This document shows, one piece after another, positions 1-64,000 of a DNA stretch of 64,000 nucleotides. The position numbers and the translations under genes were made by a program. The DNA is from Methanofollis liminatans DSM 4140 (GTDB taxonomy: Archaea > Halobacteriota > Methanomicrobia > Methanomicrobiales > Methanofollaceae). The DNA is taken from positions 889,706 to 953,705 of the forward strand of contig NZ_CM001555.1 in NCBI RefSeq assembly GCF_000275865.1, given 5' to 3'. The notes below the pieces were generated by a model. That model was not told the origin of the DNA. It was given only the letters and a program-made list of their open reading frames with translations, and ran no database searches. Within the stretch, counting starts at the first letter, position 1; each line of letters begins with the position of its first letter.

Positions 1-134
1 TCAACCCGGCCTCCCTGACCAAACTGATGGACCGCGGGACGTCGCAGGCGATCGGGATCGTCTCCGATGCCGGGACGTTCTTCCCGATGCTTGCCAGAAA
101 ACTCGAAATTCTCTCGAGAAAAGTCAGCGAGTGA
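1..134 (+). CDS. C-terminal fragment of an unidentified protein
   Basis: An open frame runs from the window edge (first full codon at position 3) to a TGA at 132-134. It encodes 43 residues ending in LSRKVSE. The fragment contains [13 protein letters not shown] followed by a basic, helical tail. The start and most of the gene lie outside the window, and I do not recognise the family from this tail. Its stop overlaps the last 11 bases of the convergent radical SAM gene, so the two genes are packed tail to tail. Confidence 0.6.
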
Positions 135-1116
135 GGGGCATGCACCAGGGCCGCTCGTTCGCGAGGACGAACTCCCACTCTTTTTTACAGCCGCACTCGA
201 TCTCGGCCAGGGCCCGGATCAGTTCCACGTCCCCGGTCAGGGCGTATTCGTTGATGCCCGCGACGATCTCGCGGTCGTGGGCTCCACAGTTGTGCGGGCC
301 CCTGATGTAGCCGCCGCCGACCGGATCGCAGAAGACCGGGACGCCCGGGTCCACGTTGCCGAGCACCTCAAGGATGCTCCAGAGATACGGCGGCCGGTAG
401 GCCCCGTCCCGCCAGAACCGTTCGAGCTCGGTCCGTTTCTGGACGGTGCAGGCGTTCATGGAGATCATCCCGCAGTACGGCGCCACCTCTTTGATGGACT
501 GTTTCATGTCGTCTATTGCTTCCTGCTCGGTCAGGAACAGGGGTTTTAAGAGCAGGTATGCCTTGACGCCTGCACCGGCGGCAGAGGCGCGCTGCCATGC
601 GGCGATGTAGTCTGCAAAGGAGAATCCTTTCCTGATCGACTTCTCCCTGATGGCGTCGTCCGTGGTCTCAAGCCCCATGGCGACGTGGAAGGGGGTGTCG
701 GTCGCGCCGGTGTCGAGTGCGGCGACCATCGCCTCCACCGCATCTCCATCCACATATTCGGGGCGGGTCTCGACGATGACAACCTTGCCGGCGAACGCCC
801 GGGCGACATCCTCCCTGAACGCCGGTGGCACTTCGACGGGGTCGAGGAAACTCCCTGAGGTGAAGATCTTCACCATGCCGATCTGCGTGAGGTCGAAGGT
901 GTCGAGCACCCACGAAAGCTGGCCGCGCAAGGATGTGAGCAGTTCCTCAGGCGAGGCCCCGAACGAGCCGTCGAAACGGTAGCCGCACATGAGGCACCGG
1001 CGGTACGAGCACCCGCCGCTTTTGAAGATGATGGTGAGGGAACCGAGGACCTCCCCCTCGTACCGGTCTTTCCCGGTCCATGAAGCCAGTGGTTTGATCG
1101 GTGCAACAGATATCAT
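124..1116 (-). CDS. Archaeosine biosynthesis radical SAM protein RaSEA
   Basis: A 330-residue radical SAM enzyme. It matches the archaeal RaSEA family, which works with ArcS to convert the preQ0-lysine adduct on tRNA position 15 into archaeosine. The cluster-binding cysteines are C36, C41 and C44 ([13 protein letters not shown], a C-x4-C-x2-C spacing), and a further CGC motif lies near the C-terminus. The start is ATG at 1116 (MISVAPIK), preceded by a GAGGTG ribosome-binding site. The frame stays open 43 codons further upstream, but that stretch overlaps the divergent secreted-protein gene and looks non-coding. Family assignment is from motif and overall sequence memory, not a search. Confidence 0.85.
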
Positions 1117-1144
1117 TAACACCTCATTCGTTGATCTCCTCAGT

Positions 1145-2230
1145 ATGAAAAGGATTGGATTATCCCTGTTCTGCCTCCTCTGCCTCCTCCTTGCAGGACA
1201 GGCCTCGGCAGCACAGGTGTATCTGAATGTTCCGGCTTCGGTCAACGCCGGTCAGTCCCTTGAGGTGACCGGGACCACGTCCGGCGCGAATCCGGGGTAT
1301 GCGTTCGATCTCGTCTTCTACGACGCCACGTACACCAAGACGGAGCTTGCCCGGCAGCAGGTGGTGCTGCAGAAGGACGGAACATTTTCGGCGACGTTCT
1401 CGACCGACGGCCTGACTGCCGGCCAGTACTCGATCGAGATCCAGGAGCAGGGCGACGGCATCTTTGGCAGCACAAAAAAACCGGTGCTCCTTAAGATCGT
1501 GAACAGGACGGCTGATCTTACCGTATCCTCCCCACTGACCCAGGCGTACGACGGCACCCTTCTGGTCGCAGGCTCGATCAAAAATTATGGCAATGCGGGC
1601 GTGCAGCTGACGGTGAAGACCGCGGCCGGGGACTCCGTCTTCTCTCCGCGCTATATCTCAACATCAAACGGTGCGTTCTCGCAGAGGGTGCCGATCCATG
1701 CAGGGGGTCAGTATGTCGCCGAGATCATGGACAACACCAGCTATGTCTGGACCGTCGAGTACACGGTGACCGGTGGCGTGGCGACGACGGCGACCACAGA
1801 ACCGTCCGTCGACGAGGGTCGGACCTATTCGGCCTCAGCGACGGCGTCCAGGACTGCACCTGCCTATTTTGCGGTGGCGACCCTCGGCGGGGCGGTGACG
1901 ATCACCACCTCCTCGGGGATCGACTGGGTGCTCGAGTACATCGATGAGAATGGTGTGCGGACGACGGTAAACAACCAGGGGACGTCGGCGCCCGAACGCG
2001 TCACGTTCCCGGCGGGCGGTGGCACGGTCTATGTGAAGGTGGCCCCGCAGCTCTATACCGATTCCGGGCGTGTGACCCTCACGGCCAGCAATGTGGCGTC
2101 GGTGGCTGTCGATGCCTCTGTGGCGTCGAAGTTCGGGGACCCGGTGCCGACGACGACACAGGCGAGCCCTCTTCCCCTCTGGGTCGTGCCTGCGGCGCTC
2201 GGGGCCCTCTTCCTGCTGCGGCGGCGCTGA
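1145..2230 (+). CDS. Secreted or surface-anchored protein with C-terminal membrane anchor
   Basis: A 361-residue protein starting at ATG 1145. Residues 1-23 form a signal peptide (MKRIGLSLFCLLCLLLAGQASA). The mature part is rich in Thr, Ser, Val and Gly and looks like several beta-sandwich domains. It ends with a Thr-rich linker, one hydrophobic segment (PLPLWVVPAALGALFLL) and an RRR tail. This tripartite end resembles archaeal surface proteins held by a C-terminal anchor or processed by an archaeosortase, but a classic PGF motif is not visible. The start is set by the signal peptide; the frame is open further upstream. It probably sits on the cell surface; no enzymatic motif is evident. Confidence 0.8.
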   Translation: MKRIGLSLFCLLCLLLAGQASAAQVYLNVPASVNAGQSLEVTGTTSGANPGYAFDLVFYDATYTKTELARQQVVLQKDGTFSATFSTDGLTAGQYSIEIQEQGDGIFGSTKKPVLLKIVNRTADLTVSSPLTQAYDGTLLVAGSIKNYGNAGVQLTVKTAAGDSVFSPRYISTSNGAFSQRVPIHAGGQYVAEIMDNTSYVWTVEYTVTGGVATTATTEPSVDEGRTYSASATASRTAPAYFAVATLGGAVTITTSSGIDWVLEYIDENGVRTTVNNQGTSAPERVTFPAGGGTVYVKVAPQLYTDSGRVTLTASNVASVAVDASVASKFGDPVPTTTQASPLPLWVVPAALGALFLLRRR

Positions 2231-2280
2231 ACGGTATATCCCACATCTTTTTTAAGCGCCAGAACAATTATTTATGGCGT

Positions 2281-2364
2281 GCCGAGATAGTCTAGTCCGG
2301 GAAGGCGGCGGCCTTGAAAGCCGCTGGTGCTCGCACCTCGGGAGTTCAAATCTCCCTCTCGGCG
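2281..2364 (+). tRNA. tRNA-Ser (TGA anticodon)
   Basis: The acceptor strands GCCGAGA (2281-2287) and TCTCGGC (2357-2363) pair perfectly, with discriminator G at 2364. The anticodon stem is GCGGC/GCCGC and the 7-nt loop CTTGAAA gives anticodon TGA. A long variable arm (TGGTGCTCGCACC), typical of serine tRNAs, is followed by the T arm GGGAG-TTCAAAT-CTCCC. No 3' CCA is encoded. A T-rich TATA-like stretch (TTTTTTAA) lies about 30 bases upstream. Confidence 0.95.
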
Positions 2365-2584
2365 CTAAAGACCCTGTTTTGATTCTTCTGCCCTCGTTCT
2401 CAATTGCATCTGTTCTGCCGCTTCTCTCGCCCGCTAGGTGCACCCTCTGGTGCCGATTGGACCGGAAAGAGAGAAAATAGCCTGAAGAGACTGTACCGAT
2501 CCCCCTTCAACCGCACCCGGCAGGCCCGCCGGATCGGCACACCTATACCGCCGTCCGTGAATACTTCCCTGAGTGTGAACCAGC

Positions 2585-3055
2585 GTGCCTGACAAGTCTG
2601 TGAATGATGTGACAGAAGAGGTGCCCTCCACAGAAGTGATGGAGCGGTGCGTGGAACAGGACCTTGACGGCCTCGTCGACCTCCTCTTCAACGGCGGGTC
2701 CAGAAACGTGCGGGAGGACGCTGCCCTCGCGATCGGGATATTGATGGGAGACGACGCCATCGAGCCGTTTATCGGTCTCTTTGCCCACGAGGACCCCGAG
2801 ATCAGAATGGTGGCGTCCTGGGGCCTCAACGCCATCGGTGCGCCGGCCGTCGGCGGACTTGTTGCCGCCCTCTCAAATGAAGACGCCATCATCAGGAAAT
2901 GGGCCGTCTATACGCTCGGGTTCATCGGGGGCTGCAGGGCCGAGAGGGCGCTCGCGCAGATGGTGGACGACGAAGATCCTGATGTCAGGTGGTGGGCGGC
3001 ATGGGCCCTCGACCATATCCTGGAGATGCACGGGACCTGCTGCTCGGGCTGCTGA
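2585..3055 (+). CDS. HEAT-repeat (PBS lyase-like) protein
   Basis: A 156-residue protein starting at GTG 2585. After about 25 acidic residues it consists of four HEAT-type helical repeats, visible as repeated patterns such as VREDAALAIG, IRMVASWGLNAIG, IRKWAVYTLGFIGG and VRWWAAWALDHI. Such repeats form solenoids that bind other proteins, so a scaffold role is likely but the partner is unknown. The C-terminus carries a small cysteine cluster (CCSGC) that could bind metal or form disulfides. It stands alone between tRNA-Ser and a PAS protein and is followed by a strong T-run terminator. Confidence 0.8.
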   Translation: MPDKSVNDVTEEVPSTEVMERCVEQDLDGLVDLLFNGGSRNVREDAALAIGILMGDDAIEPFIGLFAHEDPEIRMVASWGLNAIGAPAVGGLVAALSNEDAIIRKWAVYTLGFIGGCRAERALAQMVDDEDPDVRWWAAWALDHILEMHGTCCSGC

Positions 3056-3083
3056 TGTCTCTCCCTCCCCTCCTTTGAAACAC

Positions 3084-3099
3084 TTTTTTTTCTTTTTTT
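3084..3099 (+). terminator. T-run terminator after the HEAT-repeat gene
   Basis: Two consecutive runs of seven or more T separated by one C lie about 30 bases after the stop codon. This is the usual archaeal intrinsic termination signal. Confidence 0.7.
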
Positions 3100-3133
3100 C
3101 CATCTCTATTCTCGGGATCAAAAAAGAAATGTA

Positions 3134-3145
3134 TTAAGTACTTAA
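3134..3145 (+). promoter_or_regulatory. Palindromic TATA region of the PAS-protein promoter
   Basis: TTAAGTACTTAA is a perfect 12-bp palindrome located 25-36 bases before the ATG at 3170. It coincides with where the TATA box of this gene is expected, so it is probably the TATA element and may also be a repressor site. Confidence 0.45.
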
Positions 3146-3169
3146 ATGGAGTTATTTTAACAGAGACGC

Positions 3170-4189
3170 ATGCGCGCGATTGATGAGGGCAGATCTCTGG
3201 AGGCACTTGAGGAGCGATCCGGGGAAGACCTCTGGCAGAGGGTCTTCGATGCGATCGAGGATCCCATTTTTATCCAGAACGCCAGTGGCGTCATCCTCCG
3301 GGCCAACCGGGCTGCCGGCGCCCTGCTGGGACGGTCTGCCGAAGCCCTTGTCGGCAGGTTCTGCTATGAGGTCGTCCATGGCACGGCGAGTTTCATCGAA
3401 GGGTGCCCCTTTGTCAGGTCATGGGCGTCGCGCTGCAGGGAGAGTTATACCCTCTTCATGCATGACCGGTGGTATCGGGTCACCATCGATCCCCTCCTCG
3501 ATGCGAAACAGAACGTCGTCGGGGCGATCCACATCATCGCCGATATGAGCGAGATCAAACGGATCGATGAGTTAAGGTCGCATCTCGCCGCAATCCTCGA
3601 GACCAGCGAGGAAGCCATCGTCGGCACCGCCCTGGACGGGCGGATCGTCTCCATGAATGCATCGGCACAACGTCTCTTCGGCTTCGACAGCGCAGGGGCA
3701 CAGGGCCGGCAGGTCACCGATACCGTCCCTGATGAACGAAAAGTGGCGTGGAACGCGGCGATCTCGCGGGTGATCGGCGGCGATGCCGGAAAACGTTTTG
3801 AGTCCGAGATCGTCGTCGGCGGGGAACGCCTGGAAATATCGGTCGGAATATCTCGTGTCCTCGATGAGCGAGGAGTTGTCGGCGGCATCTCCTTCATGAT
3901 CCACGATCTGTCGGCGCAGCGGAGGGCCGAACGCGCCCTTGTGGCGTACGTGACCGAGGCGTCGCTGAGGATGAAGGTCCCGCTCGGTGCCGTTTCAGAG
4001 GAGGTTGACCGGGTTACCGCCCTCCTTGCCGGGGGAGCGATCACGCCGCTGGAGGCGGTCGCCATCCTTAAGGTCCAGAAAACTCATCTCGACCAGATCG
4101 CCCGGAATCTCGCCGATCTCGATCGCGCCGTCGCCAACTCTGACGGAGAGATCCCTGAGGCGTACCGGCGATTTTTTGCCGGAGAATAG
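3170..4189 (+). CDS. PAS-PAS sensor protein without a kinase domain
   Basis: A 339-residue cytoplasmic protein. A first PAS domain spans roughly residues 20-125 (DAIEDPIFIQNASGVILRAN) and a second about 135-250 (AILETSEEAIVGTALDGRIVSMN). The final 85 residues are helical and resemble a histidine kinase dimerisation region (AYVTEASLRMKVPLGAV), but there is no catalytic His in an H-box and no HATPase domain. The family usually senses ligands or redox state. Here the output would have to come from partner binding or the C-terminal helices. It has its own promoter and lies upstream of hypCAE on the same strand, separated by about 100 bases, so it is probably a separate transcription unit. Confidence 0.8.
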   Translation: MRAIDEGRSLEALEERSGEDLWQRVFDAIEDPIFIQNASGVILRANRAAGALLGRSAEALVGRFCYEVVHGTASFIEGCPFVRSWASRCRESYTLFMHDRWYRVTIDPLLDAKQNVVGAIHIIADMSEIKRIDELRSHLAAILETSEEAIVGTALDGRIVSMNASAQRLFGFDSAGAQGRQVTDTVPDERKVAWNAAISRVIGGDAGKRFESEIVVGGERLEISVGISRVLDERGVVGGISFMIHDLSAQRRAERALVAYVTEASLRMKVPLGAVSEEVDRVTALLAGGAITPLEAVAILKVQKTHLDQIARNLADLDRAVANSDGEIPEAYRRFFAGE

Positions 4190-4286
4190 GGGTATAGGCC
4201 CCTTCACACTATCTTATTGTGCATATGTAACTTCGGAAGGTGTTTTTACTTTCAGCGCACAAACTCCCTACCTGAGGGAATGCTGA

Positions 4287-4511
4287 ATGTGTGTTGCAGT
4301 TCCGGCCGAAGTAATTGAGATCAAGGACGGCAATATCGGCGTCGTTGATTATGGCGAGCTCAGACAGGAGGTGCGGCTCGATCTCGTCGATGTCGAGATC
4401 GGCGAGTTCGTCCTTGTTCATGTCGGCTTTGCCATCCAGAAGCTGAGCCGTGAGGAGGGCCTGTCCACCAGAGAACTCTTCAAGGAAGTCTACGCGGCGA
4501 TGGAAGAATAA
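4287..4511 (+). CDS. hypC: Hydrogenase maturation chaperone HypC
   Basis: A 74-residue protein starting MCVAVPAEV. The invariant N-terminal Cys2 is what HypC uses to contact HypD and the hydrogenase large-subunit precursor while the Fe(CN)2CO group is delivered. Length and the internal GELRQEVRLDLV strand fit the family. It is the first gene of hypC-hypA-hypE, with hypA beginning 2 bases after its stop. The products would mature the [NiFe] hydrogenases of this organism, including the Mbh and Eha enzymes encoded later in the window. HypB, HypD and HypF are not in the window. Confidence 0.95.
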   Translation: MCVAVPAEVIEIKDGNIGVVDYGELRQEVRLDLVDVEIGEFVLVHVGFAIQKLSREEGLSTRELFKEVYAAMEE

Positions 4512-4513
4512 CA

Positions 4514-4855
4514 ATGCATGAATACAGCATCGCATACGACATCGCCGCAACGGCGCGGCGTGCGGCTCTTGAAAATCACGCCTCGCAGGTGAAAACGGTC
4601 AGGGTCGACATCGGCGAGATCGCCATGGTCAACCCCGATCAGGTGAAATTCCTTTTTGATGCCATTATCGAGGACGACCCCCTCTTCAAAGGCGTTGTGA
4701 TGGTCTGCCGTGAGATAAAAGTTACAAGCCGGTGCGACTGCGGGTATGAAGGCAATGAACGTTTTGTCTGTCCGCAGTGCGGCGGTCTACCCCAGATCGT
4801 CGGAGGAAAAGAGATCGTCGTTTCGAATATTGAGATAGAAGTGGATGAGTCATGA
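4514..4855 (+). CDS. hypA: Hydrogenase nickel-insertion protein HypA
   Basis: A 113-residue protein beginning MHEYSIAYD; the N-terminal Met-His-Glu motif is the nickel site of HypA. The zinc site is formed by C74 and C76 and by C86 and C89 (CDCG and CPQC), so the first pair has C-x-C spacing rather than the usual C-x2-C. HypA delivers nickel with HypB to the hydrogenase large subunit. The stop overlaps the hypE start by 4 bases (ATGA), which implies translational coupling. Confidence 0.95.
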   Translation: MHEYSIAYDIAATARRAALENHASQVKTVRVDIGEIAMVNPDQVKFLFDAIIEDDPLFKGVVMVCREIKVTSRCDCGYEGNERFVCPQCGGLPQIVGGKEIVVSNIEIEVDES

Positions 4856-5847
4856 AAGTCAACCTGATGCATGGTGCGGGCGGCGAGGTGATGGGCGAAC
4901 TCCTCGGCGTTCTTACAAAATTTACCCACAACAACGCCGGCGGGATCGGTCTTGAGTCCCTGGACGACGGTGCAGTGATCCCGATCGGAGACCAGAAGAT
5001 CGTCTTTACGACCGACAGCCATGTCGTCCACCCGATCTTTTTCCCGGGCGGGGACATCGGGAGGATCGCCGTGTCGGGCACGATCAACGATCTGGCGATG
5101 ATGGGCGGCCGGCCCATCGCCCTCTCCTGCGGCATGGTCATCGAGGAGGGCTTCGAGGTCGCCGACCTCGAGCGGATCGTCTCCTCGATGGACGGCGCTC
5201 TGGGGGAGGTCGGCGCTTCGATCGTCACCGGCGATACCAAAGTCCTCGAAAAGGGTTCCCTTGACGGGATCGTGATCAATACCGCGGGAATCGGCGTCGC
5301 CGAGAAGGTCGTGCGGGACAACGGTCTCCTGCCCGGCGACGTCATCATCGCCAGCGGCACCATCGGCGATCACGGCATCGCCATCATGGCCCACCGCGAG
5401 GGCTTCGATCTCGGCGAGCAGATCAGGTCAGACGTCGCCCCCCTCTGGGGGATGGTGAAACTGGCGCTCGCCGCCGGGGAGATCCACGCGATGAAAGATC
5501 CGACGCGCGGCGGGTTTGCAAACGCGATAAACGAGATGGCGCGCAAAAGCGGTGTGCATGTCGAGATCGAGGAGGAGGCCCTCCCGATCAGGACGAACGT
5601 CAGGAGCGCCGCCGCCATGCTCGGCATCGACCCGCTCGAAGTCGCCAACGAGGGCAAGGCAATCATGGGCGTCGCCGCGGAGGATGCTGAAGCAATCCTC
5701 GCCGCCCTGCGGTCCCACCCCTATGGGCAGGACGCCGCCGTCATCGGAAGGGTCACGGAAGGGCGCGACGTCGTGATGAAGACAAAGATCGGCGGCGAGC
5801 GCTATATCGAACCGCCGGTGGGCGACCCGGTTCCCCGGGTCTGCTGA
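4852..5847 (+). CDS. hypE: Carbamoyl-dehydratase HypE
   Basis: A 331-residue protein of the AIR synthase/PurM-like fold. It has the glycine-rich N-terminus MKVNLMHGAGGEVMGEL, an ATP-binding region (SGTINDLAMMGGRP, DPTRGGFANAINEMA) and the diagnostic C-terminal PRVC. The terminal Cys is carbamoylated by HypF and dehydrated by HypE to a thiocyanate, giving the cyanide ligands of the hydrogenase iron. It is the third gene of hypCAE. The pyrC gene follows 30 bases downstream on the same strand and may be co-transcribed. Confidence 0.96.
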   Translation: MKVNLMHGAGGEVMGELLGVLTKFTHNNAGGIGLESLDDGAVIPIGDQKIVFTTDSHVVHPIFFPGGDIGRIAVSGTINDLAMMGGRPIALSCGMVIEEGFEVADLERIVSSMDGALGEVGASIVTGDTKVLEKGSLDGIVINTAGIGVAEKVVRDNGLLPGDVIIASGTIGDHGIAIMAHREGFDLGEQIRSDVAPLWGMVKLALAAGEIHAMKDPTRGGFANAINEMARKSGVHVEIEEEALPIRTNVRSAAAMLGIDPLEVANEGKAIMGVAAEDAEAILAALRSHPYGQDAAVIGRVTEGRDVVMKTKIGGERYIEPPVGDPVPRVC

Positions 5848-5877
5848 ACATTATTTTACTCTCTGGAGGCTGGACCT

Positions 5878-7146
5878 ATGGGTGATCAGGTATCGTGCGT
5901 GCTGAAAAACGTCACCCTCCCTGACGGCAGGGTGACCGACCTCACCCTCGGCGGAGGAAGGGTGCTCCACGCCGGTGCGCCGGGCCGGGCCGAGGAGGTG
6001 ATCGACGCCGCAGGGCTGGTCTGCGTCCCTGCCGCGGTGGACATGCACACCCACCTCAGGGGCGGGGGCCAGCGCCAGAAGGAGGACTGGCGGAGCGGGA
6101 CGACGAGCGCTCTTTTCGGCGGGGTGACGGTCGTTGTCGACCAGCCGAACACCGTCCCGCCGCTGACGACGCCCGGGGCCTTTGCGGCGCGGGTGCGGGA
6201 GGCAGAAGAGGAGGCCGTCTGCGCCTTCGGCATCAACGGTGGCGTCGTTCCAGGCGCGGACCTTGCCGGACTCTGGCGTGCCGGGGCCCTTGCCTTCGGC
6301 GAGATCTTTGCCGGCCCTTCCAGTTATGGCGCCGCCGTGCCACCTGAAACTCTTCGTGAGGCGTTTATCTCCCTGCGTGCCCTCGGCGCCCTCGCCACCG
6401 TCCATGCAGAGGACCCCCTGCCCGGGACGCCCGCGGACCTGCCCGATCACGACCGCCTCAGGCCCGCCCTGACCGAGGCGGAGGCCGTGAGGGCGGTCTG
6501 CGCTCTCCTCCCTCCCGGGGGGCGGGTCCACTTCTGCCATATGAGCACCGCCGCTGCCGTCGACGCCGCCTGCGGCACCGTCGAGGCGACGCCGCACCAT
6601 CTCTTTCTCTCGTGGGAACGCTTCGACCGGGACGACACCCGGGCGCGGGTCAACCCTCCTCTCCGCACAGAGCGGGAGCGAAAAGCGCTCTGGAGCCGCT
6701 GGGAAAGGATCGACGCCGTCGCCTCCGACCATGCGCCCCACACGGCTGCCGAGAAGGGCGCTCCTTTCCCCGACGCCCCCTCGGGCATGCCGGGCGTCGA
6801 GACGATGCTCCCCCTCCTCATGGCAGAGGTTTTTGCCGGGAGGATCACGCTGGAATCGGTGATCGAGAAGACTTCTTCCAACCCGGCCCGGATCCTCGGC
6901 ATCCCGAAGGCCGGGTTTGAGCCCGGCGACCGGGCGGACTTCGCCCTCTATCCCCGGGAGACGGTGCAGATCGATCCCGATGCGCTCCACACGAAATGCC
7001 GGTGGACGCCGTTCGAGGGTATGGCAGCGGTGTTCCCGGAGATCGTGGTGATGGGCGGGCGTTGTGCCGTGAGGGACGGTGACCTCCTCTCCTGCCGCGG
7101 AGAGTGGATCAGAGGGAAGGGCTATTATCCCCGGGGCGCCCAATAG
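5878..7146 (+). CDS. pyrC: Dihydroorotase
   Basis: A 422-residue amidohydrolase that cyclises carbamoyl aspartate to dihydroorotate in pyrimidine synthesis. The metal-binding HxH is H57/H59 (DMHTHLR). Later motifs are HAED, FCHMST and the catalytic SDHAPHT. Where many dihydroorotases carry the carboxylated metal-bridging lysine (K-x-F), this protein appears to have GEIF, so it may use one metal or a carboxylate bridge; that alignment is mine and unverified. GGAGG precedes the ATG. It follows hypE by 30 bases. Hydantoinase-like activity is the main alternative, but the HLR motif and methanogen context favour PyrC. Confidence 0.88.
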   Translation: MGDQVSCVLKNVTLPDGRVTDLTLGGGRVLHAGAPGRAEEVIDAAGLVCVPAAVDMHTHLRGGGQRQKEDWRSGTTSALFGGVTVVVDQPNTVPPLTTPGAFAARVREAEEEAVCAFGINGGVVPGADLAGLWRAGALAFGEIFAGPSSYGAAVPPETLREAFISLRALGALATVHAEDPLPGTPADLPDHDRLRPALTEAEAVRAVCALLPPGGRVHFCHMSTAAAVDAACGTVEATPHHLFLSWERFDRDDTRARVNPPLRTERERKALWSRWERIDAVASDHAPHTAAEKGAPFPDAPSGMPGVETMLPLLMAEVFAGRITLESVIEKTSSNPARILGIPKAGFEPGDRADFALYPRETVQIDPDALHTKCRWTPFEGMAAVFPEIVVMGGRCAVRDGDLLSCRGEWIRGKGYYPRGAQ

Positions 7147-7206
7147 ATCTGTGCCGATACATGCACATCCATAGGTCCCCGGGCGATCGACTGGCAGAGC
7201 CTGGAT

Positions 7207-7305
7207 ATGAGCTTCGGGACAACCCGGATGTGCGACAGGCGCGCCCGGCGCATGGGTTATACCGGCGAGGTACGGCACAAGCCACCGATGAACAACGGTT
7301 GTTAG
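7207..7305 (+). CDS. Possible 32-residue microprotein
   Basis: An ATG at 7207 opens a 32-codon frame ending at TAG 7303-7305, lying between pyrC and the DUF167 gene. The peptide is basic, has Cys9 and a C-terminal Cys32 (MSFGTTRMCDRRARRMGYTG, then EVRHKPPMNNGC). About 25 of 32 codons end in G or C, like neighbouring real genes. The frame is also open upstream to the pyrC stop. A ribosome-binding site is weak (CCTGGAT). I do not recognise the peptide; it could be a real small protein or a chance frame. Confidence 0.35.
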   Translation: MSFGTTRMCDRRARRMGYTGEVRHKPPMNNGC

Positions 7306-7329
7306 CGCCGGGCGACACGGAGATGACTG

Positions 7330-7650
7330 ATGCCGCCTCTGGAAGATGCCGTTTCCGGTTCAGACGACCATGCCGTGATCACGCTCGATGTTTCGGCCGG
7401 TTCGAAAAAAGACTCTTTTCCGTCAGGCTATAATCCCTGGCGCAGTGCCGTCGAGTGTCATGTCTCAGCGCCTGCCGTCGGGGGAAAGGCGAATAAAGCA
7501 ATCATCGGCCTTGTCGCAGAGGCATTTGGCGTCCAGAAATCAGCGGTGCATATCCTTTCGGGCACCACCTCGACGGTCAAAAGAGTGGAGATCAGGGGTC
7601 TGTCGAGGCTCCAGGCCATCACGGTGTTAAAAGGCTATATTTCTGTTTAA
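7330..7650 (+). CDS. DUF167 (YggU/UPF0235) family protein
   Basis: A 106-residue protein. The family signature is clear in SAVECHVSAPAVGGKANKAI followed by an alternating strand/helix pattern and SGTTSTVKRVEI. DUF167 proteins are small alpha/beta proteins found in all domains; their molecular role is not established. A GGAG lies 8 bases before ATG 7330. It sits between the pyrC region and dnaG, the latter with its own promoter, and may be the last gene of the pyrC unit. Confidence 0.85.
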   Translation: MPPLEDAVSGSDDHAVITLDVSAGSKKDSFPSGYNPWRSAVECHVSAPAVGGKANKAIIGLVAEAFGVQKSAVHILSGTTSTVKRVEIRGLSRLQAITVLKGYISV

Positions 7651-7739
7651 TACTGGAATATCCTCGGTTTTTGCAGATTTTCCCGTGGGGTGCATGTATA
7701 AGTACTTGGGGAATATATCTACTATTGTTATCTATGGGC

Positions 7740-7763
7740 TGTCATAGTATTACTGATATGACA
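7740..7763 (+). promoter_or_regulatory. Inverted repeat in the dnaG leader
   Basis: TGTCATA and TATGACA form perfect 7-bp arms separated by 10 bases, ending 7 bases before the GGAGG of dnaG. TATA-like sequences lie 20-45 bases further upstream (TGTATAAGTA, GAATATATCT). It could be a repressor site or an mRNA hairpin just before the ribosome-binding site. Confidence 0.4.
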
Positions 7764-7780
7764 TATCCTGGAGGCTTATT

Positions 7781-9016
7781 ATGTATTCATCAGATACGAC
7801 CAAGTATCTCATTCACATCAATCTTCATGCAGAGGGGGTGGTCGAGAAACCTGATGTAGTCGGCGCTATATTTGGCCAGACTGAAGGGTTGCTCGGCGAA
7901 GACCTCGACCTGCGCGATCTCCAGCGGACCGGGCGGATTGGGCGTATAGACGTCCACATAACGAGCAAAAAAGGAGAGACGCGCGGCGAGATACTGATAT
8001 CTTCATCCCTTGACAGAGCGGAGACTGCAATTCTTGCGGCCTCTCTGGAGACGATCGACCGTGTCGGGCCGTGCATCGCACATGCATCGGTCGAGCGGAT
8101 CGAGGACATCAGGGTCACCAAACGAAAAAAGATTGTGGACCGTGCAAAGGAGCTGCTGCTCAACCATTTTGACGAGGCGTCCATCGACTCCACCGAACTC
8201 CTCGACGATGTCAGGGAGTCGATGCGTATCGAAAAAATCGGTGTTCTGGGTGACGAGCGGGTTCCTGCCGGTCCGAACGTCCTTGACTCGGACGCGATCA
8301 TCATCGTCGAAGGGCGGGCCGACGTGATCAACCTTCTCCGCTACGGCATTAAAAACGCCGTTGCGGTCGAGGGGACAAAGGTGCCCGCCGTGATCACCAA
8401 ACTCTCCGAAATAAAGACGGCGACCGCCTTTCTTGACGGCGACCGGGGCGGCGACCTGATCCTCAGGGAACTCCTGCAGGTCGCGGACATTGATTATGTG
8501 GCGTTCTGCCCCCGCGGTAAGAGCGTCGAAGAGATCACCAGGAAAGAGATCATCAAGTCCCTGCGGAACAAGGTGCCGGTGGAATATCTCAAGGAGCAGA
8601 TCGCTGAGGGCAAAGACAGTCCTGCCCCTGAACCTGAGATGCCGGTGCAGGAAAGTCAGGTGATTGTCAGCGAAACGAACGGGGCGATCGAGGAGAGCGT
8701 GCCCCAAACGCCTGCTGTTGATGGCTCGATGACGCTCGAGCAGCAGATCCGGGGCGTCGAGGGGCAGAGTGTCGCACGCTTCCTCACCTCTGATTATGCC
8801 CTTGTCGGCGAGGTCAGGGCCGGCGACGTCGAGCAGGCCCTCGAAAAGATCGACGCCGATGTTTCGGGGATTATTCTTGACCGTCCGGTCGATCAGAAAC
8901 TGATCGATGCTTTTCTGTCCCGCGGGCTTGAGTTCGTTGCCGCTCCGGAATTTCGCAATATCGTCAAGCGGCCGCTGTCCCTGAGGCTCATGAAAATACG
9001 AAAAAGCGATCGTTGA
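7781..9016 (+). CDS. dnaG: Archaeal DnaG-type primase
   Basis: A 411-residue archaeal DnaG. The Toprim domain carries the catalytic glutamate at E177 ([14 protein letters not shown]) and the acidic pair D219/D221 (FLDGDRGGD). The archaeal N-terminal domain ([21 protein letters not shown]) is present and the bacterial zinc finger is absent. The region around residues 275-315 is a low-complexity linker. In Archaea DnaG makes short RNA in vitro and associates with the exosome, so RNA metabolism is a likely role. GGAGG precedes ATG 7781. It is well separated from flanking genes and probably transcribed alone. Confidence 0.95.
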
Positions 9017-9043
9017 GGAAATCTATATATAATAAAATTTCCT
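9016..9043 (+). promoter_or_regulatory. Inverted repeat flanking the TATA box before the UPF0058 gene
   Basis: AGGAAAT (9016-9022) and ATTTCCT (9037-9043) are perfect 7-bp arms on either side of the AT-only stretch TATATATAATAAA. The left arm begins at the last base of dnaG. It may be an operator embracing the TATA box, or a hairpin marking the dnaG mRNA end. Confidence 0.45.
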
Positions 9044-9065
9044 ATTTATCTTTCCCGGTCTGGAC

Positions 9066-9353
9066 ATGCATAAGGAAGAATTGATTACGTTGCATCAGAT
9101 CCTTGTTGAGATCAAGGATTATTTTGAGATGATAAATCCGGATCTGAAGTTCCCGCAGTATTACGCACTCAAAATCAACCCTTCACAGATCCACAAGAGC
9201 AAACTCGAGCATAAGCACGCCATTTTTGTGCTTGGACAGGAGCTTGCCAATGCCATGAAGGATATTGAATTTACGGGATCTGCCCGGATATCTGCCCGCA
9301 TGAAGGAACTTGCGGAAAGAACGGTGAAAGAGATCGAACGAGATATGGAGTGA
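9066..9353 (+). CDS. UPF0058 family protein
   Basis: A 95-residue helical protein (MHKEELITLHQILVEIKDYF, then HKHAIFVLGQELANAM). It fits the archaeal UPF0058 family in length and sequence. The N-terminal His/Glu-rich helix and the HKH motif could bind a metal. The function of the family is unknown. The promoter directly upstream has a strong TATA box inside an inverted repeat, so the gene is probably regulated separately from dnaG. Confidence 0.85.
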   Translation: MHKEELITLHQILVEIKDYFEMINPDLKFPQYYALKINPSQIHKSKLEHKHAIFVLGQELANAMKDIEFTGSARISARMKELAERTVKEIERDME

Positions 9354-9389
9354 GAGGGGCAGACCCCTGCTCTTTATCGCCGCAAAAAA

Positions 9390-10184
9390 TTATCTTCTGG
9401 ACTCCTGCTCTTTTCCGATGAGATAGCGCGCCATCAGACTGGGGATCGGCGCCGCCATGCAGTGCCAGTTCGGCGTCCCGTTCACTTCGAGGACCGTGTA
9501 TCCTCCGTTGAGCGGGAGGAGGTCGACGCCGCAGTAGTCGGCACCGACCGCCTCGGCGGCTCCGGCTGCAATCTCCTGCATGGCAGGGTCGATCTCCACC
9601 GGCGTTCCGATCCCTCCCTGGTGGATGTTATGGGTGAGGTGCGGCGACCTCCTGCAGATCGCCCCGACAGCCCGGCCCTCGATGACAAAGACGCGGTAGT
9701 CCCGGTCGTTCTCCACATATTCCTGGAGATAATAGGGGGCTTCGCGGAGATCCCCGGGTGATGAGACCATCCTGACATCGATCCCGTCATAGCCGTACAC
9801 GGGTTTTGACACCACGCCCCCGTGGCGTGCAAGGAACTCCTCGGCAAGAGGGCGTGATGCCGTGAACAGGGTCTCTGGCGAGGGTATTCCTGACTTGAGG
9901 AGCAGGGCGGTCGTCTTCACCTTGCTTGCGCAGGTGGCGATGGCATCAGGGGAGTTGACGACGTTGTTCTCCATGGAAAGGACGTCCAGGCACTCGAACT
10001 GGTGGATGTCCTGTTTCATGCCGCAGACCCATATGGTGTCCCCGGTGATCGGTGAAGCCAGAGGGTCGATGGTGTCAAGATCAAGGAGGCTGAATGCTAC
10101 GCCTTCGCGCCGGAGTTCTCTGATCACGGCGCCGGTGGAGTTGTCGCCCGGTGTGTCGGTCGGTTTGGGTACGATCCGTATCAT
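9390..10184 (-). CDS. RimK-type ATP-grasp glutamate ligase (MptN/CofF-like)
   Basis: A 264-residue ATP-grasp enzyme. Key features are the lysine of VVSKPVYGYDGIDV, the YLQEYV hinge, RVFVIEGRAVGAICRR and the metal-binding VLEVNGTPNWH. In methanogens this subfamily adds glutamate to tetrahydromethanopterin (MptN) or caps F420 with alpha-linked glutamate (CofF). The sequence alone does not let me separate the two. The start at 10184 follows GGGATGAG. It is tail to tail with UPF0058 and is followed upstream by another minus-strand gene 80 bases away. Confidence 0.75.
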   Translation of the reverse strand: MIRIVPKPTDTPGDNSTGAVIRELRREGVAFSLLDLDTIDPLASPITGDTIWVCGMKQDIHQFECLDVLSMENNVVNSPDAIATCASKVKTTALLLKSGIPSPETLFTASRPLAEEFLARHGGVVSKPVYGYDGIDVRMVSSPGDLREAPYYLQEYVENDRDYRVFVIEGRAVGAICRRSPHLTHNIHQGGIGTPVEIDPAMQEIAAGAAEAVGADYCGVDLLPLNGGYTVLEVNGTPNWHCMAAPIPSLMARYLIGKEQESRR

Positions 10185-10265
10185 GCTCTCATCCCTGTGG
10201 TCTCTGGTCGCCTGTGTACTACCAGAGGTCAGGGGGGAACAGGGATGAACCTATCGGTTGAGGCC

Positions 10266-10868
10266 TCATTCCCCGATCTCGCCAAGACTTGCCTCGGCCT
10301 TCTCGATCATGATCTGCATCGCCCTGGCCTTCGCCCGTGCAACCGGAGTATGTCTCTTTTCCAGCTCGAAAACCGCCTCTTCATAGAGCTGGTGCGCCCT
10401 TTTCGCCCGCCGTTCTGGTCGGGAAACATCCCGTTCCTCTTCTCTGAGATGGTTGATCTCCTCACGCACCGTTAAGAGTTCCTGGTACATCTCCTCGAGG
10501 CTCTGCCTGATCTGGTCCTCGTCGTCCGGTCCTCCCGTTCCTGTGGCGGGCAGCACCTCCCCCTCCTCCAGAATCGCTTTCATCTCCGCATCGATATCGC
10601 CCACTTTTTCATCGATGAGCAGGCATAAGGTGCTCTTTTTTGCAGACGTATTCCTGCCTTCAGGTGCGTAGGTGACCTCGATATCCGCACCCAGACGCAC
10701 GACTCTCAGGATGCCGGACTCCCCGTTGTGGCTGATCAGCAGGGAGCCCCGTTCTGGCGATCCGTCCTCTGCGAATGATGCTCCGATTCCGGTAAGGTCT
10801 TTTACCAGATGGGCGAGGAATGCTGGATATGCACCGGCAAGGCTCCGTGCATAGTAGATATATGGCAC
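10266..10868 (-). CDS. Coiled-coil protein of unknown function
   Basis: A 200-residue protein. An N-terminal globular part of about 100 residues (YYARSLAGAYPAFLAHLVKDLTG) is followed by about 90 residues of charged heptad-like coiled coil (EEMYQELLTVREEINHLREEE, RAKRAHQLYEEAVFELEKRH). I chose GTG at 10868 (VPYIYYARS) because GGGGGA lies 6 bases before it; another GTG at 10901 would add 11 residues. No known domain is recognised. It precedes the ATP-grasp gene on the same strand and is divergent from the dehydrogenase at 10971. Confidence 0.7.
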   Translation of the reverse strand: MPYIYYARSLAGAYPAFLAHLVKDLTGIGASFAEDGSPERGSLLISHNGESGILRVVRLGADIEVTYAPEGRNTSAKKSTLCLLIDEKVGDIDAEMKAILEEGEVLPATGTGGPDDEDQIRQSLEEMYQELLTVREEINHLREEERDVSRPERRAKRAHQLYEEAVFELEKRHTPVARAKARAMQIMIEKAEASLGEIGE

Positions 10869-10970
10869 TATACGTCCCCCGTACCTCTTAGAAGGTCTCA
10901 CTCCAGATAAGCATTCCGTAGATACTCGTTCTCCCCGAATCAGGGTGTCGGGCAGTATAAGCCGGTCATA

Positions 10971-11939
10971 ATGGTTTTATTCTCGCGGGCCGATGATCCG
11001 CACATGCGCTATTATCCCGGAAAGACCGGTCTCCCCTCTCCCCACGAGGTCAACCGTGCGGTCGAAGCGGCGTTCAGGGAGTACGGGGAAGGTCTGGTCC
11101 AGATGCCGCCGAAGGTGTATGTGACCTTTCCGAAGGGGGACTTTCGGACCATGCCCGCATATCTCCCGTCGATGGGGATCGCTGGTGTGAAGATCGTGAA
11201 TGTTCACCCGGAAAACCCCCGGTCCGGGTTGCCGACGGTGATGGCCCTCACTATAATCCTTGATATAGACACCGGGATGCCCCGGGCTGTCCTGAATGCG
11301 ACCGAACTCACCGATCTTCGGACCGGGGCCGCCGGGGCCGTCGCCGCACAGTATCTCTCACGCAAAAAGCGTATCGCCCTCGGTGTGGTCGGCAGCGGTC
11401 GGCAGGCAATTGCCCAGGTGAACGCCATCGCCGACGTGCTGGAGATCGAGGAGATCCTGGTCTGGAGCCGCACAGCAGAGAACGCCGTGGAGTTCTGCGG
11501 GCAGTTCGGGGAGATCGGATGCGTGGCAGGATCGGTCGAGTCTGCCTGCAACGCCGACGTGATCGTGACGACGACACCCTCCAGGACGCCTCTGATCAGG
11601 TCTGAGTGGGTGCAGAAGGGAACGCATATCAACGCCATCGGCGCCGATGCCCCGGGAAAAGAGGAGCTCGACCCTGCTCTCCTGGCGCGAGGCCGTGTTT
11701 TTGTTGACGATCCCGAGCAGGCGCTTCATTCTGGTGAGATCAATGTTCCGTTCTCACAGGGACTCTTCAGGGCTGATCAGATCGCAGGCACGCTCGGCGA
11801 CGTGGTCTGCGGCAGAAAAAAAAGGGAGAGCCAGGATGAGATTACCATCTTTGACTCGACGGGCCTTGCGATCCAGGACCTCGCCATCGCCTCCCTCGTC
11901 ATGGGACGAGGAGCGTATATAGATCTCCCCTTCCCCTGA
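10971..11939 (+). CDS. Ornithine cyclodeaminase/alanine dehydrogenase family enzyme
   Basis: A 322-residue protein of the mu-crystallin/ornithine cyclodeaminase superfamily. The substrate domain has MPPKVYV and GVKIVNVHPENPRSGLPTV; the Rossmann motif is LGVVGSGRQAIAQ near residue 140; IVTTTPSRTPL and NAIGADAPGKEELD follow. Archaeal members include the alanine dehydrogenase of Archaeoglobus. Substrate cannot be assigned by eye. A TATA-like GTATAA lies only 14-16 bases upstream of the ATG, so the start may be a little further downstream (MRYYPGKTG). Its stop is one base from the stop of the convergent lipid enzyme. Confidence 0.85.
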   Translation: MVLFSRADDPHMRYYPGKTGLPSPHEVNRAVEAAFREYGEGLVQMPPKVYVTFPKGDFRTMPAYLPSMGIAGVKIVNVHPENPRSGLPTVMALTIILDIDTGMPRAVLNATELTDLRTGAAGAVAAQYLSRKKRIALGVVGSGRQAIAQVNAIADVLEIEEILVWSRTAENAVEFCGQFGEIGCVAGSVESACNADVIVTTTPSRTPLIRSEWVQKGTHINAIGADAPGKEELDPALLARGRVFVDDPEQALHSGEINVPFSQGLFRADQIAGTLGDVVCGRKKRESQDEITIFDSTGLAIQDLAIASLVMGRGAYIDLPFP

Positions 11940-11940
11940 C

Positions 11941-13413
11941 TCACTCCTTTTGTACCCGGTCCCGCGCGAACTTCTTCCAGACCTGTTCGCGGTAGACCGG
12001 GCCTGAGTTATAGGTGCAGAAGGGGATGATCCGCCCGTCTGGGGTGGCATAGTGAATACAGCAGCGCTGCACGCGGGAGAGATCGTAGTTGTAGTTGTCC
12101 ATGAAGTGCATCGTGCCGATGAACAGGGCGTTCCAGTGGAAATCTCTCAGCGCATCGAAGTTCTGGGATATAAGCGTTTTTCCGAGGAGTTTATAGAACT
12201 GGCTCCCGTTTGCATGCTCTCCCTTCGCTGCGGAGAGGCCCATGTCCTTCACGCCTTCGAGCAGGGCCCGGTATTTGTTGATGGTGCCGCCGTTTTTCAT
12301 CGTATCGGTCATTTTCCCGATGGCGTCGAAGAAACCGTCGACGTCGACCATCTCGTTGATGGGCACCAGCCCCTCTTCGGTGACAAAGACGTAGGTCGCC
12401 GCACCGCAGTGCTGGTGGGTGGTGAACCTGACGACCGGTTTGCCGGTATAGGCCTCAACGAGGTCTGAGATGGGCATCACACAGGGGACCGGGTAGAAAT
12501 AATCTTTCTTGATGATCCCGTCGGTCTGCTCTTCGATCCGATCGGCAAGATCAGGGATGGTCACCCGCTCCTGTTTGATGTTCTCCTCTGAAGCGGCGCC
12601 GGTGAATGCGACGGGCTGGAAATTGACGCCCCGTACGACCTTGATATGCTCGGCCGCATATTTCAGGATGGCACCGACCTCGTGGTCGTTCTGGCCGTTG
12701 ATCACCGTCGGGACGAGCACCACGCCCATGCCGTTTTTCTCACAGTATTCCACCGCCTTCAGGCTTGTCCGGAGGATGGGATTCGTCTCCTCTGTCACGC
12801 CGTCGAAGTGGAGATAGATGGTGCTCAATCCGGCATCCTTCAGGTTCTGGACATATTGGGGATCTTTTGCGATTTTGATCCCGTTGGTCGCGACCTGCAC
12901 CTGGGAGAAACCCAGTTCCTTTGCCTTTTTGATGATTTCGACGAGGTCGTCGCGCATCGTGGGCTCGCCGCCTGAAAACTGGACGGCCGGTGGCGGGACA
13001 GGTTTTTCGTTCCTGAGCATCGTCATCATCTCGACGATCTGATCGAACGACGGTTCATAGACAAAGCCGCAGGCCCGGGCATTGGCAAAGCAGAAGGAGC
13101 AGTTAAGGTTGCAGCGGTTTGTCAGGTCGATGTTTGCGAGAAGCGTTCCTGAACGGTGGTTTGAACAGAGGCCGCATGCCGTCGGGCAGGCAGCAGCGGT
13201 TGCATCCCGCTGTGGGTTTGCAACGCCGGTACCGATCCTCTCGAAGGTTTCAAACCGTCTGTACATCTCTGCATCTGACCAGTACAGATTTTTTGCTTCC
13301 CCATGCTCCGGACAGGTACGTCTGATCCATACTTTCCCATCCTCTTCAAATATCTCGGCATCGAGAACATTTCTACAGATGGGGCAAAGGCTCCGGGTTT
13401 TTTTCAGAAGCAT
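11941..13413 (-). CDS. tes: Tetraether lipid synthase (radical SAM)
   Basis: A 490-residue radical SAM protein matching the Tes/MJ0619-like family that joins the tails of two archaeol lipids to make macrocyclic and tetraether lipids. The N-terminus has a metal-binding knuckle (C10, C13, C34). A second cysteine set is C76, C80, C83 (CPTACGLC). The SAM cluster is C101, C105, C108 (CNLNCSFC), followed by FSGGEPTMRDDL. The C-terminal half holds further conserved cysteines (HQHCG, RCCIHY, FCTY). It is divergent from carS, the CDP-archaeol synthase, which supports a lipid role. Methyltransferase-type homologs of the same subfamily are the main alternative. Confidence 0.82.
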   Translation of the reverse strand: MLLKKTRSLCPICRNVLDAEIFEEDGKVWIRRTCPEHGEAKNLYWSDAEMYRRFETFERIGTGVANPQRDATAAACPTACGLCSNHRSGTLLANIDLTNRCNLNCSFCFANARACGFVYEPSFDQIVEMMTMLRNEKPVPPPAVQFSGGEPTMRDDLVEIIKKAKELGFSQVQVATNGIKIAKDPQYVQNLKDAGLSTIYLHFDGVTEETNPILRTSLKAVEYCEKNGMGVVLVPTVINGQNDHEVGAILKYAAEHIKVVRGVNFQPVAFTGAASEENIKQERVTIPDLADRIEEQTDGIIKKDYFYPVPCVMPISDLVEAYTGKPVVRFTTHQHCGAATYVFVTEEGLVPINEMVDVDGFFDAIGKMTDTMKNGGTINKYRALLEGVKDMGLSAAKGEHANGSQFYKLLGKTLISQNFDALRDFHWNALFIGTMHFMDNYNYDLSRVQRCCIHYATPDGRIIPFCTYNSGPVYREQVWKKFARDRVQKE

Positions 13414-13552
13414 ATCTCATCCACCGGCATCTCTATACAATAGCGTTTCATATATTGGTACCTGACTTGTTGCAGATTATCACAGTGTTTGCCTGTCTGA
13501 AATTTAAACTTAAGTAGGAATAGAGGGGATTAGTATTATTAGTATCGTCTCG

Positions 13553-14086
13553 GTGTTCTCTGCCCTGATTGCGGCGTTCTGGATCATGATGCCGGCGTAT
13601 GTGCCAAACCCTGTGGCTGCGGCATGTGGCGGAGGCACTCCCGTTGATTTCGGGAAGAACTGGAGGGACGGTCGGAGGGTTCTGGGTGACGGAAAGACGT
13701 TCCGGGGTTTTTTCGCCGGCGTTGCCGCCGGGATCGCCGTCGGACTTCTCCAGATCTGGGTACAGAGCGCCCTTGGGTTTGCGTTTCTTCCCGAGCATAC
13801 CGTCGTTTCTGTTGTTCTCTTCTCGGCAGGAGCGCTTCTTGGCGACATGGCGAAGAGCTTTTTCAAGCGGCGGCTCGGCATGGGCCGCGGTGAAGAATGG
13901 CGTATTTTCGACCAGTATGATCTGGTGATCGGATCATTTGCACTCGCAGCCGTGTTCCAGTTCGGATGGCTTGTCGAGAACCTCACCCTCCTGATCCTTC
14001 TCTGGATCATCATCATCACCCCTCTTCTCCACCGTGCCGCGAACATCATCGGATATTTTACAGGAGTGAAAGACGTACCATGGTAG
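13553..14086 (+). CDS. carS: CDP-archaeol synthase CarS
   Basis: A 177-residue membrane enzyme (DUF46/CarS) that transfers CTP to digeranylgeranylglycerol phosphate, giving CDP-archaeol for polar lipids. Visible are the N-terminal segment WIMMPAYVPNPVAA, the loop DFGKNWRDGRRVLGDGKTFRG, several membrane helices, and GDMAKSFFKRRLGMGRGEEWRIFDQYD. The annotated start is GTG 13553. The only strong ribosome-binding site (GAGGGG, 13523-13528) lies 24 bases before that GTG, so translation may begin at an upstream in-frame ATT near 13535-13538. Its stop overlaps pyrE by 7 bases. Confidence 0.92.
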   Translation: MFSALIAAFWIMMPAYVPNPVAAACGGGTPVDFGKNWRDGRRVLGDGKTFRGFFAGVAAGIAVGLLQIWVQSALGFAFLPEHTVVSVVLFSAGALLGDMAKSFFKRRLGMGRGEEWRIFDQYDLVIGSFALAAVFQFGWLVENLTLLILLWIIIITPLLHRAANIIGYFTGVKDVPW

Positions 14087-14592
14087 CATCAATTGCATCA
14101 CTGCTCAAGGACCACGGGGCAATCGAGTTCGGGGACTTTGTTCTTGCCTCAGGGGCAAGAAGCACGTACTATCTGGATATCAAGACGGCGATCACGGATC
14201 CCGCCCTTCTCGGCCGGATTGGCAGGGAGTTTGCAGGCCGGTTTACCTTCGATGTGGTGGCCGGCGTTGCCGTCGGGGCAGTGCCCCTGGCGGTCGCAAC
14301 CTCTCTCGCAGCGGGAAAACCCTATGCGATCATCAGAAAGGAGGAGAAGGCCCATGGAAAAAGTGGCGTCATTATCGGTGACGTAAAGGGAAAGGCGGTT
14401 CTCCTCGTCGAAGATGTCACGACCTCAGGCGGTTCGGCCCTCTACGGTGCCCGCGTCCTCAGGGACGCCGGGGCCGAGGTCGTCGCCGTCGGTGTGGTTG
14501 TGGACCGTGAAAGCGGCGCGACTGAGGTTTTTGCAGGTGAAGGGCTCTTCCTTATTCCTCTGGCGACAGTATCGGAGATAATGAACCTGTAA
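14080..14592 (+). CDS. pyrE: Orotate phosphoribosyltransferase
   Basis: A 170-residue type I phosphoribosyltransferase converting orotate and PRPP to OMP. It shows SGARSTYYLDIKTA, the flexible loop IRKEEKAHG and the PRPP motif VLLVEDVTTSGGSAL. The start ATG at 14080 overlaps the end of carS (ATGGTAG), so it is probably translated from a common message. The frame stays open upstream but inside carS. PyrE, PyrC and CarAB in the window cover much of the pyrimidine pathway although the genes are scattered. Confidence 0.95.
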   Translation: MVASIASLLKDHGAIEFGDFVLASGARSTYYLDIKTAITDPALLGRIGREFAGRFTFDVVAGVAVGAVPLAVATSLAAGKPYAIIRKEEKAHGKSGVIIGDVKGKAVLLVEDVTTSGGSALYGARVLRDAGAEVVAVGVVVDRESGATEVFAGEGLFLIPLATVSEIMNL

Positions 14593-14620
14593 CCAATTTA
14601 TTTAGGAGAGGCATATAATT

Positions 14621-15913
14621 ATGGACATGAAGATCCTTGTTGTGGGCGGAGGAGGCAGGGAACACGCCATAGCCCGTGCCCTCTCCTGCAACAGTGAAGC
14701 CACGATTTTTTCGGTAATGGCCAGAAAAAACCCGGGTATTGCCGCCCTTTCGAGGCGTCACCTCATAGAAAAAGAGACCCGTGTCGAAAAAGTCGCTGAT
14801 TTTGCCCGTGAATGTGGCGTGGACTGCGCGATCATCGGCCCGGAGGCGCCCCTTGAGGCGGGTATCGCCGATACCCTCCAGCAGCAGGGCATCCCCTGTG
14901 TCGGCCCCACCCGTCTGGCCGCACGCCTCGAGACCGACAAGGCGTTCTGCAGGGATATGATGGAACGGCATGGGATTCCCGGTCGCCCGCATTACCGGGT
15001 ATTTCATGACACCGCTGCCGCCTGCGAGTATATCGACGCCTATGACGGCGACCTCGCCGTAAAACCGATCGGGCTCACCGGCGGCAAGGGCGTCAGGATC
15101 ATGGGCGAGCAGGTCGACCGGGAAGGGGCGAAGGCGTATGCCCGGACCCTTGACGGTGGCGTCGTTCTTGAGGAACGGCTCATCGGCGAGGAGTTCACCC
15201 TCCAGGCCTTTGTCGACGGCAACCATCTGGTGCCGATGCCCCTGGTCCAGGACCACAAACGCGCCTTTGAGGGTGACACCGGCCCGAACACCGGCGGCAT
15301 GGGCACCTACTCCCTTGAAGATCATCTCCTCCCGTTTGTCACGCATGCCGATTACGAGGCAGCACTTGAGATCATGCGGAGAACGGTGGCGGCGATGGCC
15401 GCCGAGGGGCAGCCCTACCGTGGGATTCTGTACGGTCAGTTCATGAATACGCGGGACGGCCCGAAGGTTGTGGAGTTCAACTCCCGGTTCGGCGATCCCG
15501 AGGCGATGAACGTTCTTTCGCTTCTGGAAAGCGATTTCGCCGCAATTCTCTGCAGGATCGTCGAGGGCAGCCTCTCCGGTGCCCATGTGCATTTTGCGCC
15601 GAAAGCGACGGTCTGCAAATATCTCGTTCCCGAAGGGTATCCAGATGCCCCGGTGTCAGGGGCGCCGATCGCCGTCGGGGACTATGGCGACGCCATCCTC
15701 TACTATGCGAATGTCGGGGAGAAGGACGGCCGGATGGTGACCCTTCAGTCAAGAACGATGGCGTTTGTCGGGCTTGGCGACTCCCTTGCAGAGGCCGAGG
15801 AGACTGCCGAGCGGGCGGCAGCATCGGTGAGAGGAGGCGTATGGTACCGGCACGACATCGGCAAACCTGCCCTCCTTGACAAACGGATCAAACATATGAA
15901 GGAAATACGATGA
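14621..15913 (+). CDS. purD: Phosphoribosylamine--glycine ligase
   Basis: A 430-residue ATP-grasp enzyme of purine synthesis, making GAR from phosphoribosylamine and glycine. The N-terminal motif is [14 protein letters not shown], followed by [11 protein letters not shown], the ATP-grasp region [14 protein letters not shown], and TGGMGTYS and [12 protein letters not shown]. Translation probably starts at 14621 or at the Met of MKILVV two codons later; AGGAGAGG is the ribosome-binding site. The stop overlaps the argF start by 4 bases. Confidence 0.96.
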
Positions 15914-16818
15914 AGAAGGATTTTCTTACACTTCTGGATGTAGATGCAGGTGAACTTGAGGCGCTTCTTGCCGAGGCCGAACGGCTCAAGGCCCTGCGCA
16001 GGGAAGGGCGTTCTCATGCCCTTCTGCAGGGCAAAAGCCTCGGCATGATCTTCGAGAAGGCCTCCACCCGGACCCGTGTCTCCTTTGAGGCGGGCATGCA
16101 CGACCTCGGGGGCCATGCCCTCTTTCTCAACCCCACCGATCTGCAGATCGGCCGCGGCGAACTGGCACGGGACACGGCGCGGGTGCTCTCCCGCTATGTC
16201 TCGGCGGTGATGATCAGGGCGTACAAACACACGACCATCGAGGAATTCGCGAGATACGCATCTGTACCGGTGATCAACGGGCTCTCAGATATCGCCCATC
16301 CCTGCCAGGTGCTCGCCGACCTCATGACCCTGAAGGAGCATTTCTCATCCCTGAAGGATGTACGGCTCGCCTGGATCGGGGACGGGAACAATGTCTGCAA
16401 CTCCCTCCTGATGGCCTCGGCTCACACCGGCCTTGACCTGCGTGTTGCCTGCCCGCCAGGCTATCAGCCCCCGCAGTGGATCGTCGAGGAGGCTCTCTCC
16501 CACGGGGCCCGTCTGACCTTCTGCAAAACGGCCGAAGAAGCAGCCGAGGGGGCACATGCCATCTATACCGACGTCTGGGTTTCGATGGGCAACGAAGCCG
16601 AGCGTGAGGCGCGGCTGCGCGCCTTCCAGGGCTATACCATCGCCGCCGAGATCGTGAACCGTGCCGAGCCCGACGCCATTGTGATGCACTGTCTCCCTGC
16701 ACACCGCGGCGAGGAGATCACCGACGAAGTGATCGAAGGGCCGCAGAGTGTCGTCTGGGACCAGGCCGAGAATCGGCTCCACGCCCAGAAAGCCCTTCTT
16801 GTGCGGCTGCTCCACTAA
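15910..16818 (+). CDS. argF: Ornithine carbamoyltransferase
   Basis: A 302-residue transcarbamoylase making citrulline from ornithine and carbamoyl phosphate. The carbamoyl phosphate loop STRTR is at residues 52-56 ([12 protein letters not shown]); HPCQ lies near residue 128 and the ornithine-binding [12 protein letters not shown] near residue 262. The start overlaps purD by ATGA. Carbamoyl phosphate would come from CarAB encoded at 22.2-26.4 kb and citrulline goes to ArgG at 20.8 kb. Confidence 0.96.
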
Positions 16819-16840
16819 TATTTTTTGGATAAAAAAAGGT
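16819..16840. terminator. Bidirectional T/A-run terminator
   Basis: TTTTTT on the plus strand just after argF and AAAAAAA (T-run on the minus strand) just after the small minus-strand gene lie within 22 bases between the convergent stops. Confidence 0.55.
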
Positions 16841-17079
16841 CATTCCTCGCCGATAAACGCGAGGACAAGGGTGCGCATCTCTTTTTCGGCCTCCTGGACC
16901 ACCTCTTTTTTGCCCCTGAAGGCGAGGAGATCCCGGACGTCGCCGCTCATATTTGCATAATAGAGCGGCTGGCTTCGTTCCACCAGTTCTACGTCATATT
17001 TCTGGATGATGGCCCTGATGACGCTTCTCGGCACGCCCGGCGGGATCACCAGATCAAATAACTCTTCTTCTTCTGCCAT
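16840..17079 (-). CDS. Small acidic protein next to methanogenesis marker 14
   Basis: A 79-residue protein starting MAEEEELFDLV. The ATG at 17079 has GAGG upstream; a longer open frame exists but overlaps the neighbour. The sequence (PPGVPRSVIRAIIQKYDVELVERSQPLYYAN) is soluble and alpha/beta in pattern, with no known motif. It begins 8 bases after the marker-14 stop, so the two are an operon and may work together. Function unknown. Confidence 0.75.
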   Translation of the reverse strand: MAEEEELFDLVIPPGVPRSVIRAIIQKYDVELVERSQPLYYANMSGDVRDLLAFRGKKEVVQEAEKEMRTLVLAFIGEE

Positions 17080-17087
17080 ATGCTTCC

Positions 17088-18590
17088 TCACTTGCCAATT
17101 TTTATCCGTCTGGCCATGATGCACGGACCGCCGCGTACGCCTCCCAGCGGATTTTTCGGTTTTCCAAGGGAGTTCATGCATCTCCCCATCAGGGCGGCAC
17201 CCCGTGCGAGGCCATCGTCCACAAAGACGACATGGTTCTGCGTATCTTTGTAATAGCCCCGCTCTGCAATCCCGTCGAGGATATACTGGGGTTTGCGGCC
17301 TGAGATTGCCGCTCTCCCGGTGAAACCGATGGACGAATTTTCAGGGACCATGCCCTGGTCGGATGTTATATCTATGAGACGGAGGGCCATCTCTGCGCAG
17401 ACATGGTCAATCACGTCCACAAGCACGCCCCTGCCGTACTTCTGATATATTTCGGCACCGATGGTATTGAGTTCTCCGGTTTCGCTCCCGTTCACGCCGA
17501 CGTCGCAGCCGATCAGGGCGACGCCGGAATCGTGGGCGACTTTTGAACTGACCGGCACACGACCGAAGCGCTCTCTGTCAGGTGGGACGATGCGGATATC
17601 GATGTGGCTGTGGATACGCCTGACATAATTCTCGACGATCGACGCCGATCTGCCGATCCGTGAAAGCCCCTCGGTGACGCTCTGGTCGCCGAACATGTCC
17701 AGGGCCGTGCCGGTCCGCCCCTCGACCTGTCCGGTCCCCCTGACGATGGCGTCGGGAACTGCTCCGGCAAGACCGCAGAAGTTGCCGATTGTCCTGGCGA
17801 AGGGGTTTAGATCGCCGGCCGGGACGTCGGAGGTGATCCTGCCGTCAAGGGTGGTGCCGAAGTCGATGGAGATGCAGGGATTGCGAAAGTCCACCGGGGT
17901 GCCCTTTGCGCCTTCTTTGATCCCGGCCATCGCAAGTTCCCCCTCCATCTCGTTTGCGACCATCTCCACGCCCGAACTTCCCAGCGGCGGGATAACGCCC
18001 GCAACCGCCCCGACAAAGACTACTTTGTCCGCGAAACTATGGGCCTGGAGTTTTTTCGTGAGGTTCTCCTTGGACATGGGCGGCGTCATCTTCTTTGGCG
18101 GCACACCGGCAGCAAGACAGCCGTTTGCAAGGGCGATGACAAAATCGCCGACCTGATCGGGAGAATCCATTGCGGCAACGACGCCGGTGCTCCTGACCAC
18201 GAAATCGAGATCGGTCTGGATCGAGAGGCCCGCATCCTTGTGGCACTGGATCAGCGTGTCCCTGACAAGTTCGGTGACCGATTCCCTGGTGAGCTGCGTG
18301 CCGTCGAGGGTCGCACCGAAGACATCTTCGCCGGGTTTTGGCGGTCTTACGTCCCGGCTCATCTTCACCGTCTTGTTGATGATATAGGTGTGGCCTGTTT
18401 CCAGGTTTGTGCCGGTGAGGATGCACTTTGTCGTGGTATTTCCCATCTCGACCGACGCAACGATGAAGTACGGCTTCACCTTATATTCGGGGATCACCAT
18501 CCCTGCGCCGTGGCTGATTGATGGCGGGGGAACACTTTCCACGATATATGGCTTCGGTTTGAAAAAGCGGTCCATAAAACTGGCGCACAT
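17088..18590 (-). CDS. Methanogenesis marker protein 14
   Basis: A 500-residue protein with two ASKHA-type phosphate loops, VEMGNTTTKCILTG near residue 47 and SIDFGTTLDGRI near residue 247. It matches the methanogenesis marker 14 family, which is restricted to methanogens and resembles ATP-dependent activators of corrinoid or radical enzymes. Several Gly-rich motifs follow (GCDVGVNGSETG, FTGRAAISGRKPQ). Start ATG 18590 has GGGAGTGAG at suitable distance; ATG 18575 is possible. Biochemical role is not established; activation of a methanogenic reductase is an inference from the fold. The small gene 16840-17079 is its operon partner. Confidence 0.85.
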   Translation of the reverse strand: MCASFMDRFFKPKPYIVESVPPPSISHGAGMVIPEYKVKPYFIVASVEMGNTTTKCILTGTNLETGHTYIINKTVKMSRDVRPPKPGEDVFGATLDGTQLTRESVTELVRDTLIQCHKDAGLSIQTDLDFVVRSTGVVAAMDSPDQVGDFVIALANGCLAAGVPPKKMTPPMSKENLTKKLQAHSFADKVVFVGAVAGVIPPLGSSGVEMVANEMEGELAMAGIKEGAKGTPVDFRNPCISIDFGTTLDGRITSDVPAGDLNPFARTIGNFCGLAGAVPDAIVRGTGQVEGRTGTALDMFGDQSVTEGLSRIGRSASIVENYVRRIHSHIDIRIVPPDRERFGRVPVSSKVAHDSGVALIGCDVGVNGSETGELNTIGAEIYQKYGRGVLVDVIDHVCAEMALRLIDITSDQGMVPENSSIGFTGRAAISGRKPQYILDGIAERGYYKDTQNHVVFVDDGLARGAALMGRCMNSLGKPKNPLGGVRGGPCIMARRIKIGK

Positions 18591-18743
18591 ATACCAATCT
18601 CACTCCCTGAATACTTTATACCTTTCTATCTTTCCCCTTCCCTCTGTCAGGAGTGAGGGGGGTACCGGCACGTTCGTCTGCCCCGGCACCGTTCCTGCGA
18701 CGCGCAGGTATATATTGCTGGATGCAACAGGTATCTGATCACC

Positions 18744-19160
18744 ATGGTCAAACTGACAGAAGAAATGAAGGCCGCCTTTTCGTCGGTCAGGGTATTTCCC
18801 GTGGCCACCGCTTCGAAGGACGGTATTCCGAATGTCGTTCCGATCGGGTTCTGCATGCTCGTGGGCGACGATACGATCTGGATCGCCGACAATTTCATGA
18901 AAAAAAGTCTCGCAAACCTCAGGGAAAATCCGAAGGTTGCGATCTATGTCTGGGGGCCGGATACGAAGGGGTGTTTCCAGATCAAAGGCGACGTCTCGAT
19001 CGTCACCGAGGGCGAGGACTTCCAGAAGATGCGGGAGATCGTCCTGGCCAAGATGTCGCAGGCCCCGGCAAAGAGCCTGATCGTCGTCGAGATCACCGAA
19101 GTCTTCTCCTGCACGCCCGGACCCGGTGCGGGCGACCGCATTCCCATGATGGGGCAGTGA
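18744..19160 (+). CDS. Pyridoxamine 5'-phosphate oxidase-fold protein, paralog 1
   Basis: A 138-residue split-barrel flavin-binding protein. The N-terminal FPVATASKDGIPNVVPIGF and IWIADNFMKKSLANLRENPKVAIYVWG are typical of small FMN or F420-binding oxidases/reductases. The C-terminal end FSCTPGPGAGDRIP contains a Cys shared with its paralogs. Substrate unknown. A TATA box (GGTATATATTG) lies about 30 bases upstream, giving a short leader. Related copies are at 19619-20023 and 56632-57036; paralog 3 is the closer relative. Confidence 0.85.
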   Translation: MVKLTEEMKAAFSSVRVFPVATASKDGIPNVVPIGFCMLVGDDTIWIADNFMKKSLANLRENPKVAIYVWGPDTKGCFQIKGDVSIVTEGEDFQKMREIVLAKMSQAPAKSLIVVEITEVFSCTPGPGAGDRIPMMGQ

Positions 19161-19243
19161 ACCTGAGGAGAGGGGCAGACCTCAGGGTGACTGCTCTGCT
19201 CCGGGAAACCTCGCCTTTTTTCCGCCCTGGTGGTGAACAGGGC

Positions 19244-19531
19244 TCAGGAGAACCGTGACTTCGCCTTTTCAAGCGCTGCAGTGAGTTCGTCGAGCGCCCG
19301 CCCGGCCCCTTCTTTCATATCTTCCATGGCGCTCCCGCCTGATGCCTGCAGGGCTCTCACCTTTCTCTCCATTTCATCCCGTTTCCCGGCATAGTCAGAC
19401 ACGATCTCGTCGAGCTGGATCTCGGCCTCGGCACCCCTGCCTTTTGCCTTTGCTTTGATCACGTTGAGCTCGGCATCCAGCTCTTCGATCTTCGCTTTAA
19501 TCATGGTGATATAGGGATCGACGTTGGTCAT
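19244..19531 (-). CDS. Small coiled-coil protein
   Basis: A 95-residue, almost entirely helical protein (MIKAKIEELDAELNVIKAKA, DYAGKRDEMERKVRALQAS). It has an amphipathic C-terminal helix and no cysteine. It resembles short coiled-coil proteins found beside small flavin proteins in methanogens, but no function is assigned. It is divergent from paralog 2 with a shared, inverted-repeat-containing promoter region, and convergent with paralog 1. Confidence 0.7.
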   Translation of the reverse strand: MTNVDPYITMIKAKIEELDAELNVIKAKAKGRGAEAEIQLDEIVSDYAGKRDEMERKVRALQASGGSAMEDMKEGAGRALDELTAALEKAKSRFS

Positions 19532-19539
19532 GACTGCAT

Positions 19540-19569
19540 GAGGTAATTACAACATCATAAAATTACCTC
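19540..19569. promoter_or_regulatory. 9-bp inverted repeat in a divergent promoter
   Basis: GAGGTAATT (19540-19548) and AATTACCTC (19561-19569) are perfect inverted arms with a 12-base AT-rich spacer. On the minus strand the spacer and inner arm contain AATTTTATG, the likely TATA box of the coiled-coil gene starting at 19531. The repeat also lies 50 bases before the paralog 2 start. Confidence 0.55.
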
Positions 19570-19618
19570 CTGCCCGGCAGTATTTTTTATCAGGGCGTTG
19601 TATTTTGTGATGATCACC

Positions 19619-20023
19619 ATGGCAGAACTGACACCTGAGATGAAAGAGATGTTTGCAAAGGCCCCGGTCTATCCGCTCGCGACCGCCTCGAAGGACGGCG
19701 TTCCCAATGTCGCCCCGATGAAATCGGTCTGGCTCATCGACGACCGGACGATCTGGGTTGCAGACAACTACATGAACAAGAGCCTTGCGAATATGCAGGA
19801 GAACCCGCGGGCAGCGATCTATATCTGGGGGCCTGAGACGAAAGGGTGCATCCAGATCAAGGGCGACGTCGAGATCCTCACCGCCGGGCCCGAGTACGAG
19901 AAGATGCGTGCGGACGTGAAGGCGAAGTCCGATAAGTACCCGGCGAAGTCGCTGATCAGGATCACGATCACCGATGTGTATTCGTGTGCGCCCGGGGCCG
20001 GGGCTGGCGATCGACTCCTGTAA
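19619..20023 (+). CDS. Pyridoxamine 5'-phosphate oxidase-fold protein, paralog 2
   Basis: A 134-residue relative of the protein at 18744, starting MAELTPEMKEMF. The shared blocks are YPLATASKDGVPNVAP, IWVADNYMNKSLANMQENP and GCIQIKGDVEI, with a C-terminal YSCAPGAGAGDRL. It differs from paralogs 1 and 3 in the pocket-facing stretch after the first strand (MKSVWLI against IGFCML). In-frame ATG and other starts upstream are possible; ATG 19619 aligns best. A TATA-like TTTTTTAT is about 30 bases upstream. Confidence 0.83.
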   Translation: MAELTPEMKEMFAKAPVYPLATASKDGVPNVAPMKSVWLIDDRTIWVADNYMNKSLANMQENPRAAIYIWGPETKGCIQIKGDVEILTAGPEYEKMRADVKAKSDKYPAKSLIRITITDVYSCAPGAGAGDRLL

Positions 20024-20028
20024 TATCT

Positions 20029-20046
20029 CTTCTTTCTCTCTTTTTT
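20029..20046 (+). terminator. Pyrimidine-rich terminator after paralog 2
   Basis: A CTCTTCTTTCTCTCTTTTTT tract begins just after the stop codon. Confidence 0.5.
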
Positions 20047-20226
20047 AGGGTTCTGGGACCATTTTGTTGACCTCACTCGAGGAGTTTGCCCCGGGTCGGG
20101 GTCCTGGAGAGATCCATGACATCATGCTGAACAGATAGGCCTGCTATCGCATGAGGATCAGGTCCTTCCTGCCGAACGCCTGAAGGCAGGGGCCGGGATT
20201 CAGATCTGCCCGGGTCCGTCCCCTCT

Positions 20227-20720
20227 CAATCGCAATCGGCGGGGGGACCGGGGGGCGGCAGGCTCCCGGCAGGCTTTTGCTTGATTTTCCGTACGCTCAC
20301 ACAGCGCCAGCATCTGCCCGGGGGCTCTTACCCCCGGACTCCTGCACACGATTGCCCCTGGATCTGCGAGGAGGGGGAGGGCGGAGCATCTGTCGATAGA
20401 ACATGATGGATGGTCAGGTGGCGTGCTTGCCCGTCCCCGCACCAATCGCATGTGCGGGGGGACCGGGGGGCAGCAGGCCCCCCGGCAGGGGACTCTTCGA
20501 TTTTCCAGAGCCCTCATGATCTCGATGCGAAGAGAAGTGATCTCATGAACCGCGAAGTTCGCCTCTGCCCGGGGGTTGCACCCCCGGACCCCTGCACACG
20601 ATTGCCCTGGACATGAGAGAACGGTCGGGCAGAGCATCTGATGGATGAAAAATGATGGATGGAAGTGCCAGGGTGGTCGGGGGGCAGCCGGCCCCCCGGC
20701 ACCGGCATGCCGATCACCCG
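20227..20720. repeat. Cluster of GC-rich hairpin repeats in an 800-base gene-free region
   Basis: Two imperfect copies of a roughly 200-base unit (about 20227-20420 and 20441-20665) plus a partial third (about 20671-20705). Each unit has a hairpin such as CCGGGGGGCAGCAGGCCCCC (followed by CGG), then GATTTTCC, a second hairpin CCGGGGG-loop-CCCCCGG with a 5-6 base loop, then CCTGCACACGATTGCCC and GAGCATCTG. The middle of each unit diverges. No coding frame with archaeal codon use was seen in 20047-20816; flanking parts 20047-20226 and 20721-20816 show nothing further apart from a short T-run on the minus strand at the argG end. Confidence 0.75.
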
Positions 20721-20825
20721 CCTTTTCCGCATGTTCTGCCAGGGGAGTACAGGCGAAGGCGGGAGTTATGTCAGGGCAGCGGGAAACTCTCCCCCCTTCC
20801 ACCGTGACTCCGCCGCAAAAAAAGG

Positions 20826-22013
20826 TTATTCTTTTCTGATCTGCTTGAGCAGGCGGGCCTGCATGCCGAAGTACTTCGAGACGCCCACTGCATCGCACTG
20901 GTCGATGGTGTGGGAGTCGAAGGAGACGAGGTCGCTCGAATAGAGGGCCATCGGCGAACTCCGCCCGGTAACATGGACACTTCCCTTGAAGAGGACGCAG
21001 TCCACCGAGCCGGTGACCCGCTCCTGCGTGGTGTCGATGAAGGCGTTGAGGGCGGCATAGAGAGGTTCGTGGACCAGGCCCATGTAGGCGAGTTCTGACC
21101 ATTTCTCGTCCACGATATGCTTGAAGGAGAGTTCTCCCCTGGTGAGCACCAGCCGCTCGAGGTCGCGGTGGGCGGTGAGAATGACCGTCGCCGCCGGGTG
21201 CTCGTAGTTCTCGCGGGCCTTGAGGCCCAGGATGCGGTCCTCGACCATATCGTTCCTGCCGACCCCGTGGCGCCCGGCGATGGCGTTGAGCTCCAGGATC
21301 AGGTCGGCGCCTTCCATCCTCTTCCCGTTGAGGGAGACCGGCACACCCTGCTCGAAGCCGATCGTGATGGTCTCGGGCTCTGCCGGGGCGTCCTGCGGGG
21401 AGACGGTCCAGGCATAGATCTCCTCGGGTGGGTGGTATGCGGGATCCTCGAGTTTTCCGCCCTCGATGCTCCGGGACCAGAAATTCTCGTCGATGGACCA
21501 GGGCTTCTCTTTCTTCACCGGGACCGGGACGCCGTGCTGCTCGGCGTACTCGATCTCCCACTCGCGGGCGAGGTTCATCTCCCTGATCGGGGCGACGACC
21601 TCGAAACCGTTCGCACGGAAGATGAAATCGAAGCGGAGCTGGTCGTTGCCCTTGCCGGTGCAGCCGTGGGCGATCGCCGTCGCTCCCTCTTTCTTTGCGA
21701 CGGCAACGATCTCCTCGGCGATCAGGGGGCGGGCGAGGGCAGTGCCCATCGGGTACCCTTCGTAACTCCCGTTCGCCTTGATCGCACGGAAGATGTGCTC
21801 CCGAACGAAGGCTTCTTTCGCGTCCACCGTGTAATGGCGGTCGGCAAGCCGTTCGCCCTTTTTGGACCCTTCTTCGATCTCGTGTGCGGGCTGACCGACG
21901 TCGACGACGACGGTGACCACTTCGTCGTAACCGTAGTGCTCCTTGAGGAGCGGGATGCAGATCGAGGTGTCAAGGCCGCCCGAGTAGGCGAGTACAATTT
22001 TTCCTTTTCCCAT
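20826..22013 (-). CDS. argG: Argininosuccinate synthase
   Basis: A 395-residue enzyme joining citrulline and aspartate. The ATP pyrophosphatase loop is [17 protein letters not shown] at residues 6-22; the citrulline/aspartate-binding [16 protein letters not shown] and [18 protein letters not shown] are typical. Length and start ([12 protein letters not shown]) fit the family. GGGAG lies before the ATG at 22013. It ends in an A-run on the plus strand that acts as a T-run terminator for this gene. The upstream gene carB is on the same strand but 188 bases away. Confidence 0.97.
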
Positions 22014-22200
22014 GGGTGATGCTCCCTCTGTTATTGAGAGGATCCGGCGGTCCTTGTCCGACCGGCCCTCCTGTATGACGGTACAGATATTGCATTCATA
22101 CCATAAAAGGTGGTGCAGGGCGAAGGGGCGGTTTCACCGCCCCGGTCGGCGCCCCCGGTATTTCGGCCCTGCATCGAAGAAAAAACGAAGAACTGCCGGC

Positions 22201-25200
22201 TCAGATCCCGGCGTGGTAGTGGCTCAGGGGCTCGATGGTGATCTCCTCGTGCTTCATCACCTCGATCGCTCCGGCCGCAGCCTCGGCCGCGGAGAGGGTG
22301 GTGATGTAGGGCACCGAGTAGTCCACGGCGACCCGCATGATCTGGTAGTGGTCCTGCCTGGACTGCTTGTCCGAGGGCGTGTTGATGATCAGGCTGATCT
22401 CGCCTTTGCGCATCATGTCGATGACGTTGGGGGATCCCTCCTGGACCTTCCTGACCATCTTCATGTCGATGCCGGCCTGGAGGAGGCACTCAGCCGTGCC
22501 GCCGGTGCCGTAGAGGACGAGGCCGAGATCGCTGAGTTTCCGTGCGATCGGGACGATCGCTTCCTTCTGCTCGTCAGGAACCGAGATGAAGACGCTGCCC
22601 TCGAGCGGGAGGTCGTTGTCGGCCGCAAGGCATGCCTTGTAATAGGCCCGCCCGAAGTCGTAGTCGATGCCCATCACCTCGCCGGTGCTCTTCATCTCAG
22701 GGCCGAGGACGGTGTCAACGCCCGGCAGTTTGTTGAAGGGGAGGAGCACCTCTTTGACGGCGACGTGCTTCAAGGTCTTCTCCTGGTAGCCGAGTTCGGA
22801 GAGTTTGCGTCCCATCATCACCTTGGCGGCGACCTTGGCGAGGGGGATGCCGGTCGCCTTCGAGACGAAGGGGACAGTGCGGCTCGCCCGCGGGTTTGCT
22901 TCGAGCACGTAGACGATGTCGTCTTTCACCGCGAGCTGGATGTTGATCAGCCCGACCACGCCCATCTCGAGGGCGATCTGCCGGGTGTAGTCCTTCACGC
23001 GGTCGATGACCGACTGCGAGAGGGATTGGGTGGGGATGACGCAGGCCGAGTCGCCGGAGTGGACGCCGGCCTCCTCGATGTGCTCCATCACACCCCCGAT
23101 GAGCACCTCGTCACCGTCGCAGACGGCGTCGACGTCGAGCTCGTAGGCGTCCTGGAGGAACCGGTCGATGAGCACCGGGTGCTGCCGCGAGACCCTCACC
23201 GCCTCCTTCATGTATCCCTCCAGTTCCACCTGGTCGTGGACGATCTCCATCGCCCTGCCGCCGAGGACGTAACTGGGCCTGACGAGCACGGGGTAGCCGA
23301 TCTCCTCGGCGATGGCCCTGGCCTGGTCCTCGGAGTAGGCCGAACTGTTCGGTGCCGAGGGTATGTGGAGCCTGTCCAGGAGGACGCTGAAGCGGTCCCG
23401 GTCCTCAGCGACGTCCATGGCGTCGGGCGACGTCCCCAGGACCCGTGTCGGAAGTCCGAGCCGCCTGATCTCGTTCTCGATCGGGATGGCGAGGTTGACC
23501 GAGTTTTGCCCGCCGAACTGGACCATCACGCCGTAATACTCGTCGTTTTTCAGGATGTTCATGACGTCTTCGAGCTGCATCGGCTCGAAGAAGAGCAGGT
23601 CCGAGGTGTCGAAGTCGGTGGAGACGGTTTCGGGGTTGTTGTTGACGATGTGAACGAGCACGCCCTCTTCCCGCGCCGCCTTCACCGCATGGACGGTGCA
23701 GTAGTCGAACTCGATCCCCTGCCCGATCCTGATCGGGCCCGAACCGAGGATGAGCACCTTCCTGCGGCCGTCGTGCACGTCTTCGTTCTCGTCCTCCATG
23801 GTGGAGTAGAGATAGGGGGTGTTTGCCGGGAACTCGGCGGCGCAGGTGTCGACCATCTTGTAGGTCACTTTCCCGCCCTGCCGGTCGACCTCATCCGCCG
23901 AAAGGCCGGTGAGTTCGGCGATCTCTGTTGTGGAGAAGCCGAAGCGCCTGGCCGTCCTGATGTCGCCCTCCTCGCAGTTCTCCCTGAGTTTCTTCTCGAT
24001 CTCGACGATGTGCCGGATCTTCTCCAGGAAGAAGGGGGTGATCTTCGTCATCCCGGCGATCTCCTCGACGGTCATCCCCTGCCTGAAGGCGTCGAAGAGG
24101 CAGCCGAACCGTTCGTCGGTCGGGCTTGTCAGGATCATCCTGATCTCGTTGAGGTTGGTGTGCTCGCGCTGGTCGTTGTCCAGGGAGCGGAGCGCCTTTT
24201 TGAAGGCCTCTTCAAGGTTACGGCCGATCGCCATCACCTCGCCGGTGGACTTCATGGCAGTCGTCAGGGTCCGGTCGGCGGTCTTGAACTTGTCGAAGGG
24301 CCAGCGCGGCACCTTGACGACGACGTAGTCGATCGCCGGCTCGAAGGAGGCCGGCGTCTTGCCGGTGACCGTGTTTGTGATCTCGTCGAGACGGAGGCCG
24401 ATGGCGATCTTCGCGGCGACCCGTGCGATCGGGTATCCGGTCGCCTTCGAGGCGAGGGCCGAGGAGCGCGAGACGCGGGGGTTCACCTCGATGACGCGGT
24501 AGTCGCCGTCCTTGAAGGCGAACTGGATGTTGCAGCCGCCCTGGACGTCGAGCGCCCTGATGATCTTGATCGCAGCCGAGCGCATCATCTGGAACTCGTC
24601 GTCCCGCAGGGTCAGGATCGGGGCGACGACGACGCTCTCGCCGGTGTGGACGCCCATCGGGTCGACGTTCTCCATGCCGCAGACGATGATGCAGGTGTCA
24701 GCGGCGTCGCGCATCACTTCGAACTCGATCTCCTTCCAGCCCATGACGCTCTCCTCGATGAGCACCTGGTGGATGCGCGAACGGTTGAGGCCCACGTCGA
24801 CGATGCGTTTCAACTCCTCGGGGGTGTGGGCGATCCCGCCGCCGGCCCCGCCGAGGGTGTATGCCGGGCGGATGATCGCGGGCAGCCCGACCAGTTCGAG
24901 GGCACGGTCCAGGTCCTCGATATGTTCGAGGATCATGCTCTTCGGGACGGGTTCGCCGATCGCGGTCATCAGGTCCTTGAACTTCTCCCGGTCCTCGCCC
25001 TGGTAGATCGCTTCTAAGGGTGTGCCCAGGATCTCGACGTCCTTGAGCGCCCCCATCTCGGCGAGTTCTGCGGTCATGTTCAGGCCGGTCTGGCCTCCCA
25101 TGCCCGAGAGGATACCATCTGGACGCTCTTTTTCGATGATCTTCGCGATGATCCCGGCGTTGATGGGCTCGATATAGATCCGGTCGGCCATCTCGGGATC

Positions 25201-25368
25201 GGTCTGGATCGTGGCGGGGTTGGAGTTGACCAGCACCACCTCGACGCCCTCTTCACGCAGGGCGCGGCAGGCCTGCGAGCCCGAGAAGTCGAACTCGGCG
25301 GCCTGCCCGATCTGGATGGGGCCTGATCCGATGATCAGCGCCTTTTTGATACGGGGGTTTTTCGGCAT
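22201..25368 (-). CDS. carB: Carbamoyl-phosphate synthase large subunit
   Basis: A 1055-residue protein with the full duplicated architecture: two synthetase halves, each starting with a pre-ATP-grasp motif (IGSGPIQIGQAAEFDFSG and LGSGPIRIGQGIEFDYC), two ATP-grasp domains, the oligomerisation region between them, and a C-terminal MGS-like regulatory domain (LGLVLYGTGGTAECL). It makes carbamoyl phosphate with ammonia passed from CarA. The start touches the carA stop, so carA-carB are one operon. Product feeds ArgF and the pyrimidine branch. A T-run on the minus strand at 22180-22185 is the likely terminator. Confidence 0.97.
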   Translation of the reverse strand: MPKNPRIKKALIIGSGPIQIGQAAEFDFSGSQACRALREEGVEVVLVNSNPATIQTDPEMADRIYIEPINAGIIAKIIEKERPDGILSGMGGQTGLNMTAELAEMGALKDVEILGTPLEAIYQGEDREKFKDLMTAIGEPVPKSMILEHIEDLDRALELVGLPAIIRPAYTLGGAGGGIAHTPEELKRIVDVGLNRSRIHQVLIEESVMGWKEIEFEVMRDAADTCIIVCGMENVDPMGVHTGESVVVAPILTLRDDEFQMMRSAAIKIIRALDVQGGCNIQFAFKDGDYRVIEVNPRVSRSSALASKATGYPIARVAAKIAIGLRLDEITNTVTGKTPASFEPAIDYVVVKVPRWPFDKFKTADRTLTTAMKSTGEVMAIGRNLEEAFKKALRSLDNDQREHTNLNEIRMILTSPTDERFGCLFDAFRQGMTVEEIAGMTKITPFFLEKIRHIVEIEKKLRENCEEGDIRTARRFGFSTTEIAELTGLSADEVDRQGGKVTYKMVDTCAAEFPANTPYLYSTMEDENEDVHDGRRKVLILGSGPIRIGQGIEFDYCTVHAVKAAREEGVLVHIVNNNPETVSTDFDTSDLLFFEPMQLEDVMNILKNDEYYGVMVQFGGQNSVNLAIPIENEIRRLGLPTRVLGTSPDAMDVAEDRDRFSVLLDRLHIPSAPNSSAYSEDQARAIAEEIGYPVLVRPSYVLGGRAMEIVHDQVELEGYMKEAVRVSRQHPVLIDRFLQDAYELDVDAVCDGDEVLIGGVMEHIEEAGVHSGDSACVIPTQSLSQSVIDRVKDYTRQIALEMGVVGLINIQLAVKDDIVYVLEANPRASRTVPFVSKATGIPLAKVAAKVMMGRKLSELGYQEKTLKHVAVKEVLLPFNKLPGVDTVLGPEMKSTGEVMGIDYDFGRAYYKACLAADNDLPLEGSVFISVPDEQKEAIVPIARKLSDLGLVLYGTGGTAECLLQAGIDMKMVRKVQEGSPNVIDMMRKGEISLIINTPSDKQSRQDHYQIMRVAVDYSVPYITTLSAAEAAAGAIEVMKHEEITIEPLSHYHAGI

Positions 25369-26423
25369 CAGGCAATCCTCCTGTACATTTCGTCGAAGAT
25401 GTGACGTTCGGTGTCGTGCGGGCCGCCGTGCGCCTCTGGATGGAACTGGACGCAGAGGACGTTGAGGTCGTCGTTGCAGAACCCCTCGACGCTGCCGTCG
25501 TTCACGTTGGTGTAGGCGACCGTGCAGCCCTCGGGGAGGGAATCGCCGTCCACCGCAAAACCGTGGTTCTGGGTGGTGATGTAGATCTGACCGTCGGTGT
25601 GGCGCACCGGCTGGTTGGAGCCGCGGTGGCCGAACTTCATCTTATAGGTCTCGCCGTCGAGGGCGAGGGCGCAGATCTGGTTGCCCATACAGATCCCGAA
25701 GACCGGCAGTTTGCCGATGAAGTGCTTTGCCGCAGCGATGGCGTCGGTGGCGCGTTTGGGATCGCCCGGGCCGTTGGTGATGAATATCGCCTCGGGTTCG
25801 TAGGACTCGATCTCAGAGGGCTTCGCGTTGTGCGGGAAGATGTGCAGGTCGGCACCCCGCTTGCGCAGGCTGATCGCGATGTTCTTCTTGATCCCGAGGT
25901 CGATCACGGCGATCCTCTTGCCCTTCCCGGGGATGCGGTAGGACTCCTTGCACGAGACCTGCGCGATCAGGTCCTGCTCGCTGATGTTCTGAACGGCGCG
26001 GGCCATCCGCACCGCTTCCTCGCCGTCGTCGCTGCCGACGATAAGCGCCGCGCGCATCGTCCCGTGCTCTCGTGTCTTGATGGTGAGCTTCCTGGTGTCG
26101 ACGCCCGATATCCCCAAAAGCCCGTTTTTCTCAAAAAAGTCGATGATTGATGGATTTGCCGATGGTGTGGTGCACACCTCCCGGGCAACACAACCGAGGG
26201 CATGCACCGTTGGACTCTGAAAATTCTGTCCGTCTACGCCATAATTGCCGATAAGCGGGAAGGTGAACATGAGGAGCTGACCCGCATAACTGGGGTCGGT
26301 GAGCGCCTCCATGTATCCGGTCATCTGGGTGGAAAAGACCAGTTCGCCGGAACTGGACCCTTCAGCACCGAATCCTTCTCCCACAATAAATTCGCCGTCT
26401 TCAAGACCCAGAACCGCCTTCAT
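25368..26423 (-). CDS. carA: Carbamoyl-phosphate synthase small subunit
   Basis: A 351-residue glutamine amidotransferase subunit. The N-terminal CPSase domain (LGLEDGEFIVGEGFG, FSTQMTGYMEALTDPSYAGQ) is followed by a class I amidotransferase domain with ITNGPGDP, nucleophile motif FGICMGNQ and the His/Glu pair in VQFHPEAHGGPHDTE. The nucleophile elbow reads GNQ where many homologs have GHQ, a difference outside the catalytic triad. It hydrolyses glutamine and channels ammonia to CarB. Stop and carB start overlap by one base. Confidence 0.96.
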   Translation of the reverse strand: MKAVLGLEDGEFIVGEGFGAEGSSSGELVFSTQMTGYMEALTDPSYAGQLLMFTFPLIGNYGVDGQNFQSPTVHALGCVAREVCTTPSANPSIIDFFEKNGLLGISGVDTRKLTIKTREHGTMRAALIVGSDDGEEAVRMARAVQNISEQDLIAQVSCKESYRIPGKGKRIAVIDLGIKKNIAISLRKRGADLHIFPHNAKPSEIESYEPEAIFITNGPGDPKRATDAIAAAKHFIGKLPVFGICMGNQICALALDGETYKMKFGHRGSNQPVRHTDGQIYITTQNHGFAVDGDSLPEGCTVAYTNVNDGSVEGFCNDDLNVLCVQFHPEAHGGPHDTERHIFDEMYRRIA

Positions 26424-26537
26424 GAATTACCATAGTTATTGCGCCACGAACCTTTTTAACGATACTGACCGTGCCGGTCAGGCCCCCTCACAAAATCTTA
26501 TATCTCAGGCCAGCCTTAAATCGGCCGGAGGAAGAGA

Positions 26538-27425
26538 ATGCATGGCGCCTGGACCGTACGTTCGGCCGAGATCACGGTAGAGGGGCAGCCCGGTGAGCTG
26601 GTGCTGCTCTATGAAGACTTCAGCGATGCCTGTCCCGGAATGGGGCGATACACCATCGAGTTTCGGAGGGGTGGAGAGGTGCTGTACACCTATCACACCA
26701 ACACCCACGAATACCCGCCGGGAAGCCCGCAGAGCGCGGAGAGCGTGGCCCTGACGACTTTTTCCCTCCTCGCAAACGCCCTGCCCGAGCGGCCCGACAC
26801 CTTTCTTCTCCACCCGCCCGAACCGCGCGTGCGGCCTGCTCCCGCGGAACCCCGCGAAGGCGCACTCATCATTCTGGGCAGCCCGCGCCGCCACGGCAAC
26901 ACCGCCACTCTTGCCGGGTGGGCTGCGGACGCCTGCGCCGCTGCCGGTCTTGGCACTACATTTGTATATCCGGACGAGCGTGCGATCGGCCACTGCACCG
27001 CCTGTTACCGCTGTTTCAATACAGGGCGGTGCGTGATCGAGGACGATATGGACGGGGTGATCAGGGCGATCGAGGCGGCGCGCCTGATCGTCGTCTGCAC
27101 CCCGGTCGCCGCCGGCACGGTTTCTGCAGCCTTAAAAGACCTCATCGACCGCTCCCTCTCTCTTGCCGCTGCCCGGGCGCTCTCGGGTCAGACCCCGGTG
27201 CAGTGGGGTCTTCTCTGTTCGGCCGGCGTCGAGGACTTCACCTGCGTCTACCGGGTGGTCCACGCCTTTTTCACCCGCCTCGGCATACGCCCGCTCGGCA
27301 ACGTCCTTGTGCCTGACGTGGACGAGGTGACCGATCTCCGCGCCGATCCGGATCGGGAGAAGGATCTGCGGGACCAGATGGGTGCGCTGCTCGCCACCAT
27401 GGCCCTGCCAGATAACAAACCCTGA
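26538..27425 (+). CDS. Iron-sulfur flavoprotein-like reductase with an extra N-terminal domain
   Basis: A 295-residue protein. Residues 108-290 form a flavodoxin-like NADPH-dependent FMN reductase domain: FMN loop LGSPRRHGNTATLAG, then the compact cysteine motif C153, C156, C159, C165 (CTACYRCFNTGRC), which has the C-x2-C-x2-C-x5-C spacing of the Methanosarcina iron-sulfur flavoprotein. Residues 1-100 are a separate beta-rich domain (ITVEGQPGELVLLYEDFSDACPG) I do not recognise. It probably transfers electrons from ferredoxin to an oxidant such as O2 or peroxide, by analogy. The next gene starts 27 bases downstream and is Cys-rich. Confidence 0.8.
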   Translation: MHGAWTVRSAEITVEGQPGELVLLYEDFSDACPGMGRYTIEFRRGGEVLYTYHTNTHEYPPGSPQSAESVALTTFSLLANALPERPDTFLLHPPEPRVRPAPAEPREGALIILGSPRRHGNTATLAGWAADACAAAGLGTTFVYPDERAIGHCTACYRCFNTGRCVIEDDMDGVIRAIEAARLIVVCTPVAAGTVSAALKDLIDRSLSLAAARALSGQTPVQWGLLCSAGVEDFTCVYRVVHAFFTRLGIRPLGNVLVPDVDEVTDLRADPDREKDLRDQMGALLATMALPDNKP

Positions 27426-27451
27426 TATTTTCCCGGCCCCAACCTTTCTCC

Positions 27452-27793
27452 ATGGCAGAATATGCTGAGATCGAGGTGATCGGGTTTTCCTATGGGTCGT
27501 GCAGCCCTTTCCCCTGCAACGAGGACCGTTCCTGCGGCCTTGTTGCGTGCTGCCCGACGGAAAAACTGGTCGAAGCGGTAAAAGCCCTTGAAGAGGCGCT
27601 CGCTCTGGAGTATGGCGGGAAGGTCGGCGTAAAATTCACCCTGCTCGATGACGGCGTTCCCGATTATGTCAGGGCGATCGTCGAGAAGCACCACCCGCCC
27701 CTTCCGATCATCCTTGTCAACGGCAAGGTCACGCCGATCGGGCGGATCTCTCTTCCGCAGATAAAAAAAGAGATCGAGGCTGTCCTCGATTAA
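27452..27793 (+). CDS. Cys-rich thioredoxin-like small protein
   Basis: A 113-residue protein. The N-terminal strand is followed by a cysteine-dense loop with C17, C22, C28, C33 and C34 (SCSPFPCNEDRSCGLVACCP), then a helix, a strand and a cis-Pro-like PPLPIILVNGKVTPIG followed by a final helix. That order resembles a thioredoxin fold in which the active-site loop is enlarged and may bind a metal cluster. It is 27 bases after the iron-sulfur flavoprotein-like gene, so they are probably co-transcribed and may exchange electrons. No characterised homolog is recognised. Its stop overlaps the stop of the convergent carbonic anhydrase. Confidence 0.75.
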   Translation: MAEYAEIEVIGFSYGSCSPFPCNEDRSCGLVACCPTEKLVEAVKALEEALALEYGGKVGVKFTLLDDGVPDYVRAIVEKHHPPLPIILVNGKVTPIGRISLPQIKKEIEAVLD

Positions 27794-28377
27794 GCAATTT
27801 TTTCGAGTTTTCCGGTTTCAAGGTCGAAATACATGCCGTGCGCCGCGACCTTTCCGCTCCGTTCTGCTTCGCGGACGATCGGATAGGTCCTGAGGTTCTT
27901 CAACTGGAGTTTCACGTTCTCCTCCTCAAGCCTGCGCCGCCACTCTTTCTGGGCCGCGGGATCGGCTGGCTTTGGCATTTCCCGCTCGAGCTCCGAGCGG
28001 GCCTGGCTGGCATTGGAGAGCCAGAGCGGGATATAGGCTTCGTCTGACTCCTTGTCTGCCGAAAGGGCCTTAATTGCCCCGCAGTCCGAGTGGCCGCAGA
28101 TCACAATGTCGGCCACCTTAAGGTGCTTGATGGCGTATTCGAGGATTGTAGCAAAGTTCCAGTCGCCGACCCGAACGATGTTGCCGATGTTGCGGTGGAC
28201 GAAGATCTCGCCGGACTTTGCCCCGCTTATCCGCTCGGGGGCGACCCTGGAATCTGAGCATCCGATCCAGAGCACGGTGGGGCTCTGGCCCGATGCAAGT
28301 GCGCGGTAATAGTCACGGTTTTCGGTGAAATCGCCCTTGATAAACTCTTTGTTGCCTTCAAGAATATGGTCAATCAT
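27790..28377 (-). CDS. Beta-class carbonic anhydrase
   Basis: A 195-residue zinc enzyme interconverting CO2 and bicarbonate. The zinc ligands are C40 (WIGCSDSRV), H96 and C99 (CGHSDCGA), and the D42/R44 catalytic dyad is present. The start ATG 28377 has AGAGGAT 5 bases upstream; the longer frame adds 7 residues. In a CO2-reducing methanogen it would supply bicarbonate for carboxylations or CO2 for methanogenesis, including carbamoyl phosphate synthesis by the nearby CarAB. It overlaps the convergent Cys-rich gene by 4 bases. Confidence 0.95.
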   Translation of the reverse strand: MIDHILEGNKEFIKGDFTENRDYYRALASGQSPTVLWIGCSDSRVAPERISGAKSGEIFVHRNIGNIVRVGDWNFATILEYAIKHLKVADIVICGHSDCGAIKALSADKESDEAYIPLWLSNASQARSELEREMPKPADPAAQKEWRRRLEEENVKLQLKNLRTYPIVREAERSGKVAAHGMYFDLETGKLEKIA

Positions 28378-28467
28378 ATCAGATCCTCTCTGATCCACCC
28401 GCTACGGGCAGACCACAGGAGAGAAATGGATTGAAGAGGATTTTAATCCTCCGAAAAAATGTTCGAC

Positions 28468-30111
28468 TCAGCGCTGGACCGCGCCGATGTCGGCACCGCC
28501 GACGGTTGCCGCATAGCGTTTGAGGATCCCGGTGATCTCGCGCTCTTCTGGCGTCCACGCCGCCCTGCGTTCTGCCAGAACCTTCTCATCGACGATCAGG
28601 TCGATCCTTTTTTCGAAGAGGTCGACGGCGATCAGGTCGCCGTCCAGGACGAGCCCGATCGGGCCGCCGGCCGCCGCCTCTGGGGCCACATGCCCGATGC
28701 ACGGCCCGCGCGTCCCGCCGGAGAACCGGCCGTCGGTGACGAGCACCACCCGATGGTAGCCGAGGCCGACGAGGGCCGAGGTCGGCGAGAGCATCTCTGG
28801 CATGCCCGGACCCCCTTTCGGCCCTTCGTACCGGATCACGACGACATCGCCCTCGTTGATCTCGCGGCCCAGGATCGCCTTCATCGCCTCGTCCTCCCCG
28901 TCGAAGACGCGTGCAGGGCCGGTGTGCCGCCACATCGCCTCGTCGACGGCAGAACACTTGATCACGGACCCCAGAGGTGCAAGGCTGCCTTTGAGGATCT
29001 TCAGCCCGCCGGCGGCGTGGACCGGGTCGGAGACCGGCCTGATCACGGCGGGGTCGAGCACCCGCGCTGCCGCGGCGATCTCCCTGATGCTCCTGCCCGA
29101 GACGGTGGGAGCGTCTTCGATCAGGTCGATGAGTTCGTGGAGCACGGCAGGGATCCCGCCGGCCCGGTGGAGGGCGACCATCGGATGGGGGCCGCCGGGC
29201 TGCATGTGGCTGATGTGCGGGACAGTCTCGCCGATGGCGTTGAAGTCGTCCAGCACCAGGGGCACGCCGGCCTCGGTGGCGATCGCCATCAGGTGGAGGA
29301 CGGTGTTGGTCGAACCGCCGAGAGCCATGTCAACCCTGACCGCATTCTTCAGGGCGGCGTGGGTGATGATCTCCCGGACTGTTCTGCCCTCCCGAACAAG
29401 CCTGAGCACCGCCTCGCCGCTCTCGTAGGCGATCCTGAGTTTTCCGGCGTCGACCGCGGGCATCGCCGCACACCCGGGCAGGGACATGCCCATCGCCTCG
29501 GTCATGCAGGCCATCGTGTTTGCCGTGTACAGCCCCTGGCAGCTCCCGCAGCCCGGCATGGCGGCGCATTCGAGGTCATGGAGCTCTACCTCGCTCATCG
29601 TACCGGCCGCCACCTTCCCGACACCTTCGAAGACGTCGGTCAGGGAGAGGTCTTTTCCGCCGAGGCTTCCCGGGAGCATCGGGCCGCCGGTGACGACGAT
29701 CGCCGGGATGTTGCAGCGCGCCGCCGCCATCAGCATGCCCGGGACGATCTTGTCGCAGGTGCCGACGCAGACGAGGCCGTCGAAGCGGTGGGCGTGAACC
29801 ATCAGTTCGATGGCGTCGGCGATGTTCTCCCGCGACGGCAGGGAGTAGCGCATCCCGGTATGGCCCATAGCGATCCCGTCGCAGATCCCGATGACGCCGA
29901 ACTCGAAGGGAACGCCTCCCCCGGCCGCAATGCCCTCCTTTACCCGTTCGGTGAGGGAGCGAAGGTTAAGGTGGCCGGGGACGATGGTGTTGTAGGCGTT
30001 TGCGATGCCGATAAACGGCCGGTCCATTTCGCCGTCGGTGACCCCGAGAGAGCGCAGGAGCGACCTGTTCGGCGCCCTGGCATATCCTTTCTTGACGAGA
30101 TCGCTTCTCAT
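28468..30111 (-). CDS. ilvD: Dihydroxy-acid dehydratase
   Basis: A 547-residue Fe-S dehydratase of branched-chain amino acid synthesis. Cluster cysteines are in [12 protein letters not shown] and [27 protein letters not shown] and the C-terminal [20 protein letters not shown] are family hallmarks. Start at 30111 ([21 protein letters not shown]) matches the family. It is alone on the minus strand between carbonic anhydrase and rfbC; no other ilv gene is in the window. Confidence 0.96.
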
Positions 30112-30153
30112 ACTATCCAGAAAAAGGGGAACAGGAGAGTATAAGAAACCTCG

Positions 30154-30621
30154 CTATCCGTGGCGCAGTCCCTGTCTGAGCACCCAGTCGTACGGGATCT
30201 CCGGGGTGTCGGGCGGGAGGCGGTACTCGTCTGGCCGCTCGTAGTTGTAGGCCTCGGTGGGAACAGAGACCACGATCGACTCTTTTTCAGAGATGCATTT
30301 CCAGCCGTGGTAGACGCCGGGCGGGATGGTGACGAGCATGGGGTTGTGCTCCCCGATGAAGAACTCGTTTGTCTCGCCGTGGGTGGGGGAATGCTCCCGT
30401 GCGTCATACAGCGCAACCTTGATCATCCCGGAGAGGCAGCAGACGTTATCGGTCTGGATCTTGTGGTAGTGCCATGCCTTTACAACGCCCGGGTAGTTGG
30501 TGGTCATGTAGACCTGCCCGAATTTCTTGAATATCTGATCATCGCAGCGGAGGATCTCCATCAGCCGCCCCCGCTCGTCAGGGATCACCCGCAGGGTTTT
30601 CGTTTGAACGCCGTCTATCAT
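30154..30621 (-). CDS. dTDP-4-dehydrorhamnose 3,5-epimerase family protein
   Basis: A 155-residue cupin of the RfbC family starting MIDGVQTKTLRV at ATG 30621, with GGAG 8 bases upstream. Motifs are DERGRLMEILR, YMTTNYPGVVKAWHYHK and IPPGVYHGWKC. The fold binds a nucleotide sugar; the WHYHK histidine would be the catalytic base. Related archaeal proteins have uncertain sugar specificity and no other rhamnose gene is present nearby, so RmlC activity is not certain. A TATA box (CCCTTATATG) lies about 55 bases upstream on the minus strand. Confidence 0.82.
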   Translation of the reverse strand: MIDGVQTKTLRVIPDERGRLMEILRCDDQIFKKFGQVYMTTNYPGVVKAWHYHKIQTDNVCCLSGMIKVALYDAREHSPTHGETNEFFIGEHNPMLVTIPPGVYHGWKCISEKESIVVSVPTEAYNYERPDEYRLPPDTPEIPYDWVLRQGLRHG

Positions 30622-30819
30622 CTTTCTTCTCCGGGCAGGGGGTTCTGCCCATGGGTCAGGGATACGCGACAGCATATAAGGGTATCCGTTTCCCTGACCT
30701 TTTCGGCCCTGCTCTGCGTTTCCGGCGATGCCTATATGCCTGCTCTCATGCAGGTGACGCCGCCGCCCATTTCGGATATTGCAAAACTTTATATATTATC
30801 CCCCTGAGAAAGCCCCGCA

Positions 30820-31995
30820 ATGTATCGGGGGGAAGAGAGGAGCGACCGCATCCGGGTCGGCATCGTCGGGACCGGATTTATTGCACGAGGATTGATGATG
30901 GCCCTGGAGGGGCAGACCGACCTCGCATTGGGGCCGGTGCTGACCCGCCGGCCCATGCTCGGCGGATCCGGGCTGCCGACCGGCATAACGGCGGTGAACG
31001 ATGTCACCGACCTGATCGAGGGCTCTGATATCGTCGTCGAGTGTTCGGGCGACGTGATCCACGCCACTGCCGTGATCGAGGAGGTGATGGCGGCCTCCAT
31101 CCCGGTCGTCACGATGGACGCCGAGGTGCAGGTGACCACCGGGTCTCATTTCGCTCGAAAAGGTCTCTTCACCGAGGCCGAGGGCGACCAGCCCGGGTGC
31201 CTTGCCGCACTGCGGGAAGAGGCCGTCCAGATGGGCTTTCTTCCCCTGGTCTACGGGAACATCAAGGGTTTCCTCAACCATAACCCGGTCCCGGACGAGA
31301 TGGCCTTCTGGGCGAAGAAGCAGGGGATCAGCCTGGACAAGGTGACGGCGTTCACCGACGGCACCAAGGTCCAGATCGAGCAGGCGCTGGTGGCAAATGG
31401 GCTTGGCGCCGGGATCCTCAGGCCCGGGCTCCTCGGCCCGGCGACGCCAGACCTGACGGCCGGGGCCGAACTCCTTGCCGCCGGGGCGGTCAGTCTCGGC
31501 CGTCCGGTGAGCGATTATGTCCTCTCGCCTGGCGCCCCTGCGGGCGTCTTCATCGCCGCCCGCCATGACGAGCGGTTCAGGGACTACCTCAGGTATTACA
31601 AGATGGGAGAGGGTCCGGTCTATACGCTGGTGCGGAACTTCCACCTCTGCAACCTGGAGATCGCAAAGACGGTCAGGCGCGTGGTTTCAGGCGGGGGCGT
31701 CCTGCTCAACAACGGCACCCGGCCGGCGGTCTCGGTGGCGGCGATCGCAAAGACCGATCTCGAACCCGGTCAGCGGATCGAGCGCGGCATCGGGAGCTTT
31801 GTAGTCCGGGGGATCTGTGTGCCGATCGCCGACTGCCCTGACCACGTCCCGATCGGGCTGATCTACGATGCCGTGGTAAAAAGAAGGGTGGCGGCCGGAT
31901 CAGTCCTGACCATGGACGACCTCGACCTGCCCGAGAGCCTCGCCCTCGATATCTGGACGGATATTCAGGGGCGAAAGAGCGTCGTCCCGTCGTAA
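30820..31995 (+). CDS. NAD(P)-dependent oxidoreductase with C-terminal SAF domain
   Basis: A 391-residue protein. An N-terminal Rossmann domain (IRVGIVGTGFIARGLMMAL) resembles homoserine dehydrogenase and Gfo/Idh/MocA enzymes, with VVECSGDVIHAT marking the second strand. The last 75 residues (AIAKTDLEPGQRIERGIGSF to GSVLTMDDLDL) form a SAF/antifreeze-like domain known from sialic acid synthases and altronate dehydratases. Such fusions probably act on a sugar acid or nonulosonic acid precursor, but the substrate is unknown. The TATA box (TTTATATATTA) is about 30 bases before the ATG, so the transcript is nearly leaderless. Its 3' end overlaps the SUMT gene by 31 bases. Confidence 0.78.
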   Translation: MYRGEERSDRIRVGIVGTGFIARGLMMALEGQTDLALGPVLTRRPMLGGSGLPTGITAVNDVTDLIEGSDIVVECSGDVIHATAVIEEVMAASIPVVTMDAEVQVTTGSHFARKGLFTEAEGDQPGCLAALREEAVQMGFLPLVYGNIKGFLNHNPVPDEMAFWAKKQGISLDKVTAFTDGTKVQIEQALVANGLGAGILRPGLLGPATPDLTAGAELLAAGAVSLGRPVSDYVLSPGAPAGVFIAARHDERFRDYLRYYKMGEGPVYTLVRNFHLCNLEIAKTVRRVVSGGGVLLNNGTRPAVSVAAIAKTDLEPGQRIERGIGSFVVRGICVPIADCPDHVPIGLIYDAVVKRRVAAGSVLTMDDLDLPESLALDIWTDIQGRKSVVPS

Positions 31996-32711
31996 AGGCT
32001 GACGACGTCGCCGATAACGATGACGGCGGGCGGTCTGACGCTCTGCGCCCGGGCGATCCCGGCGATGTCGTCGAGCGTGCCGACGGTCACGCGCTGGTCA
32101 GGGCGCATCCCGCGCTCGATGATGGCGACCGGGGTCTTCGGGCTGCGGCCGTTTTCCACGAGGGCAGTGGCGATCTGCGGGAGATTTTTCACTCCCATCA
32201 GCACGACGATCGTGCCGCGGCTCTGCCCCAGCAGCCGCCAGTCAAGGGCCGACTCACCCTTCGTCGGGTCTTCGTGGCCGGTGATGACGGTCACCTGCGA
32301 GGCGAAGCGCCGGTGGGTCACCGGGATGCCGACCGCCTCGGGGACGGCGATCGCCGAGGTGATGCCGGGCACCACGGCGACCTCGATCCCCGCGGCCCGC
32401 AGACTCTCCATCTCCTCGCCGCCGCGCCCGAAGAGGAAAGAATCGCCGCCTTTCAGCCTGACGACGTTCTTTCCCTCCTTCGCGCGCGCGATCATCAGCG
32501 CCTCGATCTCGTCCTGCTCCAGTGTGTGGTCGCCGCCGTGTTTTCCGCAGTCGACAAGTTCGGCCCCTTTCGGGAGGGTGGCGAGGATCTCCTCGCCCGG
32601 CAGCTGGTCGTAGAGCACGACCTCTGCCGCCTCGATCGCCTCTCTTCCCCTGGGGGCGAGGAGACCGATCGATCCCGGCCCTGATCCGACCAGGGTGACC
32701 TTTCCGCTCAT
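31965..32711 (-). CDS. cobA: Uroporphyrinogen-III C-methyltransferase
   Basis: A 248-residue SAM-dependent methyltransferase (SUMT) making precorrin-2. The start [22 protein letters not shown], the LYDQLPGEEIL stretch, RLKGGDSFLFGRGGEE and VVPGITSAIAVPEAVGIP are diagnostic. ATG 32711 overlaps hemC by 4 bases. It is the last gene of the tetrapyrrole operon; precorrin-2 feeds siroheme, cobamide and F430. Its stop lies inside the end of the convergent SAF oxidoreductase gene. Confidence 0.95.
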   Translation of the reverse strand: MSGKVTLVGSGPGSIGLLAPRGREAIEAAEVVLYDQLPGEEILATLPKGAELVDCGKHGGDHTLEQDEIEALMIARAKEGKNVVRLKGGDSFLFGRGGEEMESLRAAGIEVAVVPGITSAIAVPEAVGIPVTHRRFASQVTVITGHEDPTKGESALDWRLLGQSRGTIVVLMGVKNLPQIATALVENGRSPKTPVAIIERGMRPDQRVTVGTLDDIAGIARAQSVRPPAVIVIGDVVSLYDGTTLFRP

Positions 32712-33592
32712 GGTGCAATCCCCAGCTGGCGGTAGGCGTCTTTTATCAGGTCGATCGCATCGTTGCGGAGTCTCTGACCGCAGGCCCGCGCCTCTTCGGG
32801 CGTGGCGATATCGTCCTCGATCCGCACGTCGCGGCTCCCGTCGAGGGCCAGGATCTCGGCGATGACGTGGCCGTCCCTGCAATAGATCCCCTGCGGGGTG
32901 AAACAGCCGCCGCCCACCTCTTCCATGATGATCCGCTCGATCCCGACGTCCATGCGGGTCTGGGGATCGTCGAGTTTCCTGATCACGTCGGTGATCTCGG
33001 GCATGTTCCTGCAGACCACGGCGATCGCCCCCTGGTTCGGCGAGGGGACGAACTGTGATAAGGGGAGGCGCTGGCCCCGAAGGTGGTAGCCGAGACGGTC
33101 GAGTCCGGCCTCGGCGAGGACGATGGCGTCGTACTCGCCTTCCCGCATCTTCTTGATCCTGGTGTCCACGTTGCCGCGGAGCTGTTTCACCGTGATCTCC
33201 GGGTCGTGCCTGAGGATCTGCGCCCGCCGCCGCGTCGAGGCGGTGCCCACAATGCCGACGTCGCCGATCTCGCCCTCATACGCGAGGAAGTCGGCCGGCG
33301 AGTCGCGGGAGAGGACTGCCCCGGTGGCGACGCCCCGCGGGCGTTTGGCCGGGATGTCCTTCATGCTGTGGACGGCGGCGTCGATCGTCCCCTCGATGAT
33401 CGCCTCGTCGAGGGCGCGCACGAAGACGCCCTGTCCGCCGATCTCGTGGAGAGGGACGCCCGTCGCCGTGTCCCCTTTCGTCCTGATGACGGCGGTTTCA
33501 ACCTCGATGCCCATCTTCGTCAGCGCCTTGCAGACCCGTTCGGTCTGGACGAGGGCGAGCTGACTTCCCCGTGTTCCTATTCTGAGAGACAT
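32708..33592 (-). CDS. hemC: Hydroxymethylbilane synthase
   Basis: A 294-residue porphobilinogen deaminase. It starts [20 protein letters not shown]; substrate-binding arginines lie in [12 protein letters not shown] and [13 protein letters not shown], and the dipyrromethane cofactor cysteine is in [13 protein letters not shown]. It polymerises four porphobilinogens to hydroxymethylbilane. It overlaps hemL by 16 bases and cobA by 4 bases. Confidence 0.96.
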
Positions 33593-34821
33593 GTGCTGTA
33601 TGCGTCTGCGATCTGTTCGATGATCTCATCTGTGTGCGCGGCCGAGAGGAAGTTCGTCTCGAACTGCGAGGGCGGGACGAAGATGCCCTTCTTGAGCATC
33701 TTCTCCCAGAACCGCCGGAACGCCGCGGTGTCGCTCTCTTTTGCCTCGGCGTAGTTCGTCGGCGCCGCCGGCCTGAAGAAGTACTTGAACATGGAGCCGA
33801 GGCGGACAAAGGAGCCGCCGGCCCCGGCGCAGGCCTCCTCGATCCTCCGCGTCCCCGCGTCGAGCCTGGCGTAGATCTCCCGGTTCTCGTGGAGCCAGCC
33901 GAGGGCGGCGCTGCCTGCCGCCATCGTGAGGGGGTTTCCGCTGAAGGTGCCGGCCTGGTAGACCGGGCCCTGCGGGGCGACCATCGCCATCAGGTCGCGC
34001 CGTCCGCCGAAGGCGCCGATGGGGAGACCGCCGCCGATGATCTTGCCCAGGGTGGTCAGGTCGGGGGTGACGCCGTAGCGCACCTGCGCCCCGCCGATGC
34101 CCAGGCGGTAGCCGGTGATCACCTCGTCGAAGATGAGCAGGACATCGTAGTCGAGGGTGAGGGCCCGCACCTCCTGGAGGTAACCGGGTTCGGGGAGGAC
34201 CGGGCCGACGTTGCCCATCACCGGTTCGATGATCAGGGCGGCGATATCCTCAGAGGAGGAGAGCAGGGCGTCGAGCCCTTCGAGGTCGTTGTAGGCCACC
34301 TGGCGGGTGTGCGCCACCAGGTCGGCGACGACGCCGGCTGAGTCCGGGACGCCCATCGTGGTGGCGCCCGACCCGGCCTTGACGAGCACGGCGTCGTGGG
34401 CGCCGTGGAAGCCGCCCTCGATCTTGACGATGTCCTGCCGTCCGGTGGCGGCGCGGGCAAGCCTGATCGCCGCCATCGTCGCCTCCGAACCGCTGGATAC
34501 GAACCTGACCATATCGATCGAGGGGTGATCGGCCGCGATCCGCTCTGCAAGAGCGACCTCCCCGGGACAGGGGGTGCCATAGAGCCAGCCGTCGGCCAGC
34601 TGCGCCTCGATCGCCGCCCTGACCGCATCGGGCGCATGGCCCAGGAGCAGGGGGCCGTAGCCCAGGCAGCAGTCGATGAGGCGCTCCCCGTCGAGGGTCT
34701 TCAGGTACGCACCCGCAGCCCCGGCGACGTAGAATGGGTAGGGCTGGATCGCCCGCACCGGGCTGGAGACGCCGCCCGGCATCAGGGTTTTTGCCCGTTC
34801 GAAGAGTTCACCGCTCTTCAT
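33577..34821 (-). CDS. hemL: Glutamate-1-semialdehyde 2,1-aminomutase
   Basis: A 414-residue PLP enzyme that makes 5-aminolevulinate. Motifs include [11 protein letters not shown] near the start, [31 protein letters not shown] and the PLP lysine in [18 protein letters not shown]. The ATG at 34821 has GAGGTGG upstream. It overlaps hemB and hemC, giving tight coupling in the operon. Confidence 0.96.
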
Positions 34822-35794
34822 GCAGCCACCTCGCGGCATCTTCGGCATAGTAGGTGATGATCAGGTCGGCCCCGGCCCGCTTGATGCAGGTGAGGGCTTC
34901 GAGGGCGCACTTTCTCTCGTCGAGCCAGCCGAGGGCCGAAGCGGCCTTCAGCTGGGCGTACTCGCCCGAGACCTGGTAGGCGGCGACCGGGAGGCCGATC
35001 TCCCGTATCTCCGCGAGGACGTCGAGGTAGAGCCCGGCGGGTTTCACCATCAGGATGTCCGCACCCTCGGCGGCGTCCTCCTCTGACTCCAGCAGGGCCT
35101 CGCGTGCATTGGCCGGGTCCATCTGGTAGGTGGTCCGGTCGCCGAAGGAGAAGCCTGAGTCTGCCGCCTCCCTGAAGGGGCCGTAGTAGGCGCTCGCGAA
35201 CTTCGTGGAGTAGGACATGATCGGGACCTCTGCAAACCCTGAACCGTCGAGGGCGGTCCTGATCGCCCCCACCATGCCGTCGAGCATGCAGGAGGGGGCG
35301 ACGATATCGGCCCCGGCGCGGGCATGCGAGACGGCGATCTTCTGCATCAGGGCGAGCGAGGGGTCGTTGAGCAGGTCCATCCCGCCGCCGCATGTCTCCC
35401 CGACGATCCCGCAGTGGCCGTGGTCGGTGTACTCGCAGGCGCAGACGTCGGTGATCACGACGAGGTCGGGACAGGCCTGTTTGATCCCGGCGACGGCCTT
35501 CTGGACAACGCCGTCGTCGTCGTAGGCCGAGGTGGCTACGGCGTCTTTCTCCCGCGGGATGCCGAAGACCAGCACCGCCGAAAGCCCGGAACGCTGGAGC
35601 CGTTCCGCGACGGCGCCCGCATCCGCGAGCGGGTAGCGGTACTGCCCGGGCATCGAACCGATGGGCACTGCCTCTTCGATCGTCTCGTCGAAAAAGAGCG
35701 GCATCACAAGGTCGCTCACTGCCAGCCTCGTTTCTTTGAAGAGGGGCTGGAGGGTTCGTTTTCTCAGTCGTCTCAGTCTTCTTTCCGGAAACAT
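34808..35794 (-). CDS. hemB: Porphobilinogen synthase
   Basis: A 328-residue enzyme condensing two 5-aminolevulinates. The zinc-type cysteines are in [15 protein letters not shown], and the active-site lysines in [17 protein letters not shown] and [18 protein letters not shown] precedes ATG 35794. It overlaps hemA by 22 bases and hemL by 14 bases. Confidence 0.96.
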
Positions 35795-37047
35795 GATTGG
35801 TCACCCCGTGTGATCGCATTTACCAGACGTTCGGCCTCTTCGATCCGGCCGTTCTGGGCGCAGGCCCTGATCGAGTAGGTCGCATCGATGAGGAGTTTTT
35901 TCGTCAGCACCCTTGTCAGGTCGTCGATGACGGCGGCGGTCTCGGGGCTGCACCCCTGCAGCCGCGCGCAGGCGCGGTCGCGTTCCCTGAGCCTGATCGC
36001 CTCGGCCCACGTGAAGAGGCCGCCGAGCACCTCGTCGGCCGACGCTCCGTTGAGCATGGTGATGAACCGGTCGATCTCGGCCTCTATGTGCGCTTCTGCC
36101 CGCGCCGCCTCTTCCCGCCGGGCCTCCATATTGTGCTCGTTGACGTCCCTGAGGTTGTCGATGGTGAAGAGGTTCACCCCGTCGACCTCGCCCGCCCCCT
36201 CCTCGACGTCGCGCGGCTGGGCGATGTCGATGAGGACGAGGGGGCGCGGGTGGCCGTCGAGGGGCCAGCACCGCCCTTTCATCACGTCGGCAAGGATCTC
36301 CTTTGTGATCACCGGGTGCGGGGCCGAGGTGCAGGTGATCACGACGTCTGAGAGGGTGAAGTAGCGTCGAAGCTCGTTGAAGTGGACCGCTTTGCCGCCG
36401 ATCTTCCCGGCGAGCATGACGGCCCGTTCATAGGTGCGGTTTGCGACATAGATGGCGGTCAGGTTCTTTGCGGCGAGCGCCTGCGCCACGAGCATTCCCA
36501 TCTCGCCGCTGCCGATGACGAGAATGTGCCGCCCTTTGAGGGTGGTGAGGAGGTTTTCGGCGAGTGCCACGGCGGCCGAACCGATGGAGACCGAGCCGCG
36601 GTTGATCTTTGTCTGTTTTCTCACCTCGATTCCGACGTGCACCGCCTTTTTCATGCAGAGGTCGATGACCTGGCTGCAGGCGCCGGCCTCCTGCGAGGCG
36701 GCCCAGGCGCGCTTCAGCTGGCCCAGGATCTGGTCTTCGCCGACGATCATCGAGTCGATGCCGGCGGCGACCTGCAGCAGGTGGCGGAGGACGTCGACGC
36801 CCTCCCTGATCTCGAATTTCTCCCGCCCCTGCTCATGAAGAAAGTCGGTGAGCGAGGCGGCGCTCCCCTGGACGAGCACCTCGATCCTGTTGCAGGTCTG
36901 GAGGAGGAGCACTCCCCTGAAGCGCTCCCGCGCCGCCATCAAAAACGCCTGTTCGTCGGGAAACCTGAACGCTTCAAGGTCTGAAAGCCCTGCCGTATGG
37001 TGGCTGAGGCCGGCCATCGCCAGGTCAGTACGGAGTATCTTTTCCAC
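35773..37047 (-). CDS. hemA: Glutamyl-tRNA reductase
   Basis: A 424-residue NADPH enzyme that starts tetrapyrrole synthesis from glutamyl-tRNA. The catalytic Cys is in LLQTCNRIEVL; VAAGIDSMIVGEDQILGQLK and the Rossmann motif VIGSGEMGMLVAQAL follow. I place the start at GTG 37047 (VEKILRTDLAMAGLSHHTAG), preceded by GGGAGCGG; the longer frame lies within the siroheme gene. The start overlaps that gene by 23 bases. Confidence 0.94.
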   Translation of the reverse strand: MEKILRTDLAMAGLSHHTAGLSDLEAFRFPDEQAFLMAARERFRGVLLLQTCNRIEVLVQGSAASLTDFLHEQGREKFEIREGVDVLRHLLQVAAGIDSMIVGEDQILGQLKRAWAASQEAGACSQVIDLCMKKAVHVGIEVRKQTKINRGSVSIGSAAVALAENLLTTLKGRHILVIGSGEMGMLVAQALAAKNLTAIYVANRTYERAVMLAGKIGGKAVHFNELRRYFTLSDVVITCTSAPHPVITKEILADVMKGRCWPLDGHPRPLVLIDIAQPRDVEEGAGEVDGVNLFTIDNLRDVNEHNMEARREEAARAEAHIEAEIDRFITMLNGASADEVLGGLFTWAEAIRLRERDRACARLQGCSPETAAVIDDLTRVLTKKLLIDATYSIRACAQNGRIEEAERLVNAITRGDQSCFRKED

Positions 37048-37666
37048 TGATATACCGCTCCCATATTCTCTGGTATGCCCGTTCTTCGCCCTCCGAGAGC
37101 CAGGACCAGGCATCGGGGTCGCGAAGGACGGCCCGCAGGATCCGCTGCCGTTCTTCCTGCGACCCGACGCACTCCTTTACGTCTTCCCTGAGGCGCGCCT
37201 GGACGCCGATCATCGCATCGAGGTGGGGAAACGCCGCCTCCAGGTGCTCGCGCAGGAAGCGGGGGATTGCAGGGCTCGCCCCGCCGGTGCTGATCGCGAG
37301 GAGGTAGCGCTCCCCCCGGATCACCGAGGGGACGAGGACGTCGCCCGCCTCCCCGTCGGCGTTGTTGAAGAGGGCGCCTGCGGACCTGGCCGCCCGCCCG
37401 ATCCGGTCGTTTAAGTCCGGGTCTGAGGTTGCGGCGACGACGAGGAAGGCGTCCCCGATCAGGCTCTCAAGGGCGGATTCGTCCATGCTCGCGCACTCCA
37501 CTTCGATGCGTTCGATGCCCGGGCTCAAGAGCGCCGGCAGAAACGATCTGCTGATGACGGTGACCCGGGCCTCCCCGGAGAAGAAGGCTGCTTTACGCGC
37601 CCCCACGGCGCCGCCGCCGAATATGACGACGCGTCGGGCTGCAAGGTCGATCATCAGCGGTATCAT
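37025..37666 (-). CDS. Precorrin-2 dehydrogenase/sirohydrochlorin ferrochelatase
   Basis: A 213-residue CysG-N/Met8-type protein starting MIPLMIDLAARRVVIFGGGAV. The NAD-binding Rossmann loop is GGGAVGARKAAFF; FNNADGEAGDVLVPSVI and STGGASPAIPRFLREHLE follow. It oxidises precorrin-2 to sirohydrochlorin and may insert iron. It is the first gene of the six-gene tetrapyrrole operon, although it acts last; that order suggests coordinated supply of sirohydrochlorin for F430 and siroheme. Confidence 0.9.
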   Translation of the reverse strand: MIPLMIDLAARRVVIFGGGAVGARKAAFFSGEARVTVISRSFLPALLSPGIERIEVECASMDESALESLIGDAFLVVAATSDPDLNDRIGRAARSAGALFNNADGEAGDVLVPSVIRGERYLLAISTGGASPAIPRFLREHLEAAFPHLDAMIGVQARLREDVKECVGSQEERQRILRAVLRDPDAWSWLSEGEERAYQRIWERYISGKDTPY

Positions 37667-37774
37667 CACTGATCTGTGGGCGGCGGGCGTACTTTAAGAT
37701 TCTGTATCACTTCTGTGGGGTGTTTGTAGCACCCGCCCGCCGCCCCCGGCTATATATCTCTCCTCTTCCCATGC

Positions 37775-38752
37775 ATGGGCATGAGCTCTGGTATCCATGC
37801 CCTCACCGCCATCGACGGTGCGGTATCTCACACAAAATCACTCCTCTGGCCTTTCAGGGCCGGGGTGTGGCTGAGGCTTGCGGTGATCGCCCTCTTCGTC
37901 GGCGGATTCGGGGGCGGGTTCAATTTCTTCTCGTTCCCTGACGGCGGGGGGCACGCGGGATCGGGGATGCCGGTGGACCTCTTCGCGCCGGGCCTGGGCG
38001 TTGCCTTCCTCCTCATCGGGATCATCCTCATCCTCGCCCTGGTCTTCGGGATCATCGGGTCGATCTTCCAGTTCGTCTTCGTCGACTGCCTGGCCTCGGG
38101 CGAGGTCTCGCTCTCGCGCACCTTCGGGATGCGGAGCGGCAAGGGCCTGCGGCTCTTTCTCTTCCAGGTCGTCTTCGCCCTCCTGATGGTGGCGGCGATG
38201 ATCGTCGCCCTGCTGGCCGTCTTCCTCCCGGTGCAGGGGATGGGTGCGCCCAACCTCCTCGCCCTCATCGTCCTGGTCCCGGCGGCGGTGCTGATCCTGG
38301 TGTGCGTCGGCGTCGTGCTGATGCTCACCACCGACTTCGTCGTCCCGGTGATGATCCGCTCGGACTGCGGGGTCATCGAGGGGTGGCGGCACGCCTGGGC
38401 TTTCATCCGCCCCGACCTGGTGAACGCCGCCGCGTACGTCGTCTTCAAGTTCCTGCTTGCGATCGTGCTCGGGCTCATTGCCCTGGTCCTCGCCCTCGTC
38501 GCCGCGGCCGTCATCGCCGTCCCGCTCGTGGCCGTCGGCGTGGTCGCCGGGATCGCCCTGGGGGATGCGGCGGTGCCGGTGTACCTCCTGCTCCTCCTCA
38601 TCGGGATCATCGTCGCCGTCCCGGTGCTCCTGCTGGTGCAGGTGCCGTTCGCGACCTTCCTCAGGTACTACAGCCTGGGCGTTCTCGCCCGGTTTTCGGC
38701 CGAATACGACCTTCTGAAAAGCCCGGCAGAGACCGGCGCGGTTCAGGCCTGA
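37775..38752 (+). CDS. Polytopic membrane protein of unknown function
   Basis: A 325-residue protein with about six or seven hydrophobic helices (FLLIGIILILALVFGIIG, FLLAIVLGLIALVLALVAA and others). The amphipathic N-terminus AIDGAVSHTKSLLWPFRAGVWLRLAVIA and the polar stretch MIRSDCGVIEGWRHAWAFIRP resemble a broad archaeal/bacterial membrane family of unknown role (DUF7544-like). A TATA-like CTATATATCTC precedes the start by about 25 bases. ATG 37775 is the first start; MSSGIHALTA two codons in is equally possible. Confidence 0.75.
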   Translation: MGMSSGIHALTAIDGAVSHTKSLLWPFRAGVWLRLAVIALFVGGFGGGFNFFSFPDGGGHAGSGMPVDLFAPGLGVAFLLIGIILILALVFGIIGSIFQFVFVDCLASGEVSLSRTFGMRSGKGLRLFLFQVVFALLMVAAMIVALLAVFLPVQGMGAPNLLALIVLVPAAVLILVCVGVVLMLTTDFVVPVMIRSDCGVIEGWRHAWAFIRPDLVNAAAYVVFKFLLAIVLGLIALVLALVAAAVIAVPLVAVGVVAGIALGDAAVPVYLLLLLIGIIVAVPVLLLVQVPFATFLRYYSLGVLARFSAEYDLLKSPAETGAVQA

Positions 38753-39087
38753 TCGTGCCGGGCGCCTGCGCGGCCATGCGCTCCCGCCCCCACTCCGGGC
38801 GGGCCTGCCGCGCCGGTCGGCGTGCGGCGGGGAGCGCCGCAGCGGACGGGTGGATTCCTGATTATTTTCCTTTTTTCGTTGAATTGTCGGGTTAAATCTG
38901 GTTTTTTCTTCGCCGGGATCGGTCGCCGATCGGTTCGATCCTGCCGGCCGGTGTGGTGCCGGTGCCCTCTTTCAGGCCGTCAGGGGGCAGGTGCGGGGTA
39001 TCGCCGACCATACTGACCCCCCTGAGTCTGGAAAATGCTTATATGTGAGAAGTGCGAATATTGTAGAGCGCTGCGGTAAAATGCAGA
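38753..39087. other. Gene-free region before tRNA-Gly
   Basis: About 335 bases without a convincing frame. The first half is very GC-rich; a T-rich stretch (TTTTCCTTTTTTCG) at about 38866-38880 could end the membrane-protein transcript. GCTTATATG at 39037-39045 is the likely TATA box for tRNA-Gly. Confidence 0.5.
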
Positions 39088-39159
39088 GCGCCGATAGTGT
39101 AGTGGTTATCACTAGGCGTTGCCAACGCCTAAACCCGGGTTCGAGTCCCGGTCGGCGCA
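39088..39159 (+). tRNA. tRNA-Gly (GCC anticodon)
   Basis: Acceptor GCGCCGA/TCGGCGC pairs perfectly with discriminator A at 39159. The D arm GTGTAGTGGTTATCAC, anticodon stem AGGCG/CGCCT with loop TTGCCAA, and T arm CCGGG-TTCGAGT-CCCGG are all intact. A TATA box lies about 45 bases upstream, implying a short 5' leader. Confidence 0.97.
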
Positions 39160-39367
39160 CTTCTTCTTTGTGATCTCTGTTTGAGATGGTTCGTTTTGTG
39201 TGATGTGTTCGGGGGACGGCAGGTGCTGTTAGGGTAATTTTCTCCTGTGGCTGCTGGTTCTGTGCTCTTTCCTGTTGAGGTGTGGAATATCTGTGGATCC
39301 GCATCCTTTCACCCGCCTTCTTCGCGGATAAAAGTGGTTATTACCCCCCTGGCGCAAAGACTACCCC

Positions 39368-39607
39368 ATGGAAGTCACCCTCCCCCAGCTCAGGAATCTC
39401 CTCTACCCCATGGAGTGGTTCTTTCGGTTCTCCATCCTCAGCTTCGTGGTCTGGCTCGCCCAGCCGCTCTATCCCGGCAACTACATCGCCTACTCGATCG
39501 CCCTCTATGTCCTCTGGTTCCTGATCCTGGTGATGTTCGCCTGGCAGATCGTGATCACCGCCCGTTTCCTCCGCGGATACGGGGCTGAACAGGAACCGAC
39601 CGACTGA
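39368..39607 (+). CDS. Small two-helix membrane protein
   Basis: A 79-residue protein. An amphipathic start (MEVTLPQLRNLLYPMEWFFR) is followed by two transmembrane helices (FSILSFVVWLAQPLY and AYSIALYVLWFLILVMFAW) and a short polar tail. A TATA-like GATAAAAG lies about 35 bases upstream; there is little room for a ribosome-binding site, so it may be near-leaderless. No family is recognised. Confidence 0.65.
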   Translation: MEVTLPQLRNLLYPMEWFFRFSILSFVVWLAQPLYPGNYIAYSIALYVLWFLILVMFAWQIVITARFLRGYGAEQEPTD

Positions 39608-39706
39608 ACGCACGTCGCTCCTCTCCCGGCGGCGCCTTGGCTCAGGGCGGGTGCTGATCTCTCCGCCGTCTTTGGGACGACCTGCACGGGCCGGATCGAC
39701 CGGGCG

Positions 39707-40153
39707 TCAGTCCTTCCTGTAGCCCGCCACCGCCGTCCCGCTGTACTGGATGGCGTGCCCTTTCAGCGCCTCTTTCAACTCCGCCCCCCCGGCACCGCCC
39801 GGGAGATCGAGCGGCCCATCGGTCCCGTAGATATTGAAGTAATACTCATGGGCCGATCCCTTCGGCAGGCAGGGCCCGCTGTAGCCGGTCTTCCCGAGGT
39901 CGTTTCTTCCCTGGCGTGCCGCGATGGGAGCGTGCACCTCGGCTGTTTTCGGGATCCCCGCGGGTACGACATCGGTCGCTTTGATGTTCCAGATCAACCA
40001 GTGATCGACCTTTGCGCCCGGGTCGGTCAGGATGATCGCAAAATATGGCGACTTCAATCCCGAGATCCGGATCTCGGGTGAACTGTCCTCGCCGTCGCAG
40101 GTGTGCTGCTCCGGGAAGGTGGTGAAGCCAATCTCTATAACCGGGTTGTCCAT
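39707..40153 (-). CDS. PEBP family protein (YbhB/YbcL type)
   Basis: A 148-residue phosphatidylethanolamine-binding-like protein. The ligand-site motifs are TCDGEDSSPEI, LTDPGAKVDHWLIWNI and GYSGPCLPKGSAHEYYFNIYG. Bacterial and archaeal members are soluble and of unclear function. GGGGGGAAAA precedes ATG 40153 and a TATA-like CTTATACG lies further upstream on the minus strand, so it has its own promoter. Confidence 0.93.
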   Translation of the reverse strand: MDNPVIEIGFTTFPEQHTCDGEDSSPEIRISGLKSPYFAIILTDPGAKVDHWLIWNIKATDVVPAGIPKTAEVHAPIAARQGRNDLGKTGYSGPCLPKGSAHEYYFNIYGTDGPLDLPGGAGGAELKEALKGHAIQYSGTAVAGYRKD

Positions 40154-40395
40154 TCGTTTTCCCCCCGGGTCAATATGCAGATATTCTATCGTATAAGTGT
40201 ATTGTGCTGGATCCGATTATTGGTTATAATTCTCGATTATTGGAGATATGGGCATTATGTCTGGTTTTTGTGGTGCCGGTTCCCTGGAAAAGAGTGAGAA
40301 TATCGATCGGCACGCTCCTGGCTATCAATGGCTTTTTATTGGGGAGAATATTGATTCGCCGGATCATTGTCGGGATCCTTGCGTTCCGTACTGCC

Positions 40396-41730
40396 TTACC
40401 TTTTTTTCTTCAGGTCCCCGACGAACTTCCGCACCGCCGTCACCCCGGCCACCATATCGGGCGCCGCCTCGTTCACGAACGCCACCTCGTCAAGGCTCGT
40501 CATCGGCCGCTCCCGCCGGTAGAGGTCGAGCGCCGCCGCCCCGTCGTAGTCCACGCAGGCGATCCGTGCGGCGAAATGGTCCCGCGGGAGCATGATCGCA
40601 TCGCCGCTCAGGGTGGCGACATGGTAGGGGTGGGCGAGCAGGGCGGCGGAGAGACCGTTCGCCTCCGCGATATCGGCCCGGCCGAGGCGGTCGGTGAGGG
40701 CGTTGAAGTCGGCCAGGAAATAAAACCCGCCCTCGGGCTTCGTCGCCGCCACCCCCTCGATCATCGCGAACGCCCGGCTCATGTACCGGCACATGATCCC
40801 GTGGATCGCCCTGATCGTCCTGATGTACTCCTCGATCTCGAGGTTCGGCGAGTAGGCGGTCACTGCCGCCACCTGCACCGGCGTCGAGACCGCGGTGTAG
40901 ATCGTCGCCGCGATCGCCGTCATGTCGGCGATCAGGTCCTCCGGGCCGCTTTCGGGCAGGACACAGACGCCGAGACGGTATCCCGCGGCCGACCGGTCCT
41001 TCGAGAGCCCGCCGGTCACGAAGGTCCCCTCAGGGTACACCGCCGCCATCGAGGTGAAGTGCTCGAAGGTGTAGGTGGTGAGGGCGTAGATCTCGTCGGC
41101 GAGGACGAGACAGCCGTACTCCCGGCAGACCGCCGCGATCTCCTCGAGTTCGCGGCGGGAGTACAGGGCGCCGGTCGGGTTGTTCGGGTTATTAAGGATC
41201 AGGATATGGCGCCGGTCCGGGTCGGCGGCGAGCACCGCTCTGAGCGCCTCCGGGTCGATCCGGTATCCCCGCTCCCGCTCTGGCGGGAGGGTGAGATATG
41301 GCCTGCCGATCAGTCTTAGAATGGGCGCATACCCCACCCATGAGGGCGACGGGATGATCGGGACTGCATCGAGCGATGAAAAGAGGATGGCGATCACCTC
41401 TTTCGTCCCGTTTCCGACGAAGACCCGGTCGGGATCTGCAACAAGTCCGAAGTGCCGCCGGTAAAATGCAGCGACGGCCGTCCGCAGGGGTTCGATGCCC
41501 GCCGCCTCTGCATATTCGCCGTGGACCGCTCCCTGTGCGAGCGCCTTCGCCAGCGCCGGCGGCACCGGAAAGGGCGACTGCCCGAGGGCGAAGTTGTAAT
41601 ACCGTTCGTTGCAGCCCGCAAGGCTGCATGCCCTCCTCTGCCTGGCGATCATCTGCCCGATCCTCAGGTTTTCGGGCATGGTGAGCGCATCGATATGCGG
41701 TTCTGTCCGTAGTGCAAAGACCTGTTCCAT
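40396..41730 (-). CDS. Class I/II aminotransferase
   Basis: A 444-residue PLP-dependent aminotransferase, fold type I. The cofactor region shows NNPNNPTGALYSRRELEE, VLADEIYALTTY and the PLP lysine in TGGLSKDRSAAGYRLG. The N-terminal 40 residues (QVFALRTEPHIDALTMPENL) are longer than in typical aspartate aminotransferases. Substrate is unknown. The promoter carries a TATA box and a perfect 20-bp palindrome. Upstream is a TPP-dependent enzyme on the same strand, which raises the possibility that the two act on the same 2-oxoacid. Confidence 0.85.
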   Translation of the reverse strand: MEQVFALRTEPHIDALTMPENLRIGQMIARQRRACSLAGCNERYYNFALGQSPFPVPPALAKALAQGAVHGEYAEAAGIEPLRTAVAAFYRRHFGLVADPDRVFVGNGTKEVIAILFSSLDAVPIIPSPSWVGYAPILRLIGRPYLTLPPERERGYRIDPEALRAVLAADPDRRHILILNNPNNPTGALYSRRELEEIAAVCREYGCLVLADEIYALTTYTFEHFTSMAAVYPEGTFVTGGLSKDRSAAGYRLGVCVLPESGPEDLIADMTAIAATIYTAVSTPVQVAAVTAYSPNLEIEEYIRTIRAIHGIMCRYMSRAFAMIEGVAATKPEGGFYFLADFNALTDRLGRADIAEANGLSAALLAHPYHVATLSGDAIMLPRDHFAARIACVDYDGAAALDLYRRERPMTSLDEVAFVNEAAPDMVAGVTAVRKFVGDLKKKR

Positions 41731-41752
41731 CGCTGCCGTCCCCCTCTCTGAC

Positions 41753-41772
41753 AGTCACCCTGCAGGGTGACT
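41753..41772 (-). promoter_or_regulatory. Perfect 20-bp palindromic operator
   Basis: AGTCACCCTGCAGGGTGACT is fully self-complementary. On the minus strand a TATA box (TTTTTTATAG, about 41774-41783) lies directly upstream, and the aminotransferase ATG (41730) is 22 bases downstream. The palindrome therefore occupies the space between TATA box and transcription start, where a dimeric repressor would block initiation. Confidence 0.7.
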
Positions 41773-41794
41773 CTATAAAAAAGTATGGGCTCCC

Positions 41795-43429
41795 TCAGAA
41801 CCGCTTCGGGTCGGTCTCCACGTCCACGATCGCCGGTCGCCCGCTTTCCAGGGCATTTACTATGGCAGGAGCCAGTTCGGCGGGCCTCTCCACCGAAAAC
41901 CCCTCGCCGCCGCATGCCCGTGCATATGCCGCAAAATCCGGGTTGTGCAGTTCGGTCCCGAAGTTCGGGTAGTTCTCCACCCGCTGCTCGACGCGGATCA
42001 TCCCCAGTTCGTGGTTGTTGAGCACCACGACCGTCATCGGCAGGTCGTACTTCACCGCCGTCAAAAACTCCGCCATCGCCATCGAAAACCCGCCGTCGCC
42101 GGTGATGCAGACCGCCGGCCGATCAGGATAGGCGATCTTCGCCGCGATCGCCGCCGGCATCGCAAACCCCATCGTCGCCAGATATCCCGACATCGCGAAC
42201 TTCTGCCCGGGCCGCATCCTGAAGTTCCGCCCGAACCACCACCCGTTCTCCCCGACATCGACGGTGATGACGGCGTCGTCGGGTAAAATCTTGGAGAGCA
42301 CCTGCATGATGAACGGGGGCCTGATCGGCACCGCATCAGCATCTGCCTCCCGGTCGATCTGCGCCCTCCATGCCGCCCGGTCCCGTGCGACCGCCTCCTT
42401 CCTCGCCCCATCCTCACGCCGCTCCAGGCGCTCGAGGAGGCGGGGCAGCACCAGCCCGCAGTCTCCCCAGAGCGAGACGGTCTCTGCGTGCCGCCCGAGT
42501 TTGATCGGGTCGAGGTCCACCTGGACGAGCGGTTTTCCTCCCGGGACGTTCGTCTGCTTCGAGAACCCCACCCCGAAGGCGAGGAGGAGATCGGCCTCTT
42601 CGGCCCTCCTCCGTGCCTGCGCCGATCCCACCGAACCCAGGATGCCCAGGTGCCAGGGGTCATCCCCGGGGATCAGTCCCTTCGCCCTGAAGGTGGTGAG
42701 GATCGGGGCGGCGATCCGCTCCCCGATGGCGCGGACCGCCGGGATGGCGTCGCGAGCGCCCCACCCCGCGATGATCACCGGCCTTTCTGCCCTGTTCACG
42801 GCCTCTGCCGCCCGGTCGATCCCGGCGTTTGAGGGTGCGATCTCCCTGGACGGCGGCATCCCCTCGGCCGCGCAGCAGGCCGGATCGACCACCTCCTTCT
42901 GGACGTCGTTCGGGATCGAGAGCTGGGCGACGCCGCGGTGGACGATCGCGTGGCGCATCGCGGCATCGACCAGGCGGACCGCCATCGTCTTCTCGTGCAG
43001 GGTGTTGTTATAGACCGTCACCGGCCGGAAAAAGGCGTCCTGATCGATCTCCTGGAACCCGCCCGGCCCGGCGTACTGCGCCTCCACCTGACCGTTGAGG
43101 GATATCACCGATGCCCGGTCCTCTTTTGCGTCGTACAGCCCGGTGGCAAGATTCGTCGCACCGGGCCCGGCGATCGTGACGCAGGCGGCGACCCGTCCGG
43201 AGAGCTTGTGGTAGGCGGACGCCGCCATCGCCGCAGTCTCCTCGTGGCGGACCTGAAAAAAGCGTATCTCCGGATGTTTCCTGACGGCGTCGATGACGCC
43301 CAGCGACGAGGTGCCGGGAATCCCGAAGACGACACCCACGCCCCACCTGACGAGTTCCCCGATGATTACGTCGGCGACCGTCTGCCCGTCCCTGGCGCCT
43401 TCCCCTGAAGAATGACTATCCTCTGACAT
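41795..43429 (-). CDS. Thiamine pyrophosphate enzyme of the pyruvate oxidase/acetolactate synthase family
   Basis: A 544-residue TPP enzyme. The catalytic glutamate is in FFQVRHEETAAMAAS; VTIAGPGATNLATGL follows; the TPP diphosphate motif is ITGDGGFSMAMAEFLTAVKYDLPMTVVVLNN. The stretch FAMSGYLATMGFAMPAAI resembles PoxB-type pyruvate oxidases more than IlvB. FAD-binding ability of the central domain cannot be judged. It could decarboxylate or oxidise a 2-oxoacid; the adjacent aminotransferase suggests an amino-acid-derived substrate. Its own TATA box and an inverted repeat lie immediately upstream. Confidence 0.8.
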   Translation of the reverse strand: MSEDSHSSGEGARDGQTVADVIIGELVRWGVGVVFGIPGTSSLGVIDAVRKHPEIRFFQVRHEETAAMAASAYHKLSGRVAACVTIAGPGATNLATGLYDAKEDRASVISLNGQVEAQYAGPGGFQEIDQDAFFRPVTVYNNTLHEKTMAVRLVDAAMRHAIVHRGVAQLSIPNDVQKEVVDPACCAAEGMPPSREIAPSNAGIDRAAEAVNRAERPVIIAGWGARDAIPAVRAIGERIAAPILTTFRAKGLIPGDDPWHLGILGSVGSAQARRRAEEADLLLAFGVGFSKQTNVPGGKPLVQVDLDPIKLGRHAETVSLWGDCGLVLPRLLERLERREDGARKEAVARDRAAWRAQIDREADADAVPIRPPFIMQVLSKILPDDAVITVDVGENGWWFGRNFRMRPGQKFAMSGYLATMGFAMPAAIAAKIAYPDRPAVCITGDGGFSMAMAEFLTAVKYDLPMTVVVLNNHELGMIRVEQRVENYPNFGTELHNPDFAAYARACGGEGFSVERPAELAPAIVNALESGRPAIVDVETDPKRF

Positions 43430-43454
43430 GATCCCCCTCTATCGAAGGGGGATC
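43430..43454 (-). promoter_or_regulatory. Inverted repeat abutting the TPP-enzyme start codon
   Basis: GATCCCCCT and AGGGGGATC form perfect 9-bp arms with a 7-base spacer; the arm next to the ATG contains the purine-rich AGGGGG that would be the ribosome-binding site. A TATA box on the minus strand (AGATATAGT, about 43461-43470) puts the transcription start near or inside the repeat. It is either an operator over the start site or an mRNA hairpin hiding the ribosome-binding site. Confidence 0.6.
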
Positions 43455-43471
43455 GACCCCATACTATATCT

Positions 43472-45124
43472 CTATTGTTCAGCCCCGGCGTCGGCGTAGC
43501 GGTAGCCCCCGGCCGGGACGACGATCTCGAACCGGGCGCCTTTCCCTGCCTCGCCTGTCTCCCTGATGGCGATCCCGGTGATCATCAGGATCTCGCGTAT
43601 GAGGAAGAGCCCGAGGCCGGTGTTTTTCCCGACGTTCCTGGCAAATAATTTTCCTTTCAGGTCCGGGTCCACGCCCTTTCCGTCGTCCTCTATCCAGAGG
43701 ATGCCGCCCTCGCCGGCAGGGGTAAACCCGATCCTGATCGCCGTCACCCCGCCGCCGTGCCTGACCGCATTCTCAAAGAGGTTGTAGAATACCTTTCCAA
43801 AGAGGGGGTCTGCATAGACCTCCAGGCGGCCGAGATCGATCGAGAGGCCGATGTTGTTGAACCTGACGATCCGGGCCGACTGCCGCGCCACCGCCTCGAC
43901 GCCCTGCCAGACTGGCGCCTTCACCCCGAGGCTCTGGTAGTCCCTGGCAATGGCGATCTGCTCATCGATCATCTCCGAGGCGCTGATGATCCGTTCGGTA
44001 TAGACCCGTTCGTCAGAGCCCTCAGGTGTGATGTCCACCAGCAGACCGGCGTAGCCCCTGATCACGCCGAGATGGTTTTTGATGTCGTGCTGGGTGATCT
44101 CTGAGAGGATGGAGAGTTTCGTGTGCGCCGAGACGAGGGCGTCCTCGGTCTGCTTTAGTTGAGAGATATCGCGGACGATCAGGGTGTGGCCGATGGTGCG
44201 TGATCGGCGATCGGTGACCGGGGCGATCCGCAGTTCATAGTGCTGCAATCCCCCTCCGCTCTGTTTTATGCTTCGTATGTAGGTTCTCTCCTCATCCCCG
44301 TTGTAGCCGGCGATGAGTTCGGGGAAACGGTTTATAATCTCTGCCGCAGGTTTGTTCAGTATCGACGGGGCGGTTTTTCCGATGATTTCCTCCCCTCTGC
44401 GGTTGATCTCGACGATCCGGTAGGCGGGATCGAGGACGAGGATGCCGTCGGTGAGGCCGTTGAGCAACCGCTCCTTCAACACTGGCATATCGCCGAAGAG
44501 GTGAAATCTGAACGCCCCGGCGAAGACAGAGAGGACGGCGAGCATGATGATGAAGGGAAGGGCGGTGCCGGCCTCCGCCGCCGGCGAGAGGGTGGCCACC
44601 CAGGGGATGAGCGCACCCATCAGCACAAGGCCGATCTGCTGCCGGTAGACAGCCGGGGCGTCGAAGAGCATGGAGACGATCAGGAGTATGCTCGCCATGA
44701 TGGTGAGGTACACATAGCCCAGAAAGATCCCGTACGCCTGCCCTGATACGATCTCGCCGGGCGGGATCACGCCGGTGAAGGCAAGGGCGACAGAGACGGC
44801 CGGGATCGCGGCGATGAACGTCACCGTGGTTGGTGTCACGATGTGTTCTTTTCCCGAATACTGGAGGGCGAAGATCAGCCATGCGGGTGGAATGATCGCC
44901 GTACCGAGGAATGCCACGGCGGTCCAGAAGGTCTCCCAGTCCTGGCCCAGCGGGAGAATGTTCATCCCGAGCCCGAACGACCAGATCAGGATCCCGCAGA
45001 TAAATGCGGAGAGCGCCCCTGCTCCAGGGCTGCTCCGCCGTTTCCAGCAGGCAAAGCCGATGGACGCGGAGATGGCAAGCGACGCTGCCATGAAGAGGAT
45101 GCCCTGGATATATGGATTCGTCAT
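43472..45124 (-). CDS. Membrane-bound histidine kinase (7TM-PAS-HATPase)
   Basis: A 550-residue sensor kinase. Residues 1-215 hold about seven transmembrane helices (a HisKA_7TM-like sensor), followed by a PAS domain (NGLTDGILVLDPAYRIVEIN), a dimerisation helix with a phospho-acceptor-like EITQHDIKNHLGVIRGYA, and a HATPase domain with N box FYNLFENAVRHGG and G boxes (DDGKGVD, GLGLFLIREI). No receiver domain or response regulator gene is adjacent. I chose ATG 45124 (MTNPYIQG) because the longer frame runs through a separate small gene and a terminator. Confidence 0.88.
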   Translation of the reverse strand: MTNPYIQGILFMAASLAISASIGFACWKRRSSPGAGALSAFICGILIWSFGLGMNILPLGQDWETFWTAVAFLGTAIIPPAWLIFALQYSGKEHIVTPTTVTFIAAIPAVSVALAFTGVIPPGEIVSGQAYGIFLGYVYLTIMASILLIVSMLFDAPAVYRQQIGLVLMGALIPWVATLSPAAEAGTALPFIIMLAVLSVFAGAFRFHLFGDMPVLKERLLNGLTDGILVLDPAYRIVEINRRGEEIIGKTAPSILNKPAAEIINRFPELIAGYNGDEERTYIRSIKQSGGGLQHYELRIAPVTDRRSRTIGHTLIVRDISQLKQTEDALVSAHTKLSILSEITQHDIKNHLGVIRGYAGLLVDITPEGSDERVYTERIISASEMIDEQIAIARDYQSLGVKAPVWQGVEAVARQSARIVRFNNIGLSIDLGRLEVYADPLFGKVFYNLFENAVRHGGGVTAIRIGFTPAGEGGILWIEDDGKGVDPDLKGKLFARNVGKNTGLGLFLIREILMITGIAIRETGEAGKGARFEIVVPAGGYRYADAGAEQ

Positions 45125-45187
45125 CGATCTGCTGAAGAGTATTCTCTGCAGGAGAGGAAAAAGATTCTCAAATTGCTGAACCGACAG

Positions 45188-45201
45188 AAAAAAAGAAAAA
45201 A
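45188..45201 (-). terminator. T-run terminator after the 16-codon mini-gene
   Basis: On the minus strand TTTTTTCTTTTTTT begins 15 bases after the mini-gene stop codon and lies before the kinase gene. Confidence 0.7.
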
Positions 45202-45216
45202 TTGATGGATATTGAA

Positions 45217-45267
45217 TTACTCCTGCTGAGGTTCCTTCGGCTGCTTCTTGCTTCCCTTCTTTGCCAT
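45217..45267 (-). CDS. 16-residue basic peptide gene
   Basis: ATG 45267 to TAA 45217 encodes MAKKGSKKQPKEPQQE, a short, lysine-rich and probably unstructured peptide. It is supported by a near-perfect ribosome-binding site (GGGAGGTGAG, 4 bases from the ATG), a TATA-like CTTTAAAC about 50 bases upstream, and a T-run terminator just after the stop, giving a predicted transcript of roughly 110 nt. The ribosome-binding site lies within a predicted leader hairpin. It could be a standalone micropeptide or a regulatory leader of the kinase gene 93 bases downstream. I do not recognise a family. Confidence 0.6.
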   Translation of the reverse strand: MAKKGSKKQPKEPQQE

Positions 45268-45326
45268 GGAACTCACCTCCCATCGAGTGAGTTATATCAA
45301 TGTTCATGTGGGAGGGTGTTTAAAGA
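45268..45326 (-). promoter_or_regulatory. Promoter and leader hairpin of the mini-gene
   Basis: On the minus strand CTTTAAAC (about 45318-45326) is a TATA candidate with a start site expected near 45297. The leader contains AACTCAC (45287-45293 strand-reversed) and GTGAGTT (45270-45276 strand-reversed), 7-bp complementary arms around a 10-base loop; the loop and 3' arm contain the ribosome-binding site. Confidence 0.5.
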
Positions 45327-45525
45327 TTCCGCTCAATTCACCGATAAAATTGCGATTCGCCCGCAAAATGATTATTTTTCTCGACGGGATGGAGTTATTT
45401 TTCACCCCCTCGCACCGGTCGAGCGAAAAAGCCCGTAAAGTTCCTGAATTCCGGTCTTATCCTGGTTTTTTCTCGTTTGTGCGGCACCCATGGCTATATC
45501 GCTTCGGGCGCCAGACAGATCTCCC

Positions 45526-45969
45526 ATGCACCTGCTCTTCGGGATCGGAAACCCCCTCCGCGGCGACGACGGCGCAGGCAACCATGTCGCCCGCCACCTC
45601 TCCGCGGACGGCTGGATGGCCTTTGACTGCGGCACCGCCCCGGAGAATTTCACCGCGGTCGTGCGGCGGGCGCGTCCCGACCTCCTCGTCATCGTCGATG
45701 CGGTGGATATGGGTCTCCCTGCCGGCGCTGTCCGCATCGTTCCGCCGGACCGGATCGAGGACTGCGGCATCGGCACCCATACCCTCCCGCTCACCGCCCT
45801 CATCTCCTTCATCGGCGATGACGCCGGTGCGGTGATCGTCGTCGGTATTCAGCCGGCGACCCTTGACTCAAAGGAGGAACTCTCGCCCGCCGTCAGGGAG
45901 GGGGCAAACGCTCTCGCTGCCCTGATCAGGCAGGGGCGGGTCTGGGAGATCCCGGTGCTGGAAGAATAG
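45526..45969 (+). CDS. hycI: Hydrogenase maturation protease (HycI type)
   Basis: A 147-residue endopeptidase that trims the C-terminus of the hydrogenase large subunit after nickel insertion. The nickel-sensing carboxylates are in GIGNPLRGDDGAGNHVA and VIVDAVDMGLPAG, with the late His in GTHTLPL. The start ATG 45526 fits a TATA box (GGCTATATC) 30 bases upstream; the longer frame would cover that TATA. It is convergent with mbhN, 15 bases apart, so the likely client is MbhL. But MbhL as read here ends soon after its CxxC, with no clear long tail. Confidence 0.92.
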   Translation: MHLLFGIGNPLRGDDGAGNHVARHLSADGWMAFDCGTAPENFTAVVRRARPDLLVIVDAVDMGLPAGAVRIVPPDRIEDCGIGTHTLPLTALISFIGDDAGAVIVVGIQPATLDSKEELSPAVREGANALAALIRQGRVWEIPVLEE

Positions 45970-45984
45970 GGAGAAAAAAAGGTT

Positions 45985-46389
45985 TTACTCCACAATCAGG
46001 TTATCCGAGTACCGGTCCTCGTCTGCGAGGAGGAACTCAGTGCTCATGTGGAGGGCGTCTTTCGGGCAGGCGTCGTTGCACTGCGAGCAGAAACAACACT
46101 GCGTCACATATATCCTCACTTTTTTCGTGCCGGGCAGGAACTCGATCGCGTGCGCCGGGCAGATATTGATGCAGATCTTGCAGCCGATGCACGCCTCTCT
46201 ATCGTAGAGGATCTTCCCGCGGAATGCCGGCGGGACAGCGACCGGCGGGTGGATCTCCGCCTTCCCCTCGGCCACCCGCGCGAGAAACGCCGTCACCGAA
46301 CGCGGGAGGTACTTCGCCGGGAAGGCGTTTGTCGCCGGCGTTTTGAACATCTGCCTGAGGACCTCAGGTATCATCGGAAGTCCGGCCAT
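45985..46389 (-). CDS. mbhN: Membrane-bound hydrogenase ferredoxin-like subunit MbhN
   Basis: A 134-residue NuoI-like subunit with two [4Fe-4S] motifs, CIGCKICINICPA and CCFCSQCNDACPK. It passes electrons between the small subunit and soluble ferredoxin. The last gene of mbhA-N; its start abuts the mbhM stop. A T-run on the minus strand at 45974-45980 ends the operon. Confidence 0.93.
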   Translation of the reverse strand: MAGLPMIPEVLRQMFKTPATNAFPAKYLPRSVTAFLARVAEGKAEIHPPVAVPPAFRGKILYDREACIGCKICINICPAHAIEFLPGTKKVRIYVTQCCFCSQCNDACPKDALHMSTEFLLADEDRYSDNLIVE

Positions 46390-47397
46390 TTAGATCACCC
46401 CCGGCAGGAGGGCGTCGGCGACGATCAGCGCCAGCCCGGCAATGCTCGCCGCCCCGAGCCAGAACCAGTAGAGGGTGACGATCTGGTTGATCCTGAAGCG
46501 GGCCACCGAGGTGCGCAGGAGCGTGACTGCAAAGACGATCACCAGGAGCACCTTTGCCAGGAAAAAGGTGAAATCGGCCAGCGGAACGTATGCTGGCGGC
46601 ACTGCGGCCAGCGTCGAGAGGTTCCAGGGCAGGAAGATCCCGACGGCGAGCGCCGCCATCACGACGGTCTTCACCCCCTGCGCCAGGTAGAACATCGCAA
46701 GGTTCCGGCCCGAGTACTCCACGAGCAGCCCCCCTGCAAGTTCGGTCTCGGCCTCGCACGAGTCGAAGGGGACCAGGGAGAGTTCGGCCGGGGTGACGAT
46801 GGAGAGGACCAGGAGGAGGATGAGGCACCCGGCGATCCCGAGGGGGCCGACGACGTTCCAGATCGGGGTGGACGCCAGCGTGATCAGGGAGAAGGGATCG
46901 GCGATCCCGGCGACGCTCAACCGCCAGGCGATCGCCACGATCGCCACGGCGAGCGGGAACTCGTAGGCCATCATCGTCACCATCTCACGCTGCGCTCCGA
47001 CGGTTGCGTAGGGCGAGCCCGAGGCGAAGCCGCCGACGACCATGGCGAGGGCCGGCACCGTAAGGAGGTAGAGGATCAGGATGAGGTCGCTGTATCCCCC
47101 GAGCACCGGCGGCATCCCGCCCACCGGGATGTAGAGGAGGATGGTGATCGCCGATGCGACCGCCATCACCGGGGCGAGGTTGAAGAGCAGGGGGACGGCG
47201 TTCTCCGGGACCACGCTCTGTTTGATGAGGAGTTTTCTCACGTCCCTGAAGGGCTGGCGGATCGGCGGGCCGATCCGCGCCTGCATGTGGGCCGAGACCT
47301 TCCGGTCGATGCCCAGGAAGAAGAGGCCGCCCACGATGCCGAAGATTGCCATCGCAAGGCTGCCGACGGCGACATTGACGACTTCGCCGGCGATCAT
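46390..47397 (-). CDS. mbhM: Membrane-bound hydrogenase subunit MbhM (NuoH-like)
   Basis: A 335-residue membrane protein with about eight helices. NuoH signatures are GIDRKVSAHMQARIGPPIRQPFRD near residue 30 and FDSCEAETELAGGLLVEYSGRNLAMF near residue 220. It anchors the hydrogenase module and links it to the ion-translocating modules. ATG 47397 overlaps mbhL by ATGA; the reading frame is open far upstream inside mbhL but that part is non-coding. Confidence 0.93.
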   Translation of the reverse strand: MIAGEVVNVAVGSLAMAIFGIVGGLFFLGIDRKVSAHMQARIGPPIRQPFRDVRKLLIKQSVVPENAVPLLFNLAPVMAVASAITILLYIPVGGMPPVLGGYSDLILILYLLTVPALAMVVGGFASGSPYATVGAQREMVTMMAYEFPLAVAIVAIAWRLSVAGIADPFSLITLASTPIWNVVGPLGIAGCLILLLVLSIVTPAELSLVPFDSCEAETELAGGLLVEYSGRNLAMFYLAQGVKTVVMAALAVGIFLPWNLSTLAAVPPAYVPLADFTFFLAKVLLVIVFAVTLLRTSVARFRINQIVTLYWFWLGAASIAGLALIVADALLPGVI

Positions 47398-48626
47398 CGC
47401 ATCAGCCTCCGTGTCTTCTCCACCGAGAGACGGTGGAGGTCTTCCTTCGTCATCACGCCCTGCTCCCTCCCCCTGACCACGGCCACGCGGTCGGTGCAGG
47501 ACATGCAGGGATCGATGGAGGCGGTGATGATCGGGACGTCGGCGAGCTGTTCGCCTTTGAGCATCGGCAGCCACGACATCTGGTTCGAGTAGGTCGAGGC
47601 CTTCACCTTCCATGTCTGCGGGGCGCCCGACTTGTTCATCCGCACGTAGTGCAGGCACTCGCCGCGGGGCGCTTCCACCCTGCCGAGAGCCTCGCCCTCG
47701 GCCTTCCTGCATGCGGCAAGGATCTTCGGGACCTTCTTCTCCCAGAGGATCTCGCCGGTCGGCATCTGCGCCATGCACTGCCTGACGATATCGATCGACT
47801 GTCCGACCTCGATGAGGCGCACCACGATCCGGTCGTACACATCGCCCCTGATCTCGCCCATGTAGCCGTCGGGCAGCACGGGTTTGATGGCGAGATCGCC
47901 GTAGGCGGCATAGGGGGCGTCGACGCGCACGTCCATCCGCACCCCCGAGGCCCTGGCCGTCGGCCCGACGGTGCAGAGGCCGACGGCGTCCTCCCGTGAG
48001 AGATACCCGTGGTCCCTGCAGCGCAGTTTCACCGTGGCGTCCTCCAGGAAGAGTTCGAGGAGTCTGTCCATCAGGTCCTCGTAGCCGGTGAGCGCCCGGT
48101 CGATCAGGGCGAACTGCTCCTCCGTGATGTCCCTCCTCACCCCGCCGACCTGGATGATCCCGTAGTTCACCCGGTTGCCGGTGAGGTGCTCGATGACGTC
48201 CATCGCCGCCTCCCGCACCCGCCATGCGAGGAAGAAGAGGGTGTCGAAGCCGAGTTCGTGGGCCGCAACGCCGGCCCAGAGGAGGTGGGACTGGATGCGC
48301 TCGAACTCGGCGACGATCGTCCTGATGTAATGTGCCCGCTCGGGCACCTCGATATCGGCGATCTGCTCGACCGCCCGGGCAAACGCCAGGGAGTGCGAGA
48401 CGCCGCAGATCCCGCAGATCCGCTCGGCGAGGTAGAGGATCTGCACAGGGTTGCGCCGCATCCCCATCCACTCGATCCCGCGGTGCGCCTTGCCCGGCGC
48501 GAAATCGGCCGCGGCGATCGCCTCGCCGTCCATCTTCAGGGTGAAGAGGATCGGCTCTTTCAGGGCCGGGTGGATCGGGCCGATCGGGATCGTGGTGGTC
48601 GGCCGCTCTTCTCCATCATTCGCCAT
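47394..48626 (-). CDS. mbhL: Membrane-bound [NiFe] hydrogenase large subunit MbhL
   Basis: A 410-residue NuoD-like hydrogenase large subunit. Both nickel-binding CxxC motifs are intact: ERICGICGVSH near residue 65 and DPCMSCTDR near residue 375, so this is a true hydrogenase and not an Mbx-type enzyme. The start ATG 48626 has a perfect GGAGGTGA. It overlaps mbhK and mbhM by short ATGA-type junctions. Maturation would need HypA-HypE and a protease such as HycI. Confidence 0.95.
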   Translation of the reverse strand: MANDGEERPTTTIPIGPIHPALKEPILFTLKMDGEAIAAADFAPGKAHRGIEWMGMRRNPVQILYLAERICGICGVSHSLAFARAVEQIADIEVPERAHYIRTIVAEFERIQSHLLWAGVAAHELGFDTLFFLAWRVREAAMDVIEHLTGNRVNYGIIQVGGVRRDITEEQFALIDRALTGYEDLMDRLLELFLEDATVKLRCRDHGYLSREDAVGLCTVGPTARASGVRMDVRVDAPYAAYGDLAIKPVLPDGYMGEIRGDVYDRIVVRLIEVGQSIDIVRQCMAQMPTGEILWEKKVPKILAACRKAEGEALGRVEAPRGECLHYVRMNKSGAPQTWKVKASTYSNQMSWLPMLKGEQLADVPIITASIDPCMSCTDRVAVVRGREQGVMTKEDLHRLSVEKTRRLMR

Positions 48627-49215
48627 CGGTTTCACCTCCATGTTCTTTCTCAGCCACCGGGGGTTCGGGGCGGTCGGTCGGTCTTCCGACCTCCCAGAGG
48701 TTCTTCACCATGGTGTCGGGGATGCCCGAATCGTCTTTCCGCCAGGGATACACCCCTTCTGGGAAGTCTTCGGGCAGGAAGAGCCTTCGATCGTCAGGGA
48801 TATCGACGATCTGCACGCCGAGCATCTCCTGCTTCTCGCGCTCGGAGAAGACGGCGCCCGGGATGAGGTCGGCGATCGTCCCGACCGTCAGGTCGTCCTT
48901 TGGCAGGGAGACCGCGAACGAGATCATATATTCCCCGCCCTCGGTCCCGTAGTAGATCCCGAAATGGTAGACGAGTTCGACGGCCTCGCCGAGGTCGGTG
49001 CCCGAGATCACGGCGAGGTGGGGGCAGGTGATCCCCATCAGCCGCTTCACGGCGTCGTGCAGGAGGGCCCGGTCGATCCGCAGCCAGAGGGACGGCGTCT
49101 TCGTTCTGGCGACGCCCTCCCCCCATGTCCTGATGTAGGCCTCGTGCACGCCGTCGCCGAAGGCCGAGGTGAAGAGGTCCATGACCTCGTCAGCCGTCAT
49201 TTTTTCCGCTGTCAT
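48616..49215 (-). CDS. mbhK: Membrane-bound hydrogenase subunit MbhK (NuoC-like)
   Basis: A 199-residue NuoC/EchD-like subunit: HFGIYYGTEGGEYMISFAVSLP, IPGAVFSEREKQEMLGVQIVDIPD and the ending LPEDFPEGVYPWRKDD. The C-terminal tail is acidic. Start ATG 49215 overlaps the mbhJ stop (ATGA); ATG 49200 is an alternative. Confidence 0.9.
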   Translation of the reverse strand: MTAEKMTADEVMDLFTSAFGDGVHEAYIRTWGEGVARTKTPSLWLRIDRALLHDAVKRLMGITCPHLAVISGTDLGEAVELVYHFGIYYGTEGGEYMISFAVSLPKDDLTVGTIADLIPGAVFSEREKQEMLGVQIVDIPDDRRLFLPEDFPEGVYPWRKDDSGIPDTMVKNLWEVGRPTDRPEPPVAEKEHGGETDGE

Positions 49216-49646
49216 TGTTTTTCCGCCTCCAGCCGTTCGAGTTTTGCTATCGCCGTCACCACGCCGTGGATGATCGCCTCGGGGCGGGGCGGGCATCCGG
49301 GGACGTAGACGTCGACCGGGACCACCTGGTCCTGTGGGCCGTCGAGGTTGTACGAGTCGTAGAAGACCCCGCCAGACTGCCCGCAGCTCCCGATGCACAT
49401 CACCACCTTCGGGTCGGGCGTCTGCTCGTAGACCCTCCGTAGCCGGTCGGCCATCTTGTGGGTGACCGGCCCGGTGACCAGCAGGACGTCGGCGTGCCGC
49501 GGTGTCCCCACCAGTTTGATCCCGAAACGCTCGGGGTCGTACCTCGGGGTGATCGTCGCCACGATCTCGATCTCGCAGCCGTTGCACGACCCCGTGTTCA
49601 CATGATAGACCCAGAGCGATCTGTTGAAGGATTTCGTCAGTTTCAT
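49212..49646 (-). CDS. mbhJ: Membrane-bound hydrogenase small subunit MbhJ (NuoB-like)
   Basis: A 144-residue small subunit carrying the proximal [4Fe-4S] cluster. Cysteines are in NTGSCNGCEIEI, CIGSCGQSGG and VPGCPPRPE. It pairs with MbhL and receives electrons from MbhN. Start overlaps mbhI by 4 bases. Confidence 0.95.
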   Translation of the reverse strand: MKLTKSFNRSLWVYHVNTGSCNGCEIEIVATITPRYDPERFGIKLVGTPRHADVLLVTGPVTHKMADRLRRVYEQTPDPKVVMCIGSCGQSGGVFYDSYNLDGPQDQVVPVDVYVPGCPPRPEAIIHGVVTAIAKLERLEAEKQ

Positions 49647-49990
49647 CTGACCACCGCCAGCACGAGGATGATCGTCGCCATCGTCCCGAGGAACCAGAGG
49701 ATGTAGTCGTTCAGGATACCGGTGTGGAGCGGGACGAGGTGTTTATAGTAGCCGCTCAGGGCTTCGGTGAACCCCCAGTAGAGGTTGCCGGCCCTGATCT
49801 GCACCTCCTCCTTTTTGGGCTCGGCGTTGCCCGAGAGGAAGGGCGCCGCCGCACCGCCTTCCCGGCGGTACGAGCGCTCGCCGGTCGCCCAGATGATGAG
49901 GACGACGATGAAGGCGACGGCGAGGGCGATGAGCCAGACCACCGGGTTCCAGGAGCCGGTGCCGGTCGAAAGAGAGAATATTTCGATCAT
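49643..49990 (-). CDS. mbhI: Membrane-bound hydrogenase subunit MbhI
   Basis: A 115-residue protein with an N-terminal membrane helix (VVWLIALAVAFIVVLIIWATG), a basic loop and a C-terminal helix (ILWFLGTMATIILVLAVV). Position between mbhH and mbhJ and its length match MbhI of Pyrococcus, which bridges the antiporter and hydrogenase modules. GGAGGTG formed by the end of mbhH serves ATG 49990. Confidence 0.85.
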   Translation of the reverse strand: MIEIFSLSTGTGSWNPVVWLIALAVAFIVVLIIWATGERSYRREGGAAAPFLSGNAEPKKEEVQIRAGNLYWGFTEALSGYYKHLVPLHTGILNDYILWFLGTMATIILVLAVVR

Positions 49991-49991
49991 C

Positions 49992-51572
49992 TCAGGCACC
50001 TCCGAGGACCGAGGCGATATATGCCCCCTGATCGGCGAGAGCCCGGGCGGCGGGCTCGACGAGCCCGGCGACCACCTGTTCGGGGAAGACGCCGAAGAAT
50101 ACGACGATCACGGCTAAAAGCCCCATGCCAAGGAGCATCGGCGCCGGGACCTCCCGTACCTCCGCGAACTCGGGCAGTCGCGGGCCCATGAACATCGCGT
50201 GGAAGACCTTGACGAAGGAGGCCAGCGTGAGGATGGAGACGACCATGGCGATCACCGCCAGCAGGGGGTTGAAGAGGTAGACCGACTCGTAGATCATCAG
50301 TTTCGAGGCGAAACCGTTGAAGGGCGGTATGCCTGCGATGGCGAGGGCGCCGATGCCGAAGAAGAGCATCGTCCACTTCATCGAGTGGCCGAGCCCGCCC
50401 ATCCTGTTCAGGTCAGAGGTGCCGGTGCGGTAGATGATCGCCCCGGCCGTGAGGAAGAGCAGCCCCTTGTACATGGCGTGGTTGAAGATGTGGAAGATGC
50501 CGCCTTCCATCGCCATGATGCCGTAGGTGTCGAAGGAGGACGTCCCGAGGAGGGCGATCCCGACCCCGACGCCCAGGAGCATGTAGCCGGTCTGGGAGAC
50601 GGCGTGGTAGGCCATCAGGCGTTTGACGTCGTGCTGCGGGATCGCCATCGTCACCCCGACGAACATCGAGAGCACGCCGAGGACGATCACGATCCAGCCG
50701 ACGGTCGTCCAGTCGAGAGTCTGCACGATCCCGCCGTACAGGGTGAAGACGATCCTGAAGACCCCGTACAGGCTTGCCTGCGATGCCACGACCAGGAAGG
50801 CGGTCACCGAGGAGGGGGCGAGGCCATAGGCGTCGGGCGTCCAGAAGTGCATCGGCACCGCCCCTGACTTCATGGCGAGGGCGGCGACGAGCATGGCGAG
50901 GGCGATGCCGTCGAGTATGGTGAACTGCATCCTCGTTGCGACCATCGCCATGTTCAGGGCGCCGTACTGCCCGTAGAGCAGACCGATCGCCGTGAGGACG
51001 ATCAGCCCGCCGAGGGTCGAGATAAAGCCGTACTTCATCGCCGCTTCCACCGAGAGCCCGCCCCTGATCCGGTAGGAGACCAGGGCCGCCCCGGCGATGG
51101 AGTTGATCTCCAGGAAGACGAAGAAGTTGAAGAGGTCGCCGGTGGAGACCATGCCGAGGATGCCGACCTCGAGGAGGAGGAGGAGGGCGAAGAAGATCTC
51201 CTGCCCGGTCTGCCGCCCCTCGCTTGCGATGGCGTAGAGGCAGACGGCGAAGGCCGAGATCGTCGCGATGATCCCCATGAAGGCGCTCATGGCGTCGATG
51301 GTGAAGATGATCCTCACCGGTATGCCGCCCGAGTCGAGGGGGACGGCGAGACCCGGCGCCGCGGCGCCGAAGGTGTAGACGATCGTCCCGAAATCGAGCA
51401 CCTGCCAGGCGACGATCGCGGCGATCGCGGCGGTTGCCGCCGTGGCGAGGAGGGCCCACGCCTTCATGACGCCGTTTCCGGCCCGTGCGATCACCGGCGT
51501 TATGAACGCCGCGAGCATCGGCACGGCGATGAGCAGGGCCGGGGCGTTTCTGATGATGATCTCGGGTATCAT
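49992..51572 (-). CDS. mbhH: Membrane-bound hydrogenase subunit MbhH (MrpD/NuoN-like antiporter)
   Basis: A 526-residue antiporter-like subunit with about 14 membrane helices. Conserved stretches include VSTGDLFNFFVFLEINSIAGAALV, MKSGAVPMHFWTPDAYGLAPSSVTAFL and RLMAYHAVSQTGYMLLG, containing the Lys, His and Glu residues used for ion translocation. This is the main proton-pumping module of the complex. Confidence 0.95.
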   Translation of the reverse strand: MIPEIIIRNAPALLIAVPMLAAFITPVIARAGNGVMKAWALLATAATAAIAAIVAWQVLDFGTIVYTFGAAAPGLAVPLDSGGIPVRIIFTIDAMSAFMGIIATISAFAVCLYAIASEGRQTGQEIFFALLLLLEVGILGMVSTGDLFNFFVFLEINSIAGAALVSYRIRGGLSVEAAMKYGFISTLGGLIVLTAIGLLYGQYGALNMAMVATRMQFTILDGIALAMLVAALAMKSGAVPMHFWTPDAYGLAPSSVTAFLVVASQASLYGVFRIVFTLYGGIVQTLDWTTVGWIVIVLGVLSMFVGVTMAIPQHDVKRLMAYHAVSQTGYMLLGVGVGIALLGTSSFDTYGIMAMEGGIFHIFNHAMYKGLLFLTAGAIIYRTGTSDLNRMGGLGHSMKWTMLFFGIGALAIAGIPPFNGFASKLMIYESVYLFNPLLAVIAMVVSILTLASFVKVFHAMFMGPRLPEFAEVREVPAPMLLGMGLLAVIVVFFGVFPEQVVAGLVEPAARALADQGAYIASVLGGA

Positions 51573-51913
51573 TCTTTCAGCCTCCGCATGACGCCGGCGT
51601 CGGCGGAACCGTATTTTCGGTAGACGAGCATGACGAACGAGAGGAGGAGGGCGGTCGTGGCGATGCCGATCACGATGTTGGTGAGGGTCATCGCCTGCAC
51701 CGTCGGCATCACCATCTCGCCGGCGGGCGCTCTGGTGAAGATCGGGGCGATGCCGCCGTTTCTGTAGCCGAGGGAGACGAGGAAGAGGTTCACCGCCGCC
51801 TCGACGAGGGAGAGGCCCATCACCATCTTCACCAGGTTCTGCCTGGTGAGGATGACGACGATGCCGATGAGGGCGACGACGGCCACGGCGATGAAGGGGA
51901 GGTTTGCGATCAT
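51569..51913 (-). CDS. mbhG: Membrane-bound hydrogenase subunit MbhG (MrpC/NuoK-like)
   Basis: A 114-residue protein with three helices (FIAVAVVALIGIVVILT, MGLSLVEAAVNLFLVSLGY, TNIVIGIATTALLLSFVMLVY). The conserved membrane Glu of NuoK/MrpC is in SLVEAAVN. Overlaps mbhF and mbhH by 4 bases each. Confidence 0.93.
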   Translation of the reverse strand: MIANLPFIAVAVVALIGIVVILTRQNLVKMVMGLSLVEAAVNLFLVSLGYRNGGIAPIFTRAPAGEMVMPTVQAMTLTNIVIGIATTALLLSFVMLVYRKYGSADAGVMRRLKE

Positions 51914-52374
51914 TCCGCCTCCTCCCCGACCCCTTTGAGCATCAGGAGCACGATCACCGAGAGGGCGCCGAGCACCTCGATCCCGACGGCGAGGTTCATC
52001 AGGGGGATGACGCCACCGGTGTTGAGGTCGCCGGGGTTCGGCCCGAAGGCGACGATATTCCCGAAGACCGCCCCGCCGTTTGCAAGCCAGTTCGAAAAGA
52101 ACGTCCCGCCAAAGCCGAAGGCCGCGGCCGCCGTCCCGATGAAGAGGAGGAGGCCGAGGGCTTCGCTGCCTTTGAGGGCGCCGGGGCCGATGCGCCTGCC
52201 GATCTCGCCGGCCCCGAAGGCGGCGATGAGGAGGACGATCCCGGTGGCGATGACCGCCCCGCCCTGGAACCCGCCGCCCGGCGTGAGGTGGCCGTGGGCG
52301 ACGATGTAGAACCCGAAGATCAGGACGAAGGGGAAGAGGATCCCTGCCGCCGCCCTGACGATTTTCGTCATCAT
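51910..52374 (-). CDS. mbhF: Membrane-bound hydrogenase subunit MbhF (MrpB-like)
   Basis: A 154-residue MnhB-domain protein. Signatures are [18 protein letters not shown] and [17 protein letters not shown], with four hydrophobic helices. Together with MbhA-C and MbhG it forms the sodium-translocating part. Overlaps mbhE and mbhG. Confidence 0.93.
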
Positions 52375-52646
52375 TCGTCTTCCTCCGTCGAGAATTTCCT
52401 GAAGAGGAGGCCGACGCCGAGGACGGCGGTGAAGAGCACCGTCGCCTCGCCCAGGGTGTCGAAGCCTCTGTAATCGAAGACGACCGCTGTGACGATGTTG
52501 TTGGCGCCGGTCTGCTCCTGTCCGTGCCCGATGAAGTAGTCGTCCATCTCCGAGGCTGCCGGGGCGCCGAAGCTGAGGGCGAACGCCAGGTACAGGAACG
52601 CCCCTGCAAGGACGACGACGGTCAGCGCGCGCGCGATCCCTCTCAT
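52371..52646 (-). CDS. mbhE: Membrane-bound hydrogenase subunit MbhE
   Basis: A 91-residue protein with two membrane helices; [27 protein letters not shown] is typical of the MbhE/MrpA C-terminal part. Position after mbhD and 4-base overlaps confirm it. Confidence 0.9.
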
Positions 52647-52897
52647 GCCGATCCCTCCTCGGTCCGTTCGGTCGCCCTGATGGCGACGATGTAGATGGCG
52701 GTCGTCAGCCCGGCCCCGATCCCGGCCTCTGCGATCGCCACGTCGGGTGCCTGCAGGAGGTAGAACTCCAGGGAGAGGAGGAAGGAAAAGACGCCGAAGG
52801 ATACGGCGGCGGCGAGAAGATCCTTAAATCGCCAGATGGCGACCGCCGAGGCGACGAGGCCGAGCAGGACGACGGCCTGCACGATCTCCTCGATCAT
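52643..52897 (-). CDS. mbhD: Membrane-bound hydrogenase subunit MbhD
   Basis: An 84-residue protein of three helices with [29 protein letters not shown], the conserved DUF4040/MrpA-type motif. It overlaps mbhC and mbhE. A strong GGAGGTGG lies before the ATG. Confidence 0.92.
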
Positions 52898-53247
52898 TCC
52901 TCCACCTCCGCGAGGCGGTCGACCCTGGCCCGCGTCGGGCGGATCCCGGAGCGGTGTGCGGCGCGGGCGATCGCATGGGCGCCGGTGGCGTTGGTGAACG
53001 CCAGGGCGGCGGCGGCGATCGCCGTGTGGACGGCGAGGGTGAGGGATGCGGCGTCTCCCCCTGAGGCATAGGCCGAACCGGCGGCGACGATCACGGCGAG
53101 ACTGAGGAATATCGTCCCGAAGGTGGTGGTCTTTGTCTCGGCGTGGAGCCTGGTGTAGACGTCAGGGAACCGCAGGACGCCGATCACGCCGAGGGCGTTG
53201 AAGAGCAGGCCGATCCCGATGCATGCATAGATGATCCATTCGATCAT
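52894..53247 (-). CDS. mbhC: Membrane-bound hydrogenase subunit MbhC (MrpG-like)
   Basis: A 117-residue MnhG-type protein: FNALGVIGVLRFPDVYTRLHAETKTTTFGTIFL is diagnostic. Three helices and a charged C-terminal tail. Overlaps mbhB and mbhD. Confidence 0.94.
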   Translation of the reverse strand: MIEWIIYACIGIGLLFNALGVIGVLRFPDVYTRLHAETKTTTFGTIFLSLAVIVAAGSAYASGGDAASLTLAVHTAIAAAALAFTNATGAHAIARAAHRSGIRPTRARVDRLAEVEE

Positions 53248-53504
53248 GGCAGGTCGCCTCCGAGGTATTTTGCGATATAGAGGGTGCCCACGAAGGAGAG
53301 GAGGGCGTAGACGATCGCCACGTCCACGAAGATGACCTCGCCGTAGGCGATCGCCAGCAGGATCATCGCGGCGATGGTCAGGGTGTTCACCACATCCAGG
53401 GCGACGACCCGGTCCGGCGCCGTCGGTCCGGAGGCGAGTCTGACGAGGGCGAGGGCGATGAGCACGACGAGGGCGAGCACCGCCGGGATCCAGGGCTCGA
53501 TCAT
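53244..53504 (-). CDS. mbhB: Membrane-bound hydrogenase subunit MbhB (MrpF-like)
   Basis: An 86-residue MnhF-type protein: RLASGPTAPDRVVALDVVNTLTIAAM followed by FVDVAIVYALLSFVGTLYIAKYL. Overlaps mbhA and mbhC by 4 bases each. Confidence 0.94.
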   Translation of the reverse strand: MIEPWIPAVLALVVLIALALVRLASGPTAPDRVVALDVVNTLTIAAMILLAIAYGEVIFVDVAIVYALLSFVGTLYIAKYLGGDLP

Positions 53505-54025
53505 TCGGCGATCCTCCTGATCCAGTCTGCGAACCGGTAAAACGACGGGACGTCCTCAGGTTGGACGACCGCCTGCTTCTCGATGCCCTGATCGATGTGG
53601 ATCATGTGCACGAAGAGGTCGCCGCTCTTCTCGTCGACGTCGACGGTCAGGGTGCCCGGCGTGAGGGTGATCGAGTTCGCGAGCATCAGTACCGAGAGGT
53701 CTTTTGAGAGCCCCGGAGAAATCCGGACGATGCCCGGCCTGATCTTCCCGGTGATCACGCGGTAGGCCACGTCGAGGTTGGCCTTCGTGAGCTCGAAGAA
53801 GAACGGTCCGATGAGGTAGGCCGCAAGCACGATCCACCTGATCGGGTTTGCCATGCGATAGTCCCCCTTCGTGCAGAAGAAGGATCTGGCCATCGCCCCG
53901 GTCAGGAGGGCGAGGACGCCGCCGGCTAGCAGTTCAGGGGCAGACCAGAGGAGGATCGTTCCCGATCCCGCCGTCAGCAGCAGCCAGAGGGCGAAGGCAG
54001 AGAGTGCCGTCAGCAAAAATCGCAT
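53501..54025 (-). CDS. mbhA: Membrane-bound hydrogenase subunit MbhA (MrpE-like)
   Basis: A 174-residue MnhE-type protein with N-terminal helices and the soluble motif ANSITLTPGTLTVDVDEKSGDLFVHMIHID. It is the first gene of the 14-gene operon, which keeps the same A-to-N order as Pyrococcus furiosus mbh. ATG 54025 is preceded by an in-frame GTG that adds one residue. Confidence 0.93.
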   Translation of the reverse strand: MRFLLTALSAFALWLLLTAGSGTILLWSAPELLAGGVLALLTGAMARSFFCTKGDYRMANPIRWIVLAAYLIGPFFFELTKANLDVAYRVITGKIRPGIVRISPGLSKDLSVLMLANSITLTPGTLTVDVDEKSGDLFVHMIHIDQGIEKQAVVQPEDVPSFYRFADWIRRIAE

Positions 54026-54480
54026 CACCGGCCCTCAGTCCTCCATGATGTCATCAGCAATCTGGACAGAAACACCTGTATCACCATGATAATTGCCAGC
54101 GTGGACGGAACCGGTATGGGCCGATTGACTCTTCTCCAGATGGCAGATTATCACGATTAATTGTGGACATTCTGATGTAAAACCTTTCTTTGTGAGGCGC
54201 CTGGATCACGTTTCCGGGATCTTTTGTCTTTCTCCTCCTGCCAGGACGCATTTATCTCCAGATTTCTGTGTTAATTCCTGGATAGGGGCTGCATATGCAT
54301 GCGTGCAGGCTTTTCTCCTCCCTGAATCTGGGCGGATCCTGAAAATATCTATAATGGTCCATCTGATACGGACAATATCTCTTTATAATTAATTTAATCT
54401 CATTATCTATTCGTGAAACGCAGGGAATGTTTAAATATTATATTGTCATTTAATTGCACGTGCCCGGGAAAGCGTTCTGC
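54026..54480. other. AT-richer region between divergent mbh and zinc-ribbon genes
   Basis: About 455 bases, clearly less GC-rich than the genes around it. On the plus strand TTTAAATATTATA (about 54430-54443) is a probable TATA region for the gene at 54481. The mbh promoter should lie on the minus strand but I cannot point to one TATA box with confidence. A 39-codon minus-strand frame (GTG 54154 to TGA 54035) ends VQIADDIMED; it has no ribosome-binding site and I do not call it a gene. Confidence 0.5.
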
Positions 54481-55197
54481 ATGGTTCTTGGATACAGAGA
54501 TGTCTCTGATATGGAGGAGCAGTGGAGAGCAGCGCGGAGATATGATGCCTTTGAAGCTGAAAAATTCAATAAAACAATGCTCTCCGCTCTGAATGAGATC
54601 GATGCGGATCTCGCGCCTCCAGATGGCATTTACGTGTGCCCGTTCTGCGATAAAATTTCGTTCAGATATCTTAAAAAAGAGGGAGAAGCCCATCTCAGAT
54701 GTTCTGCATGTGGATCCGCTGTTACCCTGAATAATGAGGTCTGGGAAAATCTCCGCAGGCGCATTGAATATCTTTCCTTCACCTCGGGATATCCGGGGAT
54801 CTATATTCTCCATCATCTTATCGCTCTCCACGAAAAAAATAGCGCTCAATCCGTCATTTCTGGTGCAGAAAGCAGGGATGTCGAAAAAGCCATCGCTTCT
54901 CTCTCCAGTCCTGATGAGGAGGTTCGATACAGGGCCGCACGCTACCTCCGCATCCGCCGTCCGCCGCAGGCATTCATGTCTGCGGTCGCTGCTCTCAGCT
55001 CCGAACCGGTAGCGAAGATCAGGGTGATGCTCGTGCAGGCCCTCCGGTCTATCGGCGGAAAGGATGCGATCCCGCATCTCGTCGCGGCGACCGAAGACGC
55101 CGATCCCGCCGTCAGAAACGCCGCTCTTCATGCCCTCTCATCGTTCGAGGGGGCCGTTGTTAGTAACGTGGGCGGGCGCTCTGGCGGCGTTCGGTAA
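54481..55197 (+). CDS. Zinc-ribbon and HEAT-repeat protein
   Basis: A 238-residue protein. Residues 1-45 are charged and helical; a zinc ribbon follows with CPFC and CSAC about 24 residues apart (YVCPFCDKISFRY, HLRCSACGSAV). The second half (DVEKAIASLSSPDEEVRYRAARYLR, KIRVMLVQALRSIGG, DPAVRNAALHALSSF) consists of HEAT repeats. Start ATG 54481 is chosen for its position after the TATA region; TTG and GTG starts up to 27 bases earlier are possible. The first half uses more A/T-ending codons than nearby genes. Likely a nucleic-acid- or protein-binding scaffold; divergent from the mbh operon. Confidence 0.75.
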   Translation: MVLGYRDVSDMEEQWRAARRYDAFEAEKFNKTMLSALNEIDADLAPPDGIYVCPFCDKISFRYLKKEGEAHLRCSACGSAVTLNNEVWENLRRRIEYLSFTSGYPGIYILHHLIALHEKNSAQSVISGAESRDVEKAIASLSSPDEEVRYRAARYLRIRRPPQAFMSAVAALSSEPVAKIRVMLVQALRSIGGKDAIPHLVAATEDADPAVRNAALHALSSFEGAVVSNVGGRSGGVR

Positions 55198-55280
55198 ACG
55201 GCAGGCGCGAGAGAACTGCTTGATGATCTGCCGCCCCCTCTCACAGAGATACCCCCTCTGACACCAGTATTCGTCCCCTC

Positions 55281-55390
55281 ACGCGAAGAAAGAAGGTAGT
55301 GCTCTCATCCCCGCTACCTTCGCGTGCGTTGATGGCATGGGGAAGGAGTGTCTTGCACCATGGAAGGCAGATTGTCCCCTCCAGGTGCAA
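55281..55390. other. Two consecutive strong hairpins in an intergenic region
   Basis: Hairpin 1: CACGCGAA (55280-55287) plus GGTAG (55295-55299) pair with CTACC (55314-55318) plus TTCGCGTG (55319-55326), a 13-bp stem with a single 7-base bulge and a 14-base loop. Hairpin 2: TCTTGCACC (55349-55357) pairs with GGTGCAAGA (55382-55390), 9 bp with a 24-base loop. The rest of 55198-55491 shows no gene. It could be a structured RNA, the 3' end of the zinc-ribbon transcript, or a leader of the small gene at 55492. Confidence 0.45.
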
Positions 55391-55491
55391 GATGGCGCCC
55401 TGGTGATCGTTCGGATCTGTATCTGCAGTCCTAAAAGGAAGCCTATTTTTATGCGTCCCGGAATATTATAGCATATCTGGAGGGAAAGAAG

Positions 55492-55638
55492 ATGGCAAAA
55501 CCGGTCGAACGCGGGCTGGTCCTGAAGGGGAAAGACGCCCGCCGGTTCCATGAGTACATGGAGCGCCCCACCTATACGGACGACGCCCGCCGACTGATCC
55601 GACTCGCCGCACAGAAGGCAAAAGATCGCTGCCTGTAA
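55492..55638 (+). CDS. 48-residue basic protein
   Basis: ATG 55492 to TAA 55636-55638, preceded by GGAGGGA with 6-7 base spacing. The protein (MAKPVERGLVLKGKDARRFH, then EYMERPTYTDDARRLIRLAA and QKAKDRCL) is charged and probably two helices joined by a PTYT turn. Its size and layout resemble small archaeal proteins of antitoxin-like type, but no toxin gene is adjacent. Codon use matches the genome. Function unknown. Confidence 0.65.
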   Translation: MAKPVERGLVLKGKDARRFHEYMERPTYTDDARRLIRLAAQKAKDRCL

Positions 55639-55773
55639 ATCCGCTATGCTTCCCCCGCACTCCATTTTTCACTCGCCGGATCCGTTGGACTCGCCCTGCC
55701 GTGAAGGCGGAAATGAAAAGACCGGGGATCCGGTCTCGACGCCCATGCGCGAAGAGAAGCCCCTGCTTATGGC

Positions 55774-56520
55774 TCAGCCGTGCAGTTTCTCCAGCAATTC
55801 CGCGACGGCGTTGAGCACCTCATAGCCGCGGCAGGTGATCTGGTACTCGCCCCGCTCGTCCCGCTGGAGGATCATGCCGCTCTTCTGAAGTTTTTCGAGG
55901 TGGAAGAGCAGGTTTCCCCCGCGCAGGCCGGTCATTTTCGAGAGGTCGGTGAAGGATTTCCCCTCGCGGTAGAGGGCCTTGACGATCTGGATCCTGACCG
56001 GGCTGCTCAGCGAGTCGCTGAAGAGGGCGGCGGCCTCATCCTCGGGCATGGCCCTGACCAGGTCGCCGGTGTTGCTCTCCTCCCTGTACGCCCCGATCGC
56101 CCGCAGCATCCCGAGCTGCTGGCTGATCTGTTTCTCCGCCTCTTCGTGACAGCCTGAACAGCGTTCGAACGGCGCCTTCGATCGCAGGGCCGCCGCCTTC
56201 TCGCGGACGAGGCTGATATCCCCGGACGTGAGTTCTCCGGCCCTGAGGCGCTCCAGCATCTCTCCGAAGAGGTTCCCGAATACCGGCCGGCAGTTTTCCC
56301 ATAAGGGACACTCATTTGCTTCTTTGCCGATTGCGTCGCACCCGGCCTCCCTGTAGCCGTTCACGATGGCATCGGCGCAGGTGTTTCTGAACTCGGCGAG
56401 GAGGGCGGTCGCCTGCAGGTGGTGGGCCTGATCGGTGAACGTCTTTACGTCTGCCCTGAGTTCGGCGATCTCGCTCCTGATCTGGCGAATATCTTCGTTT
56501 ATGCCCTGTTCGGTGTTCAT
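55774..56520 (-). CDS. ArsR-like HTH regulator with Cys-rich sensory domain
   Basis: A 248-residue protein. Residues 1-40 are a coiled coil; the middle carries cysteines at about 48, 61, 71, 77, 120 and 123 (AGCDAIG, NECPLWENC, ERCSGCHEEAEK), a pattern suited to a metal or Fe-S site. Residues 165-245 are a winged helix (LSSPVRIQIVKALYREGKSFTDLSKMTGLRGGNLLFHLEKLQKSGMI). It is divergent from the pyridoxamine-oxidase-fold gene at 56632, so it probably controls that gene and itself. The signal is unknown; redox or metal is my inference. Confidence 0.82.
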   Translation of the reverse strand: MNTEQGINEDIRQIRSEIAELRADVKTFTDQAHHLQATALLAEFRNTCADAIVNGYREAGCDAIGKEANECPLWENCRPVFGNLFGEMLERLRAGELTSGDISLVREKAAALRSKAPFERCSGCHEEAEKQISQQLGMLRAIGAYREESNTGDLVRAMPEDEAAALFSDSLSSPVRIQIVKALYREGKSFTDLSKMTGLRGGNLLFHLEKLQKSGMILQRDERGEYQITCRGYEVLNAVAELLEKLHG

Positions 56521-56631
56521 CTGGTCTCCTGTCGCCCCGGGTTAGAATACTGTAGCGGCCGCGCTTGTGGTGTATTTTGATGACGGTTTTGTATATATTT
56601 ATATCTCACATTCAGGTATATGGTGAAAAGT

Positions 56632-57036
56632 ATGACAGCACTTACCGAAGAGATGAAAGCCGCGTTTGCAACGATAAAGGCATTCCCGGTCGCCACCGCC
56701 TCGAAGGACGGATGGCCCAATGTTGTGCCGATCGGGTTCGTGGAGCTCGTCGACGACGAGACGATCTGGATCGCCGACAACTTCATGAAAAAGACGCTCG
56801 CGAACGTGCAGGAGAACCCGAAGGTCTCGATCTACGTGTGGGGGCCGGAGACGAAGGGGTGTTTCCAGATCAAGGGCGACGTCGAACTGAAGACCGAGGG
56901 GCCGGAGTTCGAGAAGATGCAGGAGACCGTCCGCTCGAAGATGGCGCAGGCCCCGGCAAAGGGCCTCCTGATCATGAAGATCCGCGAGGTCTACACCTGC
57001 GCACCCGGCCCGAACGCAGGGGCCAGGCTTCTCTGA
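56632..57036 (+). CDS. Pyridoxamine 5'-phosphate oxidase-fold protein, paralog 3
   Basis: A 134-residue flavin-fold protein close to paralog 1 at 18744: FPVATASKDGWPNVVPIGFVEL, IWIADNFMKKTLANVQENP and GCFQIKGDVELKT are nearly shared, with the C-terminal YTCAPGPNAGARL. Start ATG 56632 aligns with the paralogs and has GGTGA upstream; ATG 56620 is in frame. A TATA box (GTATATATTTATATC) lies about 35 bases upstream. It shares a 110-base divergent promoter region with the Cys-rich regulator. Confidence 0.87.
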   Translation: MTALTEEMKAAFATIKAFPVATASKDGWPNVVPIGFVELVDDETIWIADNFMKKTLANVQENPKVSIYVWGPETKGCFQIKGDVELKTEGPEFEKMQETVRSKMAQAPAKGLLIMKIREVYTCAPGPNAGARLL

Positions 57037-57100
57037 TTTTTTTTCAGGGGGTTGAAAGCGTGGGTGTCGATGGATATCTGCCGCCGAATCTGTCCCGGGA

Positions 57101-57370
57101 TCAGAACGGCCCTGTCGGACTCGCTTCGTCCGCCGGGACGGCCACGAGCGTCTCGATGTCCATCCGGTCCGCCCGCTTCAAGACCACGTTCATCGCCACC
57201 TTTTCGTTCGGTGCTTCGAACATGACGACGGTATCGTACTTCCCGAGCGTCCAGTAGATGCCCAGGTATTTGACCTCACCTTTCATGTCGTCCTCGATAT
57301 CCTTCATGTTCTCGGCGACAACTTCTTTGGTCAGGTTTTTCTTGAATTTCGCAAGCGCAATGAAAAGCAT
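57101..57370 (-). CDS. GYD-domain protein
   Basis: An 89-residue ferredoxin-fold protein. LGIYWTLGKYDTVVMFEAPNEKVAMNVVLKRA is the GYD signature. Such proteins are small, often dimeric, and of unknown role. GAGGTGA lies before ATG 57370 and a TATA-like TTTATATACC lies further upstream. Confidence 0.88.
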   Translation of the reverse strand: MLFIALAKFKKNLTKEVVAENMKDIEDDMKGEVKYLGIYWTLGKYDTVVMFEAPNEKVAMNVVLKRADRMDIETLVAVPADEASPTGPF

Positions 57371-57550
57371 CGTTCACCTCGTTCCTTTGTGGGGCATTTC
57401 AGCATGGGAGAGGGCGGTATATAAAGTGGTTTATATGATGCGGAGGATGAGGTGGTGGGAGCGGGAGATCGGATCGTGGGGGTTCGCGGAAAAACCGAAT
57501 AAAGGCGGTGAAGTCATTTTTCACTAAGGGTAATCACCCCGGCAAAACAA

Positions 57551-57635
57551 TGCGAGGGAGGGGATTCGAACCCCCGAACTCCTGCGAGAATGGACCCTAA
57601 ATCCATCGCCTTTGACCTGGCTCGGCAACCCTCGC
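57551..57635 (-). tRNA. tRNA-Leu (TAG anticodon)
   Basis: Minus strand. Acceptor GCGAGGG/CCCTCGC pairs perfectly, discriminator A. The anticodon stem ATGGA/TCCAT with loop TTTAGGG gives TAG. A long variable arm (TCTCGCAGGAG region) and T arm GGGGG-TTCGAAT-CCCCT complete a class II leucine tRNA. Confidence 0.95.
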
Positions 57636-57714
57636 GTGCAGTTGAAAAAGGCACTCAATCATACGATTGCCCGGTATTTATATCTTGAAGCGGCCGGCAC
57701 CGCACGATGCCGTT

Positions 57715-58275
57715 TTACCCCTCCTGCCTCCGGCCCGCGACATACTCCTCCAGCGTGACGACGCGAGCATACATGCCGTTCAGCGCCGCCATGAAGGACG
57801 CGTGGATCGACGCGGCCGGGACGATCTCCCCCGAAAAGACCAGGTCCCGCGTGGCGCAGGCGTCTTCGACGACCGTGCAGGCGAACCCGGCCTCACGGGC
57901 CGCCCGCGTCGTGGCGTCGATGCACATGTGGCTCATCGCCCCGCAGATCACGCACTCGCTGACCCCCTTCTCCCTGAGCGCAGCGAGCAGACCGGTCTGG
58001 AAGAAACTGTTCGGGAAATGCTTCTCGATCACCGCCTCGCCCGGACCGGGCGCCACCCGCTCGTGGATCTCCGAGCCGCGCGTCCCCGGCAGGAGAAACC
58101 CGGCGCCTTCCCGCATCGAGATGTGGCGGATGAAAAAGACGGGTTTTCTCTCCTGCCTGAAGATTTCGAGGAGTGCGGATGCCGCGCCGGACGCCTGTTC
58201 CATGCCGACGCACTCCATTGCGCCGCCGGGAAAATAGTCGTTCTGGATGTCGATGAGGAGAAGGGCCTCTGTCAT
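57715..58275 (-). CDS. Isochorismatase-family cysteine hydrolase
   Basis: A 186-residue hydrolase. The catalytic triad is Asp in ALLLIDIQNDYFPGGAM, Lys in AVIEKHFPNSFFQT and Cys in VICGAMSHMCIDATTRAA. Members hydrolyse amides such as nicotinamide or act on isochorismate; the substrate cannot be read from sequence. Start ATG 58275 (MTEALLLIDIQ) fits the family; the frame opens 11 codons earlier. Confidence 0.92.
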   Translation of the reverse strand: MTEALLLIDIQNDYFPGGAMECVGMEQASGAASALLEIFRQERKPVFFIRHISMREGAGFLLPGTRGSEIHERVAPGPGEAVIEKHFPNSFFQTGLLAALREKGVSECVICGAMSHMCIDATTRAAREAGFACTVVEDACATRDLVFSGEIVPAASIHASFMAALNGMYARVVTLEEYVAGRRQEG

Positions 58276-58426
58276 GGGTAGAGATGGCCTCTCTGGCCAC
58301 AAGAACATGGCGCCCCGCCCCTGCCGACCGAACCGGTGCCCCCCCTCTCCGGATCGCCGCGTGAGACGGCGGTGGAATTCAACGGAAATAAATAAAACAC
58401 AAAGAAAGAGAAATACGGAGAGAACG

Positions 58427-58843
58427 ATGCTTGAGTACCTGAATACATTCGAACGATGGGTCTATCGGATCCTCACCGCCCTCCTTGCCGTCGTCATCGC
58501 CTTTTCCGTCTATGAACTGGCGATCCTGGTCGCCTACGGTCTCGTGGACGACCGGATGTTCAGGCTTGAGAACCACGAACTCCTCGGTGTGTTCGGGGCG
58601 TTCCTCCTCGTCCTCATCGGCATAGAACTCCTCGACACCATGAGGGCGTATATCGAGAAGCACGAGGTCCATGTCGAGGTGATCATGCTCGTCGCCATCA
58701 TCGCCATCGCCCGGAAGATCATCCTCCTCGAGTCCTCGGAGATGGCCGATCTCCCCCTGATCGGCATGGCCCTCCTGCTGATGGCGCTTGCGGCCGGTTA
58801 TTATATCGTCGTCAAGACGCGGCGGCTCCAGGACGGGGAGTGA
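58427..58843 (+). CDS. PsiE-type membrane protein
   Basis: A 138-residue protein with four transmembrane helices: ILTALLAVVIAFSVYELAIL, a central GVFGAFLLVLIGIELLDTMRAYI, HVEVIMLVAIIAIARKIILLE and LIGMALLLMALAAGYYIV. The IGIELLDTMRAYIEKHEVHVEVI block is the phosphate-starvation-inducible E (PsiE) signature. CGGAGAGA precedes ATG 58427. Function in Archaea is unknown. Confidence 0.88.
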   Translation: MLEYLNTFERWVYRILTALLAVVIAFSVYELAILVAYGLVDDRMFRLENHELLGVFGAFLLVLIGIELLDTMRAYIEKHEVHVEVIMLVAIIAIARKIILLESSEMADLPLIGMALLLMALAAGYYIVVKTRRLQDGE

Positions 58844-58892
58844 AGCGGCATTTTTCGGGCGGTTTTTTCGGGAGCGCCCTGCCATTAAGGCG

Positions 58893-59372
58893 CTACTGCC
58901 CGATAGATCCCTCTATGGAATCGGTATCTTCCCGAAAGAGTTCCTTTCCTTTTTCCGTGTATTCGATCACACCCAGTTGCCTGAGGAAATCCAGGTCGCT
59001 GTCGACCTCCCATCCCTCTGCAAGTTTGCCGTTCGCGATCCGCCAGATGAACACCATCTGCATCGTCAATCTGTTGCCGGTGGGAGGCAAGGTGACGCCG
59101 AACAGATTCCATCTGCCCGTATGGGTCCCGGTAGCGTTCACGCGGACCCAGACCCGGTCCCCTTCGGCGATCATATCCTCGATCGTCTCGTGCCAGTCAG
59201 GGAAACCTTCGAAGGCGATCTGAAAGAGCTGCCTGAAACTCTCCAGACCTCTTTGTTTATGGGTGTGGTCGATATAATCCGGTGCCACCAATGCATCGAA
59301 CAGGTCCAGGTTTCGCGTATTATAGGCATCGATAAACCTTCGGACAAGCGTCTTATTCTCTTCCGATGACAT
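58893..59372 (-). CDS. SnoaL-like ester cyclase family protein
   Basis: A 159-residue protein of the NTF2/SnoaL fold: VRRFIDAYNTRNLDLFDALVAPDYIDHT, GFPDWHETIEDMIAEGDRVWVRV and THTGRWNLFGVTLPPTGNRL. Such proteins bind small hydrophobic ligands or cyclise polyketides; the role here is unknown. A perfect GGAGGTGAT lies before ATG 59372, and CATTTAAATAG about 45 bases upstream is a good TATA box. Confidence 0.88.
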   Translation of the reverse strand: MSSEENKTLVRRFIDAYNTRNLDLFDALVAPDYIDHTHKQRGLESFRQLFQIAFEGFPDWHETIEDMIAEGDRVWVRVNATGTHTGRWNLFGVTLPPTGNRLTMQMVFIWRIANGKLAEGWEVDSDLDFLRQLGVIEYTEKGKELFREDTDSIEGSIGQ

Positions 59373-59605
59373 GGAACATCACCTCCCCTTGAAGATTTAC
59401 TTCCTATTTAAATGGTGCCGTCCTCTCGGGCGTCTCTTTTTTCCTGCCCGCTGGCCGCTAACTCCGGGTGTGGAGGATCAGGGTTCGGGAGCAACGTTGC
59501 GGGACCTGAACATGAAGGTGGTGTTCATCGCAGGAGACGAACCGCGATCGGCCCTGTTGTCCAGAACGATAAAAAAAAGAGTTTGATCTCCCGATCGGTC
59601 CGCCT

Positions 59606-60451
59606 TCACGCCGGCGACTCGTCCATCCCCAGGAAGGTCAGGACGATCCTGCCATACTCCTCGGGTGCAGAGGACGATCCAGCGTGCGGGATGCCCTTGA
59701 ACCGCACCAGCCACGAACCGTCGATCTCTCCGGCGATCCGGACGGCGACTGATTCGGGGGTGAGAACGTCGGCGGTCCCGGTAATCAGCATCACGTCGTT
59801 GGTGATCCCGGACAATTCGTCATAGGTGCCGTCCCAGGCCAGATTCGCCTCAGCCTCTTTTCGCAGGCCTTCTGGCTGCGAGGGATCGGCGGCGACCCCG
59901 GCGAGGATGGAGTAGAGCAACTGCGTCTCGTTCAGCCGTGCGCTGTAGGTAGCGGAGGAGAGGACCAGTTTTCTCACGTGTTCCGGGTGCGCGATGACGA
60001 GCTGCTGCGAGACCGACGATCCCATCGAGACGCCGTAGACGTTCATGCTCTCGTAGCCGAGGGCGTCCATCAGGCCAGCGGCGTCGTCCGCGAGCTGCTC
60101 GATCGTATAGGGTGCGTCGTTATCGCCGCTGTGCCCCATCGCCCGGTGGTCGTAGATATAGACGTGATACTTATCTGCAAGGATATCGATGAACGTCTCG
60201 TTCCATCCTTCCATCACGCTGCCAAACCCTATGATCATCAGGAGGGGATCTCCCGCCCCGAACTCGCGGTAGGCCAGGTTGACGCCGTTCACCTCTGCAT
60301 ACCGTATCGGGGTATCGTTGATCGACACTGCGGACGCTGTCGGCCCTGTCGTATTCTCTCCGCCCGAGACTGATCCCGTACACCCGGCCGTCATTATCAG
60401 GCACATGGCGAGGATCATCGTTGCGTACGTTGCCAGTGTTCCTTTCATCAT
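59606..60451 (-). CDS. Predicted lipoprotein alpha/beta hydrolase
   Basis: A 281-residue protein. The N-terminus is a lipoprotein signal (MILAMCLIMTAGCTGS), with Cys24 as the likely lipidation site. The hydrolase domain has the nucleophile elbow GVSMGSSVS, an acidic residue in LITGTADVLTPES and the His in GIPHAGSS. It is probably anchored outside the membrane and acts on a small ester, lactone or similar compound. It is divergent from the proC-like gene at 60583. Confidence 0.88.
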   Translation of the reverse strand: MMKGTLATYATMILAMCLIMTAGCTGSVSGGENTTGPTASAVSINDTPIRYAEVNGVNLAYREFGAGDPLLMIIGFGSVMEGWNETFIDILADKYHVYIYDHRAMGHSGDNDAPYTIEQLADDAAGLMDALGYESMNVYGVSMGSSVSQQLVIAHPEHVRKLVLSSATYSARLNETQLLYSILAGVAADPSQPEGLRKEAEANLAWDGTYDELSGITNDVMLITGTADVLTPESVAVRIAGEIDGSWLVRFKGIPHAGSSSAPEEYGRIVLTFLGMDESPA

Positions 60452-60582
60452 AATTGCCTCAATTCAGGATTTTTCTCCATGACGGTTTGAAGGCCTGGCA
60501 CATACCCCTTTTGTTTTGCAGGCCGGATCGTGCCCGCTCACCCTGCTTATTTCTGCTCCGGCACCGAACAGGATCAGGAAAC

Positions 60583-61401
60583 ATGACGACCTTCGGCGTG
60601 ATCGGGACGGGCAGCATGGGCAGCATGCTTGTTCGGAAGATGGTGGAGAGCGGGCAGGCGGGTGCGCACGAGATCATCGTGTACAACCGGTCGGCGGAGA
60701 AGGCGCTTCGCCTCGTCGGCGCGACCGGCGTCCGGATCGCCCCGAGCGCCCGGGACGTCGCCGAACAATCTGACGTCCTCCTCCTCTGCGTCAGGCCCCT
60801 GGAGGTGCGGGGCGTCCTCCTGGACCTCGGGGGCGCGCTGACCCCGGAACACCTCCTCGTCTCGGTCGCATCCGACGTCACGCTCGGCGACCTCTCGGCA
60901 TGGTCAAAGGCGCGATCGGCGCGGGCGATCCCTGCCGTCACCTCTGAGTGCGGGGGCGGCGTCACCCTGGTCGCCTTCGGCGCCGCCGCCTCAGACGCCG
61001 ACAGGGAACTGGTCCTCTCCCTCTTCGGCGCCATGAGTTCGCCGGTCGAGATCGCCGAGGAGCACTTCGAGGTGATGACCGCCCTGACCAGCTGTGCGCC
61101 GGCGTTCATCGCCGCCCTCATGCAGGAATTTGCGGCCGCGGCCGTCAGGCGGTCAGGGATCGCCCTCCCTGTTGCCGAACACCTGGTGAGGGAGACCCTC
61201 ACCGGAACGGCCTGTCTGCTCGCAGCATCAGGGACCGGTTTCGAGGAGGTGATCGCCAGGGTGGCGACCGAAGGCGGGATCACGAGGGTGGGCGTCGACG
61301 TCATCAGGCAGCGGGTGCCCGGCGTCTTCGACGAGATCCTTGCGAAGACCGATGCACGGCACGACCTGGTGAAGGCGAAGATCAGGGAGACCGTGCCCTG
61401 A
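60583..61401 (+). CDS. Pyrroline-5-carboxylate reductase family protein
   Basis: A 272-residue NAD(P)-dependent oxidoreductase. The Rossmann loop is TFGVIGTGSMGSMLVRKM, followed by SDVLLLCVRPLEV and the ProC dimerisation domain with CAPAFIAALMQEFAAAAVR and the ending TEGGITRVGVDVI. It could make proline, but the ARAIPAVTSECGGGVTLV stretch differs from textbook ProC (RxMPNTP), so it may be a ComER-like relative. Start ATG 60583 is set by the Rossmann motif. Confidence 0.82.
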   Translation: MTTFGVIGTGSMGSMLVRKMVESGQAGAHEIIVYNRSAEKALRLVGATGVRIAPSARDVAEQSDVLLLCVRPLEVRGVLLDLGGALTPEHLLVSVASDVTLGDLSAWSKARSARAIPAVTSECGGGVTLVAFGAAASDADRELVLSLFGAMSSPVEIAEEHFEVMTALTSCAPAFIAALMQEFAAAAVRRSGIALPVAEHLVRETLTGTACLLAASGTGFEEVIARVATEGGITRVGVDVIRQRVPGVFDEILAKTDARHDLVKAKIRETVP

Positions 61402-61437
61402 GGCGCTCCCCCTCGCTTTCCAGCCTTTTGCCCCGGA

Positions 61438-62463
61438 TCACGTCCCCTGTGCGGCCTCTTTCACTTCTTTCATCTCCTCCAGCAGGATATGGTAACCGGT
61501 GATCGCCAGCGCCAGGAAGAGCGGGCCAAGGACGAACCCGACGATCCCCATCACCGCAAGCCCGCCGAAAAAGCCGATCCACATGATCACCGGGTGGATG
61601 CTGGCGCGGCGCCCCATCATCATGGGGCGGAAGTAGATGTCAGGAAGGGCGCAGACGATCGGGTATCCGACGAACGCCACCAGAAGCCCGCCCCTGATGT
61701 CCCCCAGGGAGAGGGAGTACACGCCGAGAAAGAGCATGATCACCGAGGGGCCGATGATCGGGATGAGCTGGAAGATCGCCGCCATCAGGGCATAGAAGAC
61801 GATGTGATCGTAGCCAAGCACATAGAAAAACGGAATCGCAAGGACGAAGGTGACGACCGACGTCGCCACATGGACGATATAGAGGGCGTACAGGGTGTCG
61901 ACCGAGGTGCGGGTCAGTTTTTCCACCGCCGCGCGGAGGCGGGACGGGAGGGCTGCGGTCACCTCCGCGGCGAGGGCGTCCCCCCGGTAGATGAACATGT
62001 ACAGGGAGAGGAAGAAGACGATCAGGTCGATGATGAGCATCGGCACCTGCGAGGCGAGCCCGGTCACCCAGTCCCCGAAGGAGGCGATCTGCTCGTCTGT
62101 CCAGGCGGCGATATCGGTGGAGGCGATCCCGGCCGCGGCTCCGCCTGTCTCGGCAGAGGCGATCCATGCGAGGATCCCCTGCACGATCTGAGTCAGATAA
62201 TCGCCGTTCTGGGCGAGCACGGCAATCGTAAAGCCTACCGAAAATATGGTGGCGAAAAAGACTGCCGCCGTGGTGAGCAGGGCCGCCGTGCCCTCCCGCA
62301 TCGACCGGCCAAGATAGTGCTTCACCGGCATGATCACGATCGCCAGGGAGGCCGAGAGGACGACGACCCAGAGCAGGTTCCAGAAGGCGATCGCAGCGGC
62401 TGCAAGGATGCCGAGGACCAGCAGGACGGTAAGGCGGTCCGGGAGGGAAAGATTGTGCGCCAT
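61438..62463 (-). CDS. AI-2E family transporter
   Basis: A 341-residue membrane protein with about eight helices. GYDHIVFYALMAAIFQLIPIIGPSVIMLFLGVYSL and IYFRPMMMGRRASIHPVIMWIGFFGGLAVMGIVGFVLGPLFLALA are the conserved C-terminal core. Some relatives are Na+(Li+)/H+ antiporters; autoinducer export is known only in bacteria. It is convergent with the proC-like gene. Confidence 0.9.
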   Translation of the reverse strand: MAHNLSLPDRLTVLLVLGILAAAAIAFWNLLWVVVLSASLAIVIMPVKHYLGRSMREGTAALLTTAAVFFATIFSVGFTIAVLAQNGDYLTQIVQGILAWIASAETGGAAAGIASTDIAAWTDEQIASFGDWVTGLASQVPMLIIDLIVFFLSLYMFIYRGDALAAEVTAALPSRLRAAVEKLTRTSVDTLYALYIVHVATSVVTFVLAIPFFYVLGYDHIVFYALMAAIFQLIPIIGPSVIMLFLGVYSLSLGDIRGGLLVAFVGYPIVCALPDIYFRPMMMGRRASIHPVIMWIGFFGGLAVMGIVGFVLGPLFLALAITGYHILLEEMKEVKEAAQGT

Positions 62464-62700
62464 GGACGATAGAAGAGTGCGGGTTCTGCCGGGATAAATA
62501 CTTGCGGCCTTCCGGTATCACGGCACGCGGAAAGGGGTGGAAAGGCGATGCCGCCCCAATATCAATTTTCTTATAGGATGGGGAGCAAATACCACGTGCA
62601 TAGGCAAAAAGAGATTGAAATAGGTTGATTTGCTGGAATACAAATGTTTATGGTAGGGACAGAGTTAAATGAACCTCATTGAATAACCAGGAGACCGGAG

Positions 62701-63186
62701 ATGCTTGCTGACTATATTCAGATCCCGATCGCGGCCGCCCTCTGCTGGATCCTCTTCGTCACCGTCGATATCGTCTTCAGGCTCCCGGAGAAAGGCGGGG
62801 TAAAAGGGGCGGCGGCGATCGGCCGGAAGATCGGGGAGGACGGTGGCAGCCTTCCCGGCGGCACCATGATGGGGAATATCGTCTCCTCCCCTGACGCCTC
62901 TGCCGGCACCCTCCTCGCCGCCTGCGGCGTGTATGTCGCAGGGCTTCCCGGCGGCCTTGCGGCAGCCGCTCTCGTCTTTATCGGCAACCGCATCTGCCAC
63001 GACCCCGGCTATGCCGGGACAAGCGGCGCCGTCCTTGCAAGTATTATGATCACCGGCTTCTCCGTTCTCGGATTCGCCCCTGAAAATTTCATCGCAGGGA
63101 TGGTCATCGCCATCCTGACGATACAGGGGCTCTCTCACCCCTATGCGAGCCGTCTCCTCACCCGCATCTGGGGGTGGCGGAGTTGA
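62701..63186 (+). CDS. ehaB: Energy-converting hydrogenase A subunit EhaB
   Basis: A 161-residue membrane protein (ALCWILFVTVDIVFRLPEKGG, then several Gly-rich helices). Length and position before ehaC-like genes match EhaB. AGGAGACCGGAG lies before ATG 62701, and a TATA-like GTTTATGG about 50 bases upstream marks the operon start; no ehaA-like gene precedes it. Eha reduces ferredoxin with H2 at the expense of an ion gradient, refilling the methanogenesis cycle. Subunit letter is inferred from order. Confidence 0.78.
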   Translation: MLADYIQIPIAAALCWILFVTVDIVFRLPEKGGVKGAAAIGRKIGEDGGSLPGGTMMGNIVSSPDASAGTLLAACGVYVAGLPGGLAAAALVFIGNRICHDPGYAGTSGAVLASIMITGFSVLGFAPENFIAGMVIAILTIQGLSHPYASRLLTRIWGWRS

Positions 63187-63425
63187 TCGCCCTGTACGTC
63201 TGCGGTCTCGTCGCCCTCTTCGCCGCCATACGGACGGTGATCGAGCCCCATCCCTACCGGAAACTCCCGTACCTCAACGTGATGAACTTCGCCATCGCCG
63301 GTCTGATCGTCCTCATACTCTCCCATCCCCTTTCGATCCTTGCAGCGGCGGCATATTTTGTCGGCTCCACCCTGGAGGCGAACGCGATCGCCTCGGCACG
63401 CGCGGCGGTGATGGGCGATGATTGA
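63174..63425 (+). CDS. ehaC: Energy-converting hydrogenase A subunit EhaC
   Basis: An 83-residue protein with a GTG start at 63174, overlapping ehaB. Two or three membrane helices (LIALYVCGLVALFAAIRTVIE, VMNFAIAGLIVLILS) around the motif PHPYRKLPYLNVMNF and the polar ending TLEANAIASARAAVMGDD. This fits the small EhaC (DUF2109-like) family. Confidence 0.75.
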   Translation: MAELIALYVCGLVALFAAIRTVIEPHPYRKLPYLNVMNFAIAGLIVLILSHPLSILAAAAYFVGSTLEANAIASARAAVMGDD

Positions 63426-63654
63426 GTTTTTGCAGGTGGTGCTCGCCGCCATCGTCATCCTCGGCACCGCGGCGACCGCATGGAGCCGCGACCCCTTCAA
63501 CAAACTGATCTGCCTCGGCGTCCTGATCGGCGGGGTCTTCCCGTTCATCGTCGCCGGCGGCTATCTCGACGTCGCCGTCGCCGTCGCTCTTATCGCTCCT
63601 CTGACCACGATATTTGTGCTTGCAATCACCGGGAGGAACGGCGATGGAGTCTGA
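63418..63654 (+). CDS. ehaD: Energy-converting hydrogenase A subunit EhaD
   Basis: A 78-residue protein with helices around FLQVVLAAIVILGTAATAW, RDPFNKLICLGVLIGGVFPFIVAGGYLDVAVAVALIAPLTTIFVLAI. It fits the EhaD (DUF2108-like) family, a small MrpB/MrpF-type membrane subunit. Overlaps ehaC and ehaE. Confidence 0.77.
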   Translation: MIEFLQVVLAAIVILGTAATAWSRDPFNKLICLGVLIGGVFPFIVAGGYLDVAVAVALIAPLTTIFVLAITGRNGDGV

Positions 63655-63880
63655 ACTCATCCTCGGACTTCTGGTGCTGATCATCGGAGCGCTCGCCGCG
63701 GCGTTCCCGCGGCCAAAGACCTATCTCTCCCGGATCATCAGCCTGGAGATCCCGGCCTGGGGGCTTCTGCTCATCATGCTCGCCTACAACGAGACGCTCG
63801 CCCTGCTTACCTTTATTGCCGTCACCGCCATCTCCACCTTTGTCATGGTGCGGGTGGTCGAGAGGAGGATGGTCCCATGA
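63644..63880 (+). CDS. ehaE: Energy-converting hydrogenase A subunit EhaE
   Basis: A 78-residue membrane protein starting MESELILGLLVLIIG, with FPRPKTYLSRIISLEIPAWGLLLIMLAYNETLALLTF. It fits EhaE (DUF2107-like). The ATG at 63644 overlaps ehaD; the longer frame begins inside ehaD. Confidence 0.77.
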   Translation: MESELILGLLVLIIGALAAAFPRPKTYLSRIISLEIPAWGLLLIMLAYNETLALLTFIAVTAISTFVMVRVVERRMVP

Positions 63881-64000
63881 TCATCAGCAGGATCTCCCGG
63901 ATCCTTGCCGGCTACGAGAACCTCTCCCTCCTCTATGCGGTGCTCGTCCTCGCCGGCCTCGTCATCGGGATCTTCTCCATCCCGGGCATCGTCTATCACG
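63877..64000 (+). CDS. ehaF: Energy-converting hydrogenase A subunit EhaF (partial)
   Basis: The first 41 residues (MIISRISRILAGYENLSLLY, then a hydrophobic helix AVLVLAGLVIGIFSIPG) before the window ends. ATGA overlap with ehaE and gene order point to EhaF; the C-terminal part lies outside the window. Confidence 0.65.
   Translation, partial: MIISRISRILAGYENLSLLYAVLVLAGLVIGIFSIPGIVYH

What the first reader, a model, noticed from the sequence alone, without database searches (positions are those of the whole stretch)
45188..45326. A 16-residue peptide gene with its own promoter, leader hairpin and terminator
Seen directly: ATG-16 codons-TAA, GGGAGGTGAG four bases upstream, a TATA-like box about 50 bases upstream, two T-runs 15 bases after the stop, and 7-bp complementary arms that put the ribosome-binding site in the loop and 3' arm of a leader hairpin. 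This is more signal than a chance frame should have. The peptide is lysine-rich. It may be a standalone regulator or a leader for the histidine kinase downstream.
Basis: partly seen in the sequence, partly recalled or inferred. Interest (0 to 1): 0.65.

Follow-up and report, generated by a model that had tools for sequence, protein, structure and literature searches.

The report
Conserved 16-residue protein gene in Methanofollis
The window holds a real, self-contained gene for a lysine-rich protein of only 15-16 residues, found so far only in the methane-producing archaeal genus Methanofollis, with its own conserved promoter, a conserved hairpin over its ribosome-binding site and its own terminator; its job is unknown, and it is not a leader for the neighbouring histidine kinase.

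Summary
ATG 45267 to TAA 45217 reads MAKKGSKKQPKEPQQE, with GGGAGGTGAG four bases upstream, 7-bp hairpin arms, a TATA box at -57 and T-runs 15 bases after the stop. None of 200 dinucleotide shuffles of the window gave that combination. The gene is present in 9 of 12 Methanofollis genomes, spread over all three clades, as MAKKG[S/G]KKQPKEP plus 2-3 variable residues. The length change is a whole codon, several changes are at wobble positions, and lysine codons are AAG as in EF-1alpha. The leader hairpin folds in all nine and its outer pairs change on both sides between clades. The same nine genomes share upstream blocks at nearly fixed distances. The kinase lies downstream in the same direction in only four genomes; it is divergent in four and absent beside the gene in one, so the 'leader for the kinase' reading fails. 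No relative turned up outside the genus. One close relative lost the gene together with half the kinase beside a transposase, so it is dispensable there. Best reading: an autonomous, probably well-expressed, cationic microprotein gene with translational control at the leader hairpin. Its target is unknown; transcription and translation are inferred.

The parts
45217..45267 (-). 16-codon ORF, MAKKGSKKQPKEPQQE*
   Evidence: orthologues in 9 of 12 Methanofollis genomes
45272..45281 (-). Shine-Dalgarno sequence GGGAGGTGAG
   Evidence: GGAGGTGA invariant in nine genomes
45270..45293 (-). leader hairpin: arms 45293-45287 and 45276-45270, 10-nt loop; 3' arm holds the GTGA half of the SD
   Evidence: folds in all nine orthologues, -7.7 to -11.0 kcal/mol; arms matched within clades
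45318..45324 (-). TATA box TTTAAAC (TTTATAC, ATTAAAC in relatives), 55-57 bases before ATG
45188..45201 (-). T-runs, probable archaeal terminator
   Evidence: a T-run follows the stop in all nine genomes, weakest in G007 and G005
45480..45488 (-). upstream conserved block I, GGTGCCGCA
   Evidence: -219 to -221 in all nine genomes
45406..45416 (-). upstream conserved block II, GGTGCGAGGGG
   Evidence: -146 to -149 in all nine genomes
45374..45380 (-). upstream conserved block III, GGAAAATC-like (GAAAAAT here)
   Evidence: conservation profile
43472..45124 (-). neighbouring 7TM/PAS histidine kinase; not part of the unit
   Evidence: Pfam; position not conserved relative to the small gene

Best explanation
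An autonomous, genus-specific microprotein gene. A TATA promoter, probably with extra upstream protein-binding sites, makes a ~110-nt mRNA with a ~30-nt leader that ends at T-runs. The leader hairpin pairs the GUGA half of a near-perfect Shine-Dalgarno sequence and leaves the GGAG half in the loop, so it tunes how easily ribosomes start. The product is a soluble, probably disordered +3 peptide, KKGxKKQPKEP, that most likely acts in trans by binding a polyanion or an acidic protein surface. Shown: conservation of codons, hairpin, promoter blocks and T-run, and independence from the kinase. Inferred: transcription, translation, high expression, control by the hairpin. Guessed: the binding partner.
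For: Nine orthologues with an invariant core and a whole-codon length change; wobble changes at Gly5 and Pro13 while most other positions stand still; conservation stops after codon 13 and outside the signals. Lysine codons almost all AAG: neighbour genes use 205 AAG to 119 AAA, EF-1alpha 244 to 19. Wobble invariance of KKQPKE has P about 1.7e-4 by neighbour-gene turnover but 0.05 by EF-1alpha turnover, which fits a strongly expressed gene. Hairpin in all nine; chimeric arms from different clades average -6.3 against -8.7 kcal/mol for native clades. Flanking genes change while the unit stays.
Against: No RNA-seq, ribosome profiling or peptide data were available. Lost in G003 (beside a transposase) and apparently in G006, so not essential. 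The covariation rests on three clades, hence few independent events. No homologue of known function.
Confidence: 0.68

Rival explanations
1. Dual-function or mainly regulatory small RNA: the ~110-nt transcript acts by base pairing and the ORF is secondary or shares the work.
For: The 20-nt stretch AAGAAGCAGCCGAAGGAACC is identical in all nine genomes, more than neighbour-gene synonymous turnover predicts. Dual-function sRNAs with short ORFs are proposed in Methanosarcina (PMC11456600).
Against: EF-1alpha-like codon bias nearly explains the identity (P 0.05). Wobble positions at Gly5 and Pro13 vary freely; no conserved fold beyond the leader.
Confidence: 0.17
2. Cis-acting leader peptide of the downstream histidine kinase.
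For: In the window the kinase starts 92 bases after the stop on the same strand; same order in G007, G008, G009.
Against: Kinase divergent in G001, G002, G004, G005; no kinase beside the gene in G011. T-runs separate them.
Confidence: 0.03
3. The leader dyad is a DNA operator rather than an RNA hairpin: a repressor binds ACTTCAC-n5-GTGAAGT near the transcription start.
For: A dyad is equally visible in DNA and lies just after the predicted start site.
Against: The dyad's sequence and loop length differ between clades while pairing is kept, and one arm is tied to the SD; the only other CTCAC-n-GGAGGTGAG in the genome starts no comparable small gene.
Confidence: 0.1
4. Chance ORF in a conserved intergenic promoter region.
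For: Very short.
Against: 0 of 200 shuffles; coding-like substitutions; codon-sized length change.
Confidence: 0.02

Closest known systems
Methanosarcina mazei small proteins found by Ribo-seq (PMC11456600), including the 20-aa sORF_154 within sRNA154
   Same: very short archaeal ORF, genus-level conservation, in a small independent transcript
   Different: no sequence comparison with them was made; M. mazei ORFs were seen translated, this one was not tested; sORF_154 is reported as leaderless, this one has a strong SD in a hairpin
Haloarchaeal micro-proteins (zinc-finger type, e.g. HVO_0758, PMC10716476)
   Same: tiny archaeal proteins encoded by their own genes
   Different: those carry C(P)XCG zinc motifs; this peptide has no cysteine
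MtrI / MtrR small proteins of M. mazei (PMC12774963, PMC13370731)
   Same: precedent for small methanogen proteins acting in trans on a large complex
   Different: no sequence comparison was made here; no link to Mtr seen here
Leader of the L7Ae mRNA (PMC6298567)
   Same: precedent for structured 5' leaders controlling translation in archaea
   Different: k-turn bound by L7Ae; here a plain stem of 7-8 pairs

Membership tests
Stand-alone small protein gene (archaeal micro-protein) | protein-level conservation of the ORF | tested here: met
Stand-alone small protein gene (archaeal micro-protein) | own promoter and terminator signals, independent of neighbours | tested here: met
   (sequence level only)
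Stand-alone small protein gene (archaeal micro-protein) | demonstrated translation | not testable with these tools
   no Ribo-seq or peptide data
Leader peptide / attenuator | conserved position upstream of the regulated gene, same strand | tested here: not met
   kinase divergent or absent in 5 of 9 genomes
Dual-function sRNA | conserved RNA structure or seed beyond coding constraint | tested here: inconclusive
   no fold beyond the leader; 20-nt identity nearly explained by codon bias
Known Rfam family | match above gathering score | tested here: not met
RNA thermometer | SD paired at low and freed at high temperature | tested here: inconclusive
   predicted stability falls smoothly, about -11 to -13 kcal/mol at 20 C to -4 to -5 at 55 C; GGAG stays mainly in the loop in most sequences

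The most novel reading that the evidence does not exclude
A 15-16-residue basic protein that is an autonomous, highly expressed gene product controlling itself: the peptide (or a partner) binds the covarying leader hairpin over its own Shine-Dalgarno sequence, under a multi-site promoter of constant geometry over ~220 bp.
Probability: 0.12. Interest if true: 0.65.

Novelty: new member of a known kind. Interest (0 to 1): 0.47.

Why it matters
Genes this short are normally skipped by annotation, and here a mechanical ORF call even extends the kinase across it (ORF 43472-45307). This one has unusually full comparative support, namely a conserved promoter, leader hairpin, codons and terminator, plus one close natural deletion strain. 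That makes it a clean case for asking what a 16-residue protein does in an archaeon.

Tried and rejected
Kinase-leader reading: rejected on synteny. Rfam families: none. RNA structure for the whole transcript or the upstream region: no support. Upstream block II as a regulon motif: the other copies in three genomes mostly lie inside long reading frames; one intergenic copy beside a TATA-like box in G008 was not followed. Relatives outside the genus: none in 84,980 species genomes by one strict pattern, none credible in 150-199 genomes of the order, none in viral contigs. One pattern search was mis-designed (a codon left out) and counts for nothing. Extra nucleotide-level constraint: looked strong against neighbour genes (P 1.7e-4) but shrank to P 0.05 with EF-1alpha as yardstick.

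Full report
What is there. On the minus strand, ATG 45267 to TAA 45217 encodes MAKKGSKKQPKEPQQE. GGGAGGTGAG (45281-45272) lies four bases upstream, TTTAAAC (45324-45318) lies 57 bases upstream of the ATG, and T-runs (45201-45188) begin 15 bases after the stop. AACTCAC and GTGAGTT can pair over seven bases and put the Shine-Dalgarno sequence in loop and 3' arm. In the window only three ATGs follow GGAGGTGA at proper spacing; the other two begin ORFs of over 60 codons (one of them the 49-kDa-type hydrogenase subunit near 48626). The whole combination occurs once, and in none of 200 dinucleotide shuffles.

Who has it. The window lies in a 2.48-Mb genome of Methanofollis, judged by the titles of the three matching named records, whose contigs are the same as those of three same-genus genomes. 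Nine of twelve genomes of the genus carry the gene: 16 residues ending QQE or QPE in two genomes, 15 residues ending QE, KQ or KE in seven. The length change is one codon. Changes inside the first 13 codons are wobble changes (codons 4, 5 and 13), Ser/Gly at residue 6, and one Ala-to-Val at residue 2. A strict pattern over 84,980 species genomes found only Methanofollis (records near the window's own genome may be left out there), and a looser one over 150 genomes of the order found no convincing relative. Distant relatives with a different core could be missed.

Presence and loss. An EF-1alpha tree has three clades, all with the gene, so it was probably in the genus ancestor. G003, the sister of the window's genome (99.1% in EF-1alpha), lacks it: only kinase residues 263-550 remain, next to a DDE transposase, and the rest, including the small gene, is gone. 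G006 lacks it and has the 5' part of the neighbouring TPP-enzyme gene replaced. In G010 the contigs end inside this region, so its absence may be an assembly gap.

Not a kinase leader. The small gene precedes the kinase on the same strand in G000, G007, G008 and G009. In G001, G002, G004 and G005 the kinase is divergent, and in G011 the next gene is the TPP enzyme. The upstream neighbour also differs: a hydrogenase cluster in most genomes, whose large subunit is only 43-44% identical between the window and the others, and another gene in G007. The unit travels as a block.

Conserved signals. The conservation profile shows separate blocks: -221 to -213 (GGTGC[C/G]GCA), -149 to -139 (GGTGCGAGGG), about -113 to -107, the TATA region, the 5' hairpin arm, the SD and codons 1-13; beyond codon 13 it falls towards background. 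The distances vary by one to three bases over 220 bp. In 61 genomes the paired upstream motifs at this spacing occur in exactly the nine genomes that have the small gene, beside it, plus one extra differently spaced match in G002. Blocks I and II share GGTGC and lie about 72 bp apart; repeated sites for one regulator are a reasonable guess, not a result.

The hairpin. The leader folds in all nine sequences at -7.7 to -11.0 kcal/mol. The four inner pairs (TCAC/GTGA) never change; the 3' side is fixed by its SD role, but the 5' side has no such reason. The fifth pair is C-G in two clades and T-A in the third, and the sixth is A-T or C-G; the third clade has a bulged A and then C-G and G-C. Arms from different clades combined give a mean of -6.3 against -8.7 for arms of the same clade, though not every swap is weaker. 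These are few independent events. The GUGA half of the SD is paired with probability of about 0.95 or more in six of seven leaders, and GGAG is mostly in the loop; in the window's own leader an alternative pairing involves part of GGAG as well.

Coding or RNA? The stretch AAGAAGCAGCCGAAGGAACC is identical in nine genomes. Judged by synonymous turnover in neighbouring genes this is surprising (P 1.7e-4), but by EF-1alpha, where lysine is AAG in 244 of 263 cases and glutamine always CAG, it is not (P 0.05). The sparing reading is a gene translated at high rate. A further RNA role is not excluded.

Mechanism. Most likely this is an autonomous gene for a cationic microprotein acting in trans, with initiation tuned by the leader hairpin and transcription set by an upstream multi-site promoter. 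Expression and translation are inferred; the partner is unknown. The closest known things are the short translated ORFs of Methanosarcina (PMC11456600) and haloarchaeal micro-proteins (PMC10716476). It resembles them in kind; no sequence homology is claimed.

Noticed in passing
L080:5836-7215 (G006): A chimeric reading frame: an N-terminal part that looks by eye like a Mur-ligase-type cofactor F430 gene joined to the C-terminal part of the TPP enzyme; Pfam sees only the TPP C-domain.
   Followed up: partly
L079:7381-9317 (G003): DDE transposase next to a kinase gene that has lost its first 262 codons; the small gene is gone as well.
   Followed up: yes
L064 around 5118-6085 (G007): The TPP-enzyme gene beside the kinase is frameshifted in this assembly.
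   Followed up: no
window 45490-45969 and the upstream side of the small gene in G008/G009: HycI-type hydrogenase maturation protease divergent from the small gene; similar but apparently decayed sequence seems to lie at the same place in G008 and G009.
   Followed up: no
L095 (G008:C2:411401): A second intergenic GGTGCGAGGGG directly before a TATA-like box, away from the small gene.
   Followed up: no
L057, L059, L062, L063 just after the stop codon of the small gene: In one clade the stop codon lies in a small inverted repeat GTGAAC-n-GTTCAC before the T-run; in another GGAGT...ACTCC precedes the T-run, like an intrinsic terminator.
   Followed up: no
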